From: Chitinispirillales bacterium | GTDB taxonomy: Bacteria; Fibrobacterota; Chitinivibrionia; Chitinivibrionales; Chitinispirillaceae | DNA: 64,000 nucleotides | Assembly: GCA_031254105.1 (NCBI GenBank) | Contig: JAIRVB010000036.1 | Span: 1-64,000, forward strand | Direction: 5' to 3' | Shown: positions 1-64,000 of the stretch, piece after piece | How positions within the stretch are numbered: the first letter of the stretch is position 1 | How the letters are laid out: the number at the start of each line of letters is the position of its first letter | Notes under the pieces: model-generated | What the model was told of the DNA's origin: nothing | Database searches by the model: none | Seen by the model: only the letters and a program-made list of their open reading frames with translations | Translations under genes and position numbers: made by a program

Positions 1-234
1 TTCAGCGATGCTATTTACACATGCAATAAAGAGCTTCGGGGATATATAACAAAAATAGAGGCTGGCTTAAAGAAAAATGAGATTAAGTTTGAGGTAATTT
101 TTGAGCCCGATGACTATTCGGATCTGATTATTGAGCGGGGGATACCTGTAAATGATCTGATGCCGCGTATAGTAGAAAAAGGGATGGAAGAGAGCGGGAC
201 AGTAAATACATTCGTTGTTGAAGGAGGAGTTTAA
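1..234 (+). CDS. 3' end of an unrecognised, probably phage-related protein (partial)
   Basis: The reading frame is open from the first base and ends at TAA 232-234, giving the last 77 residues of a protein that begins outside the window. The visible part is acidic, with a stretch reading VIFEPDDYSDLIIERGIPVND, and has no motif I recognise. Its final codons overlap the ribosome binding site of the next gene, which starts 2 bases after the stop, so the two are probably co-transcribed. The phage link is inferred only from the two genes that follow. Confidence 0.6.
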   Translation, partial: FSDAIYTCNKELRGYITKIEAGLKKNEIKFEVIFEPDDYSDLIIERGIPVNDLMPRIVEKGMEESGTVNTFVVEGGV

Positions 235-235
235 G

Positions 236-1318
236 ATGATAGAGTTTAAGGATGTAATCAGGATTGAAAGCGCTGCGGAGGGTGGTTTGGATGCTTTATT
301 GCGCCCAAAGCAGCTTGGGTTTGAGTGTTTTACCAATGGCAGCGGTATTCCGGTTGTAAGAATGGGTTATAAAGATTCTAATAACAAAGTATACTATTTT
401 TCCGGAGACAACGAATCTTTTTCTGAGTATTGGAAGCCAAACCTCGGTAAAGACGGCCGCACAAACATTTATTATGAAGCTGGAAAAGTTGCTGTCGGCA
501 AGGTTCCCGATTTTCCCGCTTTTGAGGTAATGGGGCCCGGCGGTTCGGTTTCGTATCAGATAAGGATGTCTTACAGTAATTACGGCATCCACCGCCATGC
601 AAGTATGGGAGTTAACGGAGACGGCGTGTTTGCGGTAAATATAGGAGAGGATACAACAAGCCGCGTTTTTGCCGCTCCATACGGTTCGTTTGGGTTTAGG
701 TCAAAGTATGGCGATGACTCAAAGATAACGTATTACCCTGATGACGGAATGCATATTGAGGCAGCTCACGATAATATACAAATAAAGACCCCGGACAACA
801 AAAATATTGTTCTGGAACCTGGGTATAATTCTAACAGCGGGGTTATGCTTGCGTGTTCAGGTTCCGCCGTTTGCAAATGGAGCTACTCCGCCGGCAGCCG
901 CCGCGCAAATCTTGAGGCGTTAGGTTATGACAGAGATTTAAGAATAAAAGCGGGCTTTGATTCTGGAAATGTTATTATAGAACCGGGACAGGAATTGGAT
1001 AGTCCCGGTATTGTGCAGATGAATTTCGCAAGCGGTACCGCAAGATTCTATGGAGCGGATCAGTCAACTTGTATTGACCATAATAACGGAGAGGGGCACA
1101 GCAGATGTATCTCAATAGGAAAAAACACGGTTGCTATCAATTCAAAGTTGTTACAGCTTCCCGTGCACTCAGATCATCCGGTAATAGAACTTGGAGGCGT
1201 GGCTAAGTCCGTGCCTGTCGGTTCCATGTATTTTAACGATAAACTCAAAAAGCTTTTTGTATGTATAAGATGCAATGCCGTTAACACACCTGAATGGAAA
1301 GAAATTCAATTAATCTAA
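236..1318 (+). CDS. phage tail-fibre-like structural protein
   Basis: About 360 residues with no signal peptide or membrane segment. The start ATG at 236 is chosen because AAGGAGGAG lies at 221-229; an in-frame TTG at 215 has no such site. The N-terminus (FKDVIRIESAAEGGLDALLRP) resembles the short N-terminal modules of phage tail fibres that receive virion anchors. The middle is rich in Gly, Ser, Asn and short beta-type segments, and the C-terminus (VGSMYFNDKLKKLFVC...TPEWKEI) resembles the closing module of tail proteins. These resemblances are from memory of the family, not an alignment. It may be part of a prophage remnant extending upstream of the window. A non-phage surface protein is the main alternative. 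Confidence 0.5.
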   Translation: MIEFKDVIRIESAAEGGLDALLRPKQLGFECFTNGSGIPVVRMGYKDSNNKVYYFSGDNESFSEYWKPNLGKDGRTNIYYEAGKVAVGKVPDFPAFEVMGPGGSVSYQIRMSYSNYGIHRHASMGVNGDGVFAVNIGEDTTSRVFAAPYGSFGFRSKYGDDSKITYYPDDGMHIEAAHDNIQIKTPDNKNIVLEPGYNSNSGVMLACSGSAVCKWSYSAGSRRANLEALGYDRDLRIKAGFDSGNVIIEPGQELDSPGIVQMNFASGTARFYGADQSTCIDHNNGEGHSRCISIGKNTVAINSKLLQLPVHSDHPVIELGGVAKSVPVGSMYFNDKLKKLFVCIRCNAVNTPEWKEIQLI

Positions 1319-1338
1319 ACTTCGGAGACTGACAAAAA

Positions 1339-2157
1339 ATGGATAAACAAATCCCAAGGATTCGCGTATGCGTTCCATTCCCTAACCATGGCTCAATTTC
1401 ACCTGAAACTCAGAGAAGTCTTGAGCTTCTGAAGCAAAGCAAGGACTTTTACATAGAGTTAATAGAGGTTCAGGGATCAAGCATCTCTTTTATACGAAAC
1501 ATCGGCGTAAACAGGAGCGCTTCCGAAAAAGTGAAACAGGGCGGTTTTGAGTATGACTACTATCTCAGCTTAGATTCTGATATCGCGTTTACTCCCGAAC
1601 ACCTCTCTCTGCTCTTAAAACGAGGCCTTGACATAGTTGGCGCGGCGTACCAGTACCGCGCTCAGACGGATCTGCTCGTAGCGGGTCATTTTGACGACCA
1701 CGGCGAGGGTGTTGTAAAGGTTAATAAGTTTCTTACAATAGACAGTATGGGCATAAAGGAGGTTGACTGGATAGGAGCCGGTTTTACTCTTATAAAGAAA
1801 GAAGTGCTTGAGGCGATGGATTACCCCTGGTATAGGGAGCTGATTGTAGAGTATGATGATGGCAGCGGAGAGAAAAGCGCGGTGTGGGTAGGCGAGGATG
1901 TAGGTTTTTGCGTGGGAGCGCGTAAAAAGGGGTTTAAAATTTACTGCGATTGCGACTGCCATGTGCGTCATTTGCTTAACGCCGGCGCGCAAACCTCCAA
2001 AGCCTCCTTACTTAACAAAGCCGCCTACACCGTTGACGAAGCGGCGGGGCTTGCCTTTGAGCTTCTCGATCAGGTGAAAGGACTTGTATCGGGCTTTCAT
2101 AAAGGACTCAAAGATGCGGAAGGAAAGATAACCGGTAATGAACCGTCAAAAGGGTAG
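1339..2157 (+). CDS. GT-A fold glycosyltransferase, phage-associated type
   Basis: 272 residues. The early segment RIRVCVPFPNHG...FIRNIGVNRSA, followed by YYLSLDSDIAFTPEHL, has the layout of a family 2-like GT-A transferase, with DSD as the metal and nucleotide-sugar binding motif. VDWIGAGFTLIKKEVLEAM and WVGEDVGFCVGARKKGFKIYCD supply the acceptor-side and ED motifs usually seen near the catalytic base. Proteins of this shape often sit beside tail genes in prophages, where they are thought to modify virion or host glycans. It follows the tail-like gene by 20 bases and is probably in the same transcript. Acceptor and donor cannot be told from the sequence. Confidence 0.65.
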   Translation: MDKQIPRIRVCVPFPNHGSISPETQRSLELLKQSKDFYIELIEVQGSSISFIRNIGVNRSASEKVKQGGFEYDYYLSLDSDIAFTPEHLSLLLKRGLDIVGAAYQYRAQTDLLVAGHFDDHGEGVVKVNKFLTIDSMGIKEVDWIGAGFTLIKKEVLEAMDYPWYRELIVEYDDGSGEKSAVWVGEDVGFCVGARKKGFKIYCDCDCHVRHLLNAGAQTSKASLLNKAAYTVDEAAGLAFELLDQVKGLVSGFHKGLKDAEGKITGNEPSKG

Positions 2158-2341
2158 CTGTCAGCCATTTACTAAAGAGAAGAAGAAAAAAGTGGAGCGC
2201 ATACATAATCAGCGTAAAACAAAATCACTGGTACTTAAATCCATTTTTCACTAAAAAGGTATTGCGTTTTGTTTAATTTTATTATATATTTAAAGTAATA
2301 AATTGATATTTGTAACCTTTCAAATCGAAAGTGATCGTTAG

Positions 2342-2563
2342 ATGAGAACAGGTTTGTATATATTACTGCTTATACTGGCGTTGTCTCTGAGTGCGGCGGC
2401 TCAGCAATCGGATAATACATCAGGCGCTAAGTCTGAAAGTAAAACCAGCGCAACTGTTCAAAGCAGTAACTCTCAGCAAAAACCATCCCTCAATAAACAA
2501 ACCGGTGTTTACCGTCCGGTTAAAAGTACCAACTGGTCTAAGATTAAAGCCCTTTTTGAGTAA
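2342..2563 (+). CDS. small exported protein of unknown function
   Basis: 73 residues. The first 20 (MRTGLYILLLILALSLSAAA) form a clear Sec signal peptide ending in a signal-peptidase-I-like AAA/Q site. The mature part is only about 52 residues, rich in Ser, Lys, Gln and Thr and likely disordered, ending in a short hydrophobic or aromatic tail (WSKIKALFE). No family is recognised. It stands alone, with about 180 bases before it and 325 after it. A second overlapping frame in the same stretch is taken to be non-coding. Confidence 0.5.
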   Translation: MRTGLYILLLILALSLSAAAQQSDNTSGAKSESKTSATVQSSNSQQKPSLNKQTGVYRPVKSTNWSKIKALFE

Positions 2564-2888
2564 TTATTCCCTTGTGCGTATTTGGCTGAAATAAGATGCA
2601 CCAGCGAGGGCTGTCTGTACAGGCGGGGGTAGAATCGCTCCTTTATTATAATCCTGTCTTACGGAATGGTAACTGGGGTTCCCGATACTGGGAATTTCAT
2701 CTTATACCGTGTTGCGTAAAATAAAAATGTAACCTGATGTTATTGTTTTTTATATTTATTTCCCCAAAATCTCTTCAAAAACATCCACTCCCCAAGGCGC
2801 GCTATTTATATTGATATGTTAACTTAAAACCCGTAATTAATTTGTTCAATATAATCATCAAGAACTAACTAAAAAAGGAACTTCTCAT
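2564..2888. other. intergenic region with a small palindrome and the leader of the acyl-CoA synthetase gene
   Basis: No gene is visible in these 325 bases. A 15-base string at 2681-2695 (CCCGATACTGGGAAT) recurs exactly in inverted orientation at 38286-38300 and contains the short palindrome TTCCC-GATACT-GGGAA at 2679-2694. The last 25 bases hold an ACTAAAAAAGGAAC leader directly before the ATG at 2889, resembling the leader repeat found before several other genes here. Confidence 0.5.
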
Positions 2889-4991
2889 ATGAGTTTCGAA
2901 AAGCTGCTCAGACCTGAATCAGTGGCGGTTGTCGGCGCGTCTACACAGCCCGGCAAGGTTGGATACGAGATTCTTAACAATGTCATCAGCGATGGATTTA
3001 CGGGGCCTGTTTATCCGATTAACCCAGGAGCTGCCGAGATCCTGGGAAAAAAGTGTTATAAGAGTCTCACCGATGTGCCCGGTCCGGTTGATCTGGCTGT
3101 TGTGGTAATCAAGCGCGGTCTTGTTATTCCTACGCTCAAAGAGATGGGTGAAAAAGGCACTAAGGCCGCTATTGTTATTACAGCTGGATTCGGCGAAACG
3201 GGTGAAGAGGGTAAGAAGCTTCAGGCGGAGATGATTGAAGTCGTAAAAAAGTATGGAATCACCATGGTCGGCCCCAACTGTCTTGGCTTGCTTAATCCGT
3301 GGCATAAGCTTAACGCCTCATTTGGCGGTACGGCAGGGGTCCCCGGCGGGATCGCTCTTATATCGCAGTCCGGCGCGCTTCTTACTTCGGTGCAGGACAT
3401 CGCCGCGCAGGAGAAGCTTGGATGGTCGGTTCTCGCTTCTATAGGAAATAAAGCCACACTTGATGAGGTTAATTTCTTAGAAGGTCTCAAAAACGATAAA
3501 AATACAAAAGTTATAGCCGCGTATCTTGAAAACATCACCCACGGACGGGATTTTATCCGTGAGGCTGAAACTGTAAGTAAGGAGAAGCCTATCGTTATCC
3601 TCAAGGCGGGACGTACAAGTTCCGGCGCGAAGGCCGCGTCTTCACACACCGGAAGCTTAGCCGGCGCGGATAGCGCTTACATGGCCGCGTTTGACAGGGT
3701 AGGGGTCATCCGCGCGGATTCTATAGAACAACTTTTTGATATATCGATGGCGTTTTCATACATGCCGCTTCCGGCAGGAGACCGGGTCGCGGTTGTAACT
3801 AACGCTGGCGGTCCCGGCATAATGATGTCCGACGCTCTTGAGATGCTTGGATTAAAGGTTGCGGCGCTTGATAAAGCCACTGAGGATAAGCTTCTCGCGA
3901 CTCTCCCGGCCGCGGGTTCCGCTCATAATCCGGTAGACGTTCTGGGTGACGCGACAAGTGATATGTACGGCAAGGCTATGGATATTATTATTGAAAGTCC
4001 ATCTGTTGACAGCATGATAGTTGTTCTTACGCCGCAGAAAATGACAGATGAAGATAATGTCGCGCTCAAAATTGTAGAACTCTCTAAAAAGTACAATAAA
4101 CCGATTTTCGCGTGTTTCATGGGAGCGGGCAGCATTGTTAAGGGTGTCGGTATCTTGCGTGATAATAAGATTCCTCAGTACGGCGTTCCTGAGCGCGCGG
4201 CTAAGGCGATGCTTGAGATGGTAAAATACAGCAATTACAGAAAGCGGGCCGCCCGTGTTATAAAAACATTTGATGTTGATAAAAAGAAAGTTGCCGGTAT
4301 TATCGCTCAGTACCGCGCTGACGGAATGAATGAGATCGGTGAGGTTGACGCTAAAGAGATTATGCGCGCTTACAAGTTTAATGTTCCGGGCGGTAAGCTT
4401 GCGTCAACGGCAAAAGAGGCCGGTCAGTTCACAGATGAGCTTGGGTATCCTGTAGTTATGAAGATTTCAAGCCCCGACATTCTGCACAAGTCAGATTCAG
4501 GCGGCGTGAAAGTCGGTCTTGCCAATCGCGCTGAGGTTGAGAACGCTTTTGAGAAGATGATGGTAACTGTAAAGGAAAGGGTTCCGGGCGCGGACATCAA
4601 GGGTGTGCTTCTTGAAAAGATGATCGGCAGCAAGGATGACCGTGAGGTTATTGTTGGCATGAACAAGGATCCGCAGTTTGGCCCGATGATCATGTTTGGT
4701 CTTGGCGGTATTTTTGTTGAGGTGCTGAAGGATGTATGCTTCGGCTTAGCCCCTCTTACGGAGGAGGAAGCTATGAAGATGATTCAGAGCACTAAAGCAT
4801 ATAAACTTCTTACCGGAGCGCGCGGTTCAAAGCCCAATGATATCGGCGCTATAGTTGAGAATCTCCAGCGCATCTCTCAGCTTGTCACCGACTTCGAGGA
4901 GATCGCTGAGATTGATATAAATCCGCTGAAGGTCGGGGCGGAAGGGGCTGGGGCTACGCTTCTTGACGCGAGGATAATCCTTACGAAGTAG
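2889..4991 (+). CDS. ADP-forming acetyl/acyl-CoA synthetase, fused alpha-beta form
   Basis: 700 residues, the usual length for the fused alpha-beta enzyme. It converts acyl-CoA, ADP and phosphate to the acid, CoA and ATP, so it makes ATP by substrate-level phosphorylation at the end of fermentation. Residues 1-130 are a CoA-binding Rossmann domain (VAVVGAST..., MVGPNCLGL). Next comes the succinyl-CoA-ligase-like domain with the phosphorylated His in SSHTGSLAG (His253). From about residue 475 there is an ATP-grasp domain (GYPVVMKI..., HKSDSGGVKVGL, DINPL near the end). An AAAAAAGG leader precedes the ATG and an intrinsic terminator follows. Together with the Por operon at 19145-23214 it implies pyruvate to acetyl-CoA to acetate plus ATP. 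Acetyl as main substrate is inferred; branched or aryl acids are possible. Confidence 0.9.
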   Translation: MSFEKLLRPESVAVVGASTQPGKVGYEILNNVISDGFTGPVYPINPGAAEILGKKCYKSLTDVPGPVDLAVVVIKRGLVIPTLKEMGEKGTKAAIVITAGFGETGEEGKKLQAEMIEVVKKYGITMVGPNCLGLLNPWHKLNASFGGTAGVPGGIALISQSGALLTSVQDIAAQEKLGWSVLASIGNKATLDEVNFLEGLKNDKNTKVIAAYLENITHGRDFIREAETVSKEKPIVILKAGRTSSGAKAASSHTGSLAGADSAYMAAFDRVGVIRADSIEQLFDISMAFSYMPLPAGDRVAVVTNAGGPGIMMSDALEMLGLKVAALDKATEDKLLATLPAAGSAHNPVDVLGDATSDMYGKAMDIIIESPSVDSMIVVLTPQKMTDEDNVALKIVELSKKYNKPIFACFMGAGSIVKGVGILRDNKIPQYGVPERAAKAMLEMVKYSNYRKRAARVIKTFDVDKKKVAGIIAQYRADGMNEIGEVDAKEIMRAYKFNVPGGKLASTAKEAGQFTDELGYPVVMKISSPDILHKSDSGGVKVGLANRAEVENAFEKMMVTVKERVPGADIKGVLLEKMIGSKDDREVIVGMNKDPQFGPMIMFGLGGIFVEVLKDVCFGLAPLTEEEAMKMIQSTKAYKLLTGARGSKPNDIGAIVENLQRISQLVTDFEEIAEIDINPLKVGAEGAGATLLDARIILTK

Positions 4992-5022
4992 CAGTCAAAA
5001 TAAACGAATGAATATACCGTTG

Positions 5023-5051
5023 GGGCAGGCCTTGCGTCTGCCCGTTTTTTT
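5023..5051 (+). terminator. intrinsic terminator of the acyl-CoA synthetase gene
   Basis: A hairpin GGGCAG...CTGCCC (5023-5028 with 5038-5043) is followed by G and a run of seven T. It lies about 30 bases after the stop codon. Confidence 0.8.
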
Positions 5052-5213
5052 CAATAAGAAATCTAACGCAGTAAAAAATCCGAAATCAATTTATACTAAG
5101 TGTTGGCGGATACAGCGCGGAAGAAGTTTTTTTGTGTTTTCACCAGATAGTCTTGAATGCTTCTCGTAATGTTATATTATGTATAATAAAGTCTGTAACC
5201 CCAAGAGGCAAAA

Positions 5214-6164
5214 ATGATAATAGCCAACCCGATTTACGACGCGACTTTCAAGCGGCTTTTGGAAAATGACCGCACCGCAAAGTTTTTCATTGGAACTATT
5301 CTCAATTGTAAGGTACTTTCTCTTGAGCCGGCTATCCGTGAACATACTAAATTCGATAAGGATACCGGAAAACTTACGCTCTTCCGCATGGATTTCGCCG
5401 CGACCATAAAAACCAAAGAGGATGGCGAAAAACGAGTGATTATTGAGATGCAAAAAGCTATGCACCTTGCCGATGTTACCCGTTTCAGAGAGTATCTTGG
5501 TACGGAATATATCAAATCGGAACTTCCCATTATATCAATATATATATTAGGATTTAACTTGTCGGTGGATTCTCCGGCATTTGGCAATGTCCCTGTTTAC
5601 CGTGATTTACGGACTAATGAACAGCTTCATCCCTATGACGATTTTGTCGAACAACTGACCCACAGCGCCTATTTTGTCCAAACGCAGAGGATACGTTCGA
5701 GTCTGAATACAAAACTTGACAGACTGCTTTCGGTGTTTGAGCAGGCCAATTTTATAGGCGGCAGCGAAACAACGAAAAGTTATAATCTTGCGGTTGATGA
5801 TCCTGAAATCAAGGCGATATTAGAAGTCCTTAATTACGTAGCAGCCGATGCGCAGGCTCGTGAGGAATTAGACAAGGAGGAATATTATCGGAAAGCGATG
5901 GAAGGGATGTTCGGGAAGCAGAATAAAAAAATAGAACTGCTGTCACTTGAAATAGCCGAATCAAAACAGGAAACCGAAAAAACCAAACAGGAAATTCAGG
6001 AAGCCAAACAGGAAATAGCAAAAGCGAAACAACGCGAAGAAGAAGCGGTGAAAAATCTTTTTGATAAAGGATTTTCGGCTGAGGAGATTGCCGCGATACT
6101 TAATATTAATGTTGAAACGGTTGGGGATGGGAAATTAATGGGGCTTGACGCAGGGAACGGCTGA
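5214..6164 (+). CDS. Rpn family recombination-promoting nuclease / PD-(D/E)XK transposase-like protein
   Basis: 316 residues. The N-terminus NPIYDATFKRLLEND is the typical opening of this family. FRMDFAATI (Asp60) and VIIEMQKA (Glu78, Gln80) form the PD-(D/E)XK-type catalytic core (ExQ variant). Residues about 230-285 are a lysine/glutamate coiled coil with repeated KQE units. A short helix-turn-helix-like tail (GFSAEEIAAILNINVETV) follows. Family members are proposed to be DNA nucleases promoting RecA-independent recombination. Its stop overlaps the next start in ATGA (6162-6166), so the FISUMP gene is translationally coupled to it. A decayed relative lies at 38655-39450. Confidence 0.82.
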   Translation: MIIANPIYDATFKRLLENDRTAKFFIGTILNCKVLSLEPAIREHTKFDKDTGKLTLFRMDFAATIKTKEDGEKRVIIEMQKAMHLADVTRFREYLGTEYIKSELPIISIYILGFNLSVDSPAFGNVPVYRDLRTNEQLHPYDDFVEQLTHSAYFVQTQRIRSSLNTKLDRLLSVFEQANFIGGSETTKSYNLAVDDPEIKAILEVLNYVAADAQAREELDKEEYYRKAMEGMFGKQNKKIELLSLEIAESKQETEKTKQEIQEAKQEIAKAKQREEEAVKNLFDKGFSAEEIAAILNINVETVGDGKLMGLDAGNG

Positions 6165-6868
6165 TGAATGTTCCCTTTTTTAAATATTTGAAATCAGAAT
6201 GGTTGTGTACTTTTAGTGATTTGATTTTTGTTTGTGTGGTAGTTTTGTCGTTTGTGTTGGTTTGGTACGGGAATAATGGCGGTGACTTTACAGATGTTAG
6301 AGACGGGAAGAAATATAAGACGGTAAAAATGCCTGATGGTAAGAGGTGGATGGCGGAGAATTTGAATTATCAACCATCAACAGGTAATTCTTGGTGTTAT
6401 AATAATAGTGCTGATTCCTGTTCCAAATACGGCAGATTGTACGATTGGGCGGCGGCTATGAATATCGAATCATCCTACAATAGCACAGAATGGGGTGGCA
6501 GTGATGTAAACCATCAGGGAGTTTGTCCTGCTGGTTGGCATTTGCTTTCGGATACAGAGTGGGACGCTTTGGTAGATGCAGTTGGTAGTTTAGCGGGTAG
6601 AAAACTCAAGTCTACATCGGGGTGGTATGATAATGGTAACGGTACAGATGATTATGGTTTCTCGGCGTTGCCTGGCGGCTACCGCAGCTCCAGTGGCAAT
6701 TTCTGGGATGCCGGCGGCAGCTACGGCCGCTGGTGGACGGCCACGGAGCGCTCGGGCTCGCATGCGTACTACCGGTACATGTACTGCAACGGCAAGAACG
6801 TGGACTGGTTCACCGGCGTTAAGGGCCTCGGGTTTTCTGTGAGGTGTGCTCAGGACGTGCGCCAGTAG
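6164..6868 (+). CDS. membrane-anchored FISUMP-domain protein, candidate DGR target
   Basis: 234 residues. Residues about 18-36 form one membrane helix (FVCVVVLSFVLVW), so the domain is probably displayed outside the membrane. Residues 42-230 are a FISUMP domain (Fibrobacter succinogenes major paralogous domain) with the hallmarks MPDGKRWMAENLNY, YGRLYDWAAAM, CPAGWHLLSDTEWD, GFSALPGGYR, WWTATE and GFSVRC. FISUMP domains belong to the C-type-lectin/formylglycine-enzyme-like fold. The base composition changes abruptly inside the gene: up to about residue 165 codons mostly end in A or T, while for residues 171-223, 48 of 53 codons end in G or C. This matches a copied variable region. The gene starts in an ATGA overlap with the nuclease gene. 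Ligand unknown. Confidence 0.8.
   Translation: MNVPFFKYLKSEWLCTFSDLIFVCVVVLSFVLVWYGNNGGDFTDVRDGKKYKTVKMPDGKRWMAENLNYQPSTGNSWCYNNSADSCSKYGRLYDWAAAMNIESSYNSTEWGGSDVNHQGVCPAGWHLLSDTEWDALVDAVGSLAGRKLKSTSGWYDNGNGTDDYGFSALPGGYRSSSGNFWDAGGSYGRWWTATERSGSHAYYRYMYCNGKNVDWFTGVKGLGFSVRCAQDVRQ
6659..6847 (+). other. candidate variable region (VR) of a diversity-generating retroelement
   Basis: This covers residues 166-228 of the FISUMP protein, from GFSALPGG to GFSVRC. Fixed scaffold positions (GG, WW, TATE, GFSVRC) alternate with positions whose codons are nearly all NNC: CGC, AGC, TCC, GGC, TAC, TGC, AAC, GAC, TTC, ACC. NNC codons are what adenine-directed mutagenesis of AAC template codons produces. 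It lies at the extreme 3' end of the gene in a C-type-lectin-like fold, the usual place for a VR, and is followed by hairpins. No reverse transcriptase or template repeat is visible in the window, so this is a candidate only. Confidence 0.5.
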
Positions 6869-6901
6869 GTGCATAATATATAGTTTGGTGTATTGGCACC
6901 T
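6867..6901. repeat. inverted repeat immediately after the FISUMP gene
   Basis: AGGTGC (6867-6872, overlapping the stop codon) pairs with GCACCT (6896-6901) around a 23-base AT-rich loop. It lies between the candidate variable region and the terminator. Confidence 0.4.
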
Positions 6902-6905
6902 CCCC

Positions 6906-6934
6906 AAGGCCGTTCTCCACCAACGGCCTTTTTT
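6906..6934 (+). terminator. intrinsic terminator after the FISUMP gene
   Basis: AAGGCCGTT (6906-6914) pairs with AACGGCCTT (6922-6930) around a 7-base loop, and the stem runs into six T. Strong Rho-independent form. Confidence 0.85.
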
Positions 6935-6990
6935 GCAACAACTATAATATCACTTCAGCTTCATTTTAATTATATTTGTACTATCAAAAA

Positions 6991-8157
6991 ATGTACACTC
7001 TTTTACTTATAATAATATATCTGAGTTTCATAAGCCTTGGGCTGCCCGATTCACTCCTTGGCTCCGCGTGGCCTGCCATGCGCGAAAAGATCGGTGTTCC
7101 GCTGTCATTTGCCGGTATAATAGCTATGATTATCTCCGCGGGTACGATTTGTTCGAGCCTTTTGTCGGATAGATTGACAAAGAGGTTTGGCGCGGGACAA
7201 GTTACCGCTTTTAGTGTTTTGACAACCGCTGTCGCATTGTTTGGTTTTTCGGTATCGAACTCATTTTGGATGCTTTGCGTATTTGCGGTTCCTTACGGTC
7301 TTGGCGCTGGCGCTGTGGATGCGGCGCTTAACAATTACGTAGCTTTACATTATACCTCACGCCACATGAACTGGCTGCACAGCTTTTGGGGTCTGGGAGC
7401 GTCAATCGGGCCATATATCATGGGTTATTATCTGACACACGGCGCAAGCTTCCAAAGCGGATACCGGGCCATATCAATAATACAAATTTTCCTGACAGCG
7501 GTTTTGTTTCTCTCTTTACCCCTGTGGAAAAGGCAAAAAACAAAAATATCAAACGAACCGCAGGAACACTATCCGGTATTGAAACTTTCTCAGATTTTAC
7601 GAATAAAAGGGGTGAAATTCATTTTACCTGCCTTTTTTGGTTATTGCGCTTTAGAATCAACGGCCGGGTTGTGGGCAAGCAGTTTTCTTGTTTTACATAG
7701 AGGTATAATGCCTGAGACAGCGGCTTCTTACGCGGCGTTTTTCTATATGGGGATAACGGCGGGCCGTTTTTTAAGCGGATTTATATCGGACAAAATAGGC
7801 AGCAGAAACATGATACGCTATGGTATTGGTATAACAGTTGCGGGAATTATAGCGGTTTGGCTTCCCGCAGGATCGGATTGGTTGTGTCTTAACGGACTTA
7901 TTATTATTGGTCTTGGCTGCGCGCCTGTGTATCCAGCGATAATTCACGCAACGCCGGCCAATTTTGGACAAGAAAATTCTCAGGCGGTCATAGGCGTACA
8001 GATGGCTAGTGCCTATATGGGTACAACTTTTATACCGCCGCTCTTTGGCATAATCGCAAACAACATAAGCATAAGCTTGTACCCATTGTACTTGCTGTTC
8101 TTTGCGGCGCTCATGTTATATATGACGGAAAAGTTGAATAAGAGTATCAGGAGATAG
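6991..8157 (+). CDS. major facilitator superfamily transporter (FucP/YbjJ-like)
   Basis: 388 residues from the ATG at 6991; an upstream in-frame TTG at 6976 would add five residues and is less likely. The protein has about 12 hydrophobic segments in two halves separated by a charged loop near residue 180 (LWKRQKTKISNEPQ). SDRLTKRFGAGQ in the first half and GFISDKIGSRN in the second are the two copies of the MFS loop motif G-x-x-x-D-(R/K). The general pattern is that of sugar or small-molecule permeases. The substrate cannot be predicted. It follows the FISUMP terminator, so it has its own promoter. Confidence 0.82.
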   Translation: MYTLLLIIIYLSFISLGLPDSLLGSAWPAMREKIGVPLSFAGIIAMIISAGTICSSLLSDRLTKRFGAGQVTAFSVLTTAVALFGFSVSNSFWMLCVFAVPYGLGAGAVDAALNNYVALHYTSRHMNWLHSFWGLGASIGPYIMGYYLTHGASFQSGYRAISIIQIFLTAVLFLSLPLWKRQKTKISNEPQEHYPVLKLSQILRIKGVKFILPAFFGYCALESTAGLWASSFLVLHRGIMPETAASYAAFFYMGITAGRFLSGFISDKIGSRNMIRYGIGITVAGIIAVWLPAGSDWLCLNGLIIIGLGCAPVYPAIIHATPANFGQENSQAVIGVQMASAYMGTTFIPPLFGIIANNISISLYPLYLLFFAALMLYMTEKLNKSIRR

Positions 8158-8158
8158 A

Positions 8159-8239
8159 GTTTTCGGTTAACTGTTGTCAACTAAAACAAGTTTACGAAAA
8201 TCCCTTTCCTCCACTTTTTAATTGACAACTGAAAACTAG
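8159..8239. repeat. imperfect long palindrome (AACTGTTGTCAACT family)
   Basis: The left part GAGTTTTCGGTTAACTGTTG, continuing with TCAACTAAAA, is approximately the reverse complement of the right part TTTTTAATTGACAACTGAAAACT. The loop holds a CCCTTTCCTCC stretch. It fills the spacer between two membrane-protein genes. It has the same architecture as, but a different sequence from, the other spacer palindromes. Confidence 0.45.
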
Positions 8240-8298
8240 CGACTGAATTTGTACTACCAACAAGTAAATACCCATGCAAACCGGGGAGCTTACCAAAA

Positions 8299-8877
8299 AT
8301 GGCTGCGTTCTGGTATTGTTTTGTTCCCCTTTTTGTAGCGGTGGATTCTATTGGCCTGCTGCCGTTGTTTATCGCTCTTGTTGAGGGAAGGGACAAAACG
8401 GCGGTGCGTAGGATAATAGTGCAGTCTATTCTTACGGCTATTATTGTGGGGTTGGCGTTTCTTTTTGTCGGAGAGGCTGTTTTACGGTTTCTTGGAATTA
8501 CGGTTTCTGATTTTTTAGTCGCGGGCGGGGTTATTTTATTTTTGATCGCGGCAAAGGGTTTGTTTACAGATCCAAGCGCCCAAACAGATACGTATCCTGA
8601 GGAGCTGGGGCCTGTGCCTATAGGCGTGCCTCTTATTGTCGGGCCTGGGGTACTTACTACTATTATGCTTTTAGCGCAGGAATACGGCGCGGCGCCTACA
8701 GCGTTCGCGCTTGTCGCGAATATTGTTTTGACAGGAGCTTTGTTTTTGATTTCCGGGCGTGTTATTGCGGTTATTGGTAAATCAGGCGCGAGAATTATGT
8801 CCAAGATAGTTCATCTGCTGCTTGCCGCGATTGCGGTCATGATGGTTAGGAGAGGGTTCATGGTGTTTTTGAGTTAA
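8299..8877 (+). CDS. MarC family integral membrane protein
   Basis: 192 residues with about six membrane helices. It opens FVPLFVAVDSIGLLPLFIAL, has the loop RRIIVQSI, then FLVAGGVILFLIAAKGLF, and the family signature PIGVPLIVGPGVLTTIMLLAQ. These match MarC/UPF0056. Members were once linked to multiple antibiotic resistance, but that role is not supported by later work and their function is unknown. The gene stands alone between a palindromic repeat and the transposase remnant. Confidence 0.88.
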   Translation: MAAFWYCFVPLFVAVDSIGLLPLFIALVEGRDKTAVRRIIVQSILTAIIVGLAFLFVGEAVLRFLGITVSDFLVAGGVILFLIAAKGLFTDPSAQTDTYPEELGPVPIGVPLIVGPGVLTTIMLLAQEYGAAPTAFALVANIVLTGALFLISGRVIAVIGKSGARIMSKIVHLLLAAIAVMMVRRGFMVFLS

Positions 8878-8906
8878 AATATTAAAAGTATTATCGGGAT
8901 CGGTTA

Positions 8907-9200
8907 TTGACGTTTAAGGAGAAAGCGGTGACATTTGTCTTGTTGAAAAACTGCGGGCGGTTGACAACCGCTCCTACAGGGGTAACAACCGTAAACACGA
9001 TGGCAGCGGTATCGGAAATCATACGATTGTGGAAACGCGCCATTTCAAAACACATTGGATTTTCGCCGCGGCAAAAATCTTTTTATGACCATATTATCCG
9101 AAATGAAAACGATTATCGCCGTATTGCCGAATATATCGAAAATAATCCTGTACGTTGGAGGAGGATCGTTTTTACGGAGGTGCTTTATGAGCGCCAATAA
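8907..9200 (+). pseudogene. remnant of a REP-associated tyrosine transposase (RAYT, Y1 family)
   Basis: The C-terminal part SEIIRLWKRAISKHIGFSPRQKSFYDHIIRNENDYRRIAEYIENNPVRW (residues about 36-84) is the typical end of a RAYT/IS200-like Y1 transposase. The upstream HUH motif and the rest of the catalytic half are missing. The frame is open over 97 codons, but its first third is derived from a REP palindrome at 8958-8972. RAYTs are single-copy domesticated transposases that mobilise REP palindromes, and many such palindromes are seen in this window. The remnant ends in another frame over the folC start, so folC follows an old insertion scar. Confidence 0.7.
8958..8972. repeat. REP-like palindrome GCGGTTG-a-CAACCGC
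   Basis: Perfect 7-base arms around one base, followed by CTCCTACAGGGG. It lies inside the transposase remnant and resembles palindromes at 10515-10534 and 48528-48547. Confidence 0.6.
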
Positions 9201-10476
9201 TACAGAACACGAATCCGATAACGCGAACGCAATCCGTTCCCATTTGTTTTCTCTCGTAAACAAAGGCATTAAATACGATTTAGACCGCATGTACGAAGCA
9301 GCTTCTCTTTGCGGCAATCCTCAAACGAGTTACTCTTGTATACATGTGGCAGGGACAAACGGCAAAGGGTCAACCTGCGCGTATATTGAATCTGTTTTAC
9401 GCGCGGCCGGATACCGTACCGGGCTTTATACATCTCCTCATATAAAAAACTTTGAAGAACGGTTCAGAATAAACGGAACTGTTGTTGAGGAGTGTGTCTG
9501 GCTTGAGGTTTATAAGGATCAGCGAAAAATAATTGATGATTTAGGATTGACATTTTTTGAAGCCGCTACGCTTATGTCTTTTGAGATTTTTCGCAGAGCG
9601 GGCGTGGAGTACGCTGTTTTTGAAACCGGCATGGGCGGCAGACTTGACGCTACCAATATCATTACCCCAAAAGTGTCGGTAATTACAAAATTGGCGCTTG
9701 ACCATATGGAGTATCTTGGCGGCACTCCTGAAAAAATTGCGGCGGAAAAACTTGGGATAGTAAAACCAAAGGTACCGCTTGTTATGGCTGAGCCGGTTGA
9801 TGAAAACATAAGGCGGCTTGCTTTGGCAAAATGTAAAGAAAGCGGTTCTGAGCTGACATTTGTAAGACCGGATGAAGCGGGCAGGGTGGAATGTAATCCG
9901 CAGGGGGTATCTTTCGACTTTCATGATAAGCGTTATGATCTGTCATTATTTGGAGCTCATCAGGTACAAAACGCTTTACTTGCTTTAAACACGCTTGGTA
10001 AGATCAGAGAATTTGATTATAATTTACTTTATGATGGAATGAAGCGGGCAGCATTACCCGGGCGTTTTCAGATTATAAATGTTGACGGACGTACTGTTGT
10101 GATTGACGTCGGTCATAATCCTGACGCTGCGATCGTTCTAACGGAAGCTCTTGATGTACGTTTTCCCGGCAAATCAATATTATTTGTTGTAGGAATGATG
10201 AAGGATAAAGACACCGCGTCGGTTATTGAAATCTTCACGAAAAACGCGTCAACTCTCTATTTTGCAAAACCTCAAACGCAAAGAGCCGCTGATCCTGTTG
10301 ACTTGTGCGTCTGCGCGGAGGGGGAGTTTGGGTTTAGAGGCAGATGTGTTACAGAGATGAGCGTAGCCGGAGCTTTGCGCCGCGCGCTTTCCGAGGCGCA
10401 CCCGCGCCATGATATAATCTGCGTGACCGGTTCTTTTTTCACGGTTGCGGAAGCTCTATCAGTAATCGAAAAGTGA
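9187..10476 (+). CDS. folC: folylpolyglutamate synthase / dihydrofolate synthase
   Basis: 429 residues. The start at 9187 is chosen because ACGGAGG ends 6 bases before it; the longer open frame from 9055 overlaps transposase debris. The Mur-ligase-like P-loop is HVAGTNGKGST, followed by LYTSPHIKNFEERFRING, FETGMGGRLDATN, the Mg-binding HMEYLGGT region and VIDVGHNPDA near the C-terminal domain. It ligates glutamate to dihydropteroate and/or extends polyglutamate tails of folates in the cytoplasm. Length and motifs are complete. Whether it is bifunctional cannot be told from sequence. Confidence 0.93.
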   Translation: MSANNTEHESDNANAIRSHLFSLVNKGIKYDLDRMYEAASLCGNPQTSYSCIHVAGTNGKGSTCAYIESVLRAAGYRTGLYTSPHIKNFEERFRINGTVVEECVWLEVYKDQRKIIDDLGLTFFEAATLMSFEIFRRAGVEYAVFETGMGGRLDATNIITPKVSVITKLALDHMEYLGGTPEKIAAEKLGIVKPKVPLVMAEPVDENIRRLALAKCKESGSELTFVRPDEAGRVECNPQGVSFDFHDKRYDLSLFGAHQVQNALLALNTLGKIREFDYNLLYDGMKRAALPGRFQIINVDGRTVVIDVGHNPDAAIVLTEALDVRFPGKSILFVVGMMKDKDTASVIEIFTKNASTLYFAKPQTQRAADPVDLCVCAEGEFGFRGRCVTEMSVAGALRRALSEAHPRHDIICVTGSFFTVAEALSVIEK

Positions 10477-10514
10477 TCTCCCGTATGCTGGTATCATATA
10501 AGCCCGTCAGGTAA

Positions 10515-10534
10515 GGGCGCGGTTAACCGCGCCC
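10515..10534. repeat. perfect REP-like palindrome GGGCGCGGTTAACCGCGCCC
   Basis: A 20-base perfect palindrome between folC and the terminator of the HU gene. It shares the GCGGTT/AACCGC core with the element at 8958-8972. Confidence 0.65.
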
Positions 10535-10536
10535 AA

Positions 10537-10566
10537 CGAAAAAGGCCTGCTTTTACGCAGGCCTTT
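10537..10566 (-). terminator. intrinsic terminator of the HU gene (may also end folC)
   Basis: AAAGGCCTGC pairs with GCAGGCCTTT around TTTTAC. On the minus strand the stem is followed by five T. It lies between the convergent folC and HU genes and could act in both directions. Confidence 0.8.
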
Positions 10567-10598
10567 AATGATAATACACGACTGCGGGAGGCCAAAGA

Positions 10599-10937
10599 TC
10601 ACTTCTTCTTCTTGGTAACTTTCTTTGCAGGAGCTGCGGCCTTGGGTGTTCCTGTTCCAAGAATTGCGTCCTTGGCAGTCTTTGAGACCTTAAACTTTAC
10701 AACTTTCTTAGCAGGAATCTTGATCGCTTCGCCAGTAGCGGGATTTCTCCCTGTTCTGGCTTTACGCTGTACAAGAACCAGCTTTCCCAAACCTGGCAGT
10801 ATGAAACCGTTCTTTGCTTCTTTGTATGCCAGAGCTGCCAGACTGTCAAGAAGCGCCTTAACCTGCTTCTTGGTAAGCTGTTCATCTTCAGCAAGTTTCT
10901 GAATCACTTGGGTTTGGGTCAGACTTTTACCAGCCAT
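10599..10937 (-). CDS. HU-family nucleoid DNA-binding protein with a lysine-rich tail
   Basis: 112 residues from ATG at 10937, with AAAGGAG 6 bases upstream; a TTG one codon earlier is ignored. It begins MAGKSLTQTQVIQKLAEDEQLTKKQV. The hallmark arm is GFILPGLGKLVLVQRKARTGRNPATGE followed by IKIPAKKVVKFKVSKTAKDAI. After residue 95 the protein carries a non-canonical tail of Ala, Pro and Lys ending in KKVTKKKK, making it longer than the usual 90 residues. HU bends and compacts DNA non-specifically as a dimer. A separate H1-like lysine/alanine protein lies at 57579-57842. Confidence 0.93.
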   Translation of the reverse strand: MAGKSLTQTQVIQKLAEDEQLTKKQVKALLDSLAALAYKEAKNGFILPGLGKLVLVQRKARTGRNPATGEAIKIPAKKVVKFKVSKTAKDAILGTGTPKAAAPAKKVTKKKK

Positions 10938-11054
10938 CAACTACTCCTTTATTAGTGCAAGTGAAAAAGGTGAAAACAGCGATTATCTATCGACAATCAT
11001 AAAATAATATTTTCATGTTATTTGTACAATAAAAAAGTACTTTTTTGAAAAAAT

Positions 11055-11180
11055 GGAATTTAGAACTCATGGCTCAGAACTCAGAATTCAGAATCCGGAA
11101 TAGAAATATACCGGTATTATGTTTACTTAAGGTATCATCTCTTTTTACTGAGTTCCAAACTCTAAATTCTGAGCTCTATC
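11055..11180. repeat. imperfect palindrome of the GAGCTCAGAACTC family
   Basis: The left arm (TTAGAACTCATGGCTCAGAA...) and right arm (...CTCTAAATTCTGAGCTCTATC) are roughly reverse complements. The element runs into the 3' end of the glycosidase gene, so it encodes the last residues of that protein. Similar elements lie at 24361-24461 and 52625-52725. Confidence 0.5.
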
Positions 11181-12398
11181 CATAGCGGTTTCCCGCGCCT
11201 GTTTCGAATTTAGCTTTTCATTTGCAACATCAAGCAGTCTGTAAGCCTGTTCAAGGTTGTCAAAAGACTTATGTACCCAAGTACTTCCCCAGAAAAAATT
11301 GCAGCTGGTTTCAGCTGTCAGAATGGCATCGTAGGCGTCAACTATCAGCTGCCTGATCTCTTCGGCGCTGCCGGCAGCCTCAGAATGCAGATCAAACATC
11401 TTTTTCGTTTTATGGTAATATGCGCTCGCGCTGCGTATCTCATCAAACCCTTTTCTTTGCAAAAGAGAGCCTGTCCACTGAGCGAAATCCCCGCCCCAGT
11501 GATCACCTGTGTTCCATGCGCCTCTGTGAACCTCTACCTCTTCACCCGGTGGGTATTTGTCAAGGTACTCAGTTATGTGCGTTGGGATAAAGCCGAGAGT
11601 TCCCGCTCTGTACCGGTTAAGTATCTCATGATAAAAACCGCCCCAGAAGCTTGATTCTATGTCAGGGCTGCGGAACCAGCCGCCGTTTTCGCCGTCTGTC
11701 CAGGTAGTGGCGAGAGCCGGGAAATCACACCATTTTGTCCGTTCGTAAAGTTCATGCTGAAACCACCCGGGATCAAGCCCCGACTCCTGCGCGTCGGAAA
11801 GTTCCCTGTCACGCGGAATCACAACTATCTCTTCGCCGCCGTAACGCGCGATGTAGGGTCTGTAGCGCATCTCCTCCCAGCGCATCTCCCGTTTGGGCTT
11901 AATATACCAGCAGTCAACCAAAACGTATCTGTACCCATGACGCTTGAGCATCGGGATCATCTCCATGCAAAAACCCATCTCAGGGGGCCAGAAGCCGTTA
12001 AAACTGGGCCGTCCCAGCATGTGGCTTCCGATTCCCTGCCACCACTGTGTCTGAGCGTCCCAGTCCGCCTCCGGGATGAGCGGGTAAACAGGGTGGTAAA
12101 GCCCGCTGCCTGCAAACTCAATAGGGGAGCGCTTGAATCTTTCCATAAACTCGGCAATGTCGGCCACATCGCGAAACATTTGACGTATGGCAGGATCTTC
12201 AAGCTGCTTTAAAAGCGTGCCGCTGCAGCTGATATGAAGCCGCGCAATATCTTCATATCCCTCAAGCATTCGCGTTATACGGTCATAACACCAGAGTATC
12301 TGCTTAGCTTCCCATATTTCCGATGAGTTAAGCAGGGAAACAAGATTGCCAAGCGGCTGATGCAAATGTAATCCCAAAGCATGATAAATATGTCCCAA
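11145..12398 (-). CDS. glycoside hydrolase family 57 protein
   Basis: 417 residues. Family hallmarks are HLHQP at residues 11-15, FWPPEMGF (Glu140, expected nucleophile) and TTWTDGENGGW (Asp235, candidate acid). GH57 enzymes act on alpha-glucans as alpha-amylases, 4-alpha-glucanotransferases or branching enzymes. No signal peptide is present, so it probably works on cytoplasmic glycogen-like polymer. It is shorter than classical 600-residue members and close to the shorter uncharacterised group. The TTG start at 12398 is preceded by AAAAAAGGTGGAG supplied by a leader repeat. The final DRAQNLEFGTQ is encoded inside a spacer palindrome. Confidence 0.82.
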   Translation of the reverse strand: MGHIYHALGLHLHQPLGNLVSLLNSSEIWEAKQILWCYDRITRMLEGYEDIARLHISCSGTLLKQLEDPAIRQMFRDVADIAEFMERFKRSPIEFAGSGLYHPVYPLIPEADWDAQTQWWQGIGSHMLGRPSFNGFWPPEMGFCMEMIPMLKRHGYRYVLVDCWYIKPKREMRWEEMRYRPYIARYGGEEIVVIPRDRELSDAQESGLDPGWFQHELYERTKWCDFPALATTWTDGENGGWFRSPDIESSFWGGFYHEILNRYRAGTLGFIPTHITEYLDKYPPGEEVEVHRGAWNTGDHWGGDFAQWTGSLLQRKGFDEIRSASAYYHKTKKMFDLHSEAAGSAEEIRQLIVDAYDAILTAETSCNFFWGSTWVHKSFDNLEQAYRLLDVANEKLNSKQARETAMDRAQNLEFGTQ

Positions 12399-12403
12399 AT
12401 CTC

Positions 12404-12445
12404 CACCTTTTTTAGTAGTGATTATGCCTGTGCCGGATGCATACC
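12404..12445 (-). repeat. leader repeat carrying a ribosome binding site, upstream of GH57
   Basis: On the minus strand it reads GGTATGCATCC...ATAATCACTACTAAAAAAGGTG, ending just before the TTG start of the glycosidase gene. It is closely related to the copies at 19816-19897 and 20770-20800. The AAAAAAGGTGGAG end is the apparent Shine-Dalgarno sequence. Confidence 0.6.
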
Positions 12446-12487
12446 TAGTACATTTTAATAACCAATATTATCATTACAAAATATATA

Positions 12488-13147
12488 TTATACAGAAGCC
12501 TGACTGGTAATCCGCAGAATCTCTACATCTGTTTTACCGTTGTTTACAGTTTCTCTTTTGACAATATCAAGACATAGCCCTCTGCGCTGTGCGTTTATCT
12601 TAAACTCTTCCCATGAGCTGCGGCAGGGATCGGCTATAAAGGCTTGTCCATTCGGGGAAAGCATCTTTTGTATGAATGTCAAAACAGGTTCAATCCATCT
12701 TTTTTCATAGAGGACATCAGAAGCTGTTATCAGGTCAAAACTCTGATTTTTAATTGGAGAGAATCTCCAGTCGCAGCATAGAGCGGCCCCTTTGCCGCCA
12801 TTATTTTTGATATTGAACAACGCGTACATGCAAGCTTGCGGCGATATATCGGAGGCTGCGCAGACTATCCCCTTAGAGGCAAGCAGCGCGGATATACTCC
12901 CAATGCCGCAGCCCATTTCAAGCGCTCTTGTATTAACGTCAAGCTTTAGCGTAAGTAAATATTTGTAAAGCGATTGCGAGGATGGCCAAACTTCCGCCCA
13001 GTAGGGGAGAAACTTGTCTTTCTCATATTCCAGGTCGGTTATTGTTTCAAGTACGGATTCAGGATCGGCAGGCCGCGTAAGTTTTAGCGGGCTGGCCGGA
13101 TGCGGAGTCTCAAGAGTAAATTCAACCGGGTCGAATGGAAGTTTCAT
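12488..13147 (-). CDS. class I SAM-dependent methyltransferase (protein-lysine MTase-like)
   Basis: About 219 residues from the ATG at 13147; an upstream TTG at 13159 is less likely. ALEMGCGIGSISALLASKG is motif I (SAM-binding), CAASDIS the acidic end of strand 2, and FDLITASDVLYEKRWIEPV the motif IV region. YWAEVWPSSQSLYKYLL before motif I is characteristic of the nicotinamide/lysine methyltransferase-16-like family, which methylates protein lysines or small molecules. The substrate is unknown. It lies 90 bases upstream of the GH57 gene in the same direction. Confidence 0.75.
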   Translation of the reverse strand: MKLPFDPVEFTLETPHPASPLKLTRPADPESVLETITDLEYEKDKFLPYWAEVWPSSQSLYKYLLTLKLDVNTRALEMGCGIGSISALLASKGIVCAASDISPQACMYALFNIKNNGGKGAALCCDWRFSPIKNQSFDLITASDVLYEKRWIEPVLTFIQKMLSPNGQAFIADPCRSSWEEFKINAQRRGLCLDIVKRETVNNGKTDVEILRITSQASV

Positions 13148-13500
13148 GGTTATTACCAAAATAATATTGCGCTGTTTCTTTCTGTATATCTTAATGTGAT
13201 GTTGCGCAGGCAGTTGTACAGCCGGCTACATCAACAGGATCTAATTCCCGACGCTCCTGGCAAAGATTCTGAGGCGTTCACGCCTGTCACCATTTTCGCA
13301 AGCGAATTCACAGCAGGCCCCAATCCTGTCAGCAAAAATTTGAGAGAGATCAAATTCTACCGTCAGGGCAAGCAGTTGTCATCCGGTACGTTAACCATTT
13401 TCGACGCGTCCGGTAATTTCGTCAACAAGGTTAAGATCACCGGCCGCTGCAGGGACGACCTGCGGTCGTCCGCTCTTACCGCCAACATTGACACCCGCCG

Positions 13501-13520
13501 CGAGGTCGGTCGAGGTCGGT
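13501..13520 (+). repeat. 10-bp exact tandem duplication causing a frameshift
   Basis: CGAGGTCGGT occurs twice in a row. Deleting one copy restores a single reading frame through the secreted-protein domain. Confidence 0.9.
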
Positions 13521-13650
13521 TCATGGAATTTGAAAGACGCCAAAGGCCGTTCGGTGTCCGAAGGAACATATTTGGTTAAGTGGACAATAAAAACGTCCGA
13601 CGGCAAAACCGAAAAAATATCGTTAATATCAGATAATTCCCGCACCGTAG

Positions 13651-13671
13651 GGGCGCCCCTCGCGGGCGCCC
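13651..13671. repeat. REP-like inverted repeat GGGCGCCC-ctcgc-GGGCGCCC
   Basis: Two 8-base self-complementary arms, followed by TTTAT. It could act as a terminator for rightward transcription, but the context (after a pseudogene) favours a REP element. Confidence 0.6.
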
Positions 13672-13815
13672 TTTATCATGCGCCTGCAACATTATTAATA
13701 TATGCGGGATTAATTCATGCGCCCGTACATGACACGGATGTATGATATCCATCCGTATGTTGTTATCTCATTTTTTACGTGTTTACGTGTTCATACATGG
13801 CAGATGTGCGGGATG

Positions 13816-13837
13816 GGGCGAACACGCAGGTTCGCCC
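13816..13837. repeat. REP-like inverted repeat GGGCGAAC-acgcag-GTTCGCCC
   Basis: Perfect 8-base arms followed by TTACGACAGACTG. A very similar tail (TTACAACAGACTG) follows a degenerate palindrome near 20845-20880, which marks it as a dispersed repeat. It lies in the 220-base spacer before ilvD, where nothing else is visible. Confidence 0.6.
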
Positions 13838-13968
13838 TTACGACAGACTGCGGATATTTCACATTAATTACTGATTATTAATCTGCCTGATATTATTTTA
13901 TCTATCCGTGCAATATCCCTGTATTATTTCTAAATTCGCAACATTGAGGAAGGAAGTAGGACGTTTTT

Positions 13969-15807
13969 ATGGTTAATAGGCTTCGCAGTCTCGCAACAGT
14001 TTCGGGCCGCAGAATGGCCGGAGCGCGTAGTTTATGGCGCGCAAATGGAATGACGGAGGAGCAGATGGGCCGTCCCATCATAGCGGTAGTAAATTCATTC
14101 ACGCAGTTTGTCCCGGGTCACGCCCATTTACATGGTATAGGCCAGTACGTAAAAAAGCTGATTGAGGAGAAGGGGTGCTTTGCGGCGGAGTTTAATACTA
14201 TCGCCATAGATGACGGTATAGCCATGGGTCATGACGGGATGCTTTATTCCCTGCCTTCACGTGATCTGATTGCCGACAGCGTGGAATATATGGTAAACGC
14301 TCACAAGGCTGACGCGATGATCTGTATTTCCAATTGCGATAAGATAACTCCGGGAATGCAGATGGCTGCGATGCGTCTTAATATTCCTGCAATTTTTGTT
14401 TCCGGCGGCCCTATGGAAGCTGGGGTTATCGGTAAAAAAAAGTATGATTTGATTGATGCTATGGTTATGGCTGCGGACGCAAATATTTCCGATGAGGAGA
14501 TTGAAGCTGTCGAAAAGGCGGCGTGTCCCACATGCGGTTCATGTTCCGGCATGTTTACAGCCAACTCCATGAACTGTCTCAATGAGGCGCTTGGACTGGC
14601 GCTTCCGGGTAACGGCACTGTGCTTGCGACTCATAAGAGCCGCTTTAAGCTCGTTGGTGAGGCTGCGGATCTCATCGTTGACATAGCTTACAAGTACTAT
14701 GAAAAAGGGAACAGCGCGGTACTGCCCCGTTCCATAGCCACAAAAACCGCGTTTATTAACGCGATGTCTCTTGACATAGCGATGGGTGGGTCTACAAATA
14801 CGGTGCTTCACCTTCTTGCCATTGCCCGTGAGGCCGGCGTAAATTTTACAATGGAAGATATAGAGCGGCTTTCGCGCAAAGTGCCGGTACTTTGCAAAGT
14901 AGCTCCCAGCTCATCATACCATATTGAAGATGTCAACCGCGCCGGCGGGATCATGGGAATCATGGCGGAGCTGGCAAGAGCGGGGCTTGTCGATACATCT
15001 GTAAAACGTCTTGAATCGGACACGCTTGCCGACACTCTTGAAACTTATGATATCCTCAGTCCGAAAGTAAGCCAGAAAGCGCTCGATTACTACAGGGGGG
15101 CGCCTGGAGGCGGGCCGCGCAATCAGGAGTTTGGCTATCAGGAGAATGTATACGATGAACTTGACATTGATAGAGCTGAAGGCTGCATAAGAAACGTTTC
15201 TCACAGCTATTTTAAGGATGGCGGTCTTGCGGTTCTTTTCGGCAATATAGCTTCCAGGGGCTGTATTGTTAAGACCGCCGGTGTTGACGAATCGATATTC
15301 GTTTTCAGCGGGACAGCCAAAGTTTACGATTCGCAGGAAGCTGCCTGTGATGGAATTTTGAGTGGTGAGATCAAGGCAGGAGATGTGGTAGTGATCCGTT
15401 ATGAGGGGCCAAGGGGAGGGCCGGGGATGCAGGAGATGCTTTATCCGACTTCCTATATTAAGTCGAAACATCTTGGAAAACAGTGCGCGCTTATAACAGA
15501 CGGCAGGTTTTCCGGCGGAACATCGGGACTCTCTATCGGCCACATCTCCCCGGAAGCCGCAGGCGGGGGAGAGATCGGGCTGCTTAAGACAGGTGATATA
15601 ATTGACATTAATATTCCAGAACGCTCAATAAACGTACGTATTGACGCACAGGAGCTTGAGAAGAGACGTTCGCAGGAACTTGCTAAAGGGAAAAATGCTT
15701 TTAAACCGGCGGGACGTCAGCGCGAAATATCCGCAGCTCTCAAAGCTTACGCGCTTTTTGTCTCCTCGGCTGACCAGGGAGCTGTTAGGGTGCTGCCGGA
15801 AGAGTGA
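13969..15807 (+). CDS. ilvD: dihydroxy-acid dehydratase
   Basis: 612 residues, the length of the E. coli-type enzyme. It dehydrates 2,3-dihydroxy-isovalerate and -methylvalerate in valine and isoleucine synthesis. The Fe-S cluster region is visible at [10 protein letters not shown] (Cys123) and [19 protein letters not shown] (Cys186, 189, 192). [19 protein letters not shown] is the IlvD/Edd signature, and [20 protein letters not shown] is the second signature near the C-terminus. No other branched-chain gene is adjacent, so it is an isolated pathway gene. A GC palindrome follows the stop. Confidence 0.96.
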
Positions 15808-15817
15808 GGAATCGGAA

Positions 15818-15837
15818 GGGCGTTGCGCGCAACGCCC
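15818..15837. repeat. perfect palindrome GGGCGTTGCGCGCAACGCCC after ilvD
   Basis: 20-base perfect palindrome 10 bases after the ilvD stop. No T run follows, so it is more REP-like than a textbook terminator. Confidence 0.6.
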
Positions 15838-15889
15838 GTGTACATGAGAAGTGTTGTGTATTGAAACGTGAGGATAGATAATTTGTAGT

Positions 15890-15908
15890 GGCAGCCCTTG
15901 CGGCTGCC
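15890..15908. repeat. REP-like inverted repeat GGCAGCC-cttgc-GGCTGCC
   Basis: Perfect 7-base arms with a 5-base loop, preceded by TTGTAGT. Located between ilvD and the SIS-domain gene. Confidence 0.55.
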
Positions 15909-15939
15909 TCTCTGATACACAAAGTATATATGGTATTAT

Positions 15940-16575
15940 ATGAAAAAAGCCGTTCAAAATCAGCTTGGTGATTGTCTGGAGCGTCATCCCTCCCTGCAAG
16001 TGTGCCGTGAATCGGTCATTTGCGCCTTTGATATACTTGTAAAATGCCACAAAGAAGGTGGACTTCTTCTTGTTTGCGGCAATGGGGGCAGCGCTTCTGA
16101 CGCTGAGCATATTACAGGTGAGCTTATGAACAGGTTTCTTATGTCCCGCCCATTGCCGGAACCGGTACGGCAGAAGTTGGGCATAGATAAAACTGGCCTC
16201 TATCTTGGACAAAAGCTTAACAGGGCTTTCAGGGCTGTTTCGCTTGTAAGCCAGACATCGCTTATTACGGCTATCGCTAATGACCTTGGGCCTGATCTGG
16301 TTTTTGCCCAGCAGGTATATGGTTATGGAAAGCCGGGGGATGTACTTTTTGCGCTGAGTACATCGGGCAACTCAGATAATATAATAAACGCTCTGCGTGT
16401 AGCAAAGGCGCTTGATATAAAAACAATAGGTTTTACCGGCGGATCAGGCGGTAATATGGCGATGCTTTGCGATTGTCTGGTAAAAGCCCCAAGCGCCCTC
16501 ACTCCCATTATTCAGGAGTATCATGTTATACTCTACCATTTGATATGTTCTATGATAGAAACAGAAATTTTTTAA
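15940..16575 (+). CDS. SIS-domain sugar-phosphate isomerase (GmhA-like)
   Basis: 211 residues. LLLVCGNGGSASDAEHITGELMNRF is the GmhA/DiaA-type SIS signature. LITAIANDLGPDLVFAQQVYGYGKPGDVLFALSTSGNSDNIINAL is the second phosphosugar-binding segment. GmhA converts sedoheptulose 7-phosphate to D-glycero-D-manno-heptose 7-phosphate for LPS heptose. An insert around residues 70-95 (MSRPLPEPVRQKLGIDKTGL) makes this protein longer than the 190-residue E. coli enzyme. No other heptose gene is nearby. DiaA-like or other SIS activity cannot be excluded. Confidence 0.75.
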   Translation: MKKAVQNQLGDCLERHPSLQVCRESVICAFDILVKCHKEGGLLLVCGNGGSASDAEHITGELMNRFLMSRPLPEPVRQKLGIDKTGLYLGQKLNRAFRAVSLVSQTSLITAIANDLGPDLVFAQQVYGYGKPGDVLFALSTSGNSDNIINALRVAKALDIKTIGFTGGSGGNMAMLCDCLVKAPSALTPIIQEYHVILYHLICSMIETEIF

Positions 16576-16600
16576 TAGTGATTATCAGGATGCATATTCC
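16567..16600 (-). repeat. leader-type repeat copy at the gmhA-like 3' end
   Basis: On the minus strand it reads GGAATATGCATCCTGATAAT followed by CACTATTAAAAAA. It resembles the leader repeats at 12404 and 19816 but has no downstream gene on that strand. Confidence 0.4.
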
Positions 16601-16799
16601 ATAAGATTCGTAAGCCTGTAAAATTTATCTTTAAATTTATCTTTCAATCAACCCCAAAACAAATGCGGAGACAGATGGCGGCATATACCACGCGCAGCAA
16701 TGATGATCACTGCCAAAAAACAAAAAATTTGACATTTGTGGTGCTTTTATGTGATAATATTTAAAGCGGGTTGGAAAACATTTTTGTGCCAGGTTGATC

Positions 16800-18947
16800 A
16801 TGGATTATTATACCCTCATTTTTGTCTTCATCGCGTTAATTTTATGCGTTATCAGCTTTTATACGGTTATCAGACTTCTCAAAGGCAGAAAGTTTGTAGT
16901 TTCGAAAAAAACGCTGGAAAATCTGCTGAACGGGTTGGACATATGTTTGTTTGTTAACGAAAGCCACAGCTGCCGCCTTTTATTTGTAAATGAAAAGCTT
17001 AAAAAGATTTTCAATATTAAAGGTGAAGTTGCCGGTAAACACAGTTACGATGTTTTGGGCCACTGCTACGAATCAAAAGCCGGCTTTTGTCCAAAAGAAA
17101 GATTGATCAGGGATTCCGAAAAGGTTATTGTAAGTGAATTGAAGCATAAGGCCAATGGTAAGCACTACAGGCTTTTTGCCATGCTTATTGACTGGATTGG
17201 CATAAAGGACGCTCAGCTTGTTTATTTACTTGATATAACGGAAACCGTAAAAGTTGAAAAGCAGCTGCGGCTTATGAAGTCGTTTATCAACAGCTCCAGA
17301 CGCACCACCATGGCATGTGTTCGCAATGATGGTAAGTTCAGCTTTTTTAATCCATATTCAAGCGAATTAAGCGGATACTCCCAGCAGGAGATGGAAGAGA
17401 GCGGAATATCCGTACTGTTTGACAAAAAGTCGCAAAAAGTGCTGAAAGAGGAGATTCTCCCTCTTATCGCCGAAAACGGCGAGCACCGCTTTGAAATGCC
17501 TCTTGTAAACAAAAACGGCAAGACCCATCAGATGGATTACCTGGGTTTTCAGGTAGAATCGGATCTGCGTGAAGAATTTGGTTTTGTAGGCCACGACATT
17601 ACCGGAATGCGCGAACTTGAGGATGAGCTTTTAAAGGCAAAAAAGTGCGCTGAACATGCAAACAGCGCGAAAATCGAATTTCTCATGGCTATGAGTCATG
17701 AGATAAGAACTCCGATGAACGCCATTATCGGTATGACAAAAATCGCGTTGAATGCGGACGATCCTAAGAAAAAAGAGGAGTGTCTTAAAAAGATTGAAAA
17801 ATCTTCATGGTATCTGCTCAACGTCATTAATGAAATTTTGGATATATCAAAGATAGAAGCGAACAGAACAGAGCTTGTTCCGAAAGTTTTTGATTTTGAA
17901 AGTACAGTCAAAAATATTTTTGATATGCTGGATATCCACTCAAAAGGCAAGCGTCATAAATTTATTGTAAATATAGGAGACGTTCCCGCTTCGCTGATCG
18001 GCGATGATGTACGGCTCAGTCAGATTATAGTTAATCTGCTTTCCAACGCGGTTAAATTTACTCCTGAGAACGGTACGGTTACTTTTGAAATAAAGAATTT
18101 AGGCGAAGATGATGAATCCTGCGAACTTCAGGTTGAGGTTAAGGATAGCGGAATCGGCATATCAGCGCAGCAGCAAGAACGGATATTCGATTCCTATGAA
18201 CATTCCAATAGCAGTGTTGAACGCAAATTCGGCAGCGCCGGGCTTGGGCTTGCCATATCCAAAAAAATTGTTGAGTTGATGGGCGGGCGTTTGTGGGTAG
18301 AGTCTGAGCTTGGCAAAGGCGCAAAATTTCTTTTTACGGTTAAGCTTCAAAAAGATAAATCCGGCAATAAACGCTTAAAAATTGACAGCGCTGAAGATGA
18401 CTGTTTCCAGAAAACCGGGAAACTGGAAATTAGACCCGCGGCAAATAATGTCAATAAAGAACAAATCATAAAGATTCCGGAAGCGTTTATGCCGGAAGCG
18501 GCGCCGTTTAAGCTTGAAGCGCTCAAACCCGTTGCCGAAATCTCTATACCCGGAGACCGTAAAGTGGTGCTTCTGGCAGAAGATGTTGATGTCAACCGTG
18601 AGCTGATCACCATGTTTTTTAAAGGTAGTGGAATAATATTTGATTTTGCGGAAAACGGCCGCGAAGCGGTCGCCTTATTCTCGCGGGATCCTGACAGATA
18701 CTGTTTGATTTTAATGGATGTTCAGATGCCTGTGATGGATGGTTACGAAGCCACTCGCAAAATACGGGCTCTTGAGCCTGATTGGTCAAAACAGATTCCC
18801 ATTATAGCCATGACCGCAAATGTCTTTAAGGAAGAGATAGACCTGTGCTTCGAAGTCGGCATGGATGACCACGTAGGAAAACCGGTAGACATGGATTTAC
18901 TGCGTGAAAAAATAATCAGTTTCCTAATGCCCTCCGTAGAAGAATAG
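16800..18947 (+). CDS. PAS-PAS hybrid histidine kinase with C-terminal receiver
   Basis: 715 residues from ATG 16800. There is one N-terminal membrane helix (about 5-25). PAS-1 (about 37-150) contains a cysteine pattern HCYESKAGFCP (Cys89, Cys97). PAS-2 (about 158-275) is followed by HisKA with MSHEIRTPMN (His300), HATPase (N-box LLSNAVKFTPE, G1 VKDSGIGIS, G2 GSAGLGLAISK) and a receiver with LMDVQMPVMDGYEATR (Asp640 phospho-acceptor). A membrane-tethered phosphorelay sensor is expected. No partner response regulator is adjacent. A decayed PAS fragment with a similar cysteine pattern lies at 38297-38575. Confidence 0.92.
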   Translation: MDYYTLIFVFIALILCVISFYTVIRLLKGRKFVVSKKTLENLLNGLDICLFVNESHSCRLLFVNEKLKKIFNIKGEVAGKHSYDVLGHCYESKAGFCPKERLIRDSEKVIVSELKHKANGKHYRLFAMLIDWIGIKDAQLVYLLDITETVKVEKQLRLMKSFINSSRRTTMACVRNDGKFSFFNPYSSELSGYSQQEMEESGISVLFDKKSQKVLKEEILPLIAENGEHRFEMPLVNKNGKTHQMDYLGFQVESDLREEFGFVGHDITGMRELEDELLKAKKCAEHANSAKIEFLMAMSHEIRTPMNAIIGMTKIALNADDPKKKEECLKKIEKSSWYLLNVINEILDISKIEANRTELVPKVFDFESTVKNIFDMLDIHSKGKRHKFIVNIGDVPASLIGDDVRLSQIIVNLLSNAVKFTPENGTVTFEIKNLGEDDESCELQVEVKDSGIGISAQQQERIFDSYEHSNSSVERKFGSAGLGLAISKKIVELMGGRLWVESELGKGAKFLFTVKLQKDKSGNKRLKIDSAEDDCFQKTGKLEIRPAANNVNKEQIIKIPEAFMPEAAPFKLEALKPVAEISIPGDRKVVLLAEDVDVNRELITMFFKGSGIIFDFAENGREAVALFSRDPDRYCLILMDVQMPVMDGYEATRKIRALEPDWSKQIPIIAMTANVFKEEIDLCFEVGMDDHVGKPVDMDLLREKIISFLMPSVEE

Positions 18948-19040
18948 TTTTGGTAGCGGTAGTTGGTTGTTTGCAACGCATCAGCAAATTGCATTATAAA
19001 GCCGACCATTATACGCAGGAATAAAAGATCAGATCACCTC

Positions 19041-19074
19041 ATTTCTGCATTCTGCCATCTATTTCTGCATTAAT
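19041..19074. repeat. TTTCTGCATT-family spacer repeat (short copy)
   Basis: ATTTCTGCATTCTGCC followed by ATCTATTTCTGCATT. One of at least seven spacer copies; see 45923-46046 for the most complete. Confidence 0.5.
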
Positions 19075-19144
19075 AAAACTCTTTTTCAAGTTGAATGACT
19101 ATAAGATTAAATTTGGGGTTATTTTCGCTTTTGTCTGAGCTCTA

Positions 19145-19810
19145 TCATCTTCCCTTAGTAAACTCAAACGCCTTATTTATCGCCGTACGGTTCTTCTCTA
19201 TCAGGCCCGCGTTCTTTTCAAAATTGTTTTTTAACGCTTCATCAAGCGCCGCTGAAGTTCCAGACGCCACAACTTTGGTTTTGCCGCTGAAGCGCTCCTC
19301 AACAGCGGTTAAAACTAATTCCAGACTCACAAGATCAGTAACCGCTCCGCACAGCGCTCCAAGCATTGTCATGTTTGTGGCAAGCGCGGTTCCGGTAAAT
19401 TCAACCGCGAGCTTTGAGGCGGGAACGTACGATACATTTGCGCCTATCTGATCAAGTCCGGCCCTGTCTTTTTCGGAAAGAACCGCTTCCTGCGAGTTGA
19501 TTAAAACGGTTCCGCCCTTTTTAAGTCCCGAGTAAAAAGGCATGGTGTGGGATTTACCAAGGGTAATCACCTCGGGAGCAAATACCATTATAATATCGGG
19601 ATACAGAATCTCTCCTCTGTCATAAATCGGATCATTTGAGGTTCTTACATAACTCTCTGTTGGAGCGAGCCGTTTTTCCGCGCCAAAGAAAGGGTTGACA
19701 ACAGCATACTTGCCGGAACTCACAACCGCGGTTCCGAGAATATGCGCCGCTGTTACAACTCCCTGACCCCCAAGCCCCGCCATCCGTATATCAATATTCT
19801 TATCACTCAT
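19145..19810 (-). CDS. porC: pyruvate:ferredoxin oxidoreductase, gamma subunit
   Basis: 221 residues. IRMAGLGGQGVVTAAHILG is the signature of the gamma domain (2-oxoacid:acceptor oxidoreductase catalytic domain). NPFFGAEKRLAPTESYVRTSND follows. It is the last gene of the six-gene operon and lies 90 bases after porB, separated by two tandem leader repeats that end in AAAAAAGGTGAAGTC before the ATG. The four-subunit enzyme decarboxylates pyruvate (or another 2-oxoacid) to acyl-CoA and reduces ferredoxin. Confidence 0.9.
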   Translation of the reverse strand: MSDKNIDIRMAGLGGQGVVTAAHILGTAVVSSGKYAVVNPFFGAEKRLAPTESYVRTSNDPIYDRGEILYPDIIMVFAPEVITLGKSHTMPFYSGLKKGGTVLINSQEAVLSEKDRAGLDQIGANVSYVPASKLAVEFTGTALATNMTMLGALCGAVTDLVSLELVLTAVEERFSGKTKVVASGTSAALDEALKNNFEKNAGLIEKNRTAINKAFEFTKGR

Positions 19811-19815
19811 GACTT

Positions 19816-19897
19816 CACCTTTTTTAGTAATGATTATCGGTATGCGTGATACATACCGCCTTTTTTAGTAATGATTACCGGTATGCGTGATGCATAT
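19816..19897 (-). repeat. two tandem leader repeats between porB and porC
   Basis: Copies at 19816-19857 and 19858-19897 share AGTAATGATTA-C/T-CGGTATGCGTGAT. On the minus strand each ends in ATCATTACTAAAAAAGG. The proximal copy ends 5 bases before porC and is its apparent ribosome binding site. The distal copy abuts the 3' end of porB. Confidence 0.7.
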
Positions 19898-19902
19898 GTT
19901 AT

Positions 19903-20763
19903 TCACACCTTTTCCTTAAGCTCACCAATCTTACTTAAACAGGCGCCGGCTTCTTCTGTCATGTATTCTTCGTAGACGTAAAAGTTTTTTTCCGCGTCTT
20001 TGGCGTTAGCGATAGTTTGATTTGGCGAAAACTTCAGGTTAGTCGGGCAGGGAGTATAAACCTGCACGTAAGTTGGGCCGACCTCCCGCGCTATAAGAAC
20101 AGCCCGTCTTATAGCGGCGCCTAACTTTTTAGGACTTGCCACAGTTACTTTTACCGCATAGCGGCAGCCCGCGGTCTTAGCCATCTCAAATACAGGGATT
20201 TTATTAAACTTCTTACCCGCCGGAGCCATATTTAAAACTTTACCTTTAGGACTCATCCCGCTCTCCTGTCCGCCGGTGTTTCCGTAAACCTCATTGTCAA
20301 GCATCACAGTAGTGATCTTTTCACCCCTGAACCAGGAGTGAAGCGTATAGTCAAGCCCGATATCAGCCACGCCGCCGTCGCCAACCATCACCACCACATC
20401 CTTATTTTTTTGTGGATAGCGGATAGAGAGCATTCTTTTTAATCCGGAAGCTACCGAGTTCTGATTCCCAAAAGCCGTACAGGAATAATTAAGCGCCGAT
20501 TGTGACAACGCAAAATACGAACATCCCGGCGTACCGATTATAATGGTATCCTCTGGCGAAGGCAGCGACGCAAGCCCAAGCCTGATCCCCAAAGACACGC
20601 CGCATCCGGCACAATGAGGGTGCGGTTCCGTGATCTCTTTAAAGCTGCCCAGATCATCAATGGTTTTTGGAGCGTTATATGGCCCGTTGTTAACTAAATC
20701 CTTATAATCCTGAGGAAGCAGCTCCTCGAATTCTTTAGTTGGCGTAAAAATCTTCTTTGACAT
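19903..20763 (-). CDS. porB: pyruvate:ferredoxin oxidoreductase, beta subunit (TPP-binding)
   Basis: 286 residues. HPHCAGCG (Cys51, Cys54) and GTPGCSYFA are typical beta-subunit motifs. VMVGDGGVADIGLDYTLHSWFRGEKITTVMLDNEVYGNTGGQ is the thiamine-pyrophosphate site, with GDG at its start and DN..Y.NTGGQ at its end. It carries the catalytic TPP centre of the complex. Leader AAAAAAGGTAAAAAAT precedes the ATG. The order alpha, beta, gamma matches related fermenters. Confidence 0.92.
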   Translation of the reverse strand: MSKKIFTPTKEFEELLPQDYKDLVNNGPYNAPKTIDDLGSFKEITEPHPHCAGCGVSLGIRLGLASLPSPEDTIIIGTPGCSYFALSQSALNYSCTAFGNQNSVASGLKRMLSIRYPQKNKDVVVMVGDGGVADIGLDYTLHSWFRGEKITTVMLDNEVYGNTGGQESGMSPKGKVLNMAPAGKKFNKIPVFEMAKTAGCRYAVKVTVASPKKLGAAIRRAVLIAREVGPTYVQVYTPCPTNLKFSPNQTIANAKDAEKNFYVYEEYMTEEAGACLSKIGELKEKV

Positions 20764-20769
20764 ATTTTT

Positions 20770-20800
20770 TACCTTTTTTGGTAATGATTATCGTTATGCC
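20770..20800 (-). repeat. leader repeat upstream of porB
   Basis: Minus-strand GGCATAACGATAATCATTAC followed by CAAAAAAGGT immediately before porB. The rest of the 170-base spacer to porA holds a degenerate REP-like segment (GGCGGGCGCC...TTCCGCCC) followed by TTACAACAGACTG. Confidence 0.55.
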
Positions 20801-20935
20801 GGGCGTATAAGATGCCCGTACGAAGTTGCGGCGCAAAGTATGGCGGGCGCCTCTGTTTCCGCCCTTACAACAGACTGTCGCTGCGCCCGTCTCCGTTATC
20901 CGCCCATAGGCTGGGATCCAATGTTTCCTTTTTCT

Positions 20936-22105
20936 CTATCTTTTCACCGCACCGCCGCTTTTAGCAAGCGCTTTCTTAACCTCATCAACAATAATTTCCC
21001 CAGGCATAGGCATCCCTCCAAAGACTCTGGGCCCTGCGACAACGCGGCTGTTGTTATCAATTGCGGCCTTAACTTCTCTGCACAGCCACCCGCCCGCGTT
21101 GAATTCCGGTACTAATATAATAGAGGCGTTAGCTGTCGCCGCCGCGATCTCTTTTTCAGGAAAGGGTCTGACCGATTTTACTTTGATCAGCCCGGCATCT
21201 ATCCCTTCCAGCTTCATTGCTTTAACCGCCTCTCTGCTTTGAGAGACTGCGGTGCCTGAAGCTATAATCAAAATATCAGCGTCTCCGTTCTCTATTTCAA
21301 TAGAACCGCCCAAAAAGCGGTCAATATATTTACGGCTGCGCTCCGCCGCCGCCAGAACCTCCTGATGCCAGCTTGCGCTCGCGGCGTAGGACACAAAGTT
21401 GCTTTTGTTAAGAAGCGGATCTCTCGTCACACGCGCCGGAGGGTTTTCCATATCAAAGGGCGGCACAGGGGAGTAGTCTGAATTATAACTGTCAAGTTTC
21501 AGGTTATCAGGAGGCAGCATAACTACCTCTCTTGTATGCGTCACAAAAAAACCATCCGCAAATACGCCCACAGGCAGATGCACCTCAGGCTGTTCGGTTA
21601 TCGCGTAAGCCGCCAGTATCATGTCGAAATAATCCTGCGCGTTCTCCGCGTGAAACATCAGCATACCGGTATCAAGCAGAAAAGCCATCTCAATGTTTTC
21701 CGGCTGAATAGACGGCGGAAGCGCAACGCCGCGGCACATAAAAGCGCAGACAACCGGCTGGCGCGATCCCGCCCAAACCGGAAACATCTCCATGGCCCGC
21801 AGCGTTCCCGGACCGCTTGTAGCTGTAAACACCCGTCCGCCCCCAAGCGCCGCCCCATGTATAGCGGCCATAACCGCAAACTCGTTCTCCGCGCGGTAAT
21901 AATCCTTTAAATACCCCTGCGCGTAAAGATCCCCGACAAGATGCATACTCTCACTCTGTGGAGTGATAGGATAAGCGATAGCCATATCAATATTGGCCCG
22001 CTTTACAGCCTCGCTGACCGCCTCACTGCCGGTTATAAACGCCCTCTCCCGCTCAGCCTCAAATAGAAGGTTATAGGCGCCGACTGATTTTTGTTCATTA
22101 CTCAT
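20936..22105 (-). CDS. porA: pyruvate:ferredoxin oxidoreductase, alpha subunit
   Basis: 389 residues. It begins with a segment reading FITGSEAVSEAVKRANIDMAIAYPITPQSESM, the pyrimidine-binding domain of the alpha subunit. FTATSGPGTLRAMEMFPVWAGSRQPVVCAFMCRG is its second half, and ENAQDYFDMILAAY continues it. The C-terminal domain (ADILIIASGTAVSQSREAVKAMKLEGI) binds the complex partner. Substrate specificity for pyruvate is likely from linkage with acetate-forming genes but 2-oxoisovalerate is possible. Confidence 0.9.
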   Translation of the reverse strand: MSNEQKSVGAYNLLFEAERERAFITGSEAVSEAVKRANIDMAIAYPITPQSESMHLVGDLYAQGYLKDYYRAENEFAVMAAIHGAALGGGRVFTATSGPGTLRAMEMFPVWAGSRQPVVCAFMCRGVALPPSIQPENIEMAFLLDTGMLMFHAENAQDYFDMILAAYAITEQPEVHLPVGVFADGFFVTHTREVVMLPPDNLKLDSYNSDYSPVPPFDMENPPARVTRDPLLNKSNFVSYAASASWHQEVLAAAERSRKYIDRFLGGSIEIENGDADILIIASGTAVSQSREAVKAMKLEGIDAGLIKVKSVRPFPEKEIAAATANASIILVPEFNAGGWLCREVKAAIDNNSRVVAGPRVFGGMPMPGEIIVDEVKKALAKSGGAVKR

Positions 22106-22143
22106 TTATTCATCCTGAAAGTAGTTTTCAAAATACAATGTAC

Positions 22144-22252
22144 AAATTATAATGTACAATGTACAAATAAAGCTTATGCATGCCCAGTTTTACAGTGAAA
22201 GGTCTTTATCTTCCTTCTTTTATTTGTACATTATACATTGACATTATAATTT
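22144..22252. repeat. imperfect palindrome of the ATGTACAAATAAA family
   Basis: Left arm AAATTATAATGTACAATG followed by TACAAATAAA; right arm TTTATTTGTACATTATACAT followed by TGACATTATAATTT. The arms are near-perfect reverse complements around a 45-base centre. It sits between porD and porA inside the operon. A second copy lies at 31883-32000. Confidence 0.65.
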
Positions 22253-22256
22253 ACCT

Positions 22257-22436
22257 TTAATCTTCCTCTATCGCTTTCTTCCCGCAAACAGACGCGCACA
22301 AAAGGCACATCTTACAAAACATTGTATTGATAGAAACTTTTTTATTTTCGCCTCTTCTGATAACATTGGGTTCGGGGCACGCTTTTATGCAAATCCCGCA
22401 TCCAACACATTTCTCCTGATCAACCTTTATCGCCAT
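22257..22436 (-). CDS. porD: 2x[4Fe-4S] ferredoxin-like delta subunit of the Por complex
   Basis: 59 residues, with ATG at 22436 and TAA at 22257-22259. Two clusters of four cysteines are present: CVGCGICIKACPE near residue 10 and CKMCLLCASVC near residue 41. These bind two [4Fe-4S] clusters that carry electrons from the TPP centre to external ferredoxin. It lies directly upstream of porA and downstream of the small hypothetical gene, separated by only 6 bases. It is shorter than most delta subunits, which often run to 80-100 residues. Confidence 0.88.
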   Translation of the reverse strand: MAIKVDQEKCVGCGICIKACPEPNVIRRGENKKVSINTMFCKMCLLCASVCGKKAIEED

Positions 22437-22442
22437 TTTTGG

Positions 22443-22646
22443 TTAGCTCCCCGATTTGCGTATGTATTTACTTGTTAATACTTTATTTATATTTTGTGCG
22501 TGGAGTGCGGCGGCTCTGTTACCGCTCTTCCATATAACCATTGCGATGCAAGTCTCACCGTCATCCACACAAATGCGATAGGCCGAAACCGTTATCTGCT
22601 TAGCATTGAACTCACGCCCATCATCCCCGTGAAGGCAGGTATCCAC
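22443..22646 (-). CDS. small conserved-looking protein inside the Por operon
   Basis: 67 residues from a GTG at 22646, with AAAAGGAA just upstream. Its start overlaps the end of the preceding gene by 26 bases and its stop is 6 bases before porD. Both arrangements suggest a real, translationally coupled operon member. The sequence (ITVSAYRICVDDGETCIAMVIWKSGNRAAALHAQNI) has no motif I recognise, two isolated cysteines and no membrane segment. It could be an assembly or regulatory partner of the oxidoreductase; this is inference from position. Confidence 0.55.
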   Translation of the reverse strand: MDTCLHGDDGREFNAKQITVSAYRICVDDGETCIAMVIWKSGNRAAALHAQNINKVLTSKYIRKSGS

Positions 22647-23214
22647 TGTTCCTTTTCATATCATTAACTTTTCTGGTAATCGTTTTTATTTTGCCGGCAT
22701 CAACATCCCGCAGTGAAACCATCGCCTCTTCGCAAGCCGCATAGTCGCACAACGCGATAGTGTAGCAGCTTGTACCTCCGCGAATCAGCCTTAAAGCCAT
22801 ATTTGCGTGATGAGAGTGCATTCCGGCAAATACGCATACGTCAAAATTGTTATTCATAATAGTTACGTTCGGATGATTGGGACTGATCTCCGCGGCAGGA
22901 TTAATTCTTTTCTGCCTGTAATCGGGCATTGGGAGAATTTTAGCTCCGCACGTTTCCGCAAGCTCCTTTACAGCGGCAGCCTTTGCCGCCGCGCTCTCCG
23001 CCCACTGCCACATAAGAAGCGGCCCCGGGCAGATGACCGCGTTTTTTGCGTTGATAAGTTTATTGGCAATAAGTTCCACTGCCTGCGCTTCCGGTACAAT
23101 ATCCCCCTCAACAAGGCTATACCCGCTGTCCGGCAGTACTACTCCCATCATGGCAGCCGACGGCGTGATAAACCCCTCAGGCCCCGGCAGTACTCTGTAT
23201 TTCTCCTGAATCAT
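22621..23214 (-). CDS. CO-dehydrogenase beta/epsilon-subunit-like protein, first gene of the Por operon
   Basis: 197 residues, ATG at 23214 with GGAGG 7 bases upstream. The sequence has a Rossmann-like layout (AVELIANKLINAKNAVICPGPLLMWQWAE..., GAKILPMPDYRQKRINPAAEI, NFDVCVFAGMHSHHANMALRLI). This recalls the DHS-like NAD/FAD-binding fold of the small CO dehydrogenase/acetyl-CoA synthase subunit (CO_dh family). No catalytic CODH or ACS subunit is present, so it probably serves the 2-oxoacid oxidoreductase rather than CO metabolism. Its role there is not known to me. Family assignment is moderate. Confidence 0.55.
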   Translation of the reverse strand: MIQEKYRVLPGPEGFITPSAAMMGVVLPDSGYSLVEGDIVPEAQAVELIANKLINAKNAVICPGPLLMWQWAESAAAKAAAVKELAETCGAKILPMPDYRQKRINPAAEISPNHPNVTIMNNNFDVCVFAGMHSHHANMALRLIRGGTSCYTIALCDYAACEEAMVSLRDVDAGKIKTITRKVNDMKRNSGYLPSRG

Positions 23215-23330
23215 CTATAAACCTCCAGGTAATTCGATCTCAATACCGTTTTTGATGATAACTACCAAATATACAAAATGTTTGCTCCCGGTGTTCATTA
23301 AATTAAGAGCGCGCAAAAATTATCATGAAA

Positions 23331-23412
23331 TAATGCGGAAATAATGAAAACACTTATAAAGCAATAGTAAATGATTCAAAACCTCATTCTGCATTATTAT
23401 TTCCGCATTGAT
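23331..23412. repeat. TTTCTGCATT-family palindrome
   Basis: TAATGCGGAAATAATG on the left pairs with CATTATTATTTCCGCATT on the right, around a 45-base centre. It ends at the stop of the C39-like lipoprotein gene. Confidence 0.55.
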
Positions 23413-24318
23413 CTAATTCCTTATAATAACCGCCCCGTCAATTATCCCAATCCTCATTGATGAACTCTTGAATCTGTGAAACCCCTGCGCTTTGTCCGGC
23501 ATACCTGAAAGCCCGCTCTTGAGGCTGCCGCTCTCTATCCGTTTTGTTACGATGTAGTTAGTAGATTTCACGCGCATATCCGGATCATTAATAATCAGAG
23601 CGGATGGGTTCACTTTTGCGCCGTCATGACCAAAACCCGCAAGCGTCACCCAATGGCCGGATGTTCTTGTGTATTCATCTTTTTCCGCGTCATATTTGTA
23701 CCAGCCGTAGTTAAGCAGCACTGCATCGCCCGAACCCAGCCGCTCCGTGATTACGTTAAGATCCGGAACCGCGCTGCCTGTCTTGAATCTTGAATCAACA
23801 AACCGCCATCCGTGGTGTTCGATTTTGACATTTTTTATACCCCGGCCGCTAAAAAATTTCTCAAGCCCAACGCATATCTGCCATGGATTTGTTCCATCTT
23901 TATCGGTATTAAAATATTCTTCCGAACCAAGAAGTTTTATAAGCTCATACTGATCCTTTACCGCGTTCCCGCTTGTTTCAACCAGTTTGGGGTACCTGGT
24001 GCGCTGAAGCCACAAAAGCGCGTTTGACGCGGCCGCAGGGCCGCAGTAAGCGCTTCCGCCGTTTGGAAATCCCCCAAACCTGTCGCTTCTCTGATAATAA
24101 TCGGGAATAGAACCCGCAAAGCTCAAAAAGGGCCCGCGTTTGCTTTCATAAGAGGAAACGCTTACAGGCGAAACAGCCCCGCCGCGGTCAGGTTCCGCGG
24201 GGTTATCACATGAAATAAACAAAAGCGCGATAAGCGGAAAAACAGCAAAAATCATTGATCTAATCCTGTCGGTTTTTTTAAGGTTGCCATAATCAGAAAA
24301 ACGGCCTGTTTTAAACAT
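23413..24318 (-). CDS. lipoprotein with a C39-like cysteine-peptidase domain
   Basis: 301 residues. A charged N-terminus is followed by MIFAVFPLIALLFISC, a signal peptide with lipobox ending at Cys37, so the protein is anchored to a membrane. SAYCGPAAASNALLWL has the Cys-Gly-Pro of papain-like C39 peptidases, GHWVTLAGFGHDG the His, and LIINDPDM the Asp/Asn. The catalytic triad therefore appears complete. The protein is likely a periplasmic or surface-exposed peptidase or a related vitamin/peptide-binding member. It is monocistronic. Confidence 0.72.
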   Translation of the reverse strand: MFKTGRFSDYGNLKKTDRIRSMIFAVFPLIALLFISCDNPAEPDRGGAVSPVSVSSYESKRGPFLSFAGSIPDYYQRSDRFGGFPNGGSAYCGPAAASNALLWLQRTRYPKLVETSGNAVKDQYELIKLLGSEEYFNTDKDGTNPWQICVGLEKFFSGRGIKNVKIEHHGWRFVDSRFKTGSAVPDLNVITERLGSGDAVLLNYGWYKYDAEKDEYTRTSGHWVTLAGFGHDGAKVNPSALIINDPDMRVKSTNYIVTKRIESGSLKSGLSGMPDKAQGFHRFKSSSMRIGIIDGAVIIRN

Positions 24319-24360
24319 TAGAAGAGTCTTTACGCAATATGCCGCTTACCCGAAACGAAA

Positions 24361-24461
24361 AGATAGAGCTCAGAACTAATAAGGACAGGAGGTTTTCGTA
24401 AAGGACTCCTTTTTATTGTTCTCTATCTTCTTCCAGGTTTTTAATTCTTAGTTCTAAGCTA
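24361..24461. repeat. imperfect palindrome of the GAGCTCAGAACTC family
   Basis: Left AGATAGAGCTCAGAACTAAT and right TTAATTCTTAGTTCTAAGCT are approximately reverse complements, around a GGACAGGAG...CTCCTTTTT inner stem. It lies between the divergent lipoprotein and lipocalin genes. Confidence 0.55.
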
Positions 24462-24490
24462 TATATATCATCAAGGGAAGGATTATCATA

Positions 24491-25045
24491 ATGTTAAGAA
24501 ACTTCAGCGCGGCGGCGGTTCTGTTAGTATGCGGCGGGATAAACATGGCTGTAGCCAACGCTCCCGCCGCGCAGGATATTGATTTGGACGCGTGGTGCGG
24601 TACATGGTATGAAATTGCGCGCACACCAAACAAACATCAGAGCGGAACCGTTGACGTTACGCACTCATTTAAAGCTCTTGATAACGGGCGCTACTCGCTC
24701 GTAACCACCGGATTTAAAGGCGGGAGCCGTGGTAAAAAACAGACGCTTCAAGGAGAAATTCTTGTAAACGACAAAAGAAAAAGCGGCAGCCTTAAAGTAC
24801 GCCTCTTCCGCTTTCTTACCGTCGAGTACAAGATTGTTGATGTTGACAAAATCAACTACAGGTACGCCCTCGTAACAAGCGGCTCAGGAAATCATGTGTG
24901 GATCTTCAGCAGAACCCCTGTGATGGATGAAGCGTATTACAATAAGATGCTTGAGTCCGCGCGGCAGAAAGGGTTTGATGTTGAGAAACTTGAGATGGTG
25001 GCGCATAATAGGAATGCGGGAGCGGGGTGCGCAATGAAAGGCTAA
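24491..25045 (+). CDS. exported lipocalin (Blc-like)
   Basis: 184 residues. A signal peptide of about 22 residues (MLRNFSAAAVLLVCGG...) lacks a clear lipobox, so it is probably periplasmic and soluble. WCGTWYEIARTPN is the G-x-W motif of lipocalins. Later strands YSLVTTGFKGG, GSLKVRLFRFLTVEYKIVDV and YALVTSGSGNHVWIFSRTPVMDE follow the Blc order. Bacterial lipocalins bind lysophospholipids or fatty acids and help maintain envelopes. The start follows AAGGATTATCATA. Confidence 0.88.
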   Translation: MLRNFSAAAVLLVCGGINMAVANAPAAQDIDLDAWCGTWYEIARTPNKHQSGTVDVTHSFKALDNGRYSLVTTGFKGGSRGKKQTLQGEILVNDKRKSGSLKVRLFRFLTVEYKIVDVDKINYRYALVTSGSGNHVWIFSRTPVMDEAYYNKMLESARQKGFDVEKLEMVAHNRNAGAGCAMKG

Positions 25046-25958
25046 AGGCGGTTATACAATTAATAAAATGAAGTGTAGTTTAGTGTTTTAGATAATTCCT
25101 CTCCTCTCCTCTGTCAGCTTGGACGCGTTTTAAAACGCGTCCGTCCTGCATCAATCTGCAGTCAAAAAAGTTAAGCATGAACTATAGTGCAGGTACATAT
25201 ATACTTTTTTTTTGCGTGTGTGTATTACCATAATTTATACTATAGTCAGGTAATAATGATTACTTAAGACAGTATAGTTATTATGTGTAAATTATGATAT
25301 GTAACATTATAATATAATTTGTTTGCATTTGACGTTATTTGTTTATGCTTAGATCAGTATTAATTATAATGACAATTCTGTATTGTCGTTTGAGATTGGG
25401 GATTTACTGTTTTTTAGGCTCAGAAAAATTTAGGTATCATATGTTTTCGCGATTATATCTGTTTCCGTGTTGTTTTGAGCGCATTGAATCGAAAATCTAA
25501 TTCGGGTACATCATCCCTTTGGGTACTAAGTGGTAGGTTATAATTGAGGTTAGTCGTTTTTAATGTACTATGAACATGGCATTATAGACCAAAATAGTTA
25601 CGAAAACAGGGTAACACAATTGGACAATGATAAAAGTTTTTCAATAAATTATTCGCATTAAATTTATAATTGAATATATTAGGGGTTTCTAATTGAAAAC
25701 AATTTCTTAAATGTCATATTATGTAATTTTGTGATATAAATAAAAGAAAGGAGTTGAATTCTTTCGTCACTTTGTGGTGTCACGGCTTTTTTGTATTATT
25801 ACAAATATTGCTTATACCTCAGAAAAGCTGAAATACCATAAGCCCCTTATAGTCTTGAGACATAAGTTCAATAAAATGAAAGAGTTTGCATATTTTCCGA
25901 AAAACAATTGGAGTATGAGTAAAAAGGTATTATGCAAACAGAATAAAGGAGCCATCTT
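25046..25958. other. 900-base AT-rich region upstream of the radical SAM gene
   Basis: No convincing long gene is seen. A perfect 22-base palindrome lies at 25121-25142 (GGACGCGTTTT-AAAACGCGTCC). From about 25190 the sequence becomes strongly AT-rich, unlike the neighbouring genes, and this continues through the radical SAM gene to about 27440, which suggests an acquired segment. A short open frame at 25774-25962 is listed separately. AAAGGAG at 25746-25752 is a good ribosome binding site without an obvious ATG after it. Confidence 0.5.
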
Positions 25959-25962
25959 ATGA
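25774..25962 (+). CDS. possible small peptide overlapping the radical SAM start (doubtful)
   Basis: An open frame of 62 codons from GTG 25774, or 28 codons from the internal ATG at 25876, ends in TGA 25960-25962. That stop overlaps the radical SAM ATG in ATGA. Such coupling is common for precursor peptides of radical SAM enzymes. The last residues, NNWSMSKKVLCKQNKG, contain one Cys. No good ribosome binding site lies near either start, and the AT-rich background makes chance frames likely. Confidence 0.25.
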   Translation: MVSRLFCIITNIAYTSEKLKYHKPLIVLRHKFNKMKEFAYFPKNNWSMSKKVLCKQNKGAIL

Positions 25963-27188
25963 GTATTAAAGATATGTTTACATTTGAATATCATAAAGTT
26001 ATTGAATTATTAGAAGATAGAAAAGTAATAAATAATTTTCAAAGAAAAAAAACATTTAGAGAAAATAGCGATAATAGCGTATATACAGACATAGCGATTG
26101 AAATAGTACAGGATGATTTGTGCCAATTATCATGTGAATGGTGCTATATAGGTCAAAGTAAATCTGCTAAGTTTAATGCACCATTAAAATATCAACATTT
26201 TAAAGAAATTATTGATAAAGTACTCGAATACAAAAAAGAGAATAATATGAAATTATTTTCTAATATGGCTCTAATTGGAGGCGAGCCAACCCTTAATCCA
26301 GAATTGGATAAAATGATTGAGTATAGCTTAGCGAATAATTTAACTCCTATACTTGTTACAAATGGTGAGAAACTTTCAGATATTGACTATGCCAAAAAAA
26401 TTTGTTTAGATGGAGTGGTCATTACAGTTCATTTACCCTTAATTGGCGAAGAGGGCGATGAAGTGTTAGATAAACTCTCAAAAAAAAATGGGTACTCGCT
26501 AAAATTAAAAAAAGCAATTGAGAATATGCTTTTTTTAAGACAAAATGATGTGAAGGTAAAAATAATTGGTGAATTTGTTATTTGCCAATCAACAAAAAAT
26601 TTTGCTTTTGATTCTTATGTATACTGTCGAGAAAATGATATTGAGCCATTCTTTGAGCTTATGCGTATTTCGAATGATTCTTATACTAATAAACATTTAA
26701 TGTTAGAAGAATCGGATATAAAACATTTGGGAGATGCCTTATATGAATATGATTTAAAAAACAATTATGCGGTTGATAATCCACTTAATAAAGTTCTTTA
26801 CTATCTTCCTCCTACTATAAACAGCCCATGTACATTGATTCAAAACAGTATCCATATAAAATATGAGGAATGTGGTTTTGGAAAAGTAGTTTCATGTTGT
26901 GGACAAAGCATTAGTCATGGAAATATAATGAATGATTCATTAGAGAATATTATTAGACATAAAGAGAACACCAAAATTTTTTCGGAGCAAAAAAAGCATA
27001 TCAAAGGACCTTGTTCTGAATGCCTTTTATATGACTTAGTTGGATGTGAGGGTGGTTGTAGAGGAAATGCTAAAAATACTTTTGGTTGTGCGGAGGCTTC
27101 GGACCCACAATGTATCTTTATTTCTTCTGATGTGAGAGTAAATAAAGATATAATGATAAACAAAAACTCTGCCTGTGCAATTGATTAA
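25959..27188 (+). CDS. radical SAM/SPASM protein
   Basis: 409 residues, ATG at 25959 preceded by AATAAAGGAGCC. CQLSCEWCYIG holds the CxxxCxxC that binds the SAM [4Fe-4S] cluster (Cys55, 59, 62), followed by LIGGEPTLNPEL (the GGEP motif). The C-terminal part has the cysteine-rich SPASM pattern (VVSCCGQSI, CSECLLYDLVGCEGGCRGNA, FGCAEA, PQC), expected to bind auxiliary clusters. SPASM proteins usually modify peptides (thioether, C-C crosslinks) or act as anSME-like maturases. The gene is much richer in A and T than its surroundings and has no recognised partner except a possible short upstream peptide. Confidence 0.85.
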   Translation: MSIKDMFTFEYHKVIELLEDRKVINNFQRKKTFRENSDNSVYTDIAIEIVQDDLCQLSCEWCYIGQSKSAKFNAPLKYQHFKEIIDKVLEYKKENNMKLFSNMALIGGEPTLNPELDKMIEYSLANNLTPILVTNGEKLSDIDYAKKICLDGVVITVHLPLIGEEGDEVLDKLSKKNGYSLKLKKAIENMLFLRQNDVKVKIIGEFVICQSTKNFAFDSYVYCRENDIEPFFELMRISNDSYTNKHLMLEESDIKHLGDALYEYDLKNNYAVDNPLNKVLYYLPPTINSPCTLIQNSIHIKYEECGFGKVVSCCGQSISHGNIMNDSLENIIRHKENTKIFSEQKKHIKGPCSECLLYDLVGCEGGCRGNAKNTFGCAEASDPQCIFISSDVRVNKDIMINKNSACAID

Positions 27189-27441
27189 GACGAATGCCGC
27201 ATATATGGCTTATGCGCGCGTTGCCTAATTAAGAAATCTGAGACCTAATTTGTTTACTTTCTATACACGCCGACTCACTTTAGGAGTGACCTCAATATTC
27301 TTGAAAATAGTTTTTTGTTTTTGGTTAATTGATTTTTTTAGTTTAAATGGGTTTATTGTATTATGGACTTTGTCAGTATGTTTGTGGTTTGTGGTATTTT
27401 GTCACAAGCTAACAGCCTTTGATATGGTGTTTCTATTCAAT

Positions 27442-28719
27442 TCAATTTTTCAAACACCCAATCGGAACAACCACTACGCCATCCGGCCTTGTGTAAGCGA
27501 ATTCATCCACCGCGGTCAAAACCATAAGGAACGATGGCGCTTTCATTTTGTCCGCGTCAATTTTCTTTGCAAGCGTAAGCAAGGCTTTTGCGCCTTCGCT
27601 GATGAGTGTTTCGCCGCCGAGTTTTATTTCGGCTGCTCCCCATTGTCCGTTGTTTAAGTGAATGATGGCGTCGGCTTCGAGTCCGTCTTTGTCACGGTAA
27701 TTGAAGACCTGTCCGCCTCGGTTCTCGGTGTATGCTTTCAAATCCCGGATAGCGAAGTTTTCGAAAAGCAGGCCGAAGGTGTTAAGGTCATTCATCAAAT
27801 CTCCGGGCGTTGCGTTTAATGCCGCCGCAGCTATGGATGGGTCTGAGAAGTGCCTTGTGCTTGTGGTTCGTATTGCGGTTTTTGAACGAAGGCGGGGACA
27901 CCATGCTTCGGTGTCGTCAATCACGAAAAGTTTGGCAAACGCGTTCAGATATGAATCAAGGGTCTTTGGATCGGCTACGGCATGGTTCGCCTCAATGTCC
28001 TTTTGTATGACTGTCATGGGAGCGGATGTGGAAACATTTCTTGCGTAGGCTTTCAGTATCGCCCTTGCTCTTGTTGGGTTGCGTTTGATCTCGTCTACAT
28101 TTGTGATGTCGGCGCTTATCAGCGATTCCACATAGTCTATTGCCCGTTTAAGGCTCAGGCGGGTTTCTTCGGTGACCGCCGCGGGCCATCCGCCGCGGCA
28201 GAGCAGGCGCGCAATCTCTTTCAACTTAAACCCTTGTTTGCCTGAAACCTTTTTTTGCCCTTTAAATAAACTTTTGAGCGAAACTTCTCCCGTGCTCTCC
28301 CTGCTTTCCCACAGGCTCATTGTCCGCATAACTATTTTTTTGATGCGGCCGGTTCCGCTGTGCCGCTCTTTGTCTTCTACCGGCTTGGCTGAACCGGTAA
28401 GAATGAACGAACCGCGCCCCTGCGTTTCATCTATCTCGGCCCGGATATAATCCCAGAGTTCAGGGATTTTCTGCCACTCGTCAAAGAGTATCGGTTTTTC
28501 GCCTGAAAGCAGATTGGCGTCGCCAATGTCCGCAAGCAGCTTGTATTGCTTGAATGTGGCTGGTTTTTGCAGTTTAACTACGCTTTTGGCAAACAGCTCA
28601 GCCGTTGTTGACTTGCCGCACCATTTTGCTCCCTCAATGACCACGCATCCGTTTGTTTTCATTGATTCGGCAATGCTGCTCTCAATGAGCCTTGGCATGT
28701 AGATATCTTTTTTTCCCAT
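27442..28719 (-). CDS. AAA ATPase with DUF4143 (AAA_14 family)
   Basis: 425 residues. GAKWCGKSTTAELFAKS is a Walker A variant, and EKPILFDEWQKIPELWDYIRAEID is the Walker B region (LFDEWQ). RGSFILTGSAKP gives sensor 1. The C-terminal DUF4143 half ends with a PD-(D/E)XK-like core: GLEADAIIHLNNGQWGAAEIKLGG (D..E.K). The family is widespread and mobile, often described as predicted transcription or defence-related ATPases, with no settled role. An AAAGGT site precedes the ATG. The region 27189-27441 downstream is AT-rich with no gene. Confidence 0.85.
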   Translation of the reverse strand: MGKKDIYMPRLIESSIAESMKTNGCVVIEGAKWCGKSTTAELFAKSVVKLQKPATFKQYKLLADIGDANLLSGEKPILFDEWQKIPELWDYIRAEIDETQGRGSFILTGSAKPVEDKERHSGTGRIKKIVMRTMSLWESRESTGEVSLKSLFKGQKKVSGKQGFKLKEIARLLCRGGWPAAVTEETRLSLKRAIDYVESLISADITNVDEIKRNPTRARAILKAYARNVSTSAPMTVIQKDIEANHAVADPKTLDSYLNAFAKLFVIDDTEAWCPRLRSKTAIRTTSTRHFSDPSIAAAALNATPGDLMNDLNTFGLLFENFAIRDLKAYTENRGGQVFNYRDKDGLEADAIIHLNNGQWGAAEIKLGGETLISEGAKALLTLAKKIDADKMKAPSFLMVLTAVDEFAYTRPDGVVVVPIGCLKN

Positions 28720-28755
28720 ACCTTTATTTTACTTGTTATCCCGCATAATGTCAAG

Positions 28756-28801
28756 TTTTTAATGGAGACATTGGCACCTTTTTAATGGAGACATTGGCGC
28801 C
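28756..28801. repeat. 23-bp direct repeat, two copies
   Basis: TTTTTAATGGAGACATTGGC followed by (A/G)CC occurs at 28756-28778 and 28779-28801 with a single base difference, then six T. It lies between the DUF4143 ATPase and dppF. It could be an insertion scar or binding-site pair. Confidence 0.75.
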
Positions 28802-28871
28802 TTTTTTATTCCGTGTTTTGGCGGCTAGTTGATCTGCGGCAATATGCGCGGCGTTCAGAATTTCGGCGCTT

Positions 28872-29924
28872 TTATTCCTGCATTGACTTAAAACACGCGC
28901 AAAGATGTCCGCCGCCAAAATCTTTAAGCGGAGGTGTTTCATTGAGGCACTGCTGGCTTTTGACGGGGCAGCGGGGGTAGAAGCTGCAGCCGCGAGGCTC
29001 AGGGGTTAGAAGTTCACAGACTTCATTTTGCGCCTTGCTGCCTGTAGAAGATGTATCCGCGGCAATGCCTTTTTTGTCTGCCGCCATTTTTTCACTGCTT
29101 TGCGGTACGCTGATGGTGGGAACGCTTTTTAACAGCAGTTTCGTGTATGGGTGCAGGCTGCCGGAAAAAATCTGTTCATCACTGCCCATCTCCATTATTT
29201 TCCCATGATACATAACAGCTATACGGTTTGCTATGTGGCGCACTACGGCTAAGTCATGTGATATAAAGAGCAGTGTCTGGTTGTAGCGGCTCTGCATGTC
29301 CTGAAGCAGATTAATGATCTGGGCTTGAATTGATACGTCAAGCGCGCTTACGGGTTCGTCGGCTACAATAAGTTTGGGCGAGGTTGCAAGGCTGCGCGCT
29401 ATGCCGATGCGTTGACGCTGACCGCCTGAGAATTCATGGGGGTAGCGGTCAAGATAACTTTTTGCAAGCCCAACCTGTTCTAAGAGTTCGTTTATTCTGG
29501 CAGCTCTTTCTTTTTGAGAGCCCATTTTGTGTATAATGAGCGGCTCTTCTAATATTGACCTCACGGTCATGCGCGGATTTAGCGAGCTGTACGGATCCTG
29601 AAATACTATCTGCATCTGTTTACGCAGCTCTTTTCGTCCGGCAGCGTTCAACTTATCCCAATTTTTTTGGTTGTGGCCATCGCGGTCACCAATGTTTATC
29701 TGAATTGAACCCGCGGCGGGCTTAATAAGTCCCATTATTGCCTGAGCGGTTGTAGTTTTGCCGCATCCCGATTCACCTACAAGAGCGAAAACTTCACCTT
29801 TGTTAACTGCAAACGAAACCCCGTCAACCGCTTTTGTCCAACCGTTCACTTTGCCAAGGAGTCCTCCCCGGGCGGGGAAGTGTATTTTGAGATCACGAAC
29901 GTCTATACAGATTTCATTATTCAT
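28872..29924 (-). CDS. oligopeptide/dipeptide ABC transporter ATPase (OppF/DppF type)
   Basis: 350 residues from ATG 29924; an in-frame ATG 39 bases upstream is possible. FALVGESGCGKTTTAQAIMGL is Walker A, IVFQDPYSSLNPRMTV the Q-loop, HEFSGGQRQRIGIARSLA the ABC signature, LIVADEPVSALDVSIQAQI Walker B with D-loop, and LLFISHDLAVV the H-loop. The C-terminal extension with PRGCSFYPRCPVKSQQCLNETPPL is the oligopeptide-family cysteine domain (Fe-S-like). Its partner ATPase is adjacent upstream. No permease or binding-protein genes are in the window. Confidence 0.9.
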   Translation of the reverse strand: MNNEICIDVRDLKIHFPARGGLLGKVNGWTKAVDGVSFAVNKGEVFALVGESGCGKTTTAQAIMGLIKPAAGSIQINIGDRDGHNQKNWDKLNAAGRKELRKQMQIVFQDPYSSLNPRMTVRSILEEPLIIHKMGSQKERAARINELLEQVGLAKSYLDRYPHEFSGGQRQRIGIARSLATSPKLIVADEPVSALDVSIQAQIINLLQDMQSRYNQTLLFISHDLAVVRHIANRIAVMYHGKIMEMGSDEQIFSGSLHPYTKLLLKSVPTISVPQSSEKMAADKKGIAADTSSTGSKAQNEVCELLTPEPRGCSFYPRCPVKSQQCLNETPPLKDFGGGHLCACFKSMQE

Positions 29925-29986
29925 AAAGATTGATACCTGATGTGGATGTTTATCATTTTGCATTCAGACATCTATTTCCGCTCTGG

Positions 29987-30952
29987 TTACTCATAAAGGT
30001 GGCACCTCACAAGGCGCTTCGAGCCGTTTACGTTGTGAAGGGGCGGATGCTCTTTTTTACATCGTTCAACAGCTTGAGGACAGCGGGGGTGAAATGGGCA
30101 ACCGTCAGGTATATCAAGCAGAGTCGGTACGCTGCCGGGAATAACCGTCAGGCGCTCTTCGCGCCGTTCTACAGCTGGGATAGTTTTTAAGAGACAAACA
30201 GTGTACGGATGGAGCGGTGAGTCAAAAAGTTCCCGCGCAGCCGCTGATTCCATCACTTCTCCCGCGTACATCACAATTACATCATGAGCCATGCCAGCTA
30301 CAATCCCTAAGTTATGTGTTATCAGGATCATACTCATATCTTTTGTATCCTGCAGTTTTTTCAACAGCTCCAGGAGTTTTGCCTGAACAGTAACATCAAG
30401 AGCGGTTGTAGGCTCATCGGCTATGAGGAGTCTGGGTGAACATGAGAGCGCCATCGCTATCATAATTCTTTGACGCATGCCGCCGGAGAGTTGATGCGGG
30501 TAACTTGACCATGCCCTGAGAGGTTCCGTAATGCCGACTTCGGAGAGGAGTTCCATACCAAAAGCGGCGGCTTCATCGCGGCTCATCCCCTTATGCAGCC
30601 GCAGCGCTTCGGCGATTTGGTTTCCGCAGGTAAATACCGGGTTGAGAGAGGTCATAGGATCCTGAAATATCATGGAGATGCGTTTTCCCCGTATGGAGCG
30701 CATCTGGCGTTCCGGTAAACTCAGCAGGTTTTTCTGTTCGAAATGTACTTCACCGGCTTCGATTTTACCGGGCGGCGAGGGAATCAGCCGCATTATAGAC
30801 AGTGCCGTGATGCTTTTACCGCATCCAGATTCTCCGACAATGCCGAGAGTACGTGTGTTGCCAAGTTCAAAAGAGACGCCGCGCACAGCGCGCGCCTTTT
30901 GCTTCTGAATAGAAAATGTGACCTCAAGGTTATTTACTGTAAGACATGACAT
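29987..30952 (-). CDS. oligopeptide/dipeptide ABC transporter ATPase (OppD/DppD type)
   Basis: 321 residues. LGIVGESGCGKSITALSIMRL (Walker A), MIFQDPMTSLNPVFTCGNQ (Q-loop), HQLSGGMRQRIMIAMALS (signature), LLIADEPTTALDVTVQAKL (Walker B) and MILITHNLGIVAGMAH (H-loop) are complete. The C-terminal HPRCPQAVERCKKEHPPL is the oligopeptide-binding family tail. It lies 62 bases upstream of the OppF-like gene. The two ATPases normally drive a heterodimeric permease, here encoded elsewhere. Confidence 0.9.
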   Translation of the reverse strand: MSCLTVNNLEVTFSIQKQKARAVRGVSFELGNTRTLGIVGESGCGKSITALSIMRLIPSPPGKIEAGEVHFEQKNLLSLPERQMRSIRGKRISMIFQDPMTSLNPVFTCGNQIAEALRLHKGMSRDEAAAFGMELLSEVGITEPLRAWSSYPHQLSGGMRQRIMIAMALSCSPRLLIADEPTTALDVTVQAKLLELLKKLQDTKDMSMILITHNLGIVAGMAHDVIVMYAGEVMESAAARELFDSPLHPYTVCLLKTIPAVERREERLTVIPGSVPTLLDIPDGCPFHPRCPQAVERCKKEHPPLHNVNGSKRLVRCHLYE

Positions 30953-30993
30953 ATCAATAAATTACGAACTCCGTGAGGAAAAGTTGTAGTTTT

Positions 30994-31809
30994 TTAGAAT
31001 TCCGCCCACTCAGGATTCACTAACCTCTCACCTCTATCAAGAGCGTCTATTTGAGCCATTTGCTCTTGGGACAAAGTTAAATTTAATGACTGCAGATTCT
31101 CTTTAAGATGCGGATCGGATGAAGATTTGGGAATTGCCGCCACTCCCTTTTGCCGCAGCCACGCAAGACAACACTGAACCGGTGTTGCTCCGCACTGGCC
31201 GGCAATCTGCAAAAGTACAGGATTTTTGAGCGCGCTGCCTCTTGCCACAGGCGCGTACGCTGTCAGCCGGATCTGTTTTGAATTGCAGTATGAGAGCAGT
31301 TCCGACTGGTTTAGAAAAGGGTGAAATTCCACCTGGTTGACGCAAACCGGAATACCTGATGACGCTTTCAGCGCTTCATTTATATGCGCGATAGTAAAGT
31401 TACTTACACCAAAGCTTCTCACAAGTTTTTTCTCAAAAAGCCGGACAAATCCCTGAAAAGTGTCTCTAAGAGAGATGTTTTTATTTGGCCAGTGTATAAG
31501 AAGCAGATCAATGTAGTCGGTACGCAGCTTCTGAAGAGATTTACCGCATTCGTTTTCTACATCGAAACGTGAGAGGCGGTCATACCAGATTTTTGTAGTA
31601 ATAAAGAGTGATGTTCTTTTGAGACTCGTTTCCCGCAGCGCGACGCCGATATCGGCTTCATTGTTGTACGCGGATGCGGTATCAATGTGAGTATAGCCCA
31701 TCTCAATGGCGTTAATAACAGTATTCGTGCACTCCGCGCCATTCAGTTTCCATGTCCCAAGTCCAAGGGCCGGCATCTTGCAGCCGTTTGTAAGTGTAAA
31801 GTATTCCAA
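30994..31809 (-). CDS. aldo/keto reductase
   Basis: 271 residues. It has the order expected for the AKR5-like prokaryotic group: LGLGTWKLNG, THIDTASAYNNEADIG (catalytic Asp and Tyr), LFITTKIWYDRLS (Lys), DYIDLLLIHWPN (His), RSFGVSNF, VNQVEFHPF and AIPKSSSDPHLKENL (NADPH 2'-phosphate contact). It would reduce small aldehydes or ketones, or 2,5-diketo-gluconate-like sugars, with NADPH. It is upstream of the oligopeptide ATPases in the same direction, separated by 40 bases, but no functional link is apparent. Confidence 0.92.
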   Translation of the reverse strand: MEYFTLTNGCKMPALGLGTWKLNGAECTNTVINAIEMGYTHIDTASAYNNEADIGVALRETSLKRTSLFITTKIWYDRLSRFDVENECGKSLQKLRTDYIDLLLIHWPNKNISLRDTFQGFVRLFEKKLVRSFGVSNFTIAHINEALKASSGIPVCVNQVEFHPFLNQSELLSYCNSKQIRLTAYAPVARGSALKNPVLLQIAGQCGATPVQCCLAWLRQKGVAAIPKSSSDPHLKENLQSLNLTLSQEQMAQIDALDRGERLVNPEWAEF

Positions 31810-31882
31810 AACAGCCCTCTTTTCATACTATTCAATATATCTTAATAGATGAATTTAAATTATGGCAACATGCAAGCCAAAC

Positions 31883-32000
31883 TACAATATACAATGTACA
31901 AAATAAAACGAAAGCGGGATGATTTTTTGCTCTACTTAAATTTAGAGTTATAAGTTTTCTGTTTTTATTTGTACACTGTACATTATGATTTATACATTGT
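31883..32000. repeat. imperfect palindrome of the ATGTACAAATAAA family, second copy
   Basis: Left ACAATATACAATGTACAAAA and right TTTATTTGTACACTGTACAT followed by TATGATTTATACATTGT are approximate reverse complements. It sits between divergent genes, ending just upstream of the FKBP start. Confidence 0.6.
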
Positions 32001-32017
32001 TTTTAAAGGGGGGTATC

Positions 32018-32713
32018 GTGACGCGCGCAAAAGTTTTAATGATAGCGGCTGTTTTATGTTTAGCAGCGGGCAGCGGCTGGGCTGATGTTGGGGATAGCGC
32101 AAAATTGAATGACGAAACCGATTCGCTCAGTTATGTTATTGGCAGTGACGTGGGCGACCAGTTAGAAAAGATTCCTGTGGAAATACGTCTGGAAGCGTTT
32201 ATGAGCGGAGTAACTCACGCCATTAAAAATCAACAGCCGCTTATCGGCGATACCGCCGCAGATTCTATCAGAATAGATTTTATTCAAAAGATGCAGCGTA
32301 GTCAAATAGAAGAGCAGCAGAAGTCTCAGAACGAAAATCTTTTGGAGAGCGAAACATTTCTTGCGCAAAACAAACTGAAAAAAGGAGTGGTGACTACAGG
32401 AAGCGGACTACAGTATAAAGTTGTCAAAAAAGGCAAAGGCAGCTATCCAACCCAGAGTGATATAGCGCAGGTACAATACAAGGCGGCGCTCAGCGACGGA
32501 ACCCTTATTGAGGCCACAGCTCCCGGATCACCGGCTGCTCTCAGTATCGATAATATTATCCCCGGGCTTGCGGAAGGACTAATGCTTATGAACAAGGGAG
32601 CTAAGTTTATTCTTTACATCCCGCCAAATCTGGCTTACGCGGAACAGGGTTTTCCTCCGGTTATTCCGCCCAACTCCGTGCTGGTTTTTGAGATAGAGCT
32701 TGTGGAGTTTTGA
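32018..32713 (+). CDS. exported FKBP-type peptidyl-prolyl isomerase (Mip-like)
   Basis: 231 residues from GTG 32018. This start is chosen over an upstream ATG at 31985 because AAAGGGGGG lies just before it and the product then begins with a clean signal peptide (MTRAKVLMIAAVLCLAAGSGWA). An FKBP N-terminal dimerisation region (LSYVIGSDVGDQLEKI..., about 30-110) is followed by the isomerase core (GLQYKVVKKGKG, GTLIEAT, IIPGLAEGLMLMNKGAKFILYIPPNLAY, IPPNSVLVFEIELVEF). It probably folds proteins in the periplasm. Confidence 0.88.
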   Translation: MTRAKVLMIAAVLCLAAGSGWADVGDSAKLNDETDSLSYVIGSDVGDQLEKIPVEIRLEAFMSGVTHAIKNQQPLIGDTAADSIRIDFIQKMQRSQIEEQQKSQNENLLESETFLAQNKLKKGVVTTGSGLQYKVVKKGKGSYPTQSDIAQVQYKAALSDGTLIEATAPGSPAALSIDNIIPGLAEGLMLMNKGAKFILYIPPNLAYAEQGFPPVIPPNSVLVFEIELVEF

Positions 32714-32723
32714 AAGGCAAATA

Positions 32724-32806
32724 AGAATGCAGAAATATTTAGAACTGATCATTTCATAAGTTGTTATAAATTTCTGCATTCCGCATTGTCATTTCTGCAT
32801 TGATTT
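32724..32806. repeat. TTTCTGCATT-family palindrome
   Basis: AGAATGCAGAAATATTTAG on the left; TTTCTGCATTCCGCATT and ATTTCTGCATTGATTTT on the right, around a short centre. Located directly after the FKBP gene. Confidence 0.55.
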
Positions 32807-32864
32807 TAAAGTATTAATACTGTTTTTGTAATTTTCCGTTAAAAGCAAAACGTATATTATTTAC

Positions 32865-34130
32865 ATGACTCAAAAACTCCTCAGCCGGTTTTCCATAAAA
32901 CACTCTTTGCTGCTGATATTCGCCGCAACGGTACTCATCTCTTTAAGTTTATCTTCTTTATCCTGCTCAAAGAATCCGGCGGATCCTGATGATATACATG
33001 ATAATGACTCGACAGAGATACCAGAAGGGTTTATACCTATCTCCTCTTTTGAAGAGTTGTGCAAGATAGGTAAAGATCCTAAATATCCCTTAGACAGCAG
33101 TTATATATTGATTCGTGATATAGACGCTTCCCCAAGCCGCTCTATGAACAGCCGAAAAGGGTTTGAGCCGATCGGAATGAAAAATAAGTTTACAGGTGTG
33201 TTTGACGGCGCAGGGCATTCTATACGGAATCTTTATATTAACTGGCCCGACAGCGCAACTGTGGGAATGTTTGGTTATATTTACGATGCGCAGATAAGCC
33301 GCCTTCATATAGCGGCAGACACCGTTCGCGGCAAAGAGGACGTGGGCGGCATTGTAGGGTGCGCTGAAAGATCTTTTATTGACAGTTGTTCATTTACCGG
33401 TATTGTAACAGGAAGAAAATGGGTTGGCGGCATTGCGGGAATTGCAGAAGCTTCTAAAATCACTCGTTGCATCTCCGGGGGGATAGTGTTTAGCGATACC
33501 GTTTTTGGCGGCAGCGCCGGCGGTTTGATTGGGATGATTGATAATCAGACAATAGTGGCTTTTAGCTATTCAGACGCATCTGTTATTGGGAATCATAACG
33601 CGGGCGGTCTTGTAGGTTACAGCCACAATGAAAGTGCAATTCGGCAAAGCTACTCAACCGGAAGCGTAAATGGGGGGAAAGGATATACAGGCGGTCTTTT
33701 AGGTTTTGTTTTCAGGGGTATTGTTGAGGAGTGTTACTCAACGGGGGAAGTAATTTGGAACCCGCCGGGGCAGGCAGGCGGTTTAATAGGCCGGGCCGAC
33801 ACAAGCGGCAGTACAAAAAATAATAGCGTCATTGACCGTTGCTACTGGGATATTTCAAGTTCAGGTATCTCTAATTCCGGGGGCGGAGCGGCCAAAGATA
33901 CCACTATACTCGTAGCCCGGGATACAACAATAACCGCAGGTGGCGTCACCATAGACACTACGGTATCTGTAAGCATAGACACCACACTGTATACAGGTGA
34001 ACAAGGCAGGGAATCCAAATTTATGAAGATAAGACAAACCTATGAAGGCTGGGACTTCGATAATGTATGGCGGATAGATTCCGCAAAGACTACTCCATAC
34101 TTCAGATGGCATAACAATCCTTTTAAGTAG
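32865..34130 (+). CDS. lipoprotein with GLUG-type repeats
   Basis: 421 residues. The signal peptide ends in LSLSSLSC, a lipobox at about residue 34. Residues about 60-115 (GFIPISSFEELCKIG...YILIRDIDAS...FEPIGMKNKFTGVFDGAGHSIRNLYI) are the usual cap of such proteins. From about 155 there are at least five repeats of the type GG-(I/L)-(V/A/I)-G followed by a beta strand and CYSTG or SYSTGSV, which match GLUG motifs. This builds a right-handed beta-solenoid typical of surface adhesins. It is probably exported to the outer membrane surface. Confidence 0.8.
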   Translation: MTQKLLSRFSIKHSLLLIFAATVLISLSLSSLSCSKNPADPDDIHDNDSTEIPEGFIPISSFEELCKIGKDPKYPLDSSYILIRDIDASPSRSMNSRKGFEPIGMKNKFTGVFDGAGHSIRNLYINWPDSATVGMFGYIYDAQISRLHIAADTVRGKEDVGGIVGCAERSFIDSCSFTGIVTGRKWVGGIAGIAEASKITRCISGGIVFSDTVFGGSAGGLIGMIDNQTIVAFSYSDASVIGNHNAGGLVGYSHNESAIRQSYSTGSVNGGKGYTGGLLGFVFRGIVEECYSTGEVIWNPPGQAGGLIGRADTSGSTKNNSVIDRCYWDISSSGISNSGGGAAKDTTILVARDTTITAGGVTIDTTVSVSIDTTLYTGEQGRESKFMKIRQTYEGWDFDNVWRIDSAKTTPYFRWHNNPFK

Positions 34131-34477
34131 GCTGGGTATTTTTTGTCCGGAGAACAAAATCATCAAAGTAATTACATTTAATAACAGCGTCTATTACGAA
34201 AATAATTTATTAAACGAAATTTAACGGCAGACTGCGGAGAGCGCGTCTTTGGGGAACCCTTTAACGCTGTAATCTTTGCGGCGCGAATAAGTCTCTTCAG
34301 CTCTCCGATAGAGGAGACAGTAATCTGCAGCTGTTTAACACCCGGAAAGCGTCATCAAGGCTTTGAGAGGTTCAGGATTAACAAGATTACACTACCTGAT
34401 ACAGCGCATGTGCGCGGCTATGGATGTCTCTATATCTGTGCGTAACCGGGCAACAGAGGTGTTGGGGTGAGAGAGAA
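34131..34477. other. intergenic region, 347 bases
   Basis: Between convergent lipoprotein genes. The 34220-34470 stretch has coding-like composition on both strands, but I find no start, motif or intact frame, so it may be decayed sequence. No terminator hairpin with a T run is obvious. Confidence 0.4.
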
Positions 34478-35167
34478 TTATTTTTTCTTCTTTAAAAAGC
34501 CCGTAGGCTCAAAAATTGTGCGTACAAATTGTTGTGACAGCTCTTCCCATTCGGCAATCACCGCCTCCTCTCTTCTGACCGGAACAAGCGATTTTACCCT
34601 GCCGTAGCAGATATACTGGTTGGTACGGTTGTCCCATAGCACAAAATTGGCTGTATAAATAAGATGCTGCCCGGTTGTGTTAATGCCATGTTTAACGCGG
34701 TTTTCGTAATAATCAGCGGTCTGCGTACCTATGCGGATTTTGCTCAGAATAAGAACTAAATCGGCTTTAGTAGAGTCAAACTGAAAGTTAGTTCCTGCTG
34801 CCGGTATCTCAATTGTCACGGTTTTATGATCGTAAGTTACGGCCTCTTTTACAGCTAAATACCTGTGTTTGGCGGATGGCAAAAACGCGCCGCTGACGTC
34901 AACCTCTTTGGAAAGATCAATAATAAGGCGTTTTTTAAAGTAATTCTGAGCAAGTTTCTCTACATCCCCTCTGCCAAGAGCCCTTTGGTGGTTTCCCTGA
35001 TACACGACTTCGGGCACAGCGTCTTCTATCACTAACGCCAGCGCAGCGTTTATTAACACCTGCTTCTTGAAATTTGGCGATACAATGATTTTAGAATTCC
35101 CCGCACAGTTAACAAAGAGACTTGCAGCTGTAAGCAGAGATAGAATTAGTAGTTTTAAGTTACGCAT
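34478..35167 (-). CDS. putative lipoprotein of unknown function
   Basis: 229 residues. MRNLKLLILSLLTAASLFVNC is a signal peptide with lipobox (Cys21). The mature part (KQVLINAALALVIEDAVPEVVYQG..., TKADLVLILSKIRIG..., LIYTANFVLWDNRTNQYICYGRVKSLVPV) has alternating beta segments resembling outer-membrane-associated assembly lipoproteins, but I cannot name a family. It ends in a basic FLKKKK tail. It is monocistronic. Confidence 0.7.
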   Translation of the reverse strand: MRNLKLLILSLLTAASLFVNCAGNSKIIVSPNFKKQVLINAALALVIEDAVPEVVYQGNHQRALGRGDVEKLAQNYFKKRLIIDLSKEVDVSGAFLPSAKHRYLAVKEAVTYDHKTVTIEIPAAGTNFQFDSTKADLVLILSKIRIGTQTADYYENRVKHGINTTGQHLIYTANFVLWDNRTNQYICYGRVKSLVPVRREEAVIAEWEELSQQFVRTIFEPTGFLKKKK

Positions 35168-35240
35168 ATTATCAACGAAATAATAGTGGTTAGTGGTCAG
35201 TAGTTAGTAACTAATAAAAACTACAATCAATGAAGGATAA

Positions 35241-35377
35241 AAATCAATGCGGAAATAATAATGAAAAAATAAAAATTAAGATACAATAGACTTTTTGTTG
35301 TATTATTGAATGTTTAATATCCTGCTTACGCCTAAATAAATAAGGTTCGCGTTCAGCCATTTTATTTCTGCGTTGTA
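35241..35377. repeat. TTTCTGCATT-family long palindrome
   Basis: AAATCAATGCGGAAATAATA on the left and TTTATTTCTGCGTTGTATT on the right, with an inner stem AAGATACAATA...TTGTATTATT. The inner stem recurs with changes in the 57355-57455 copy. Confidence 0.55.
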
Positions 35378-35414
35378 TTAAAAACACTTCCCAGAAATTC
35401 TTTTCACATTTACT

Positions 35415-36425
35415 TTAGGTACAACGGTAACAGATCTCATTTGGAAATCTTGATTCTTCATACGCAAGCCGTATATTCTCAAGAGTGGTTTCAGCGATAT
35501 TTGTAAGAGCCTCTTTTGTGAAAAAAGCCTGATGGGAGGTTATAAGCACGTTTGGAAACGTGGTGAGCCGCGCTAACACATCGTCACTTATCGCATCGGC
35601 GGAAAAGTCCTCAAAAAAATAGTCCGTTTCCTCTTCGTAGACATCAAGCCCTGCGGAACCGATTTTTTTAGATTTTATACCATTAATAAGATCTTTTGTG
35701 TTAATCAGTTTCCCTCTGCCTGTATTTATGATCATTACCCCATCTTTCATTTTTGCTATGCTTGAGGAGTTTATCATATGGACATTGTCAGGTGTGAGCG
35801 GACTGTGAAGGGAGATTATGTCGCTTTGACGGAAAAGCTTGTCTATATCTACATATTTTATATCATGTTTTTTTGCAAACTCATTATCGGGATACGGATC
35901 AAAGGCTACTATATTCATGCCGAAACCTCTTAGAATTTCTATCGCGATCTTACCAATTCTGCCGGTACCCACAATGCCCGCGGTTTTTTGATGCATGTCA
36001 AAACCCATGAGACCGTTGATTGAGAAGTTGTTTTCACGGGTACGTATGAACGCCCGGTGGGTTTTTCTGTTCAGGGTAAGCATCAGTGCCACAGCATGCT
36101 CAGCGACAGCGAAAGGGGAGTAGGCGGGTACGCGCACAACGCGCAGCTTATTATATGCGTACTTCAGGTCAACATTGTTATACCCCGCGCTGCGCAGAGC
36201 TAAAAGACGTGTCCCGCCCTCATAAAGACGGTCTATTATTTTAGGAGTAACTGTATCATTTACAAAAACACAAACCGTCTCGTACCCGGCCGCAAGGGGA
36301 GCGGTTTCTGTTTTAAGACGCGGCGAAAAAAAACTTATCTCAAAGCCATAGCGTTCATTTATTTTTTCAAAGAACTCACGGTCATACGGTTTTGTATCAA
36401 AAAATGCGATTTTTTGCTTTTTCAT
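35415..36425 (-). CDS. ldhA: D-2-hydroxyacid dehydrogenase (D-lactate dehydrogenase, LdhA type)
   Basis: 336 residues from ATG 36425. RSAGYNNVDL is the substrate Arg region, KTAGIVGTGRIGKIAIEILRGFGMNIVAFDPYP the NAD-binding fold, and MINTGRGKLINTKDLINGI with VYEEE the catalytic Arg/Glu region (here VMIINTGRGKL). VLITSHQAFFTKEAL carries the catalytic His. The enzyme interconverts pyruvate and D-lactate with NADH and offers a second outlet for pyruvate besides the Por operon. An ACGGAG element lies 13 bases before the ATG. Confidence 0.9.
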   Translation of the reverse strand: MKKQKIAFFDTKPYDREFFEKINERYGFEISFFSPRLKTETAPLAAGYETVCVFVNDTVTPKIIDRLYEGGTRLLALRSAGYNNVDLKYAYNKLRVVRVPAYSPFAVAEHAVALMLTLNRKTHRAFIRTRENNFSINGLMGFDMHQKTAGIVGTGRIGKIAIEILRGFGMNIVAFDPYPDNEFAKKHDIKYVDIDKLFRQSDIISLHSPLTPDNVHMINSSSIAKMKDGVMIINTGRGKLINTKDLINGIKSKKIGSAGLDVYEEETDYFFEDFSADAISDDVLARLTTFPNVLITSHQAFFTKEALTNIAETTLENIRLAYEESRFPNEICYRCT

Positions 36426-36721
36426 TTGCAATAATAGCTCCGTTAAGTTTACGGTTTGACATTCTTTTATTATTTCAAATGTTGTGCCGATAGTAATATC
36501 ACAAATTAGTACCCAAATTTACGGCAATTCCGCTGCTCCCACAATTCCTCTTTATCGAAAGGGTGGCACAAAGTGATAGGGCGGTCAAATTCTATAACGC
36601 ACAGAACACGGGGTACTCAAAATGTGCAGCACAAAAAAATACTACCAACCCGAAGCTGAGCGAACTGGCCAAAGCAAAGCGTTAGAAAGACCTGGAGTTT
36701 TGCCAATGACAGCAGCTTAAC

Positions 36722-36954
36722 AGGAATAAATTCAAAGGTTTGGATTTTGATCGTCAGAAGGTTATTGGTAATTATATTGTTGATTTTTATTGCGCGGCTA
36801 ACTACGTTTTAATTAAATGTTGACGGAAGTTCATACAATGGAAAAGAGGAGTAGACAGGGTTTTCTTTAGGGGGTCTGCTGGGGTTGACGGTGATTCATT
36901 TTTTCAGCTTGTGATGTTCTTAAGCGGTTTGATGATGTAACGGCGATGCTTACA
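36722..36954 (+). pseudogene. remnant of a DUF559-type endonuclease-like protein
   Basis: From 36725 one frame encodes NKFKGLDFDRQKVIGNYIVD followed by FYCAANYVLI, then a TGA at 36821. From 36913 the sequence DVLKRFDDVTAML follows in another frame. This is the order of DUF559 proteins (FRRQ...IG.YIVDFYC...NEVL), with the catalytic middle lost. Nothing else is seen in the 600-base gap 36426-37031 except short AT-rich sequence and scattered stops. Confidence 0.6.
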
Positions 36955-37031
36955 CCCTGCATGACAATAGGGAGACCACCTTTCCTTAGAAGGGGAATTT
37001 GGGAAGAGATAGGATGGGAAATATTCGCACA

Positions 37032-37421
37032 ATGAAAAAAACCGCTTTCATCTGCGTTCACAATTCTTGCCGCAGCCAAATAGCGGAAGCTCTTGGAAAA
37101 CACCTTGCGTCGGATTTGTTTGAGAGTTACAGCGCGGGGACAGAGACTGAAAGACCAATCAATCCTGACGCAGTGCGGCTTATAAAAGATGTTTACGGCA
37201 TTGATATGGAACTGACGCAAGCTCCAAAGCTGCTTGGAGATATTCCTCCTGTTGACATAGTTATTACAATGGGTTGCAATGTGCAGTGTCCAAATTTGCC
37301 TTGCTGTCATCGTGAGGACTGGGGGCTTGAAGACCCTACAGGTAAGAGTGATGACGAGTTTTTGAAAATCATCAAGCGGATTGAGGAAAAGGTGTTAGAG
37401 TTAAGGGAATCTCTACAATGA
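37032..37421 (+). CDS. arsC: arsenate reductase / low-molecular-weight phosphatase-like protein (ArsC, thioredoxin type)
   Basis: 129 residues from ATG 37032; longer frames start in decayed sequence and lack a ribosome binding site. FICVHNSCRSQIAEALGKHLA has the C-x5-R phosphate loop of the LMW-PTP superfamily. SAGTETERPINPDAVRLIKDVYGIDM is the ArsC continuation. MGCNVQCPNLPCCHREDWGLEDPTGKSDDEF contains cysteines of the kind used in the arsenate-reductase disulfide relay. It would reduce arsenate to arsenite. No ars regulator or pump is adjacent. Confidence 0.82.
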   Translation: MKKTAFICVHNSCRSQIAEALGKHLASDLFESYSAGTETERPINPDAVRLIKDVYGIDMELTQAPKLLGDIPPVDIVITMGCNVQCPNLPCCHREDWGLEDPTGKSDDEFLKIIKRIEEKVLELRESLQ

Positions 37422-37573
37422 ATATAGTACATACACAATAGGAAATTTCCCAAAACGAAGTGAATATATTTATATTTAGAGTTATCTATTACCTGTTACA
37501 GGTTGCCGGAAATGAACAAACAGGAGTGAAAAAACTGTTTAACCTCACGTTTTTCGATGAAAAGAGTTAAAAA

Positions 37574-38242
37574 ATGGCTTTAAGGAAAGAGGAAATTACC
37601 CGTAAACTGCTTCACCTGTTCGCACTGCTCATGCCGCTTGGCATTTTTTATCTGCCTCATGAAAAATTTCAGATTACCATTTCTCACTGGATACCGGTTG
37701 GTATACTTGGGGGGCTGCTCTTCGGCTCAGTTGTGGTTGAGTCACTTAGGTTTCGGGTTCCCGCGGTGCAGAAGTACTTTATTAAGTTTTTCGGACACAT
37801 GCTGCGTCAGGAGGAATCCACAAAAACTACGGGGAGCACCTATGTTATCGGGGCTGCGCTGATCTGCTCAATCCTGTTTATTAATAACAAGCATATCTCG
37901 TTTATGGTTTTGTCGCTCTTTATTTTAGGGGATGCGGTTGCTGCGATTGTGGGATTAAGTATCGGCCGTATAAAGATAGGGAAGAAGAGCTTGGAGGGAA
38001 GCGCGGCGTGTTTTTTACTGTGTATGACCCTGTTTTACGCGGTTTTTCCTTATATGCCTTTCGTTCTTGATCCATGGGGAGGAAGTGTGCCGCTTCTTAT
38101 AGCTGCCGTATCTTCACTTTCGATAACTGTATTCGAATTGATTCCTTTAAAAATCACGCCAAAAGTGACTATCAATGATAATCTGGCGGTTCCGGTTATT
38201 ACGGGCGGGATTATGCTTTTGCTGGAGAGAGTGATGTTTTGA
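37574..38242 (+). CDS. dolichol kinase / CTP-dependent lipid kinase-like membrane protein
   Basis: 222 residues with about six or seven membrane helices. The start RKEEITRKLLHLFALLMPL, the GDAVAAIVGLSIGRIKIGKKSLEGSAAC segment (the GKKS-x-E-G-S motif) and FELIPLKITPKVTINDNLAVPVITGG near the end are the signature of the Dgk1/Sec59/VTE5 family. Members phosphorylate polyprenol, diacylglycerol or phytol using CTP. The bacterial substrate is unknown. Confidence 0.82.
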   Translation: MALRKEEITRKLLHLFALLMPLGIFYLPHEKFQITISHWIPVGILGGLLFGSVVVESLRFRVPAVQKYFIKFFGHMLRQEESTKTTGSTYVIGAALICSILFINNKHISFMVLSLFILGDAVAAIVGLSIGRIKIGKKSLEGSAACFLLCMTLFYAVFPYMPFVLDPWGGSVPLLIAAVSSLSITVFELIPLKITPKVTINDNLAVPVITGGIMLLLERVMF

Positions 38243-38296
38243 TTTGAAGTTGGGGTAAATAATTATTCACCCTGTTACGGATCAGATTCCCAGTAT

Positions 38297-38575
38297 CGGG
38301 CTGATAGTTATTGGATAAAAATATTTGGAAACATTCTTGACGGAATGGCAGGTTTCGCCTATGTTACGGATCTTGATACCAATGAGATTTTATTTGCCAA
38401 CAAAGAGATGCTTAAGGTTTTTGGTAATAGCATTATAGATAAAAAGTGCTATGAGGTATTCCGAACCGATTGCGAAAAGAGATGCGACTTCTGTCCGGTT
38501 AATACGCTGATTGAAAAACAAAACATAATCATGTTTTGGGAGGATGATATATCAGCATCTAAGTTATTGATTTAA
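38297..38575 (+). pseudogene. truncated PAS-domain fragment of a sensor kinase
   Basis: The frame encodes IFGNILDGMAGFAYVTDLDTNEILFANKEMLKVFG followed by KCYEVFRTDCEKRCDFCP. This is a PAS domain with a cysteine pattern like that of the hybrid kinase at 16800. It stops after 76 residues from the ATG at 38345, with no transmitter. Upstream bases hold the inverted 15-mer ATTCCCAGTATCGGG (38286-38300). A separate short PAS protein is conceivable, but truncation is more likely. Confidence 0.55.
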
Positions 38576-38654
38576 AACAAGATACACAAAGTCAATCAAC
38601 CTTGGTCAATTATCAATATAATATTTGCTAATGCTTTGGTATTCGCACTGATTT

Positions 38655-39450
38655 TTACTTTTCGCTAAGTTTCTTCAAAAGCTCACTTGCTTCGGTAACA
38701 CCCTGTTTAATGAGTTCCTCAAGCTCTTTCAATGTCTCTTTTTTAGCTTCTTCTTTGGCTTCTTCCTTGCCAATTTTAATACCCTTTTCAAGGCTTTCCT
38801 GCTCTCTTACTTTCAGAGCTTCTTCTAACTTCCATTCTTTTAGCAGCATATTCATAACCTCCGATCCGTTGGTTTCTAAGAACTCCTTTAATATATTACG
38901 ATTTATACAATAAGTTATAGCACGCGAAATAGCGTTTTCAAGATTTTTAGTTTCCTTTTCGTACTCACGTACCATATGTACGAATGATTCATAACCATCA
39001 AGCGTAGTGCTTCTTTGGGCTATTTGGACATTGTGTCCTTTATTAATATTGTATATTTTTACCGTAAGTTCAAGCTCTATCGGATTTTTTTCACCGTATT
39101 TAGCGAACATATCTGACAATCTCAAGGTCTGTTCATCCTGCATTTTTTCTTTGCCATTGTAAAGAACTATAAACTCAGGCCGTGGAATAGTTACCCGTTG
39201 TACACGGTATAGGTTATCATTTTGACAAATCTTTTCATATACTCTTGCAATGTAAAGCAACATCCGTAAAGGCATATTTTCATTAATGGTGGATTGATGT
39301 TCAATAAGAACAACTATTTTGCCGTCAATAACAAATGAGATGTCGTTTATCTGTTCCATGAACAGCACGTTTCTAAGGGTCGCTATTTCTACATCGGTAT
39401 CCAAACCATAATTGGTTTCAAAAATCGCATTATAAAGCTCTATGGCTATT
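38655..39450 (-). pseudogene. Rpn family nuclease/transposase-like protein, 5'-damaged
   Basis: 249 residues are readable from a TTG at 39404. The frame continues upstream as IAIELYNAIFETNYG to an in-frame TGA near 39450, where the family's N-terminal start (…FTKLF.NKE) should be. An adjacent frame reads FFTLKNS, which points to a small frameshift. The remaining protein has NDISFVIDGKIVVLIEHQSTINENMPLRMLLYIARVYEKI (Asp and E-x-Q core), FIVLYNGKE, ILKEFLETNGSEVMNMLL and a charged coiled-coil tail (GKEEAKEEAKKETLKELEELIKQG). It is related to, but in a different subgroup from, the protein at 5214. Confidence 0.68.
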
Positions 39451-39767
39451 TTTCAGCGTAAAAAATGAGGCTCAATAAATTATGAAGACACTATAACAGG
39501 TCTTATTGATGCGGCGGAACCGGATTTAAATAAAATGAGTGGGGAAACAGGGGAGATATGTAAGCTTCTACAAGCGTATCCTGGGCTCACAAAGGATGTG
39601 TTGCGTTAGTACAAAAGGCGAAGTTTCAAAATTCAAAAGATTCGGGCTTTTAAATTTTTTCTTTATAAATTGGAAACAGGATGGAGAACTTATGACATGA
39701 CTTCTCTAAAATCCGGCCCCAATGCCTGTGCTTTTATTTATTTTCTGAATACAATAAAGGAGAAATA
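39451..39767. other. intergenic region with a possible decayed C-terminal coding fragment
   Basis: From 39469 a plus-strand frame reads INYEDTITGLIDAAEPDLNK followed by MSGETGEICKLLQAYPGL and stops at TAG 39607-39609. It has coding-like composition but no start or recognised family. It is best seen as the tail of a lost gene next to the damaged nuclease. The rest is AT-rich and ends in the AATAAAGGAG ribosome binding site of the next gene. Confidence 0.4.
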
Positions 39768-41465
39768 ATGGGATTCAAAAAACTACCTTACGGTCTACCA
39801 AATTTTGCGGATTTAATAGAAAGCGGCTACGCTTATGTTGATAAAACCAATTTTATAGAGCTATTGGAGAATGAGAACAATCGTACCCAAATCTTTTTGC
39901 GTCCCCGCAGATTCGGTAAGAGCCTGTTCTTATCTGTGTTGGAGAATTATTATGATATGGGCGGCAAGGATAAATTTGAGTCTCTCTTCGGTAATCTTTA
40001 TATCGGCAAGCATCCCACGCCTGAACAGGGAATGTACGCGATTTTGAAGTTTGATTTTTCCGGTTTGGACACCGCTAACAGCCGCGAGGAATTTAAGACA
40101 TCGTTTTTAAACCGTGTTGAAGATAGTGTTATTGCTTTTTTTGACAGATATGAAAATATATTCACGAATGCCGCCGTGGAATCAAAGAGAATTGCGGAAC
40201 AAAAACCAAGAATAGAAGCATTAGGTTTTGCTTATAGAGCGGCAGCGAAAGCAGATGTTAAGCTTTTTGTCATGATAGACGAATACGACCATTTCTCCAA
40301 TAATCTTATAGCAATGGGTGAAACTTACAATGACGAGGTAAAAGCCGGCGGTATAGTCAAAGCGTTTTACGAACGGCTAAAATCAGGAACCACGTCCGTA
40401 GTCAGACGTATGTTCATAACCGGTATGAGTCCCATGATGTTGAGTGACCTTGCAAGCAGTTTTAACATGTCAACCAACTACAGCCTTACCGAGAAATACA
40501 ATGAGATGTTCGGTTTTACAAAAGAAGAGGTGCAGTGGCTTATACAGGAAACCGGAGTAGACAAAAACCTTATAACGGTAGATATGGAATACTACTATAA
40601 TGGGTATAAATTTCATAAAGACGCAAAAAATAAAGTTTATAATTCACAAATGGTTTTGTATCTTTTTGATCAAATTTTATTCTCAGGCAAACAGCCCGAA
40701 CAAATAATCGACCCTAACCTGCGAACCGATCCGCAGCGTTTACACCGCTTTGCCGAAGACGAAAATAATCTAAAAACGATACTGAGCATAATAGAGAATG
40801 GCGGTATTAGTGCGAGAATAAATGATGTGTTTTCATTAGACAATCTGAACCGCAGTGAATACTTTGTCTCCTATCTGTTTTATATTGGGATGCTTACAAA
40901 CGGCGGTGGTTTTTTAGGAGAAACATATCTAAAAATTCCCAATTATTCCATAAAAACGCTCTATTGGGAATATTTAGCGCTTCATATACAGAATTTGGAA
41001 AAAAATACGACCCGCTATGATAACTTTAAGAAAACTGTTCGTGAAATGGCACTTCATGGAACCGTTGAATCTTATTTGGATTTCTTCTCAGGAAGCATTT
41101 TGAACCATCTTTCCAATAGAGATTTGACGAAGTTTGATGAAAAATACATAAAAGCCATGTTGCTGGCTAATCTGCTCATGAGCAACCTGTATCTGCCTAA
41201 ATCCGAAGACGAAAACATAAACGGTTACACAGATATATATCTGCAAAAGCATCCCGCCATAAAAGATATAAAATACGAATATGTATTTGAAATAAAGTAC
41301 ATCAAAGCCAACACCGATAAAAAAGAGAAAGACTCAAAACTTGCCGAGGCAATCGGCCAAATTGAGAAATACAAAAAAGATCCGCGTTTCGCCAACAGAA
41401 CCGACCTGAAATTTTTCGCGCTTATCTTTGAGGGAAAAGGTACTTACGAAGTGGCGGAGGTGTAG
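39768..41465 (+). CDS. AAA-ATPase-like / PD-(D/E)XK nuclease superfamily protein (DUF1703 type)
   Basis: 565 residues, with AAAGGAG 6 bases before ATG. It starts KKLPYGLPNFADLIESGYAYVDKTNFI, then FLRPRRFGKSLFLSVLENYY (P-loop variant), KLFVMIDEYDHFSNN (Walker B) and RMFITGMSPMML (sensor). The C-terminal third has the nuclease core VFEIKYIKANTDKKEKDSKLAEAIGQIEKYK (E-x-K). This family is abundant in Bacteroidetes, Fibrobacter and spirochaetes in variable regions. A role in mobility or defence is suspected but unproven. Confidence 0.88.
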   Translation: MGFKKLPYGLPNFADLIESGYAYVDKTNFIELLENENNRTQIFLRPRRFGKSLFLSVLENYYDMGGKDKFESLFGNLYIGKHPTPEQGMYAILKFDFSGLDTANSREEFKTSFLNRVEDSVIAFFDRYENIFTNAAVESKRIAEQKPRIEALGFAYRAAAKADVKLFVMIDEYDHFSNNLIAMGETYNDEVKAGGIVKAFYERLKSGTTSVVRRMFITGMSPMMLSDLASSFNMSTNYSLTEKYNEMFGFTKEEVQWLIQETGVDKNLITVDMEYYYNGYKFHKDAKNKVYNSQMVLYLFDQILFSGKQPEQIIDPNLRTDPQRLHRFAEDENNLKTILSIIENGGISARINDVFSLDNLNRSEYFVSYLFYIGMLTNGGGFLGETYLKIPNYSIKTLYWEYLALHIQNLEKNTTRYDNFKKTVREMALHGTVESYLDFFSGSILNHLSNRDLTKFDEKYIKAMLLANLLMSNLYLPKSEDENINGYTDIYLQKHPAIKDIKYEYVFEIKYIKANTDKKEKDSKLAEAIGQIEKYKKDPRFANRTDLKFFALIFEGKGTYEVAEV

Positions 41466-41791
41466 GTCAAAATGAGTTCATATTTAATAATATTAGTTTG
41501 CGGAACGACTTGACCAGTTTGGTAGGAGTCTTGAGATTTATGCTTGGATATTATGAACCGTCTGAACATGTCCGGTTAAAATGTTGGATTGAGTAATATA
41601 GGAAAGCCCTTGTAACCAAATACCGTTTCCGTAACAAGATTTCACCATATTCAAGTTTACATAATATGTATTATGCGACATCGTTAAACTATTCAATAAG
41701 TATTCGATTAGTAATTATTTTTTTGCAGGAAACGATCATTTATCATTCCGTCGTCATACCGTTGTTATTAATAGCTGGATAAATCACAAAT
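41466..41791. other. intergenic region, 326 bases
   Basis: AT-rich spacer between convergent genes. I see no gene, no strong hairpin and no known repeat. Confidence 0.4.
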
Positions 41792-43132
41792 TTATGAATT
41801 AAAAACCGCAATCCGCACATCCATAACATTGGTACATGTAGGCCCGGTTCTAATAAGACACCCTGCCGCGTCTAATGCCGGATATGCGTTGTGGCACCTC
41901 AGATGATCCGCAGGATCAAATCCTAGTTTGCGCATTTTTCCTGCGGATTGTCCATCAACCACAGCTCCAGCGGCATCTGTCGGCCCATCGGTTCCATCGG
42001 TTCCGCAAGCCAAAATTGTGATGGAATCGTTTCCCTCAATCTCAAGCGCCGCCGCGAGCGCAAACTCCTGATTCCGGCCGCCTTTACCGTAGTTTTCTCC
42101 AAGCGTGACTGTTGTTTCACCGCCGCTTATCAAACACGTGTTAGTGCCAGTTTCGATTAACTGACTTATCTCTTTAATTTTCAAGCAAAAACGATATGCC
42201 GCATCAGCCGCTTCGCCTGTAAAAAACGTTTCTTGCATGAGCGGTTTCAGACCAATTGCCGTAGCGTGAGCGGCACAAGACTCAAGCGCGGTTTTGTTAG
42301 TAACGGCGAGTAGATAGTCTACATTTTCAAAGCTGAAATCTCCTGCGATTTTGGGTGTTTCAGGCGCGATTCCGTTAATCCCGCTTTGAAAATATTCCGC
42401 TACAGATACCGGAATCTTGCTGTAAATACCATATTTTTCAATGATTTTCAGGCAATCGGCAAATGTGGACTCATCAGGTGAAAATGGGCCTGAAGCAATA
42501 GTTTCAAACGAATCGCCCGGAACATCAGAAACCGCTATCACTAATACTTTTGTGGGATACGTCCATTGGGCCGCGAAACCGCCTGAAATACGTGAGATAT
42601 GCTTACGTAAGGTATTGATTTCACTTATATTAGCGCCGCTTTCAAGCAAAAGTCCGGTAAGTCTTATAATATCCTGCAGATCAACCCCTGGGGGTGGCAG
42701 AGTCCAAAGTGAACTTCCGCCGCCGCTAAGCAGCGCAAGCACTATATCCGGAGGCACTACTGAGGATAACAGCCGCTGTGTTTCAGCTGCCGCGTTGACG
42801 CAATTCTGATCAGGCCACGGGTGTCCGCCCTCAATAAGCCGTACACGGCGCAAAGGCTGCGCGCAGCCATATTTGACCGCCACAATTCCGTCTCTTATCC
42901 TGTCACCCAAAACTTCTTCAACAGCCATAGCCATAGACGCAGCCGCTTTGCCGCATCCTACAACCAAAACGGAAGCCTTACTCCCCAATTCATAAGATTC
43001 GCTGATTTCGTGATGGCGTCCGGTTCGCACCTCAAGACGATTTTTGTGAAGCCTCAGCATATGCCGCACGACCGGAGCAGGATCAGCGGCGCGCAATCCG
43101 GTTTTGTAGATTTCTACGATTTTATCAAACAT
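41792..43132 (-). CDS. glycerate 2-kinase (MOFRL family, GckA/TtuD type)
   Basis: 446 residues. The N-terminal DUF4147 domain has VLVVGCGKAAASMAMAVEEVLG, IEGGHPWPDQNCVNAA, LALLSGGGSSLWTLPPPGV and INTLRKHISRISGGFAAQ. The C-terminal MOFRL domain has CLISGGETTVTLGENYGKGGRNQEFALAAALEI and ILACGTDGTDGPTDAAGAVVDG. It phosphorylates D-glycerate to 2-phosphoglycerate; older annotations call it hydroxypyruvate reductase. It is probably co-transcribed with the UDG gene upstream (40-base gap). Confidence 0.9.
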   Translation of the reverse strand: MFDKIVEIYKTGLRAADPAPVVRHMLRLHKNRLEVRTGRHHEISESYELGSKASVLVVGCGKAAASMAMAVEEVLGDRIRDGIVAVKYGCAQPLRRVRLIEGGHPWPDQNCVNAAAETQRLLSSVVPPDIVLALLSGGGSSLWTLPPPGVDLQDIIRLTGLLLESGANISEINTLRKHISRISGGFAAQWTYPTKVLVIAVSDVPGDSFETIASGPFSPDESTFADCLKIIEKYGIYSKIPVSVAEYFQSGINGIAPETPKIAGDFSFENVDYLLAVTNKTALESCAAHATAIGLKPLMQETFFTGEAADAAYRFCLKIKEISQLIETGTNTCLISGGETTVTLGENYGKGGRNQEFALAAALEIEGNDSITILACGTDGTDGPTDAAGAVVDGQSAGKMRKLGFDPADHLRCHNAYPALDAAGCLIRTGPTCTNVMDVRIAVFNS

Positions 43133-43171
43133 AAAAGTAAAGGGAGCAAAACGTGAACCTCTTAATTCCAG

Positions 43172-43828
43172 TCATTCCCGTGAAGACGTGAATCTATTTT
43201 TAATTGCCTCTAACGCGCTGTTTCTCAACACATTCATACACCTGACATGATACTCCCCCTGCTCATCCGCCTTGAACTTGCCATAACACCTTGTCAAAAA
43301 ACTTGGGTGGTACAGCGGTACTGTCTTGATTTCCTTATAGATATGTGATGTTCCGACAACTCTGCCCATTGGCGCGCCTACTGTCTGGGGCGCAAGTGCG
43401 TTTGTTGTGGACGAGCCTAATGAAATCAATGCCTTAGGCTTAACCGTTTCAATATCTCTGTTAAGAAGGTGAATACAATCGTCAAGCTCTTCCAGGGTAG
43501 GATTCCGGTCTTTTTTGTTAATGTCAAGCGGGTGAAAACGAACCGAATTGCTGATAGCGATATTAAAAAGCGTCCCCTCATCCCACAGGAATTTTATCAT
43601 ATTACGCAGATAAGCGCCCGCTTTACCCACAAACGGCTGGCGCAGTACGTTCTTGGGATTCATGTTAAAATCTTCATCCTTACCCGCGCCCTGACCCACA
43701 AACATGAGGTGTACCTCTTCACTGTCAGTTACCCTGACCACTTCAGTAGCGGTAAAACAGCACGCTGCAAACTCTTTGCACATTGAGTTCCGGCAGTCAC
43801 ATTGGATCATTTGTTTGGTTATATTCAT
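43172..43828 (-). CDS. uracil-DNA glycosylase superfamily protein
   Basis: 218 residues from ATG 43828. VHLMFVGQGAGKDEDFNMNPKNVLRQPFVGKAGAYLRNMIKFLW contains the family 4-like motif (G-Q-x-G-x-x-E/D, PFVG.AG). ISNSVRFHPL and LYHPSFLTR are the later motifs (HPS). Four N-terminal cysteines (CDCRNSMC...CC) suggest an Fe-S cluster as in families 4 and 5. It excises uracil from deaminated DNA. The exact family is uncertain. Confidence 0.8.
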   Translation of the reverse strand: MNITKQMIQCDCRNSMCKEFAACCFTATEVVRVTDSEEVHLMFVGQGAGKDEDFNMNPKNVLRQPFVGKAGAYLRNMIKFLWDEGTLFNIAISNSVRFHPLDINKKDRNPTLEELDDCIHLLNRDIETVKPKALISLGSSTTNALAPQTVGAPMGRVVGTSHIYKEIKTVPLYHPSFLTRCYGKFKADEQGEYHVRCMNVLRNSALEAIKNRFTSSRE

Positions 43829-43946
43829 AATCAGCCGCAAAAACCTCTAATCTGGGATAATTGAGATAATTTTGTATAAAATCAATATTTTATCGCATTG
43901 TTTTATGTAATGCAAAGATATCCGTATAACAAACGCGTTGCCGTAA

Positions 43947-43969
43947 CGGAACGACCTGCGGTCGTTCCG
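43947..43969. repeat. REP-like palindrome GGAACGAC-ctgcg-GTCGTTCC
   Basis: Nine-base perfect arms including the flanking C and G. Closely related to the element at 57968-57988. Confidence 0.65.
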
Positions 43970-44007
43970 CCTTTTTAATCGTTTATTTATTAATAAAAGA
44001 ACGGGCT

Positions 44008-44024
44008 GGCGGCCACATGCCGCC
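44008..44024. repeat. REP-like palindrome GGCGGC-cacat-GCCGCC
   Basis: Six-base perfect arms in the 200-base spacer before the immunophilin gene's 3' end; nothing else is seen there. Confidence 0.5.
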
Positions 44025-44040
44025 CCAACCAAAGAACCAA

Positions 44041-45030
44041 TTACCTGAGTTCAACAAGTTCCATATCAAACACAAGGTACGCGTTTGGAGGAATTACCCC
44101 GCCCGCTCCGCTCTTTCCGTACGCAAGTTCAGGGGGTAATACAACGGTTCTGCGCTCCCCTTCCCGCATATCCATAATTACCAAATCCCATCCCTCAATA
44201 ACTTCTCTGACCCCTGCCTGAAAATCAAGCGGCTTGTTATCTTGCCGTGACGAGTCGAAAACTTTTCCATCAAGAAAAGAGCCGGTATAGTGCACTATAA
44301 CGGTCTGCCCCTGTTTTGGTTTTTTACCGTTCCCCTCTTTTTCGACTTTGTACAGAATCCCGTTTTCGGTTTTCTGCAGGGACGCATACTTTTCCTTAAT
44401 GATTTTCTTCTGCTCATCAATGAAAGCCACTTCGCTTCTTTCCTTTCTTCCTGCGTTTTCCTGGATATAGCGCATAAAAGATTCCTGGTCGGCTTTAAAT
44501 TCCCGCGCTTTTTTACCGGATCTTATGATATTAACTTTTTGTATCACATCACCCTTCTGGATGCTCCTGACCACATCCATCCCCTTTACGACTTTACCGA
44601 ACACCGCGTGACGGTTATCAAGAAAAGGCGTGGCGCTGAGAGTGATAAAAAACTGGCTGCCGTTGCTCCCCGGCCCGGCGTTAGCCATGGAGAGAATCCC
44701 TTCGGAGTTATGTCTGAGATCGGGATGAAATTCATCGGGGAACTGATAGCCGGGACCGCCGGTGCCATTGGCCCTCGGGTCTCCGCCCTGAATAACAAAC
44801 CCCGGTTCTACCCTGTGAAAAGTGAGTCCATCGTAAAACCGGGCGTTTTCTCCCTTGCTGTTTTTGATAGTACCTTCGGCTAGACCGACAAAATTAGCGG
44901 TTGTGAGGGGAGCTTTTTCAAAATCAAGCTGCAGCATGACAGTGCCTTTTGATGTTTCCAGTTCAGCGAAAAGCCCGTTACCCTGAGCTTTCGATGACGC
45001 ATTAATCGCGCACAGCGCAAGTCCAATCAT
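44041..45030 (-). CDS. cyclophilin-FKBP fusion (dual-family immunophilin), exported
   Basis: About 329 residues. The cyclophilin domain (residues about 20-175) has FHRVEPGFVIQGGDP, GSNGSQFFITL and HAVFGKVVKGMDVV. A linker is followed by an FKBP domain (VIVHYTGSFLDGKVFDSSR, VIEGWDLVIMDMREGERRTVVLPPELAYG, IPPNAYLVFDMELVEL). The start at ATG 45030 is favoured because AAAAAGGAAA lies 6 bases before it. The frame remains open to an ATG at 45186 through three 48-bp repeats, which would add KTENSLKLTGNHYLKR units and a positively charged n-region before the hydrophobic LMIGLALCAINASSKA signal segment. The choice of start is therefore uncertain. Both domains catalyse prolyl isomerisation. Confidence 0.88.
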   Translation of the reverse strand: MIGLALCAINASSKAQGNGLFAELETSKGTVMLQLDFEKAPLTTANFVGLAEGTIKNSKGENARFYDGLTFHRVEPGFVIQGGDPRANGTGGPGYQFPDEFHPDLRHNSEGILSMANAGPGSNGSQFFITLSATPFLDNRHAVFGKVVKGMDVVRSIQKGDVIQKVNIIRSGKKAREFKADQESFMRYIQENAGRKERSEVAFIDEQKKIIKEKYASLQKTENGILYKVEKEGNGKKPKQGQTVIVHYTGSFLDGKVFDSSRQDNKPLDFQAGVREVIEGWDLVIMDMREGERRTVVLPPELAYGKSGAGGVIPPNAYLVFDMELVELR

Positions 45031-45041
45031 CAAAAATTTCC

Positions 45042-45185
45042 TTTTTAGATAGTGATTCCCAGTGAGTTTGAGAGAGTTTTCAGTTTTCCTTTTTAGATAG
45101 TGATTCCCAGTGAGTTTGAGAGAGTTTTCAGTTTTCAGTTTTAGATAGTGATTCCCAGTGAGTTTGAGAGGGTTTTCAGTTTTCA
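45042..45185 (-). repeat. three tandem 48-bp units at the immunophilin start
   Basis: Units at 45042-45089, 45090-45137 and 45138-45185 are nearly identical. On the minus strand each contains CACTGGGAATCACTATCTAA followed by AAAGG (AACTG in the distal copy). The length is a multiple of three and keeps the frame open. The end of each unit resembles the AATCATTACTAAAAAAGG leader repeats elsewhere in the window. Confidence 0.85.
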
Positions 45186-45186
45186 T

Positions 45187-45549
45187 TTTTGATTGTTATC
45201 CTAAAATTTAAAATTGTCCTGTTAAAGTAATTGTTGAAGAACTTTTGTCAATACCAATTCGTAATCCGCCACAGGGAGCGCTTCATCGGTTGTTCCGCGC
45301 AGTCAACAACAAATAAACAGTATCTGGTATGGATATCCGTGATCTCTGTAAATTTATCTTCAATAAATCCTGAAATAAATGCCGAAATACTAAAAACATT
45401 TGATTGTCCCGCAAAAATTAATTTTTACCTTCTTTTCTTTTTTATTTCTGGATTCTGCATTATTATTTCTGCATTAATCAATCAAACGTTGATAAGCAAA
45501 ATTACATAGATCATTTACACACCCGCGTACATAATCACTAACAAAAAAA
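45187..45549. other. intergenic region, 363 bases
   Basis: Contains a short TTTCTGCATT-family repeat (45442-45480). A 92-codon open frame at 45231-45509 has no ribosome binding site, runs through the repeat and is not taken as a gene. Confidence 0.4.
45442..45480. repeat. TTTCTGCATT-family repeat (short copy)
   Basis: TTATTTCTGGATTCTGCATT followed by ATTATTTCTGCATTAAT; half of the fuller palindrome at 45923-46046. Confidence 0.5.
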
Positions 45550-45849
45550 TCAATCCCAGTCAAAAGGTGAGCGAAGCCCCGCATCATTATTATCATTGCC
45601 GAAATCTTTATTTTCTTTTGCTTCTTTAAATTTTTTTTCTATCTCAAGCTTTCGCGCGGCTTCCTCCTCTTTGGCTTTTTTCATCTTCTCATCCCAGCCC
45701 CTGTCCTGCTTTGAGGATTTAAGGAACTGCTCAAAATCAGCTTTTTTTTGCTGATCAGCCGCTGCTTTGTGATCAACAACTTTTAAACTCGAATGGTCGA
45801 TCCATAGCGTTCCCTTGCACATTGGGCATTTTACCTCAAAAAGACTCAT
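45550..45849 (-). CDS. small CPxC zinc-ribbon-like protein with a charged helical tail
   Basis: 99 residues from ATG 45849, chosen because GGAGG lies 8 bases upstream; the longer frame starts inside a repeat. It begins MSLFEVKCPMCKGTLWIDHSSLKVVDH, a single CxxC knuckle. A long Lys/Glu-rich helix (residues about 35-85, e.g. MKKAKEEEAARKLEIEKKFKE) and an acidic end (SPFDWD) follow. With only two cysteines it could bind metal as a dimer. The family is not recognised. Confidence 0.65.
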   Translation of the reverse strand: MSLFEVKCPMCKGTLWIDHSSLKVVDHKAAADQQKKADFEQFLKSSKQDRGWDEKMKKAKEEEAARKLEIEKKFKEAKENKDFGNDNNDAGLRSPFDWD

Positions 45850-45922
45850 CTCATATACCTCCATGCCATCCGTGTAGACACATAATATAATAAAATACAG
45901 TTTAAACTGTGAAAAACTTCTT

Positions 45923-46046
45923 AAATCAACGCGGAAATAATAATGTTCGAATGCAGAAATAAAAACCGTGTGAAAAAAGGTTACATTTTCCCCGTTGATT
46001 TTTGTATTCGTTTCTGCGTTATACATTATTATTTTCGCGTTGATTT
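45923..46046. repeat. TTTCTGCATT-family long palindrome, most complete copy
   Basis: Left arm AAATCAACGCGGAAATAATA, continuing ATG then GAATGCAGAAAT. Right arm ATTTCTGCGTT (roughly), continuing ATACATTATTATTTTCGCGT then TGATTT. The arms are reverse complements with a few changes over about 40 bases, with a 40-base centre. The size and terminal-inverted-repeat form resemble a MITE. Confidence 0.65.
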
Positions 46047-46124
46047 ATTTGTGGCCGGCCTTTTGCTTTTTTATCAATTGTACAGATCATATATTGAATT
46101 TTTGCAAGTTCTAAGGTTTTACAA

Positions 46125-46970
46125 ATGCAATCAGAGCCATTTTTTGAAGGATTTCGGGAACATATCGCAGCGCCGCTTGAGAGTTCCGACAAAGAGTCAT
46201 TTCTTCTGATTAACCGTATTTTCTCCGAAACCTGCTCCCCGGCGTCAGAGCCTTTCAGCATGTTGATGGCGCGTATGACGGGCCGCCGCCTGCCTGAGAA
46301 AGAGGCGCTTCGACACTGGCGGCGCATCCTTGAGCACAAGGCGGAAATAGAAAAGAAACTCGGCCGGCGTGTGGGCATAGAACCCGCTGCGATTGATTAC
46401 GCCGAACTTCGTCTGGAGAAAGCGGATATAATTATTGTAAACACAACAGCCAAGCCGCAGCCTTCTGAGCAATCTAAAGAAAAAAAACTGTTAGAGGAGA
46501 TAGGGAAACCCGGTTTACCTGTAGAAAAACTCAAAGAGGAGATGATGCGCAGCAAACGGTACAAACACGCACTTTCGGCGATACTTTTAGATGTTGACGA
46601 ATTTCATAAAATAAATGAATCGCTCTCTATGCAGGCCGCAGACAGGATACTGACAGTTATCGTAAAAATCATCAAAAAAACAATTCGTAACGTTGATATT
46701 CTAACCCGCTGCGGGCAGGAGCGTTTCCTGCTTATCCTCCCCAACACTAACCGCCGCGAAGCGTATTCGCTTGCCGAGAGGCTTAGGTTGAATGTAAACA
46801 CACGCACTTCCCGCCTGGAGGAACTCCCAGCTGGTATAACAATTACACTTTCGGCAGGCCAGTGCGATCCTGAAAGCAGCTCTTCTGATTTTACGCGTCA
46901 GCTTGAGAATACGCTTATTGAGGGTGAAAAGAGAGAACGGAATAAGACTTACAGTTTTTTTTATCTCTGA
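46125..46970 (+). CDS. GGDEF-like protein with a degenerate active site
   Basis: 281 residues. A helical N-terminal region (1-120) of unknown type precedes a GGDEF fold: LKEEMMRSKRYKHALSAILLDVDEFHKINESL, TRCGQERFLLILPNTNRREAYSLAERLR and ITITLSAGQCDPESSSSDF. The signature GG(D/E)EF is replaced by GQERF (Gly197-Phe201), so cyclase activity is doubtful. It may bind GTP or c-di-GMP as a sensor, or be inactive. The stop codon lies within the shared terminator hairpin. Confidence 0.75.
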   Translation: MQSEPFFEGFREHIAAPLESSDKESFLLINRIFSETCSPASEPFSMLMARMTGRRLPEKEALRHWRRILEHKAEIEKKLGRRVGIEPAAIDYAELRLEKADIIIVNTTAKPQPSEQSKEKKLLEEIGKPGLPVEKLKEEMMRSKRYKHALSAILLDVDEFHKINESLSMQAADRILTVIVKIIKKTIRNVDILTRCGQERFLLILPNTNRREAYSLAERLRLNVNTRTSRLEELPAGITITLSAGQCDPESSSSDFTRQLENTLIEGEKRERNKTYSFFYL

Positions 46971-47006
46971 GGAAGCGTATACAGGTTTTGTATACGCTTC
47001 CTCAGA
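46966..47006. terminator. bidirectional hairpin between convergent genes
   Basis: Eighteen-base perfect arms TCTGAGGAAGCGTATACA and TGTATACGCTTCCTCAGA around GGTTT. It contains the TGA of the GGDEF-like gene. There is no clear T run, but position and stability fit a shared terminator. Confidence 0.7.
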
Positions 47007-47015
47007 GCGTTTACC

Positions 47016-47477
47016 TTACAATTTGGGAATGCCGATCTGTTTTCCGCCTTTGGAGTCTTTAATTTGTATACTATGATTGCCGCTTTCTTTATATTGTCCA
47101 TTAGGTAACAGATCTATTTTACAGTCTTTACAATGGGCGACTTGTTTTCCCTTTTCATCTCTGATAGTAGTAGTGGTTTTACCGTTTTCTCTGTAGTGTC
47201 CGTTGTGCAGCAGATCAATTGTACAATCACGGCACTGGAGGAATCGTTTTCCCTGTTCATCTCTGATAGTAGTAGTGGTTTTACCGTTTTCTCTGTAATA
47301 TTTATTGGATAACAGATCAACTGTGCAATCTTTGCAATCAACAATTACATTCCCCTGCATATCAATAATTGTTGTGTTGTTGTCCTCGGTTTTTCTTATA
47401 CAGCCATTCAAAAGTATCTCATGCGCCATAGCGGCGCCGCTGAGGCAGATAACAAACAGTACGAATAATTTGTTCAT
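47016..47477 (-). CDS. exported protein with three CxxC repeats
   Basis: 153 residues from ATG 47477, with AAAGGA 9 bases upstream. MNKLFVLFVICLSGAAMA is the signal peptide. The mature protein has three units of about 34 residues, each with C-(K/R)-D-C followed by x-(V/I)-DLL and usually YRENGKTTTTIRDE-x-GK (Cys48/51, Cys82/85, Cys116/119), then a fourth partial unit. The repeats are similar at DNA level, pointing to recent internal duplication. The cysteine pairs could bind metal or form disulfides. I recognise no family. Confidence 0.7.
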   Translation of the reverse strand: MNKLFVLFVICLSGAAMAHEILLNGCIRKTEDNNTTIIDMQGNVIVDCKDCTVDLLSNKYYRENGKTTTTIRDEQGKRFLQCRDCTIDLLHNGHYRENGKTTTTIRDEKGKQVAHCKDCKIDLLPNGQYKESGNHSIQIKDSKGGKQIGIPKL

Positions 47478-47802
47478 TTTTAAAATTCCTTTACAAATTT
47501 GAATGATTTGGAATATGGCAAACTTTATAAATTGTGTTCGCAGCATGGGCTTTTACGTAAAAACAACTGTAAAATCACATATTTTTATAACTATCCTCCT
47601 CCCTTATGAAAACCGTATATCACGTTATACAATATTGCCGCGGAAGCAAAATAATAAATTAAAAGAATAAGATGTCACAATTTTACAGATTGCCCTGCCG
47701 CTGGTTTGATGTAGATAATATACATATTTCTCATATGCCTGTCACCTAATATTATATTTATATAGATGAACATTACCGCATCGATTATCTAAGAGGAAAT
47801 TT

Positions 47803-48147
47803 ATGGATATAGGTGGAAGGGAAAAACGCGGTTTTCATATTATAGATGTCGTCGGTAAAATCGACAGACTCAAGGATTCTATTGTTCTTAAGTCTTATAT
47901 GAATTCCCTTATCGGAAAAAAAATTGTGCGTGTAGCTCTCAACCTCTCTCAAGTCACTTATATGGACAGCGGCGCGCTTAACGTTCTGCTCTACTGCCAT
48001 AACGCTCTTAAAAAAAACGGCGGCAACCTTGTACTAATCGAACTTAACGAATATGTAAGAGATGTTCTGGAAGTTGTAGGTCTAACTAAAATTGTCACTA
48101 TTTACTCTACGGAAGAGGAGTTTGAGAATGAAAGTCAAAAGCATTAG
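47803..48147 (+). CDS. STAS-domain anti-anti-sigma factor
   Basis: 114 residues, AAGAGGA before ATG. A single STAS domain: KRGFHIIDVVGKIDRLKDSIVLKSYMNSLI, VALNLSQVTYMDSGALNVLLYCHNALKKNGGNLVLIELN. The DSG serine (Ser57 by count of the motif) is the usual phosphorylation site controlling binding to an anti-sigma kinase. It overlaps the next gene by 20 bases. No kinase or sigma factor is nearby. Confidence 0.88.
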   Translation: MDIGGREKRGFHIIDVVGKIDRLKDSIVLKSYMNSLIGKKIVRVALNLSQVTYMDSGALNVLLYCHNALKKNGGNLVLIELNEYVRDVLEVVGLTKIVTIYSTEEEFENESQKH

Positions 48148-48484
48148 TCTTGCTTTAGCGGCGCTGCTTTTAGGTACGGTAATTTTTTCCGGATGCGCGT
48201 CAAAGGAACTCATCAGGCCCAAACAGAGCGATATCGACGCGTACCTTCAGGCTAACCCTGACCTTCCTCCCGTCGATCAGTCCTGTATCGCTGACGGGCG
48301 TTTTGAGATAGGTATGCTTGCGGAAACATTGCGTTTTCTGATGGGCGAACCCAAGGTTATCGAGCAGATAAGACAGCCCTGGGCGCAGCAGCAGCACTGG
48401 AAATACCCAAAAGGCAAGACAAGGGTGTTTATCATAGAAGACAAGCACGTTGTAGGAATTGACGAAGTAGCGAAAAAGAAATAA
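48128..48484 (+). CDS. small putative lipoprotein of unknown function
   Basis: 118 residues from ATG 48128, which follows GAAGAGGAGTTTGAG; an upstream in-frame start is inside the STAS gene. MKVKSISLALAALLLGTVIFSGC is a lipoprotein signal with lipobox IFSGC. The mature region includes YLQANPDLPPVDQSCIADGRFEIGMLAETLRFLMGEPKVIE and WKYPKGKTRVFIIEDKHVVGI, which resembles SmpA/BamE-like or beta-lactamase-inhibitor-like small envelope folds. That resemblance is tentative. Translation is coupled with the STAS gene. Confidence 0.75.
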   Translation: MKVKSISLALAALLLGTVIFSGCASKELIRPKQSDIDAYLQANPDLPPVDQSCIADGRFEIGMLAETLRFLMGEPKVIEQIRQPWAQQQHWKYPKGKTRVFIIEDKHVVGIDEVAKKK

Positions 48485-48527
48485 TTGCGCTCTCCTCTCT
48501 TTCACAAGAGAGATATTCCGATGCAGG

Positions 48528-48547
48528 AAGCGGTTCTTTGACCGCTT
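48528..48547. repeat. REP-like palindrome AAGCGGT-tctttg-ACCGCTT
   Basis: Seven-base perfect arms in the spacer before the CvpA-family gene, preceded by AGAGATATTCCGATGCAGG. Confidence 0.55.
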
Positions 48548-48587
48548 CTGTTAATCTTTATTACACCCGCGTTGCAGTGGAGCTATA

Positions 48588-49208
48588 TTGTCAACACTGT
48601 TTGATTTAACGATACTTATAGTTGCCATAATTTTTGCGGCATTGGGCGCCAAAGACGGGCTTATCAGAGAGATATTCCGCTTCGGCGCGCTTTTGGGCGG
48701 TTTTTTTGCAGGATTTTGCTACTATCCTGATCTGCAGCCTCATCTCAGGGGGGTTTCATCAAATCCGCAAGCCGTAAATTTTTTGTCGTTTGTCATAATA
48801 TTCATCGCAGTGGCAGTTACAATTCTTATTCTCGGTTTTATCGTACGAAAATTAATAAAGGTTGCGCTTTTAGGATGGGCTGACAGATTTATGGGGTTTG
48901 CTTTTGGACTGCTAAAAGCCGGCCTCATCACCTGGGTGGTATGTCTCACAATCTCCATGCTGCCCCAAAAACAAGTTAAGGAGAAGTTTGGGGGTTCTGT
49001 CGTATATAGCGCTTATGAAAAACTGCCGTCATTTTTCTCCCTCAAAGGTATTGAAGATATAAGAAACAAGATCCGGAGTACTGCCGATGCGGGCGCAGAA
49101 AAAATACAGGCCGCAAACAGCCTGTTAGAAACGCTTGTTAACAGTATTGATAAGAACGATTCCTTAAAAACAGACGCCGCTCCCTCCAAGCCTAAAGAAA
49201 AGAAGTAA
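48588..49208 (+). CDS. CvpA family membrane protein
   Basis: 206 residues from TTG 48588, GGAGC just upstream. Four hydrophobic segments in the order of CvpA: LFDLTILIVAIIFAALGAKDGLIREIFRFGALLGGFFAG, VNFLSFVIIFIAVAVTILILGFIV, LGWADRFMGFAFGLLKAGLITWVVCL. The characteristic D-R-x-x-G-F-x-F-G-x-x-(K/R) motif is present. The C-terminus is long, charged and probably cytoplasmic. CvpA was first linked to colicin V production; related proteins affect envelope homeostasis. The next gene starts 10 bases later. Confidence 0.88.
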   Translation: MSTLFDLTILIVAIIFAALGAKDGLIREIFRFGALLGGFFAGFCYYPDLQPHLRGVSSNPQAVNFLSFVIIFIAVAVTILILGFIVRKLIKVALLGWADRFMGFAFGLLKAGLITWVVCLTISMLPQKQVKEKFGGSVVYSAYEKLPSFFSLKGIEDIRNKIRSTADAGAEKIQAANSLLETLVNSIDKNDSLKTDAAPSKPKEKK

Positions 49209-49217
49209 AGTTTCACA

Positions 49218-50021
49218 GTGGATTCAATTTATAACGTAATAATTATCACCTCCGGTCTTTGTCTCGGTTCATTTTTTAATGTGCTAATCTGGAGAATACC
49301 GCGCGGCGAGTCTATTGCCTGGCCCCCTTCACACTGCACGGGATGCGGCTTCAAGCTTAAAGCTTATCACAATATCCCTGTTCTAAGCTTTCTCTTTTTG
49401 CGCGGAAAATGCTGCTCCTGTAATGCGCCTATCTCTTTTGTATATCCTGTTATAGAAATATTTACAGCTCTTGGCCTCATTATTATCTGGAAACTCTCAG
49501 GATTCACTTTCGCGCACCCATGGTATCAAAATATTATCCCTGGCCTGCAAATAATTTCTCTGATTCTGCTTATTCCAATCTCCGTAATAGACATCCGGCA
49601 CTACATAATTCCGGACAGATTCACCCTGCCGTTTCTTGCGCTTGCGCTTGCGCTCTCATTTGTTCCCGGCCACCTCTCCCCCGCCCAGTCGTTTCTTGGG
49701 GCTTTGTGCGGCGGCGGATCGCTTTTCCTTTTAGGGGTTATTGGAACTTACGTTTTAAAAAAGGGTGATGCCATGGGAATGGGTGATGTAAAGCTAATGG
49801 CGTATCTCGGCGCTTTATGGGGCGCCCAAACAGCGCTTATCGGCATAGCTTTCGGCGCGTTTTTTGGTTCTGTAGCGGGCGGAGTAATGATTCTTACAAA
49901 AAAATTTGACAATAATGAACACAGAATCCCCTTCGGTCCGTTTCTGGCAGCCGGGACAGTGCTGTCAGTGTTTGCAGGTGAAGCGCTGCTGCAGGCTTAT
50001 CTGCGGCTTATCGGATTGTGA
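49218..50021 (+). CDS. pilD: type IV prepilin peptidase / leader peptidase (A24)
   Basis: 267 residues from GTG 49218. GLCLGSFFNVLIWRIPRGESI is the opening; CTGCGFKLKAYHNIPVLSFLFLRGKCCSCNAPIS has the two CxxC pairs of the cytoplasmic loop. IDIRHYIIPDRFTLPF and GDAMGMGDVKLMAYLGALWG carry the catalytic aspartates (D-x-x-x-x-x-I-P-D and GMGD). It cleaves and N-methylates type IV pilin-like signal peptides. No pilin gene is adjacent, so it probably serves pilins or pseudopilins encoded elsewhere. Confidence 0.92.
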   Translation: MDSIYNVIIITSGLCLGSFFNVLIWRIPRGESIAWPPSHCTGCGFKLKAYHNIPVLSFLFLRGKCCSCNAPISFVYPVIEIFTALGLIIIWKLSGFTFAHPWYQNIIPGLQIISLILLIPISVIDIRHYIIPDRFTLPFLALALALSFVPGHLSPAQSFLGALCGGGSLFLLGVIGTYVLKKGDAMGMGDVKLMAYLGALWGAQTALIGIAFGAFFGSVAGGVMILTKKFDNNEHRIPFGPFLAAGTVLSVFAGEALLQAYLRLIGL

Positions 50022-50040
50022 AATTCAGTCTTGCTCAGGG

Positions 50041-50340
50041 ATGCCCGGGCAGCTTCTGTTACCCTTCATGATTCTGGAACTCGGCGGCTACGGGCTTATC
50101 TGCGGATTTCTCGCGAAAGCTGATATACCTGTAATTTTTAAACTTCTTATCGGTCAGATCGGCGGACGCGTTATCAGAGCCGCCGCTGTTTTAATCGCGG
50201 TATTTTTGTTTAATAACACAATGTCCCCGAACACAGTCCTGAGCGCCGCTGTAATAGGGCTGCCGGGAATAATGCTCCAATGGGCGCTTGTACCGCTTAT
50301 TATTCGCGGCGCAAAAGGGTTGAATCAATACCCTAATTAA
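50041..50340 (+). CDS. small integral membrane protein
   Basis: About 99 residues from ATG 50041, 19 bases after the prepilin peptidase. LLLPFMILELGGYGLICGFLA, AAAVLIAVFLFNN and VLSAAVIGLPGIMLQWALVPLIIRG give three membrane helices. An in-frame open stretch begins upstream inside pilD but shares its coding in another frame and is not used. The family is not recognised; linkage to the CvpA and prepilin peptidase genes suggests an envelope role. Confidence 0.55.
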   Translation: MPGQLLLPFMILELGGYGLICGFLAKADIPVIFKLLIGQIGGRVIRAAAVLIAVFLFNNTMSPNTVLSAAVIGLPGIMLQWALVPLIIRGAKGLNQYPN

Positions 50341-50404
50341 TCTTTATACTAAAGAGTGTTGAGCGTCAGACTGTGTCAAAAGTAACGTTTTTTTGCTTAA
50401 ATGA

Positions 50405-50434
50405 CTTATTTGTCAATACAAATTGACAAATAAG
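50405..50434. repeat. perfect 13-bp inverted repeat
   Basis: CTTATTTGTCAAT (50405-50417) pairs with ATTGACAAATAAG (50422-50434) around ACAA. It lies 70 bases after the small membrane-protein gene, with T and A runs around it. It could be a terminator or an operator for the downstream gene. Confidence 0.6.
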
Positions 50435-50599
50435 CTGCGGAATCTGTTCAAAAAAAGCGTTTTGACCTTTGTTAATATGTCTGTTTTGAGTTTTGCATCC
50501 CCCGGTTAAGATGTGGTGGGTATATAGACAACTTGCGTTTGTGCGTCCTTCAGGGCGCGGAGGAAAGTTTGGGATTGATTTACATTTCACAGATCTTTC

Positions 50600-50687
50600 G
50601 AAAGACCGGACTTTATCTTGACTGATTTCAAAATGATTAATTTGCGTTTCAAAGATTTTCAAAAGACCGGGTTTTATCTTGACTGAT
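50600..50687 (+). repeat. imperfect direct duplication of the DUF1893 gene start
   Basis: AAAGACCGGACTTTATCTTG followed by ACTGAT at 50601-50626 recurs at 50662-50687 with three changes. The second copy includes the TTG start at 50679. The first copy opens a frame that stops after the second start. Confidence 0.6.
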
Positions 50688-51119
50688 CTGGAAAAAGCCA
50701 AGATGCTGCTTGCGGACGGAGGTCATGGCGATTGTGTTTTATGCAGGGGAGACACTGTTCACGCAAGCAAGGCCAAAGGCATCTCCCCCATGATTGATTT
50801 TATAAGCGCGGGGTTTGACTTAAGAGATTTCAGCGCTGCCGATAAAATTGTTGGTAAAGCGGCTGGATTGCTTTTTGTGCATGCTGGGGTAAAAACTGTC
50901 TACGCGAAAATTTTGAGTAGAAGCGCCCAGATCATTTTTAAAAACTACGGTATAGATTATACTTTCGGTACACTCGCCGATTTCATTAAAAACCGCGCAG
51001 GCGATGGGCTATGTATTATGGAGCAAGCTGTCGCGGATGTAAATGAACCATCAAAAGCTTTTATCATATTAAAGAATACGCTTGACTCGTTACGGAAGAA
51101 AGTTACTGATCAACGCTGA
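50679..51119 (+). CDS. DUF1893 domain protein
   Basis: 146 residues from TTG 50679, which gives the expected family start (DLEKAKMLLADGGHGDCVLC). DKIVGKAAGLLFVHAGVKTVYAKILSRSAQIIFKNYGIDYTFGTLADFIKNRAGDGLCIMEQAVADV is the core, with conserved VGKAA, NR-x-G-D-G-x-C-x-M-E. The family has a cytidine-deaminase-like fold but no known reaction. Ribosome binding site is weak. The 340 bases upstream carry an inverted repeat and a duplicated start. Confidence 0.8.
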   Translation: MTDLEKAKMLLADGGHGDCVLCRGDTVHASKAKGISPMIDFISAGFDLRDFSAADKIVGKAAGLLFVHAGVKTVYAKILSRSAQIIFKNYGIDYTFGTLADFIKNRAGDGLCIMEQAVADVNEPSKAFIILKNTLDSLRKKVTDQR

Positions 51120-51292
51120 AGTCAGAATAAAAATACCATTTCTGCGTTCAGCCGCTTTTTGCATCTCTTTATTTTAGTTGCATAATTCCAATAACACAAG
51201 TATACCGCGCAAGCTAAACAAAAATAGCAAAGCATCCGTCATTTTTAATGTGAGTACATGTTTTCAAATCAAACGGAGAAGAGCAAATTAAC

Positions 51293-52612
51293 CTAAACTT
51301 CAACCTCACTCTCCTGCAAACAAACCCTGTTCCTCCCGCTCTCTTTGGCGTGGCATAAAGCTTCATCCGCTTTGGAGATAAAATTCCCAACCGTACCCCC
51401 CAGCGCTGGGGTATGCATATTGACGCCGATACTGATGGTCACTTTTTTTGATGTTTTTTTATTAATGCACTCAATTTCTGTATTCTCAACGGCGCGGCGG
51501 AGCTGCTCAGCGATAATCATTGCGTTATCTGAACCGGTGTTGGGCATCAGAACCGTAAACTCTTCCCCGCTCCAGCGTCCGCTTAGGTCTGTCGCGCGTT
51601 TAATAGTTTGCGTCAGTACTTTTGCTACTGTCCGCAAAGCCGCGTCGCCCTGCTTACTGCCATATGTATCGTTGAACTCTTTAAATTTGTCTACATTAAT
51701 AATCAAAAAACTAAGCGAAGAACCATCCCGCATGGCGCGGTTCCATTCTAAATTAAGCCTCGCTTCAAACGCCTGTTTGCTTGCGAGTCCGGTTAGCTTG
51801 TCAAGTGAGCCTGAACCGGACGCTTGCGTATCGCCGGAAGGCTTTATATCCTTTGAATATTCTATGAGTGAAGATATAATTGTGTACAGAATAGCGATTG
51901 ATAAAAACAGTACGTAAACAGCGGCAAAAATACTGTTTTTAACCCAGACGCCCGCCTTTGTTTTGAGTTCCGAGACGCAAGCGGATACGAAATCCTCAGT
52001 AAGCGTATTAATAATTCCAGTATCTCCGAAGGAAACGGCTATTTCTGAATTAAAGCGCTTTGCGATTACCTCGCTGTTATCAAATCTTATACCTGCCGAA
52101 ACAACACCTATCAGGGTTCCCGCGGTATCAAAAACCGGCGCGCCGGTAAGAAGAGTGACTTTTGCGTTTGCGCCGGTTTCAAAATATGTGGTAACTTTGC
52201 CGTTTAACGCGTTTTGAATATCTTGCCGATTTAAAATAGTGTCACCGAAATTATCGGGATCATGCGTTCTTGCCAGAACAATTCCCGATTCATCGGTAAT
52301 GCTGTAATAGTCGATATTGTACAGGTCTGGGGATGATAAGAAAGTATTAAGGATCTCCTGACGGCCGCGGTTCTTTACCGCCTTTACAACATAAGGATTG
52401 CCCGCCATTGAAACAGCCGCTGTCTGGGAATATTTTCCGCAGTCGTTAACCCAGGATTTAAACAAGTTGACATTTGCCACTGTTTTCTCATTAACAAGAG
52501 AATCGTTGTATGACAAAAATTTTACGGAGAAATAAACGATCAGTGCTGCCGTTAGAGCTATGAGAACGCCTGCTGACATCGAAACCGCTTTGCTCTTGAA
52601 ACTTGTGAACAT
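51293..52612 (-). CDS. membrane-bound diguanylate cyclase with Cache-like sensor
   Basis: 439 residues. Two membrane helices (about 12-33 and 227-248) flank a periplasmic domain of 190 residues (YYSITDESGIVLARTHDPDNFGD, LLTGAPVFDTAGTLIGVVSAGIRFD), which resembles a Cache sensor. The GGDEF domain follows: LDKLTGLASKQAFEARL, FLIINVDKFKEFNDTYGSKQGDAALRTVA, GRWSGEEFTVLMPN. The signature is SGEEF (Ser348-Phe352); the first Gly is Ser, a variation known in active cyclases. It would make c-di-GMP in response to an external ligand. Confidence 0.88.
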   Translation of the reverse strand: MFTSFKSKAVSMSAGVLIALTAALIVYFSVKFLSYNDSLVNEKTVANVNLFKSWVNDCGKYSQTAAVSMAGNPYVVKAVKNRGRQEILNTFLSSPDLYNIDYYSITDESGIVLARTHDPDNFGDTILNRQDIQNALNGKVTTYFETGANAKVTLLTGAPVFDTAGTLIGVVSAGIRFDNSEVIAKRFNSEIAVSFGDTGIINTLTEDFVSACVSELKTKAGVWVKNSIFAAVYVLFLSIAILYTIISSLIEYSKDIKPSGDTQASGSGSLDKLTGLASKQAFEARLNLEWNRAMRDGSSLSFLIINVDKFKEFNDTYGSKQGDAALRTVAKVLTQTIKRATDLSGRWSGEEFTVLMPNTGSDNAMIIAEQLRRAVENTEIECINKKTSKKVTISIGVNMHTPALGGTVGNFISKADEALCHAKESGRNRVCLQESEVEV

Positions 52613-52624
52613 ATCACTTTCCTT

Positions 52625-52725
52625 ACTCAGAAATCAGAACTCAAGCTTCAGAGCTCTAAATTCAAAACTTATAGATAGGTTGCAAAAGAGATCTTCTTTG
52701 ACCTGAGCTCCAGGTTTTTAGCTCC
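52625..52725. repeat. degenerate palindrome of the GAGCTCAGAACTC family
   Basis: CTCAGAAATCAGAACTCAAG and CAGAGCTCTAAATTC on the left; GACCTGAGCTCCAGGTTTTT on the right. It precedes the start of the divergent hypothetical gene. Confidence 0.4.
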
Positions 52726-52808
52726 GGATTAAAATAAAATACAATCAAACACGGATACTATTGTAAAAAAAACATTATTCAGATAAGTTTATATTATATT
52801 TTATAAAT

Positions 52809-53312
52809 ATGATGAACAACGACCACAAAACAAATGAAGCGATGCGTGAAGTATATCAACGTACGAATATACTGCGCAAACCGATTTGCGGAATAGTCTC
52901 AGGGTATCATGACCTCCCCTATATCATGGTAGCCCCCAGCCGCACTAATCCTCATCACAGTGAAGAAGTGAGCGGTAAGATCAGCGTTTCACCGAAATTT
53001 GTAATCTCCGCTAGTAAACTCGCCGAAACATTCGGGGATGTTTTTGATCCCGAAACTTTTGACAGCGACATAGAAGGCCGCATCTTCTCTTTTGCATGCG
53101 TAAATAACCGCAATGTTAAGGTAGAGAGTAAAAATTTCAGCGTTCAGCGCTTTGAAGAACCGCCTCGTGAGCGCCTTGACCGCGTGTCGGATATGCTCAT
53201 GAGTCAGGAGGATACCCGAACAGGACTTATCGGATGTCCGGATTTCAGATACTACCCGGTGTCTATTGATAAATTTATCTCAGAAATTCTTGACAGGGAG
53301 TTCAGAGCGTGA
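52809..53312 (+). CDS. conserved-looking hypothetical protein
   Basis: 167 residues, no signal peptide or membrane segment. Segments include RKPICGIVSGYHDLPYIMVAPS, GKISVSPKFVISASKLAETFGDVFD, GRIFSFACVNNRNVKVESKNF and TGLIGCPDFRYYPVSIDKFISEIL. Beta strands alternate with short charged loops. I do not recognise a family. Its stop overlaps the start of the next gene (GTGA), so the two are translationally coupled. Confidence 0.72.
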   Translation: MMNNDHKTNEAMREVYQRTNILRKPICGIVSGYHDLPYIMVAPSRTNPHHSEEVSGKISVSPKFVISASKLAETFGDVFDPETFDSDIEGRIFSFACVNNRNVKVESKNFSVQRFEEPPRERLDRVSDMLMSQEDTRTGLIGCPDFRYYPVSIDKFISEILDREFRA

Positions 53313-53569
53313 ATAACTCCAATCCCGGTCCAAAACAAAGACGGCCTGACGGCTGCCCCATGACGCTCGTAGAGTTCATAAAAGAACAGCGTCTAATAGG
53401 CGCGATGCCCTCGGCAGGCGCTCCCCCCCAGCCCAAAAAGCCGCAGCAAAAAGCTGCCGGCAGCCTCGCAAGCCCATATAAACCGCCCCGCCAGATTCAA
53501 ATCAGCGACCAGGCGGCGGAACTGATTGCGCTTGCTATTAAGGATATGCTGAGGAATAATAACAGTTAG
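53309..53569 (+). CDS. small proline- and lysine-containing hypothetical protein
   Basis: 86 residues from GTG 53309, in a 4-base overlap with the previous stop. It begins with a basic Pro/Gly segment, then CPMTLVEFIKEQRLIGAMPS, a disordered PPQPKKPQQKAAG linker and a C-terminal helix (SDQAAELIALAIKDMLRNN). No family known to me. The overlap argues for a functional pair with the 167-residue protein. The 270 bases after it hold no gene. Confidence 0.65.
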   Translation: MNNSNPGPKQRRPDGCPMTLVEFIKEQRLIGAMPSAGAPPQPKKPQQKAAGSLASPYKPPRQIQISDQAAELIALAIKDMLRNNNS

Positions 53570-53840
53570 GGCTTTGCCGAACCGCCATTACTGGCGCACA
53601 AAATTGAGCGTGTAAAATTTTTCTGCAGAAATTAATCCCTCGATGTATTTAGAAACTATGTGGGCGAAATTGTTCGGCTCTGCCTAAACTGAGGCAGAAA
53701 GGACAAACCGAACCCAAATAACATATTTCCACGCGAATATAAAAACGGTAACATATATCAAGCCGGCAATTACAAAACCGGATATAATTGCGGGTGAATT
53801 TTCATACTTTTCCGGCGTGGATTTTGAAAAGCAACTTATC

Positions 53841-54794
53841 TCACTTGTAATCAATTCCTGCCGCAGAAAGCCTCACTCCAGCCGCTTTTTGCGATGGAGT
53901 AAGCGTAAGCACTTCAGCTCCTGTTTCGGTGACCGCGATAGTATGCTCAAACTGAGCGCTGAGTGAGCCGTCTTTTGTGCGTACTGTCCACTTGTCGCGG
54001 CTGTCGGTCACAACCTCCCAACCGCCTGAGTTTATCATCGGTTCAATTGTAAAAGTCATACCCGGCAGCATAATTATATTTTCGCTCTCAGAATCAACAT
54101 GATGATATACTGAAAAAATTTCGTGAAACTTAGTCCCAATCCCATGTCCCGTGTACTGCCTGACAACAGAACAGCCGCGGGACTTAACATACGGTTCTAT
54201 CGCTTCGCCGATCGCGCCAAGAGATAATCCGGGTTTTACAGCGTCAATCCCAATAATGAGAGCCCTTGCGGCGGTTTCTACAAGATTACGAGCCTCTTCA
54301 CTTACTTCGCCGATAGAAAATGTCTCCGAAGAATCTCCATAAAAGCTGTCAACTATTGTTGTAAGATCCACATTGACAATATCACCCTCTTCAAGCCTCT
54401 CTTTTACCGAAGGGATGCCGTGACACACCACATTATTGCGGGAGATGCAGCTTGATTTTGGGTATCCCTTATAGCCTAAACAAGCCGGTTTGTGGCCGTG
54501 TTTAACAATATACTCCCTGATAAGCGCATCCAAATCTCCTGTGACCGCCCCTACCTTAACAAAGGGACGGATATAATCCAAAAGCTCTCCGTTAAAGCTG
54601 CCGCTGCGGCGCATCGCCTCAATCTGCTCTGGACTCTTTATCATCCCTTTTTTGAGCTTGGGCGGCTTAGTCGCAGAAGGTTGTTTTGGAGTCGGCGGCC
54701 CGGGGCGCCTTCGATTCTGTTCGTCAATAGAAAGACAACACTTTTTATACTTTTTCCCGCTGCCGCACCAGCAGGGTTCATTTCGTTCTGTCAT
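53841..54794 (-). CDS. map: type I methionine aminopeptidase with N-terminal SEC-C motif
   Basis: 317 residues from ATG 54794. ERNEPCWCGSGKKYKKCC is a SEC-C zinc motif (CxC...CC). A Pro/Lys linker and the MetAP core follow: IKSPEQIEAMRRSG, VDLTTIVDSFYGDSSETFSIG (metal ligands), QYTGHGIGTKFHE (His), MTFTIEPMINSGG (Glu) and QFEHTIAVTETGAEVLT (Glu). It removes initiator methionine. The SEC-C extension, also used by SecA to bind ribosomes, probably docks the enzyme at the ribosome. Confidence 0.93.
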   Translation of the reverse strand: MTERNEPCWCGSGKKYKKCCLSIDEQNRRRPGPPTPKQPSATKPPKLKKGMIKSPEQIEAMRRSGSFNGELLDYIRPFVKVGAVTGDLDALIREYIVKHGHKPACLGYKGYPKSSCISRNNVVCHGIPSVKERLEEGDIVNVDLTTIVDSFYGDSSETFSIGEVSEEARNLVETAARALIIGIDAVKPGLSLGAIGEAIEPYVKSRGCSVVRQYTGHGIGTKFHEIFSVYHHVDSESENIIMLPGMTFTIEPMINSGGWEVVTDSRDKWTVRTKDGSLSAQFEHTIAVTETGAEVLTLTPSQKAAGVRLSAAGIDYK

Positions 54795-54990
54795 GATTGT
54801 TAGTACCGTAAAACCTTTTCCGGAAATAATCGAAAGAACAGCGTTCAATGACAAAAATCAGGTTTATGATGACTGACCTGAGTTTTATATCTTAAATATA
54901 ACTAATAGCTGATAGAGGTTTCATGATTTTTCCCCTACGGTTTGCCAGAATTATAAACCGCAGGGTAAACCGGCAGATGAAAATTAACAA

Positions 54991-57168
54991 TTACCTGTTC
55001 TTAAAATGCTCCGCCAAATTATCAAGCTGCCCTTTTGACGGCTTAACTTTAGGGGCTTTGTTGCCAAGGTTTTTCATTGAGAGGGAGATGCGGCGCTTTT
55101 TTGTATCTACTTTCAGTATACGCACATCAACTCTATCGCCTACGGCTACCACCTGATCCGGCGTTTCAACGTATTCATCGGCGAGCTGAGAGATATGGAT
55201 AAGACCGTCACAAACAGCGTTAATGTTTACAAATACACCAAATTGAGTTATGTTAGTTACCTTACCTGAAACAACCGCGCCCTCTTTGACCTCAGCGAGC
55301 TTGAGCTTTCTTTTCACTTTTGAGGAGATGAGGCTCTGGAAGCGTTGAGCGGTTTGGATTTGCGGTATAAGCTTCTTCTGGAGATATGTTCTTGTTAGAG
55401 CGTCTTCAGCCGAAAATGAGTTAATCACATCAGGATTCGAAACCATTGTTTCGTGAGAAACGGTAAGCTCATTGACTATCTGCTCTACAAGAGGAAACAT
55501 GTCAGGATGTACGGTAGAGCGGTCTATCGGATCTTCAGCATTAGGAATAACAATAAATCCGGCAATATTTCTAAACGCGGTTTCAGTCATACCTTTTATT
55601 TTTAACAGATCACTTTTAGAATCAAGAGGTTCAGCCGACTCGGCAGTTCTCATGGCTTGAAGAAGTTCTTTGGATACAGAACGCAGCTTCGATACCGGTG
55701 AATCAACAACATCTTTTATGGAGATACCCTTGAGAAGCTGTACATACTCAAGAATACGGCTTACTAATTTAAGAAACTTCTCTTCACTGAACACGTCCTG
55801 TAAAGGGTGCACTTTATAAAAAGAGGTGCCGAGATGTGAAATAAGTGAAAGAGGCTGCAAGTATAAGATTGCCAAACCAAAAAGATCCCTTGTCTGAGGT
55901 TCGAGAATGGCAAAGGCGCGCTGCTGCATGTAACCGGACTGAGATGGGTTATTCTTTGTGGATACTTTAACTTTTTTTATTTCAATCTGATTAGTCAGAT
56001 TTGCGTTCAGCTGTTTTATCAGTTCTTCGGGAATATCAGAAGTTTCAGGCACTAAAATCGCAGAGGGCCTGTGACGGATGAAAAATTGCCGCAGCCGTTC
56101 ACTTAAAACAAAAGATTTCCCGGGAACGCCCTTTTTCTCCGCGGTTGCTCCAAGAAGTTCTCCCTGACCGCTTACCGCCACAATAGTGAACTCTTTTTTA
56201 CCGGAAGAGTCAATAATGAAAACAGATGAGCGGGACAACTCTTCGGAAAGTCCCTTTGTCAAATCGGAAATAATCTCCTTACCCGCGAAGCTTTCCGCCC
56301 GCGCCCTGAAACGCTCCTTTACATCATCCTCTACAGAAGGGTACAGAAGCCTGGGCCACATATCATCGATAATTTCACAAATAATATCAAAGCTGGTTGA
56401 ATCGGGATTAGAGATAAAGTGATGGCGGAAAAGTTCTGTTATTCTGAAAAGCTGTACATTGAGTTTGAGCTTTATCGTTTTTGCGTCCTCGGCAATAAAT
56501 AAGCGCAGCAGCTCCTCATTTGAGATCTCTTTTACAGGAATAGATTTACCAACATATTTACTGTACTTTTCATCTTTACGGTTTTTAGGAATTATCTCGA
56601 AGAAGCCGTCATCGTAAAGAAACTCCCTTGCCATCATTCTTGCCGTTTCATCGTAAGAGAAACGCTCCGCTAAAAGATCCTTAACTGCCTGAATAACGTC
56701 ATCCGCGGTTTTTAATGACGGATCTTTCCCAATATATGGAACAGACAGTTCCTCTACGGGAGTTACTTCTTCCTGTTGAGAAAAAATCAGATCAGCCAGC
56801 GGTTCAATCCCTTTCCTGGAAGCCAGCTGCCCTTTGCTTCGGGGATTTGGTCTCAGCGGAATGAGCAGATCATCAAGTTCATGAGAATCGGTAATATGAT
56901 TAATACGCTTTTCCAGCGCCGCCGTGAGCTTCTCCGCTTTTTTATAAGCATTGATAAGCCGCTTGCGTTTAGCCACAAGTTCTTCCATGGAGCCCAAATA
57001 GTCGTAAATCTCCCATAGCGCGGAAATATCTATAAGAGAGGATATCCGCAGATTGTACTCTGCCAGATAATAGGGAGAATCACCCTTCTCATAAGAAGTA
57101 CAGAGGAGGTCTGCCAGCTCTTGGGACAAAGTCCACTTTTCACAAATTTGTTTTGAAAACTCTATCAT
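54991..57168 (-). CDS. Tex-like RNA-binding protein with C-terminal S1 domain (divergent)
   Basis: 725 residues. The region LLKIKGMTETAFRNIAGFIVIPNAEDPIDRSTVHPD matches the HhH and FIRI-like segment of Tex. The last 80 residues form an S1 domain (VKEGAVVSGKVTNITQFGVFVNINAVCDGLIHISQLADEYVETPDQVVAVGDRVDVRILKVDTKKRRISLSMK). The middle has a YqgF-like fold (FIIDSSGKKEFTIVAVSGQGELLG). The N-terminal 200 residues are less similar to classical Tex than expected. Tex proteins affect transcription in some bacteria. The divergence could mean a distinct paralogue. Confidence 0.8.
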   Translation of the reverse strand: MIEFSKQICEKWTLSQELADLLCTSYEKGDSPYYLAEYNLRISSLIDISALWEIYDYLGSMEELVAKRKRLINAYKKAEKLTAALEKRINHITDSHELDDLLIPLRPNPRSKGQLASRKGIEPLADLIFSQQEEVTPVEELSVPYIGKDPSLKTADDVIQAVKDLLAERFSYDETARMMAREFLYDDGFFEIIPKNRKDEKYSKYVGKSIPVKEISNEELLRLFIAEDAKTIKLKLNVQLFRITELFRHHFISNPDSTSFDIICEIIDDMWPRLLYPSVEDDVKERFRARAESFAGKEIISDLTKGLSEELSRSSVFIIDSSGKKEFTIVAVSGQGELLGATAEKKGVPGKSFVLSERLRQFFIRHRPSAILVPETSDIPEELIKQLNANLTNQIEIKKVKVSTKNNPSQSGYMQQRAFAILEPQTRDLFGLAILYLQPLSLISHLGTSFYKVHPLQDVFSEEKFLKLVSRILEYVQLLKGISIKDVVDSPVSKLRSVSKELLQAMRTAESAEPLDSKSDLLKIKGMTETAFRNIAGFIVIPNAEDPIDRSTVHPDMFPLVEQIVNELTVSHETMVSNPDVINSFSAEDALTRTYLQKKLIPQIQTAQRFQSLISSKVKRKLKLAEVKEGAVVSGKVTNITQFGVFVNINAVCDGLIHISQLADEYVETPDQVVAVGDRVDVRILKVDTKKRRISLSMKNLGNKAPKVKPSKGQLDNLAEHFKNR

Positions 57169-57354
57169 TCTTGCGGCTATTTTAGTGGTATAATTATTAA
57201 AAAGATTTCTGAAATATAAAATATGGAACAGGAAAACACAATAAGTAACAACATTTTTTTAAAAAATGATTATCGCCTAAATACACACCCTGTCATTCTC
57301 TCACCCGTGTTGATGATATAATTTTCTGTAATTTTGCTGTTCACTGCAGAAATA

Positions 57355-57455
57355 GATGCAGGATGCGAAAATAAAAAATTAAGATATGATAAAGTTTTTG
57401 TTGTATCATTTTGAATGCTTTCTATTTCCGCATTCCGCCATCTATTTTCGCAATT
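57355..57455. repeat. TTTCTGCATT-family long palindrome
   Basis: TGCAGAAATAGATGCAGGAT followed by GCGAAAATA on the left; CTATTTCCGCATTCCGCC followed by ATCTATTTTCGCA on the right. The inner stem AAGATATGATA...TTGTATCATT matches that of the 35241-35377 copy. Confidence 0.6.
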
Positions 57456-57524
57456 GTTTTGGGTTGATTAAAAAATAAATTTACAGAGAAATTTACAGGT
57501 TCCGATTAAACCGCGCCTCAATAA

Positions 57525-57552
57525 AAAAGGTTCCTGTGGTCAGGAACCTTTT
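57525..57552 (-). terminator. intrinsic terminator of the H1-like gene
   Basis: AAAAGGTTCCTG pairs with CAGGAACCTTTT around TGGT. On the minus strand the stem ends in T runs. It lies 27 bases after the stop. Confidence 0.85.
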
Positions 57553-57578
57553 AATAAAACTTCAAACTTAAGGCGGTT

Positions 57579-57842
57579 CTACTTTTTCTTTGCAGCCTTT
57601 TTCTTTGCCGGAGCTTTCTTCGCTGCCGCCTTCTTAACAACTGCCTTTTTAGCGGGAGCCTTCTTCGCGACTGCTTTTTTTGCAGGAGCTTTCTTAGCCG
57701 CAACCTTCTTCACAGGAGCTTTTTTTGCTGCCGCTTTCTTCGCGACTGCTTTCTTAACGGGAGCTTTTTTCGCTACCGCCTTTTTCGCAACTGCTTTTTT
57801 AACAGGAACCTTCTTCTTCGCTGCTTTTTTTACTGGTGGCAC
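57579..57842 (-). CDS. histone-H1-like lysine/alanine-rich nucleoid protein
   Basis: 87 residues from GTG 57842, with AAGGAGG 7 bases before it. It consists almost wholly of repeats of the type [16 protein letters not shown] and KKAPVKKA, as in the C-terminal tail of eukaryotic H1 and of chlamydial Hc1/Hc2. It is expected to bind DNA by charge and compact the chromosome. Such low-complexity tracts often differ in copy number between strains. HU at 10599 has a similar, shorter tail. Confidence 0.85.
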
Positions 57843-57967
57843 TTCGCAACCTCCTTAGAACAAAGAAAATGAAACATATGTTAAAAGAGAAAGGGCATAA
57901 AGACAGATGAAATTTACAACTGTTCACTACCCCCCGGTTAATTTACAAAGAACATTTTTTTAATGGC

Positions 57968-57988
57968 GGAACGGTCACTGACCGTTCC
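57968..57988. repeat. REP-like palindrome GGAACGGTCA-c-TGACCGTTCC
   Basis: Ten-base perfect arms around one base, followed by CTACA. Closely related to the element at 43947-43969. Confidence 0.7.
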
Positions 57989-58050
57989 CTACAAATGATA
58001 ATCTAATTAAAATTATATTTTACTGCGCAATAGATGTCAATTAAAAAATA

Positions 58051-58716
58051 CTAAATAAAATTCGGCACAACCTCTTTAACGCTTGTATGCCGCTTTATAA
58101 GGTCAATCGCTTCCTGCGGATCATCCGTAATTTGAATAAGTTCAATATCTGCGTCAAGTATGTATCCCTCTTTTGTCATCATTGTACTCTTAAGCCACTC
58201 TACAACATCATTCCAGTATTCTTTACCCATAAGAATCAGGGGAAGCGGAGCGACCTTCTGTGTTTGTACAAGAGTGAGCACCTCAAACAGCTCATCAAGC
58301 GTTCCGTAACCGCCCGGCATAATTATCACGGCGGAAGTGTACTTAAGAAACATGACTTTTCTTACAAAAAAGTGATGGAAGTTAATAATGGTTTTTATGT
58401 ATGGGTTGGGCATCTGTTCAAATGGAAGAGAGATATTGAGCCCGACAGACGCGCCCCCGCCCTCACTTGCCCCTTTGTTTGCGGCTTCCATAATACCGGG
58501 ACCGCCGCCTGTAATCACTCCAAAACCTCCCTGAGCCGCGATACGCGCGGTTTCTACTGTCATATGGTAATGAGGATGATCTACAGGTGTGCGCGCGCTG
58601 CCGAAAATCGTAACGCACGGTCCTACATTCGAAAGCGTTTCAAAGCCCTCAACAAACTCCGCCATTATTCTGAATATTCTCCATGAATCCTCTTTAAGCA
58701 TTCCCTGCGGCGCCAT
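58051..58716 (-). CDS. LOG family protein (Rossmann fold nucleotide-binding)
   Basis: 221 residues. TIFGSARTPVDHP, GFGVITGGGPGIMEAANKGASEGGG and VIIMPGGYGTLDELFEVLTLVQTQK form the LOG signature (PGG-x-GT-x-x-E). Members hydrolyse nucleoside 5'-monophosphates to base and ribose phosphate, and in plants release cytokinins. It is cytoplasmic. No partner gene is evident. AGGAGAGC is present upstream of the start. Confidence 0.88.
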   Translation of the reverse strand: MAPQGMLKEDSWRIFRIMAEFVEGFETLSNVGPCVTIFGSARTPVDHPHYHMTVETARIAAQGGFGVITGGGPGIMEAANKGASEGGGASVGLNISLPFEQMPNPYIKTIINFHHFFVRKVMFLKYTSAVIIMPGGYGTLDELFEVLTLVQTQKVAPLPLILMGKEYWNDVVEWLKSTMMTKEGYILDADIELIQITDDPQEAIDLIKRHTSVKEVVPNFI

Positions 58717-58847
58717 AAGCTCTCCTTTTAAATCCGTAAAATGTGGCGTAACATACCTGACTCAAATTATAATTATATTATAATGGAAAACATGATTTCC
58801 AGTTTTTTGTAAATATGTTCTTATGAATTTATCAAAAAAGTAAACAG

Positions 58848-59378
58848 ATGACAGACAACGCGCGCCTCAAATTTTTGTACTCTGTCTGCGATAAACTGCA
58901 TATGACAAAACCGGATCACTTTGTTTATGTAAGTATTGAACAGCAGACATTAATATTTTATCAAAAGTCAAAACAATCTCTCTTCTTCCCCATCTCAACT
59001 TCAAGTTATGGAACAGGAAACAAAGAGGGTTCCAATATGACGCCGCCCGGTCTTCACCGCGTTGAGGAGAAAATCGGACATAACGCTCAGCCGTGGACAA
59101 TTTTCCGAAGCCGTGAAAATACCGGCGAGATATGGCGTCCCGGAATGGATGATGAAAATCAGATTTTATCCCGCATATTAAGACTTCGCGGACTTGAGGA
59201 AGGTATAAACGCCGGGGCTGGGATCGATTCCTACGAACGGTACATCTATATTCATGGCACCAATCACGAAGAAAAAATCGGTACGCCCATGTCACACGGC
59301 TGTGTCTGTATGAAAAATGATGACATAATAAGAATGTTTGATATTATAGAGGAGGGTACGCTTGTCTATATCTGTTAA
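58848..59378 (+). CDS. L,D-transpeptidase (YkuD family) lacking a signal peptide
   Basis: 176 residues. VYVSIEQQTLIFYQ, the TPPGLH motif and IHGTNHEEKIGTPMSHGCVCM (His136, His150, Cys152) match the YkuD active site (HGTN...SHGC). Such enzymes make 3-3 peptidoglycan crosslinks or attach lipoproteins. The first residues (MTDNARLKFLYSVC) are not a signal peptide, which is odd for an enzyme acting outside the membrane. A related cytoplasmic role in recycling is possible because it overlaps the next gene, a Mur-type ligase. Confidence 0.85.
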   Translation: MTDNARLKFLYSVCDKLHMTKPDHFVYVSIEQQTLIFYQKSKQSLFFPISTSSYGTGNKEGSNMTPPGLHRVEEKIGHNAQPWTIFRSRENTGEIWRPGMDDENQILSRILRLRGLEEGINAGAGIDSYERYIYIHGTNHEEKIGTPMSHGCVCMKNDDIIRMFDIIEEGTLVYIC

Positions 59379-60768
59379 CAATTCGGTTAATAATATTGAT
59401 TGCAGTTCGATTTACTTTACAGGAATTTTCGGCAGCGGGATGAGCGCCATAGCGCAGTACCTTGCATGTAAAGGACTTAAAATCAGCGGCTCCGACAGGC
59501 TTATTGACGCACCAGATTCTGCCAAAGTCAAGCAAAGCCTGATTGAGTGCGGATGTAAAATTTTTCCTCAGGACGGAAGCGGAATAACAAACGAAACAAG
59601 CGCGGTTTGCGTATCCACAGCTATTGAAGAGAGCAACCCCGACATCGCCGCAGCCAGAAAGCTTGGTATTGAGACCGTTCACAGATCAGATGTCTTAGCC
59701 GCTCTTGTGAGAGACAGCAAAAGTATCGCGGTTGCGGGGACAAGCGGCAAATCAACTGTCACCGCAATGATTTTCGAACTGTTGACAGCATGCGGCATAT
59801 CCCCATCGCTAATAAGCGGAGCCGCGCTGCGCAGTCTTGAACAGAAGGGAATGCTTGGAAACGCTTTCTGCGGAGAATCGGATATTCTCGTTATAGAAGC
59901 TGACGAAAGTGACGGTACGCTTGTCAAATACTCCCCCTACGCAAGCGTCATCCTCAACATCTCAAAAGACCACAAACCGCAGGAAGAGGTCTTCAAAATG
60001 TTTGAGCGGTTGATAACGCAGTCAAAATGGTCAACAATAAATGGTGATGATCACGGCTTGAGCGGATTACGCGCTGATTCAACTTTCGGCTTTGATGAAA
60101 AGGTCAACTTTAAGGGGATAAAAACAAAATTAGAAGCGATGCAAAGCACTATCACCGTCAATAAAAAATCTTTTACCCTCCCAATACCGGGTGAACACAA
60201 CGCATCAAACCTTCTGGCTGCGCTTTGCGTATGTGAACATTTTGGATGTAACAGCGATACGCTTGCAACCGCATCCGCAAATTACAAAGGCGTTGACCGC
60301 CGCTTCTCGATCACCCGCACAAAATCAGGCGTAACTGTTATAGATGATTTCGCGCACAACCCTGAAAAAATCCGCGCTGCTGTAGAGACTGCTAAAAATC
60401 TTTCAAAAAAACTAATTGCCATATATCAACCTCACGGTTTCGGCCCGACGCGCTTTTTAAAAAATGAATACGCGCAAACTTTCAAAAGTATATTCCGGTC
60501 ATCCGATACTTTATGCCTCCTCCCTATCTATTATGCGGGAGGAACAGCGGTAAAAGATATAGAATCTCAGGATATTATCAATTTGATGGGTGATGTGGAT
60601 TTTAAAGCCGCCGCCGTAAAAGATAGAGATGAGGCGCTCGCGTTTGTCCGTAACCAATCTGTTGACCAAGACTCAAGCGTGATCCTCATGGGAGCGAGGG
60701 ATCCGTCGCTGTCCGGATTTGCGAGGAAGATTGCTGATGTTTTTGGCGGGGAGAGTTTTCAGCGATAA
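59362..60768 (+). CDS. UDP-N-acetylmuramate ligase (MurC/Mpl type)
   Basis: 468 residues from TTG 59362, with GAGGAGGG 5 bases upstream and a 17-base overlap with the transpeptidase gene. IYFTGIFGSGMSAIAQYLACKGLKISGSD is the UDP-sugar-binding domain. SIAVAGTSGKSTVTAMI (126-132) is the P-loop. VIEADESDGTL, LNISKDHK, GEHNASNLLAALCV, GVDRRF and VIDDFAHNPEKI follow the Mur order. It lacks the usual length and residues for certain MurC versus Mpl assignment. Operon linkage with an L,D-transpeptidase favours a recycling Mpl-like role. Confidence 0.82.
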   Translation: MSISVNNSVNNIDCSSIYFTGIFGSGMSAIAQYLACKGLKISGSDRLIDAPDSAKVKQSLIECGCKIFPQDGSGITNETSAVCVSTAIEESNPDIAAARKLGIETVHRSDVLAALVRDSKSIAVAGTSGKSTVTAMIFELLTACGISPSLISGAALRSLEQKGMLGNAFCGESDILVIEADESDGTLVKYSPYASVILNISKDHKPQEEVFKMFERLITQSKWSTINGDDHGLSGLRADSTFGFDEKVNFKGIKTKLEAMQSTITVNKKSFTLPIPGEHNASNLLAALCVCEHFGCNSDTLATASANYKGVDRRFSITRTKSGVTVIDDFAHNPEKIRAAVETAKNLSKKLIAIYQPHGFGPTRFLKNEYAQTFKSIFRSSDTLCLLPIYYAGGTAVKDIESQDIINLMGDVDFKAAAVKDRDEALAFVRNQSVDQDSSVILMGARDPSLSGFARKIADVFGGESFQR

Positions 60769-61050
60769 ACATCTTTTCGATGGTCAACGTCAACAATCAT
60801 TATAAGCAAAACATCATCATATATCTCGTACACAATGCGGTAATCGCCCACTCTTATGCGATATGTTTTGTTTATATTTGTGAGTTTCGTGCATCCGTAA
60901 GGCCGCGGGGCGTATTTTAACGCTTCAATTTTCTCAATGATTTTAGCAGCTGTTTTTTTTGAGAGTTTTTTAAGGGAGTTTTTTAAGGGAGTTTTTTACT
61001 GAGACCGCAAAACGAATTTCGTAAATAACTGAAATTCCATGTCCGACCAT
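60759..61050 (-). pseudogene. RelE/ParE-type toxin broken by a 13-bp tandem duplication
   Basis: Starting at ATG 61050 the frame encodes MVGHGISVIYEIRFAVSVKN and stops soon after in the duplicated tract. In the frame after it the sequence reads KKTAAKIIEKIEALKYAPRPYG, then GDYRIVYEIYDDVLLIMIVDVDHRKDVYR, a typical RelE-family toxin ending at TGA 60759. Deleting one copy of the 13-bp unit at 60966-60991 gives one uninterrupted protein of about 92 residues. Its 3' end overlaps the end of the Mur ligase gene by 10 bases. The adjacent antitoxin is intact. Confidence 0.8.
60966..60991 (-). repeat. 13-bp exact tandem duplication causing a frameshift
   Basis: TTTTTTAAGGGAG at 60966-60978 and 60979-60991, followed by TTTTTT. 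It disrupts the RelE-like toxin gene. Confidence 0.9.
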
Positions 61051-61078
61051 AATACAAATAACCCTTTGTCTCTGTATA

Positions 61079-61351
61079 TTATTTTATTCCGAGCTCTTTT
61101 TTTACTTCTTCTAATGTAATTAGCTTCTGCTTTCCGGATTTAAGTTCTTTGCGCACTTTTAAGACTATTTTGCGGTCAATTTCATCTTCCCGCCGTTCCA
61201 TCTCTTTAAGTTTTTCAAGATCTTCCGTTGTAATAAAAGCTCCAATAGTTCTCCTGCCGTTGCGCACCAGAACGCGCTCTTTATTATTTGTGACACTGTT
61301 CAAAGCTTCTTTGTTAGTAATTTCACTTGCAAGCATGTGACGGGCCGCCAT
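61079..61351 (-). CDS. Phd/YefM-type antitoxin
   Basis: 90 residues from ATG 61351, GTGAGGA upstream. MAARHMLASEITNKEALNSVTNNKERVLVRNGRRTIGAFITTEDLEKLKEMERRED has the Phd/YefM layout (N-terminal DNA-binding fold, then a long charged helix). The C-terminus binds and neutralises the toxin. It lies 28 bases upstream of the broken RelE-like gene and is presumably autoregulated together with it. Confidence 0.75.
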   Translation of the reverse strand: MAARHMLASEITNKEALNSVTNNKERVLVRNGRRTIGAFITTEDLEKLKEMERREDEIDRKIVLKVRKELKSGKQKLITLEEVKKELGIK

Positions 61352-61432
61352 ATTATCCTCACTTTTAAAGCAGTGCAGACTCAACACTAAATATATATGA
61401 TATACGAATGTCTTGCCATTATTATTCCTGCA

Positions 61433-61876
61433 TTATTTCACATATTTTGCACAGTATTCATTGAGTCTTTCAATAATTGTTTTTAAATCAGGAGTAAACT
61501 CAAGCACATTATCAAAAAACCTGACAATGTTTTCCGTTACATACTCATGCGATATGGAATTTCGCAGGTCTTTTAATTTGCGCAATTCCTTAGAATCCGC
61601 GATGCCCCGCTTTTCGGCATTGTTCGCCGCGTCAATGACTGTTCCGCCGCTGATATATTCGACTGCGTCAAGACTGCGCAACACTTTGCTTATCAACATA
61701 TCGGTAGTTCTTGCATACCTTGAGGTCATCGCCTCAAAAGATACAAATTCATCCTCAGAATAGCTGTCTTTTAATCCTATTTTTTTGCAAATCTCATAAG
61801 AAAAGATGAGACGGTTCAGACTTAAATTAATTGCCGCAAGATTATCTTTTAATACCTCTATAGAACCTTTATCCAT
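61433..61876 (-). CDS. hepT: HEPN-domain toxin (HepT-like)
   Basis: 147 residues. Helical throughout; the RNase motif R-x4-H is at RNSISH (Arg105-His110), followed by EYV. HepT toxins cleave RNA and are neutralised by oligo-AMP transfer to the Tyr-containing tail of this motif. Its start overlaps the end of the nucleotidyltransferase gene by 8 bases. Confidence 0.85.
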   Translation of the reverse strand: MDKGSIEVLKDNLAAINLSLNRLIFSYEICKKIGLKDSYSEDEFVSFEAMTSRYARTTDMLISKVLRSLDAVEYISGGTVIDAANNAEKRGIADSKELRKLKDLRNSISHEYVTENIVRFFDNVLEFTPDLKTIIERLNEYCAKYVK

Positions 61877-62156
61877 ATAGTAAAATCCCTTTTGTTACGA
61901 TATATTTGAAGAAAGCGCTCTGCCCATCTTTGGATACTACCAAATCTATTTTCTGCTCACCGATCTTATCCCAGATTTTTTGCTTTATTTCGATCTCTTC
62001 CATAACACCGATTTTTGAAGACAAAACTCCAATGTCGATATCGCCGCCCTTTTTTGCGTCATCAATACGGGAACCAAATAGCCATATTGAGGCTGTGGAA
62101 TCGATGCTTATTACAGAGTCGATGATGATTTCTTTTTCGTAATCGGAGATTCTCAT
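61869..62156 (-). CDS. mntA: minimal nucleotidyltransferase antitoxin (MntA-like)
   Basis: 95 residues. ASIWLFGSRIDDAKKGGDIDIGVL has the G-S-x10-D-x-D motif of MNT enzymes (Gly28, Ser29, Asp39, Asp41). MntA AMPylates the HepT partner. It is first in the pair and overlaps hepT by 8 bases. Confidence 0.88.
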   Translation of the reverse strand: MRISDYEKEIIIDSVISIDSTASIWLFGSRIDDAKKGGDIDIGVLSSKIGVMEEIEIKQKIWDKIGEQKIDLVVSKDGQSAFFKYIVTKGILLYG

Positions 62157-62310
62157 AAATGTCTCATTAGCCGTAAAGATTAAATTTGGTACTTATACCA
62201 ATCCTCATAAACAAAATAATAATTGCTGTTTTAGCTTACAAAATCGTATTTTTAACGCTCACTGTATTGTTACATTATTATAATGAAATTCAGATATCAG
62301 GAAATAACGA

Positions 62311-64000
62311 GTGACCCCTTCAAATCTTATACGTAATTTCTGCATCATAGCGCACATCGACCACGGTAAATCTACGCTTGCCGACCGGTTTTTAGAACTG
62401 ACCGGCACAGTATCCAAAGAAAAGATGCAGGCGCAGGTGCTTGACGACATGGACCTTGAGCGTGAACGCGGGATCACCATAAAATCCCACCCGGTGCGCA
62501 TGAACTACAAGGCACAGGATGGTAATACATATCAGTTTAACCTTATCGACACTCCGGGACACGTTGACTTTTCTTATGAGGTATCACGCTCGCTTGCCGC
62601 TTGTGAAGGAGCGATTTTAGTGGTAGACGCTTCACAGGGTATAGAAGCGCAAACCCTCACAAACATCTACCTTGCGATGGATGGAGACCTGACTATTATT
62701 CCGGTGATGAACAAAGTCGATCTCCCCTCCGCACGTCCCGATGAGATACGCAAACAAATAAGCGACCTTCTGGGGACTGACCCGCAGGATATTCTCTCCA
62801 TAAGCGCAAAAACAGGTGTGGGTGTACCTGAGCTTATTGAAAAAGTGATAGAGATAATTCCGCCTCCTGTTGACAAAAAAGATAAACCTCTCAAAGCGTT
62901 GATATTTGACTCAAAATTCGACTCGTTTCGGGGCGCTGTAGCCTATGTGCGGGTCTTTGAGGGAACCTTATCCAAAGGTCAATCAATACAATTTTTCCAG
63001 TCCGGCAGAGATTATGAGGTAGATGAGGTCGGAATTTTCAGGATGGGCCGCGTACCGTGCCAGCAGCTCAAGGACGGGGAGGTCGGGTATGTTATCGCAA
63101 GTATCAAGACCATCTCCGACATTAACATAGGCGACACCATAACCTCAAGAATCAACGGCGCTACGAAAGCGATTCCCGGATACCGCAAAGTAAAGCCTAT
63201 GGTATTCAGCGGTATATATCCTGTTGACAAAGCCGACTATGAGGATTTAAGAAGCGCGCTTGAGAAGCTGCAGCTCAACGATTCATCCATATCGTATGAG
63301 CCTGAAACTTCCACTGCCCTTGGTTTTGGTTTTCGCGCCGGCTTTTTAGGGCTGCTGCACATGGAGATCATTCAGGAGCGGCTTCTGCGCGAATTTAATG
63401 TAAATATCATCACCACTGTTCCAAACGTAGAGTATGAGATTCATCTCAAAAACGGCGAAGTAGTTTATATTGACAGCCCCGCAGATCTCCCTTCAGGTCA
63501 GGAGACTGAATACATAAGCGAACCCGTATCGCGCGTCCAGCTTATCACACCCACCGATTACGTGGGCGCGATAATGAAGCTTTGTGAGGAGAAGCGCGGC
63601 AGGCTCATTAATATGGAGTACCTTGAAACTACTCGCGTCTGTATAAATTATCACTTGCCGCTTGCCGAACTTATCATTGACTTTTTCGACAGGCTCAAAA
63701 GCTGCTCAAAAGGTTACGCCTCAATGGACTACGACTTTTCAGCTTACGAACGCGATGATCTCATCAAGCTCGATATACTTATAAACGGCTCTCCTGTAGA
63801 CGCTTTCTCAACAATTATTCACAGGGATAAAGCTTACTCATTCGGACAGATGATAACCTCGAAACTTAAAGAGCTTATCCCGCGCCAGCAGTACGAAGTA
63901 GCTATACAAGCGGCTATCGGCAACAAGGTAATCGCAAGAACGACAGTTAAAGCTTACCGTAAAGACGTTACCGCGAAATGTTACGGCGGTGATATCAGCC
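62311..64000 (+). CDS. lepA: elongation factor 4 (partial, continues beyond the window)
   Basis: 563 codons visible of about 600, from GTG 62311. NFCIIAHIDHGKSTLADRFLELTGTVS is the G1 loop, ITIKSHPVRM G2, LIDTPGHVDFSYEV G3 and PVMNKVDLP G4. The LepA-specific C-terminal domain is present (GYASMDYDFSAYERDDLIKLDILINGSPVDAFSTIIHRDKAYSFGQ, LIPRQQYEVAIQAAIGNKVIART). It is a ribosome-associated GTPase that promotes back-translocation and acts in biogenesis. Upstream TATAAT at 62277-62282 may be a -10 box. Confidence 0.95.
   Translation, partial: MTPSNLIRNFCIIAHIDHGKSTLADRFLELTGTVSKEKMQAQVLDDMDLERERGITIKSHPVRMNYKAQDGNTYQFNLIDTPGHVDFSYEVSRSLAACEGAILVVDASQGIEAQTLTNIYLAMDGDLTIIPVMNKVDLPSARPDEIRKQISDLLGTDPQDILSISAKTGVGVPELIEKVIEIIPPPVDKKDKPLKALIFDSKFDSFRGAVAYVRVFEGTLSKGQSIQFFQSGRDYEVDEVGIFRMGRVPCQQLKDGEVGYVIASIKTISDINIGDTITSRINGATKAIPGYRKVKPMVFSGIYPVDKADYEDLRSALEKLQLNDSSISYEPETSTALGFGFRAGFLGLLHMEIIQERLLREFNVNIITTVPNVEYEIHLKNGEVVYIDSPADLPSGQETEYISEPVSRVQLITPTDYVGAIMKLCEEKRGRLINMEYLETTRVCINYHLPLAELIIDFFDRLKSCSKGYASMDYDFSAYERDDLIKLDILINGSPVDAFSTIIHRDKAYSFGQMITSKLKELIPRQQYEVAIQAAIGNKVIARTTVKAYRKDVTAKCYGGDIS

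What the first reader, a model, noticed from the sequence alone, without database searches (positions are those of the whole stretch)
6659..6847. Candidate diversity-generating-retroelement variable region in a FISUMP surface protein
The C-terminal 60 residues of a membrane-anchored FISUMP (C-type-lectin-like fold) protein switch sharply to NNC/NNG codons: 48 of 53 codons at residues 171-223 end in G or C, while the upstream half mostly ends in A or T. Scaffold positions stay fixed (GG, WW, TATE, GFSVRC), while positions between them read as AGC, GGC, TAC, CGC, GAC, TTC, TGC and ACC, exactly what adenine mutagenesis of AAC template codons yields. The location at the gene's 3' end followed by hairpins also fits. 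No reverse transcriptase or template is visible in the window, so the element would act in trans. Alternative: gene conversion among FISUMP paralogues of different composition.
Basis: partly seen in the sequence, partly recalled or inferred. Interest (0 to 1): 0.88.

Follow-up and report, generated by a model that had tools for sequence, protein, structure and literature searches.

The report
Orphan hypermutated tail of lectin-like protein
The odd-looking end of this bacterial surface-type protein is very probably a stretch once rewritten at random by a natural protein-diversifying retroelement, whose matching template is missing from this genome, while sister loci here and in relatives show the same mechanism clearly and reveal small stand-alone template genes.

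Summary
In detail: 48 of 53 codons at residues 171-223 end in G/C against 66 of 170 before, and the best change point is nt 6659. The mechanism is right in kind. A FISUMP diversity-generating retroelement (DGR) has worked in this lineage. Contig C37 of the same genome holds an AAC-rich non-coding template; 25 of 27 differences to the FISUMP gene next to it, and 21 of 23 to one on C48, lie at template adenines. In same-genus G001 the template sits in an avd-TR-RT cassette with a remote target (22/23 at A). The window's own region matches no template closely: against the best, 27 of 51 A but also 20 of 135 non-A positions differ. The genome's only reverse transcriptase belongs to a different DGR (HRDC accessory, FGE-sulfatase target), and avd is reduced to remnants. 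So the window region is most likely an orphan, now frozen, DGR variable region. Extra finding: four genomes carry stand-alone template modules lacking avd and RT but keeping a covarying RNA structure; in two of them the VRs differ from the template essentially at A only.

The parts
6164..6868 (+). FISUMP-domain protein, 234 aa, N-terminal predicted membrane helix (residues 17-36), target gene
6659..6856 (+). variable region (VR): template-homologous 3' end from FSALPGG to ..RCAQD
   Evidence: GC3 change point at nt 6659; homology to template repeats of C37 and of relatives
6867..6901 (+). imperfect inverted repeat AGGTGC...GCACCT just after the stop, in the place where hairpins follow the VRs of C37, C48, C15 and G019
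   Evidence: read from sequence; hairpins after the other VRs
6906..6934 (+). terminator-like hairpin AAGGCCGTT/AACGGCCTT with T-run
   Evidence: read from sequence
5214..6164 (+). upstream ORF, 316 aa, resembles Rpn/PD-(D/E)XK transposase-like proteins only by eye; its stop overlaps the FISUMP start by one base (TGATG), so possibly translationally coupled
   Evidence: no family at E<=0.001

Best explanation
Window 6659-6856 is a DGR variable region in a FISUMP (C-type-lectin-like) protein. It was shaped by earlier rounds of mutagenic retrohoming by an avd-TR-RT type DGR whose templates encode FISUMP tails: template RNA is copied with random bases at adenines and the cDNA replaces the gene's 3' end. 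In this genome the matching template is absent and the avd/RT cassette survives only as remnants, so the region is most likely an orphan that is now inherited without further DGR mutagenesis. Shown: adenine-directed differences at sister loci, the cassette in relatives, and the remnants. Inferred: that this particular region was made by a sister template now lost or unassembled, and that it is frozen.
For: Template on C37 against its VRs: 25/27 and 21/23 differences at A. Same-genus G001: avd-TR-RT cassette and remote VR 22/23 at A. G019: three VRs with 25/25, 32/32 and 23/23 differences at A over the shared 187 positions. G015: 19/19. Window VR against the best of four templates: A 27/51, non-A 20/135, p = 3e-7, whereas FISUMP paralogues without a composition jump, such as L010 and L021, give p = 0.5-1.0. 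The composition jump falls at the template boundary and has the same size as in the proven VRs. Remnants in the own genome: avd 3' end before the C37 template (alignment score 90 against a shuffled maximum of 34), avd 5' end (18 aa) after the C15 VR, avd 3' end after the C48 VR. No second RT.
Against: No cognate template was found, so the adenine bias is measured only against cousin templates, where non-A differences (15%) show divergence. A shared pattern of variable sites in the fold could mimic part of the bias. Genomes are drafts; a template or RT could sit in an assembly gap. No strain comparison was possible. No avd remnant lies next to the window gene.
Confidence: 0.72

Rival explanations
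1. The region is a live remote target: a cognate template and the avd/RT exist in the cell but fell into assembly gaps, or the HRDC-type RT on C19 serves it in trans.
For: A DGR RT with the IGxxxSQ signature (PIGNLTSQ), an HRDC partner and its own FGE template/VR pair (19/21 at A) is present on C19. Draft assemblies often break at such repeats. The two VRs of the C37 template differ from it almost only at A.
Against: The assembly is rated 100% complete, and searches with the VR, the template and the whole 411-base module found one template only. The C37 template lacks 13 nt that both of its VRs have, so it cannot be in productive use as assembled. The flanks of the FGE template and of the FISUMP template look different by eye.
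Confidence: 0.2
2. Ordinary paralogue divergence or gene conversion between FISUMP copies of different base composition, with no retroelement involved for this gene.
For: Fourteen FISUMP matches in the genome provide partners; the window tail has 20 of 135 non-A differences to the best template.
Against: The tail keeps third-position C/T at 17 of 19 template AAY codons while positions 1-2 change in 16. The adenine excess has p = 3e-7 and is absent from several other paralogues. Proven DGR tails have the same composition jump.
Confidence: 0.08

Closest known systems
Fib_succ_major (FISUMP) proteins as DGR targets in human gut metagenomes (Ye 2014, PMC4159848)
   Same: Same domain carrying the variable region at its C-terminal end
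   Different: There found in human gut metagenomes; here in Chitinispirillales-type Fibrobacterota genomes with targets away from the RT and an orphan VR
Bordetella phage BPP-1 DGR (avd-TR-brt; PMC12875486)
   Same: Order avd-TR-RT in G001, G019 and G095; TR-RNA bounded by the avd 3' end and a structured 3' stretch; hairpin after the VR
   Different: Long avd-like protein (248-272 aa) with only sub-threshold matches to bAvd/23S_rRNA_IVP; short terminator-like hairpin between TR and RT; FISUMP target; stand-alone templates without avd and RT
Incomplete DGR loci acting in trans in Thiohalocapsa PB-PSB1 (PMC10907252) and VR-only DGR fragments in Nanoarchaeota (PMC4372165)
   Same: Loci missing the RT yet carrying adenine-directed changes; fossil versus remote use is the same open question
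   Different: Here the incomplete loci include template modules of constant outline, seen in four genomes, with a conserved covarying RNA structure
HRDC-type DGR of Treponema denticola (PMC4891356)
   Same: HRDC accessory next to the RT, as in the C19 cassette of this genome; leftover target genes after DGR loss
   Different: The C19 target is an FGE-sulfatase protein, and this RT is not shown to serve FISUMP templates

Membership tests
DGR variable region (window 6659-6856) | near-identical template repeat in the genome differing almost only at template adenines | tested here: not met
   Best own-genome template (C37): A 27/51 but non-A 22/129 differ; no better one. So it is called a probable former VR, not a proven member
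DGR variable region (window 6659-6856) | 3' end of a gene with a C-type-lectin-like ligand-binding fold | tested here: inconclusive
   FISUMP domain, tail at the 3' end. Model pLDDT 81, but the fold search gave no match at E<=0.001; weak hits include C-type lectins and 4eps
DGR variable region (window 6659-6856) | hairpin downstream of the variable region | tested here: inconclusive
   6867-6901 (imperfect) and 6906-6934 (terminator-like), read from sequence; no fold test was run, and the second may be only a terminator
FISUMP DGR (template C37 with VRs on C37 and C48) | adenine-directed differences between template and variable region | tested here: met
   25/27 and 21/23
FISUMP DGR (template C37 with VRs on C37 and C48) | cognate DGR RT and accessory protein in the genome | tested here: not met
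   Only the HRDC/FGE-type RT on C19; avd-type RT not found and avd only as remnants
FISUMP DGR in relatives G001 and G095 | avd-TR-RT cassette with adenine-directed changes in the target | tested here: met
   Cassettes. VR against cassette template: G001 22/23 at A, G095 15/15 in cis
DGR, activity | mutagenic retrohoming observed, or variation between strains | not testable with these tools
   One genome per species; no reads and no metagenome scans available

The most novel reading that the evidence does not exclude
Fibrobacterota of the Chitinispirillales type carry a family of non-autonomous DGR template genes: units of about 400-470 bp that keep the avd 3' end, a structured 5' domain, the FISUMP template and a terminator-like hairpin but have lost avd and RT, and that diversify several dispersed FISUMP genes in trans.
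Probability: 0.5. Interest if true: 0.65.

Novelty: new variant of a known kind. Interest (0 to 1): 0.5.

Why it matters
It shows that single-locus DGR searches, which need an RT next to the target, miss a dispersed repertoire: the RT, the template and the many FISUMP targets lie on different contigs. The stand-alone template modules suggest which RNA parts a DGR template needs to work away from its RT, with covariation evidence that could be tested directly. The window gene itself is a likely case of what happens after the machinery is lost: a hypermutated binding surface kept as an ordinary gene.

Tried and rejected
(1) A template for the window tail in its own genome: searched with the VR, with the C37 template and with the whole 411-base module; none. 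(2) The FGE template on C19 as template for FISUMP: different domain and sequence. (3) L008/L023 on C27 as a template: low in A, a truncated FISUMP tail, so a VR remnant. (4) PD-(D/E)XK genes as part of the system: about 19 in the genome, neighbourhood not tested beyond a few cases, so left as a remark. (5) Rfam: no known family in the modules. (6) Structure comparison by sequence profile and by fold: nothing significant. (7) Naming the own species: its record was not among the genome-contig hits.

Full report
Observation. The FISUMP gene at 6164-6868 (+) is real (TIGR02145 1.2e-49; PF09603 5e-25). The switch to G/C-ending codons is real and sharp: 48 of 53 codons at residues 171-223 against 66 of 170 before, Fisher p = 6e-12, best change point at nt 6659. 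Other FISUMP tails of the same genome serve as controls: 0.85 in the two genes that prove to have a template (C37, C48), 0.78 and 0.67 in two others, 0.50-0.62 in six.

Template in the genome. A search of the window's own assembly (3.68 Mb, 56 contigs) with the tail gave, besides FISUMP paralogues, a non-coding AAC-rich copy on C37 about 300 bases downstream of a FISUMP gene. Aligned to that gene's tail, 25 of 27 differences lie at template A (51 of 182 positions are A); aligned to the tail on C48, 21 of 23. This is the adenine-directed pattern of a DGR. The template as assembled lacks 13 nt that both tails have, which would shift the frame.

The window tail. Against the C37 template it differs at 27 of 51 A but also at 22 of 129 other positions; against the best of four templates, from relative G019, 27 of 51 A and 20 of 135 non-A, p = 3e-7. 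Some paralogues without a composition jump give no bias (L010 p = 0.53, L021 p = 1.0); two others are intermediate (L016 p = 0.008, L020 p = 0.02). 17 of 19 codons facing template AAY codons keep a third-position C/T and 16 change at positions 1-2. So the tail looks like the product of a sister template that is not in the assembly. The bias test uses a cousin template and cannot be as clean as a cognate one.

Machinery. The own genome has one RT, on C19: FGE-sulfatase target, HRDC protein, RT (357 aa, motif PIGNLTSQ), template; 19 of 21 template/VR differences at A. It is a separate DGR. In the same-genus genome G001 the FISUMP template lies between an avd-like gene (272 aa) and an RT (387-aa ORF that includes the template end); a FISUMP gene on another contig (L099) is its target, 22 of 23 differences at A. 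The same gene order is seen in G019 C131 and G095 C136. The two RT types share about 30-33% identity. Calling the accessory gene avd-like rests on its position and on sub-threshold matches to bAvd/23S_rRNA_IVP. That IGxxxSQ marks DGR-type RTs is from my own knowledge.

Remnants in the own genome. Before the C37 template lies the 3' end of avd (alignment score 90, best of 500 shuffles 34) and after it the hairpin, but no RT. The C15 FISUMP tail is followed by the first 18 codons of avd. The C48 tail is followed by an avd 3' fragment. Nothing of the kind follows the window tail.

Stand-alone template modules. The C37 outline recurs in G019 C118, G021 C224 and G015 C123: avd 3' remnant starting near GGGC(A/G)GA, a 5' domain, the template, a terminator-like hairpin with TTATTTT, and no avd or RT next to it. 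In G019 three tails on three contigs differ from the C118 template by 25, 32 and 23 changes, all at A, over the shared 187 positions; over a slightly longer stretch two non-A changes appear in each. In G015 one tail differs by 19, all at A. G019 also holds an avd-TR-RT cassette on another contig. The six aligned modules and cassettes (A1) support a common RNA structure: 52 pairs, 95.8% of cells paired, 18 pairs with changes on both sides, 0 of 500 shuffles as high, and about 50% of cells paired when slid by one column. It includes a long-range stem CAGTCC (5' flank) with GGACTG (template 3' end). The structure was derived from the same six sequences, which favours it over the slid versions. 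In BPP-1 the template RNA is bounded by the avd 3' end and a structured 3' spacer (PMC12875486), so the modules keep what a template RNA is expected to need. RVT_1 was not found in the G015 and G021 assemblies; these are incomplete drafts.

Interpretation. Most likely: a FISUMP DGR of the avd-TR-RT type diversified several genes of this genome in the past; it has decayed, and the window gene is an orphan variable region. Less likely: it is still served by a template and RT that were not assembled, or by the C19 RT. FISUMP as a DGR target is known (PMC4159848), as are remote targets (PMC7517822), incomplete loci with trans use (PMC10907252), VR-only fragments (PMC4372165) and DGR loss leaving targets behind (PMC4891356). 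The literature search found nothing on stand-alone structured template modules or on DGRs of Chitinispirillales, but covers open papers only.

Limits. All genomes used are drafts, apparently metagenome bins, and VRs are places where assemblers mix strains. An origin from termite guts is my inference from related record names and is not shown.

Noticed in passing
G000:C19 (L024 7695-10673; L009): Complete HRDC-type DGR with an FGE-sulfatase target; its VR has a 5-nt insertion relative to the template that shifts the reading frame of the target's C-terminus (real damage or an assembly mix of strains).
   Followed up: partly
L090, L164, L165, L182 (stand-alone template modules): Structured template RNA modules without avd/RT, not in Rfam, conserved in four genomes.
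   Followed up: yes
L172 321-470 (G019 C131): An internally deleted avd (first 13-17 codons joined to its 3' end) lies upstream of an intact avd-TR-RT cassette, suggesting how the stand-alone modules arise.
   Followed up: partly
L087 and L097 (G095): avd-TR-RT cassette with a VR at the contig end (15/15 differences at A) and a remote FISUMP gene.
   Followed up: partly
L085 (G006, same family): Another DGR: TR 6063-6185 against VR 4437-4577, 24 of 24 differences at A; the target looks FGE-sulfatase-like by eye.
   Followed up: no
window 5214-6164; L024 6084-7010; L090 966-1745: PD-(D/E)XK transposase-like ORFs sit beside several DGR parts (only L024 6084-7010 confirmed by Pfam); the genome has about 19 such genes, so this may be chance.
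   Followed up: partly
genomes G010, G015, G019, G022 (genus g10): Very many FISUMP tails per genome (up to 71 first-look candidates), suggesting a large dispersed repertoire of variable regions.
   Followed up: no
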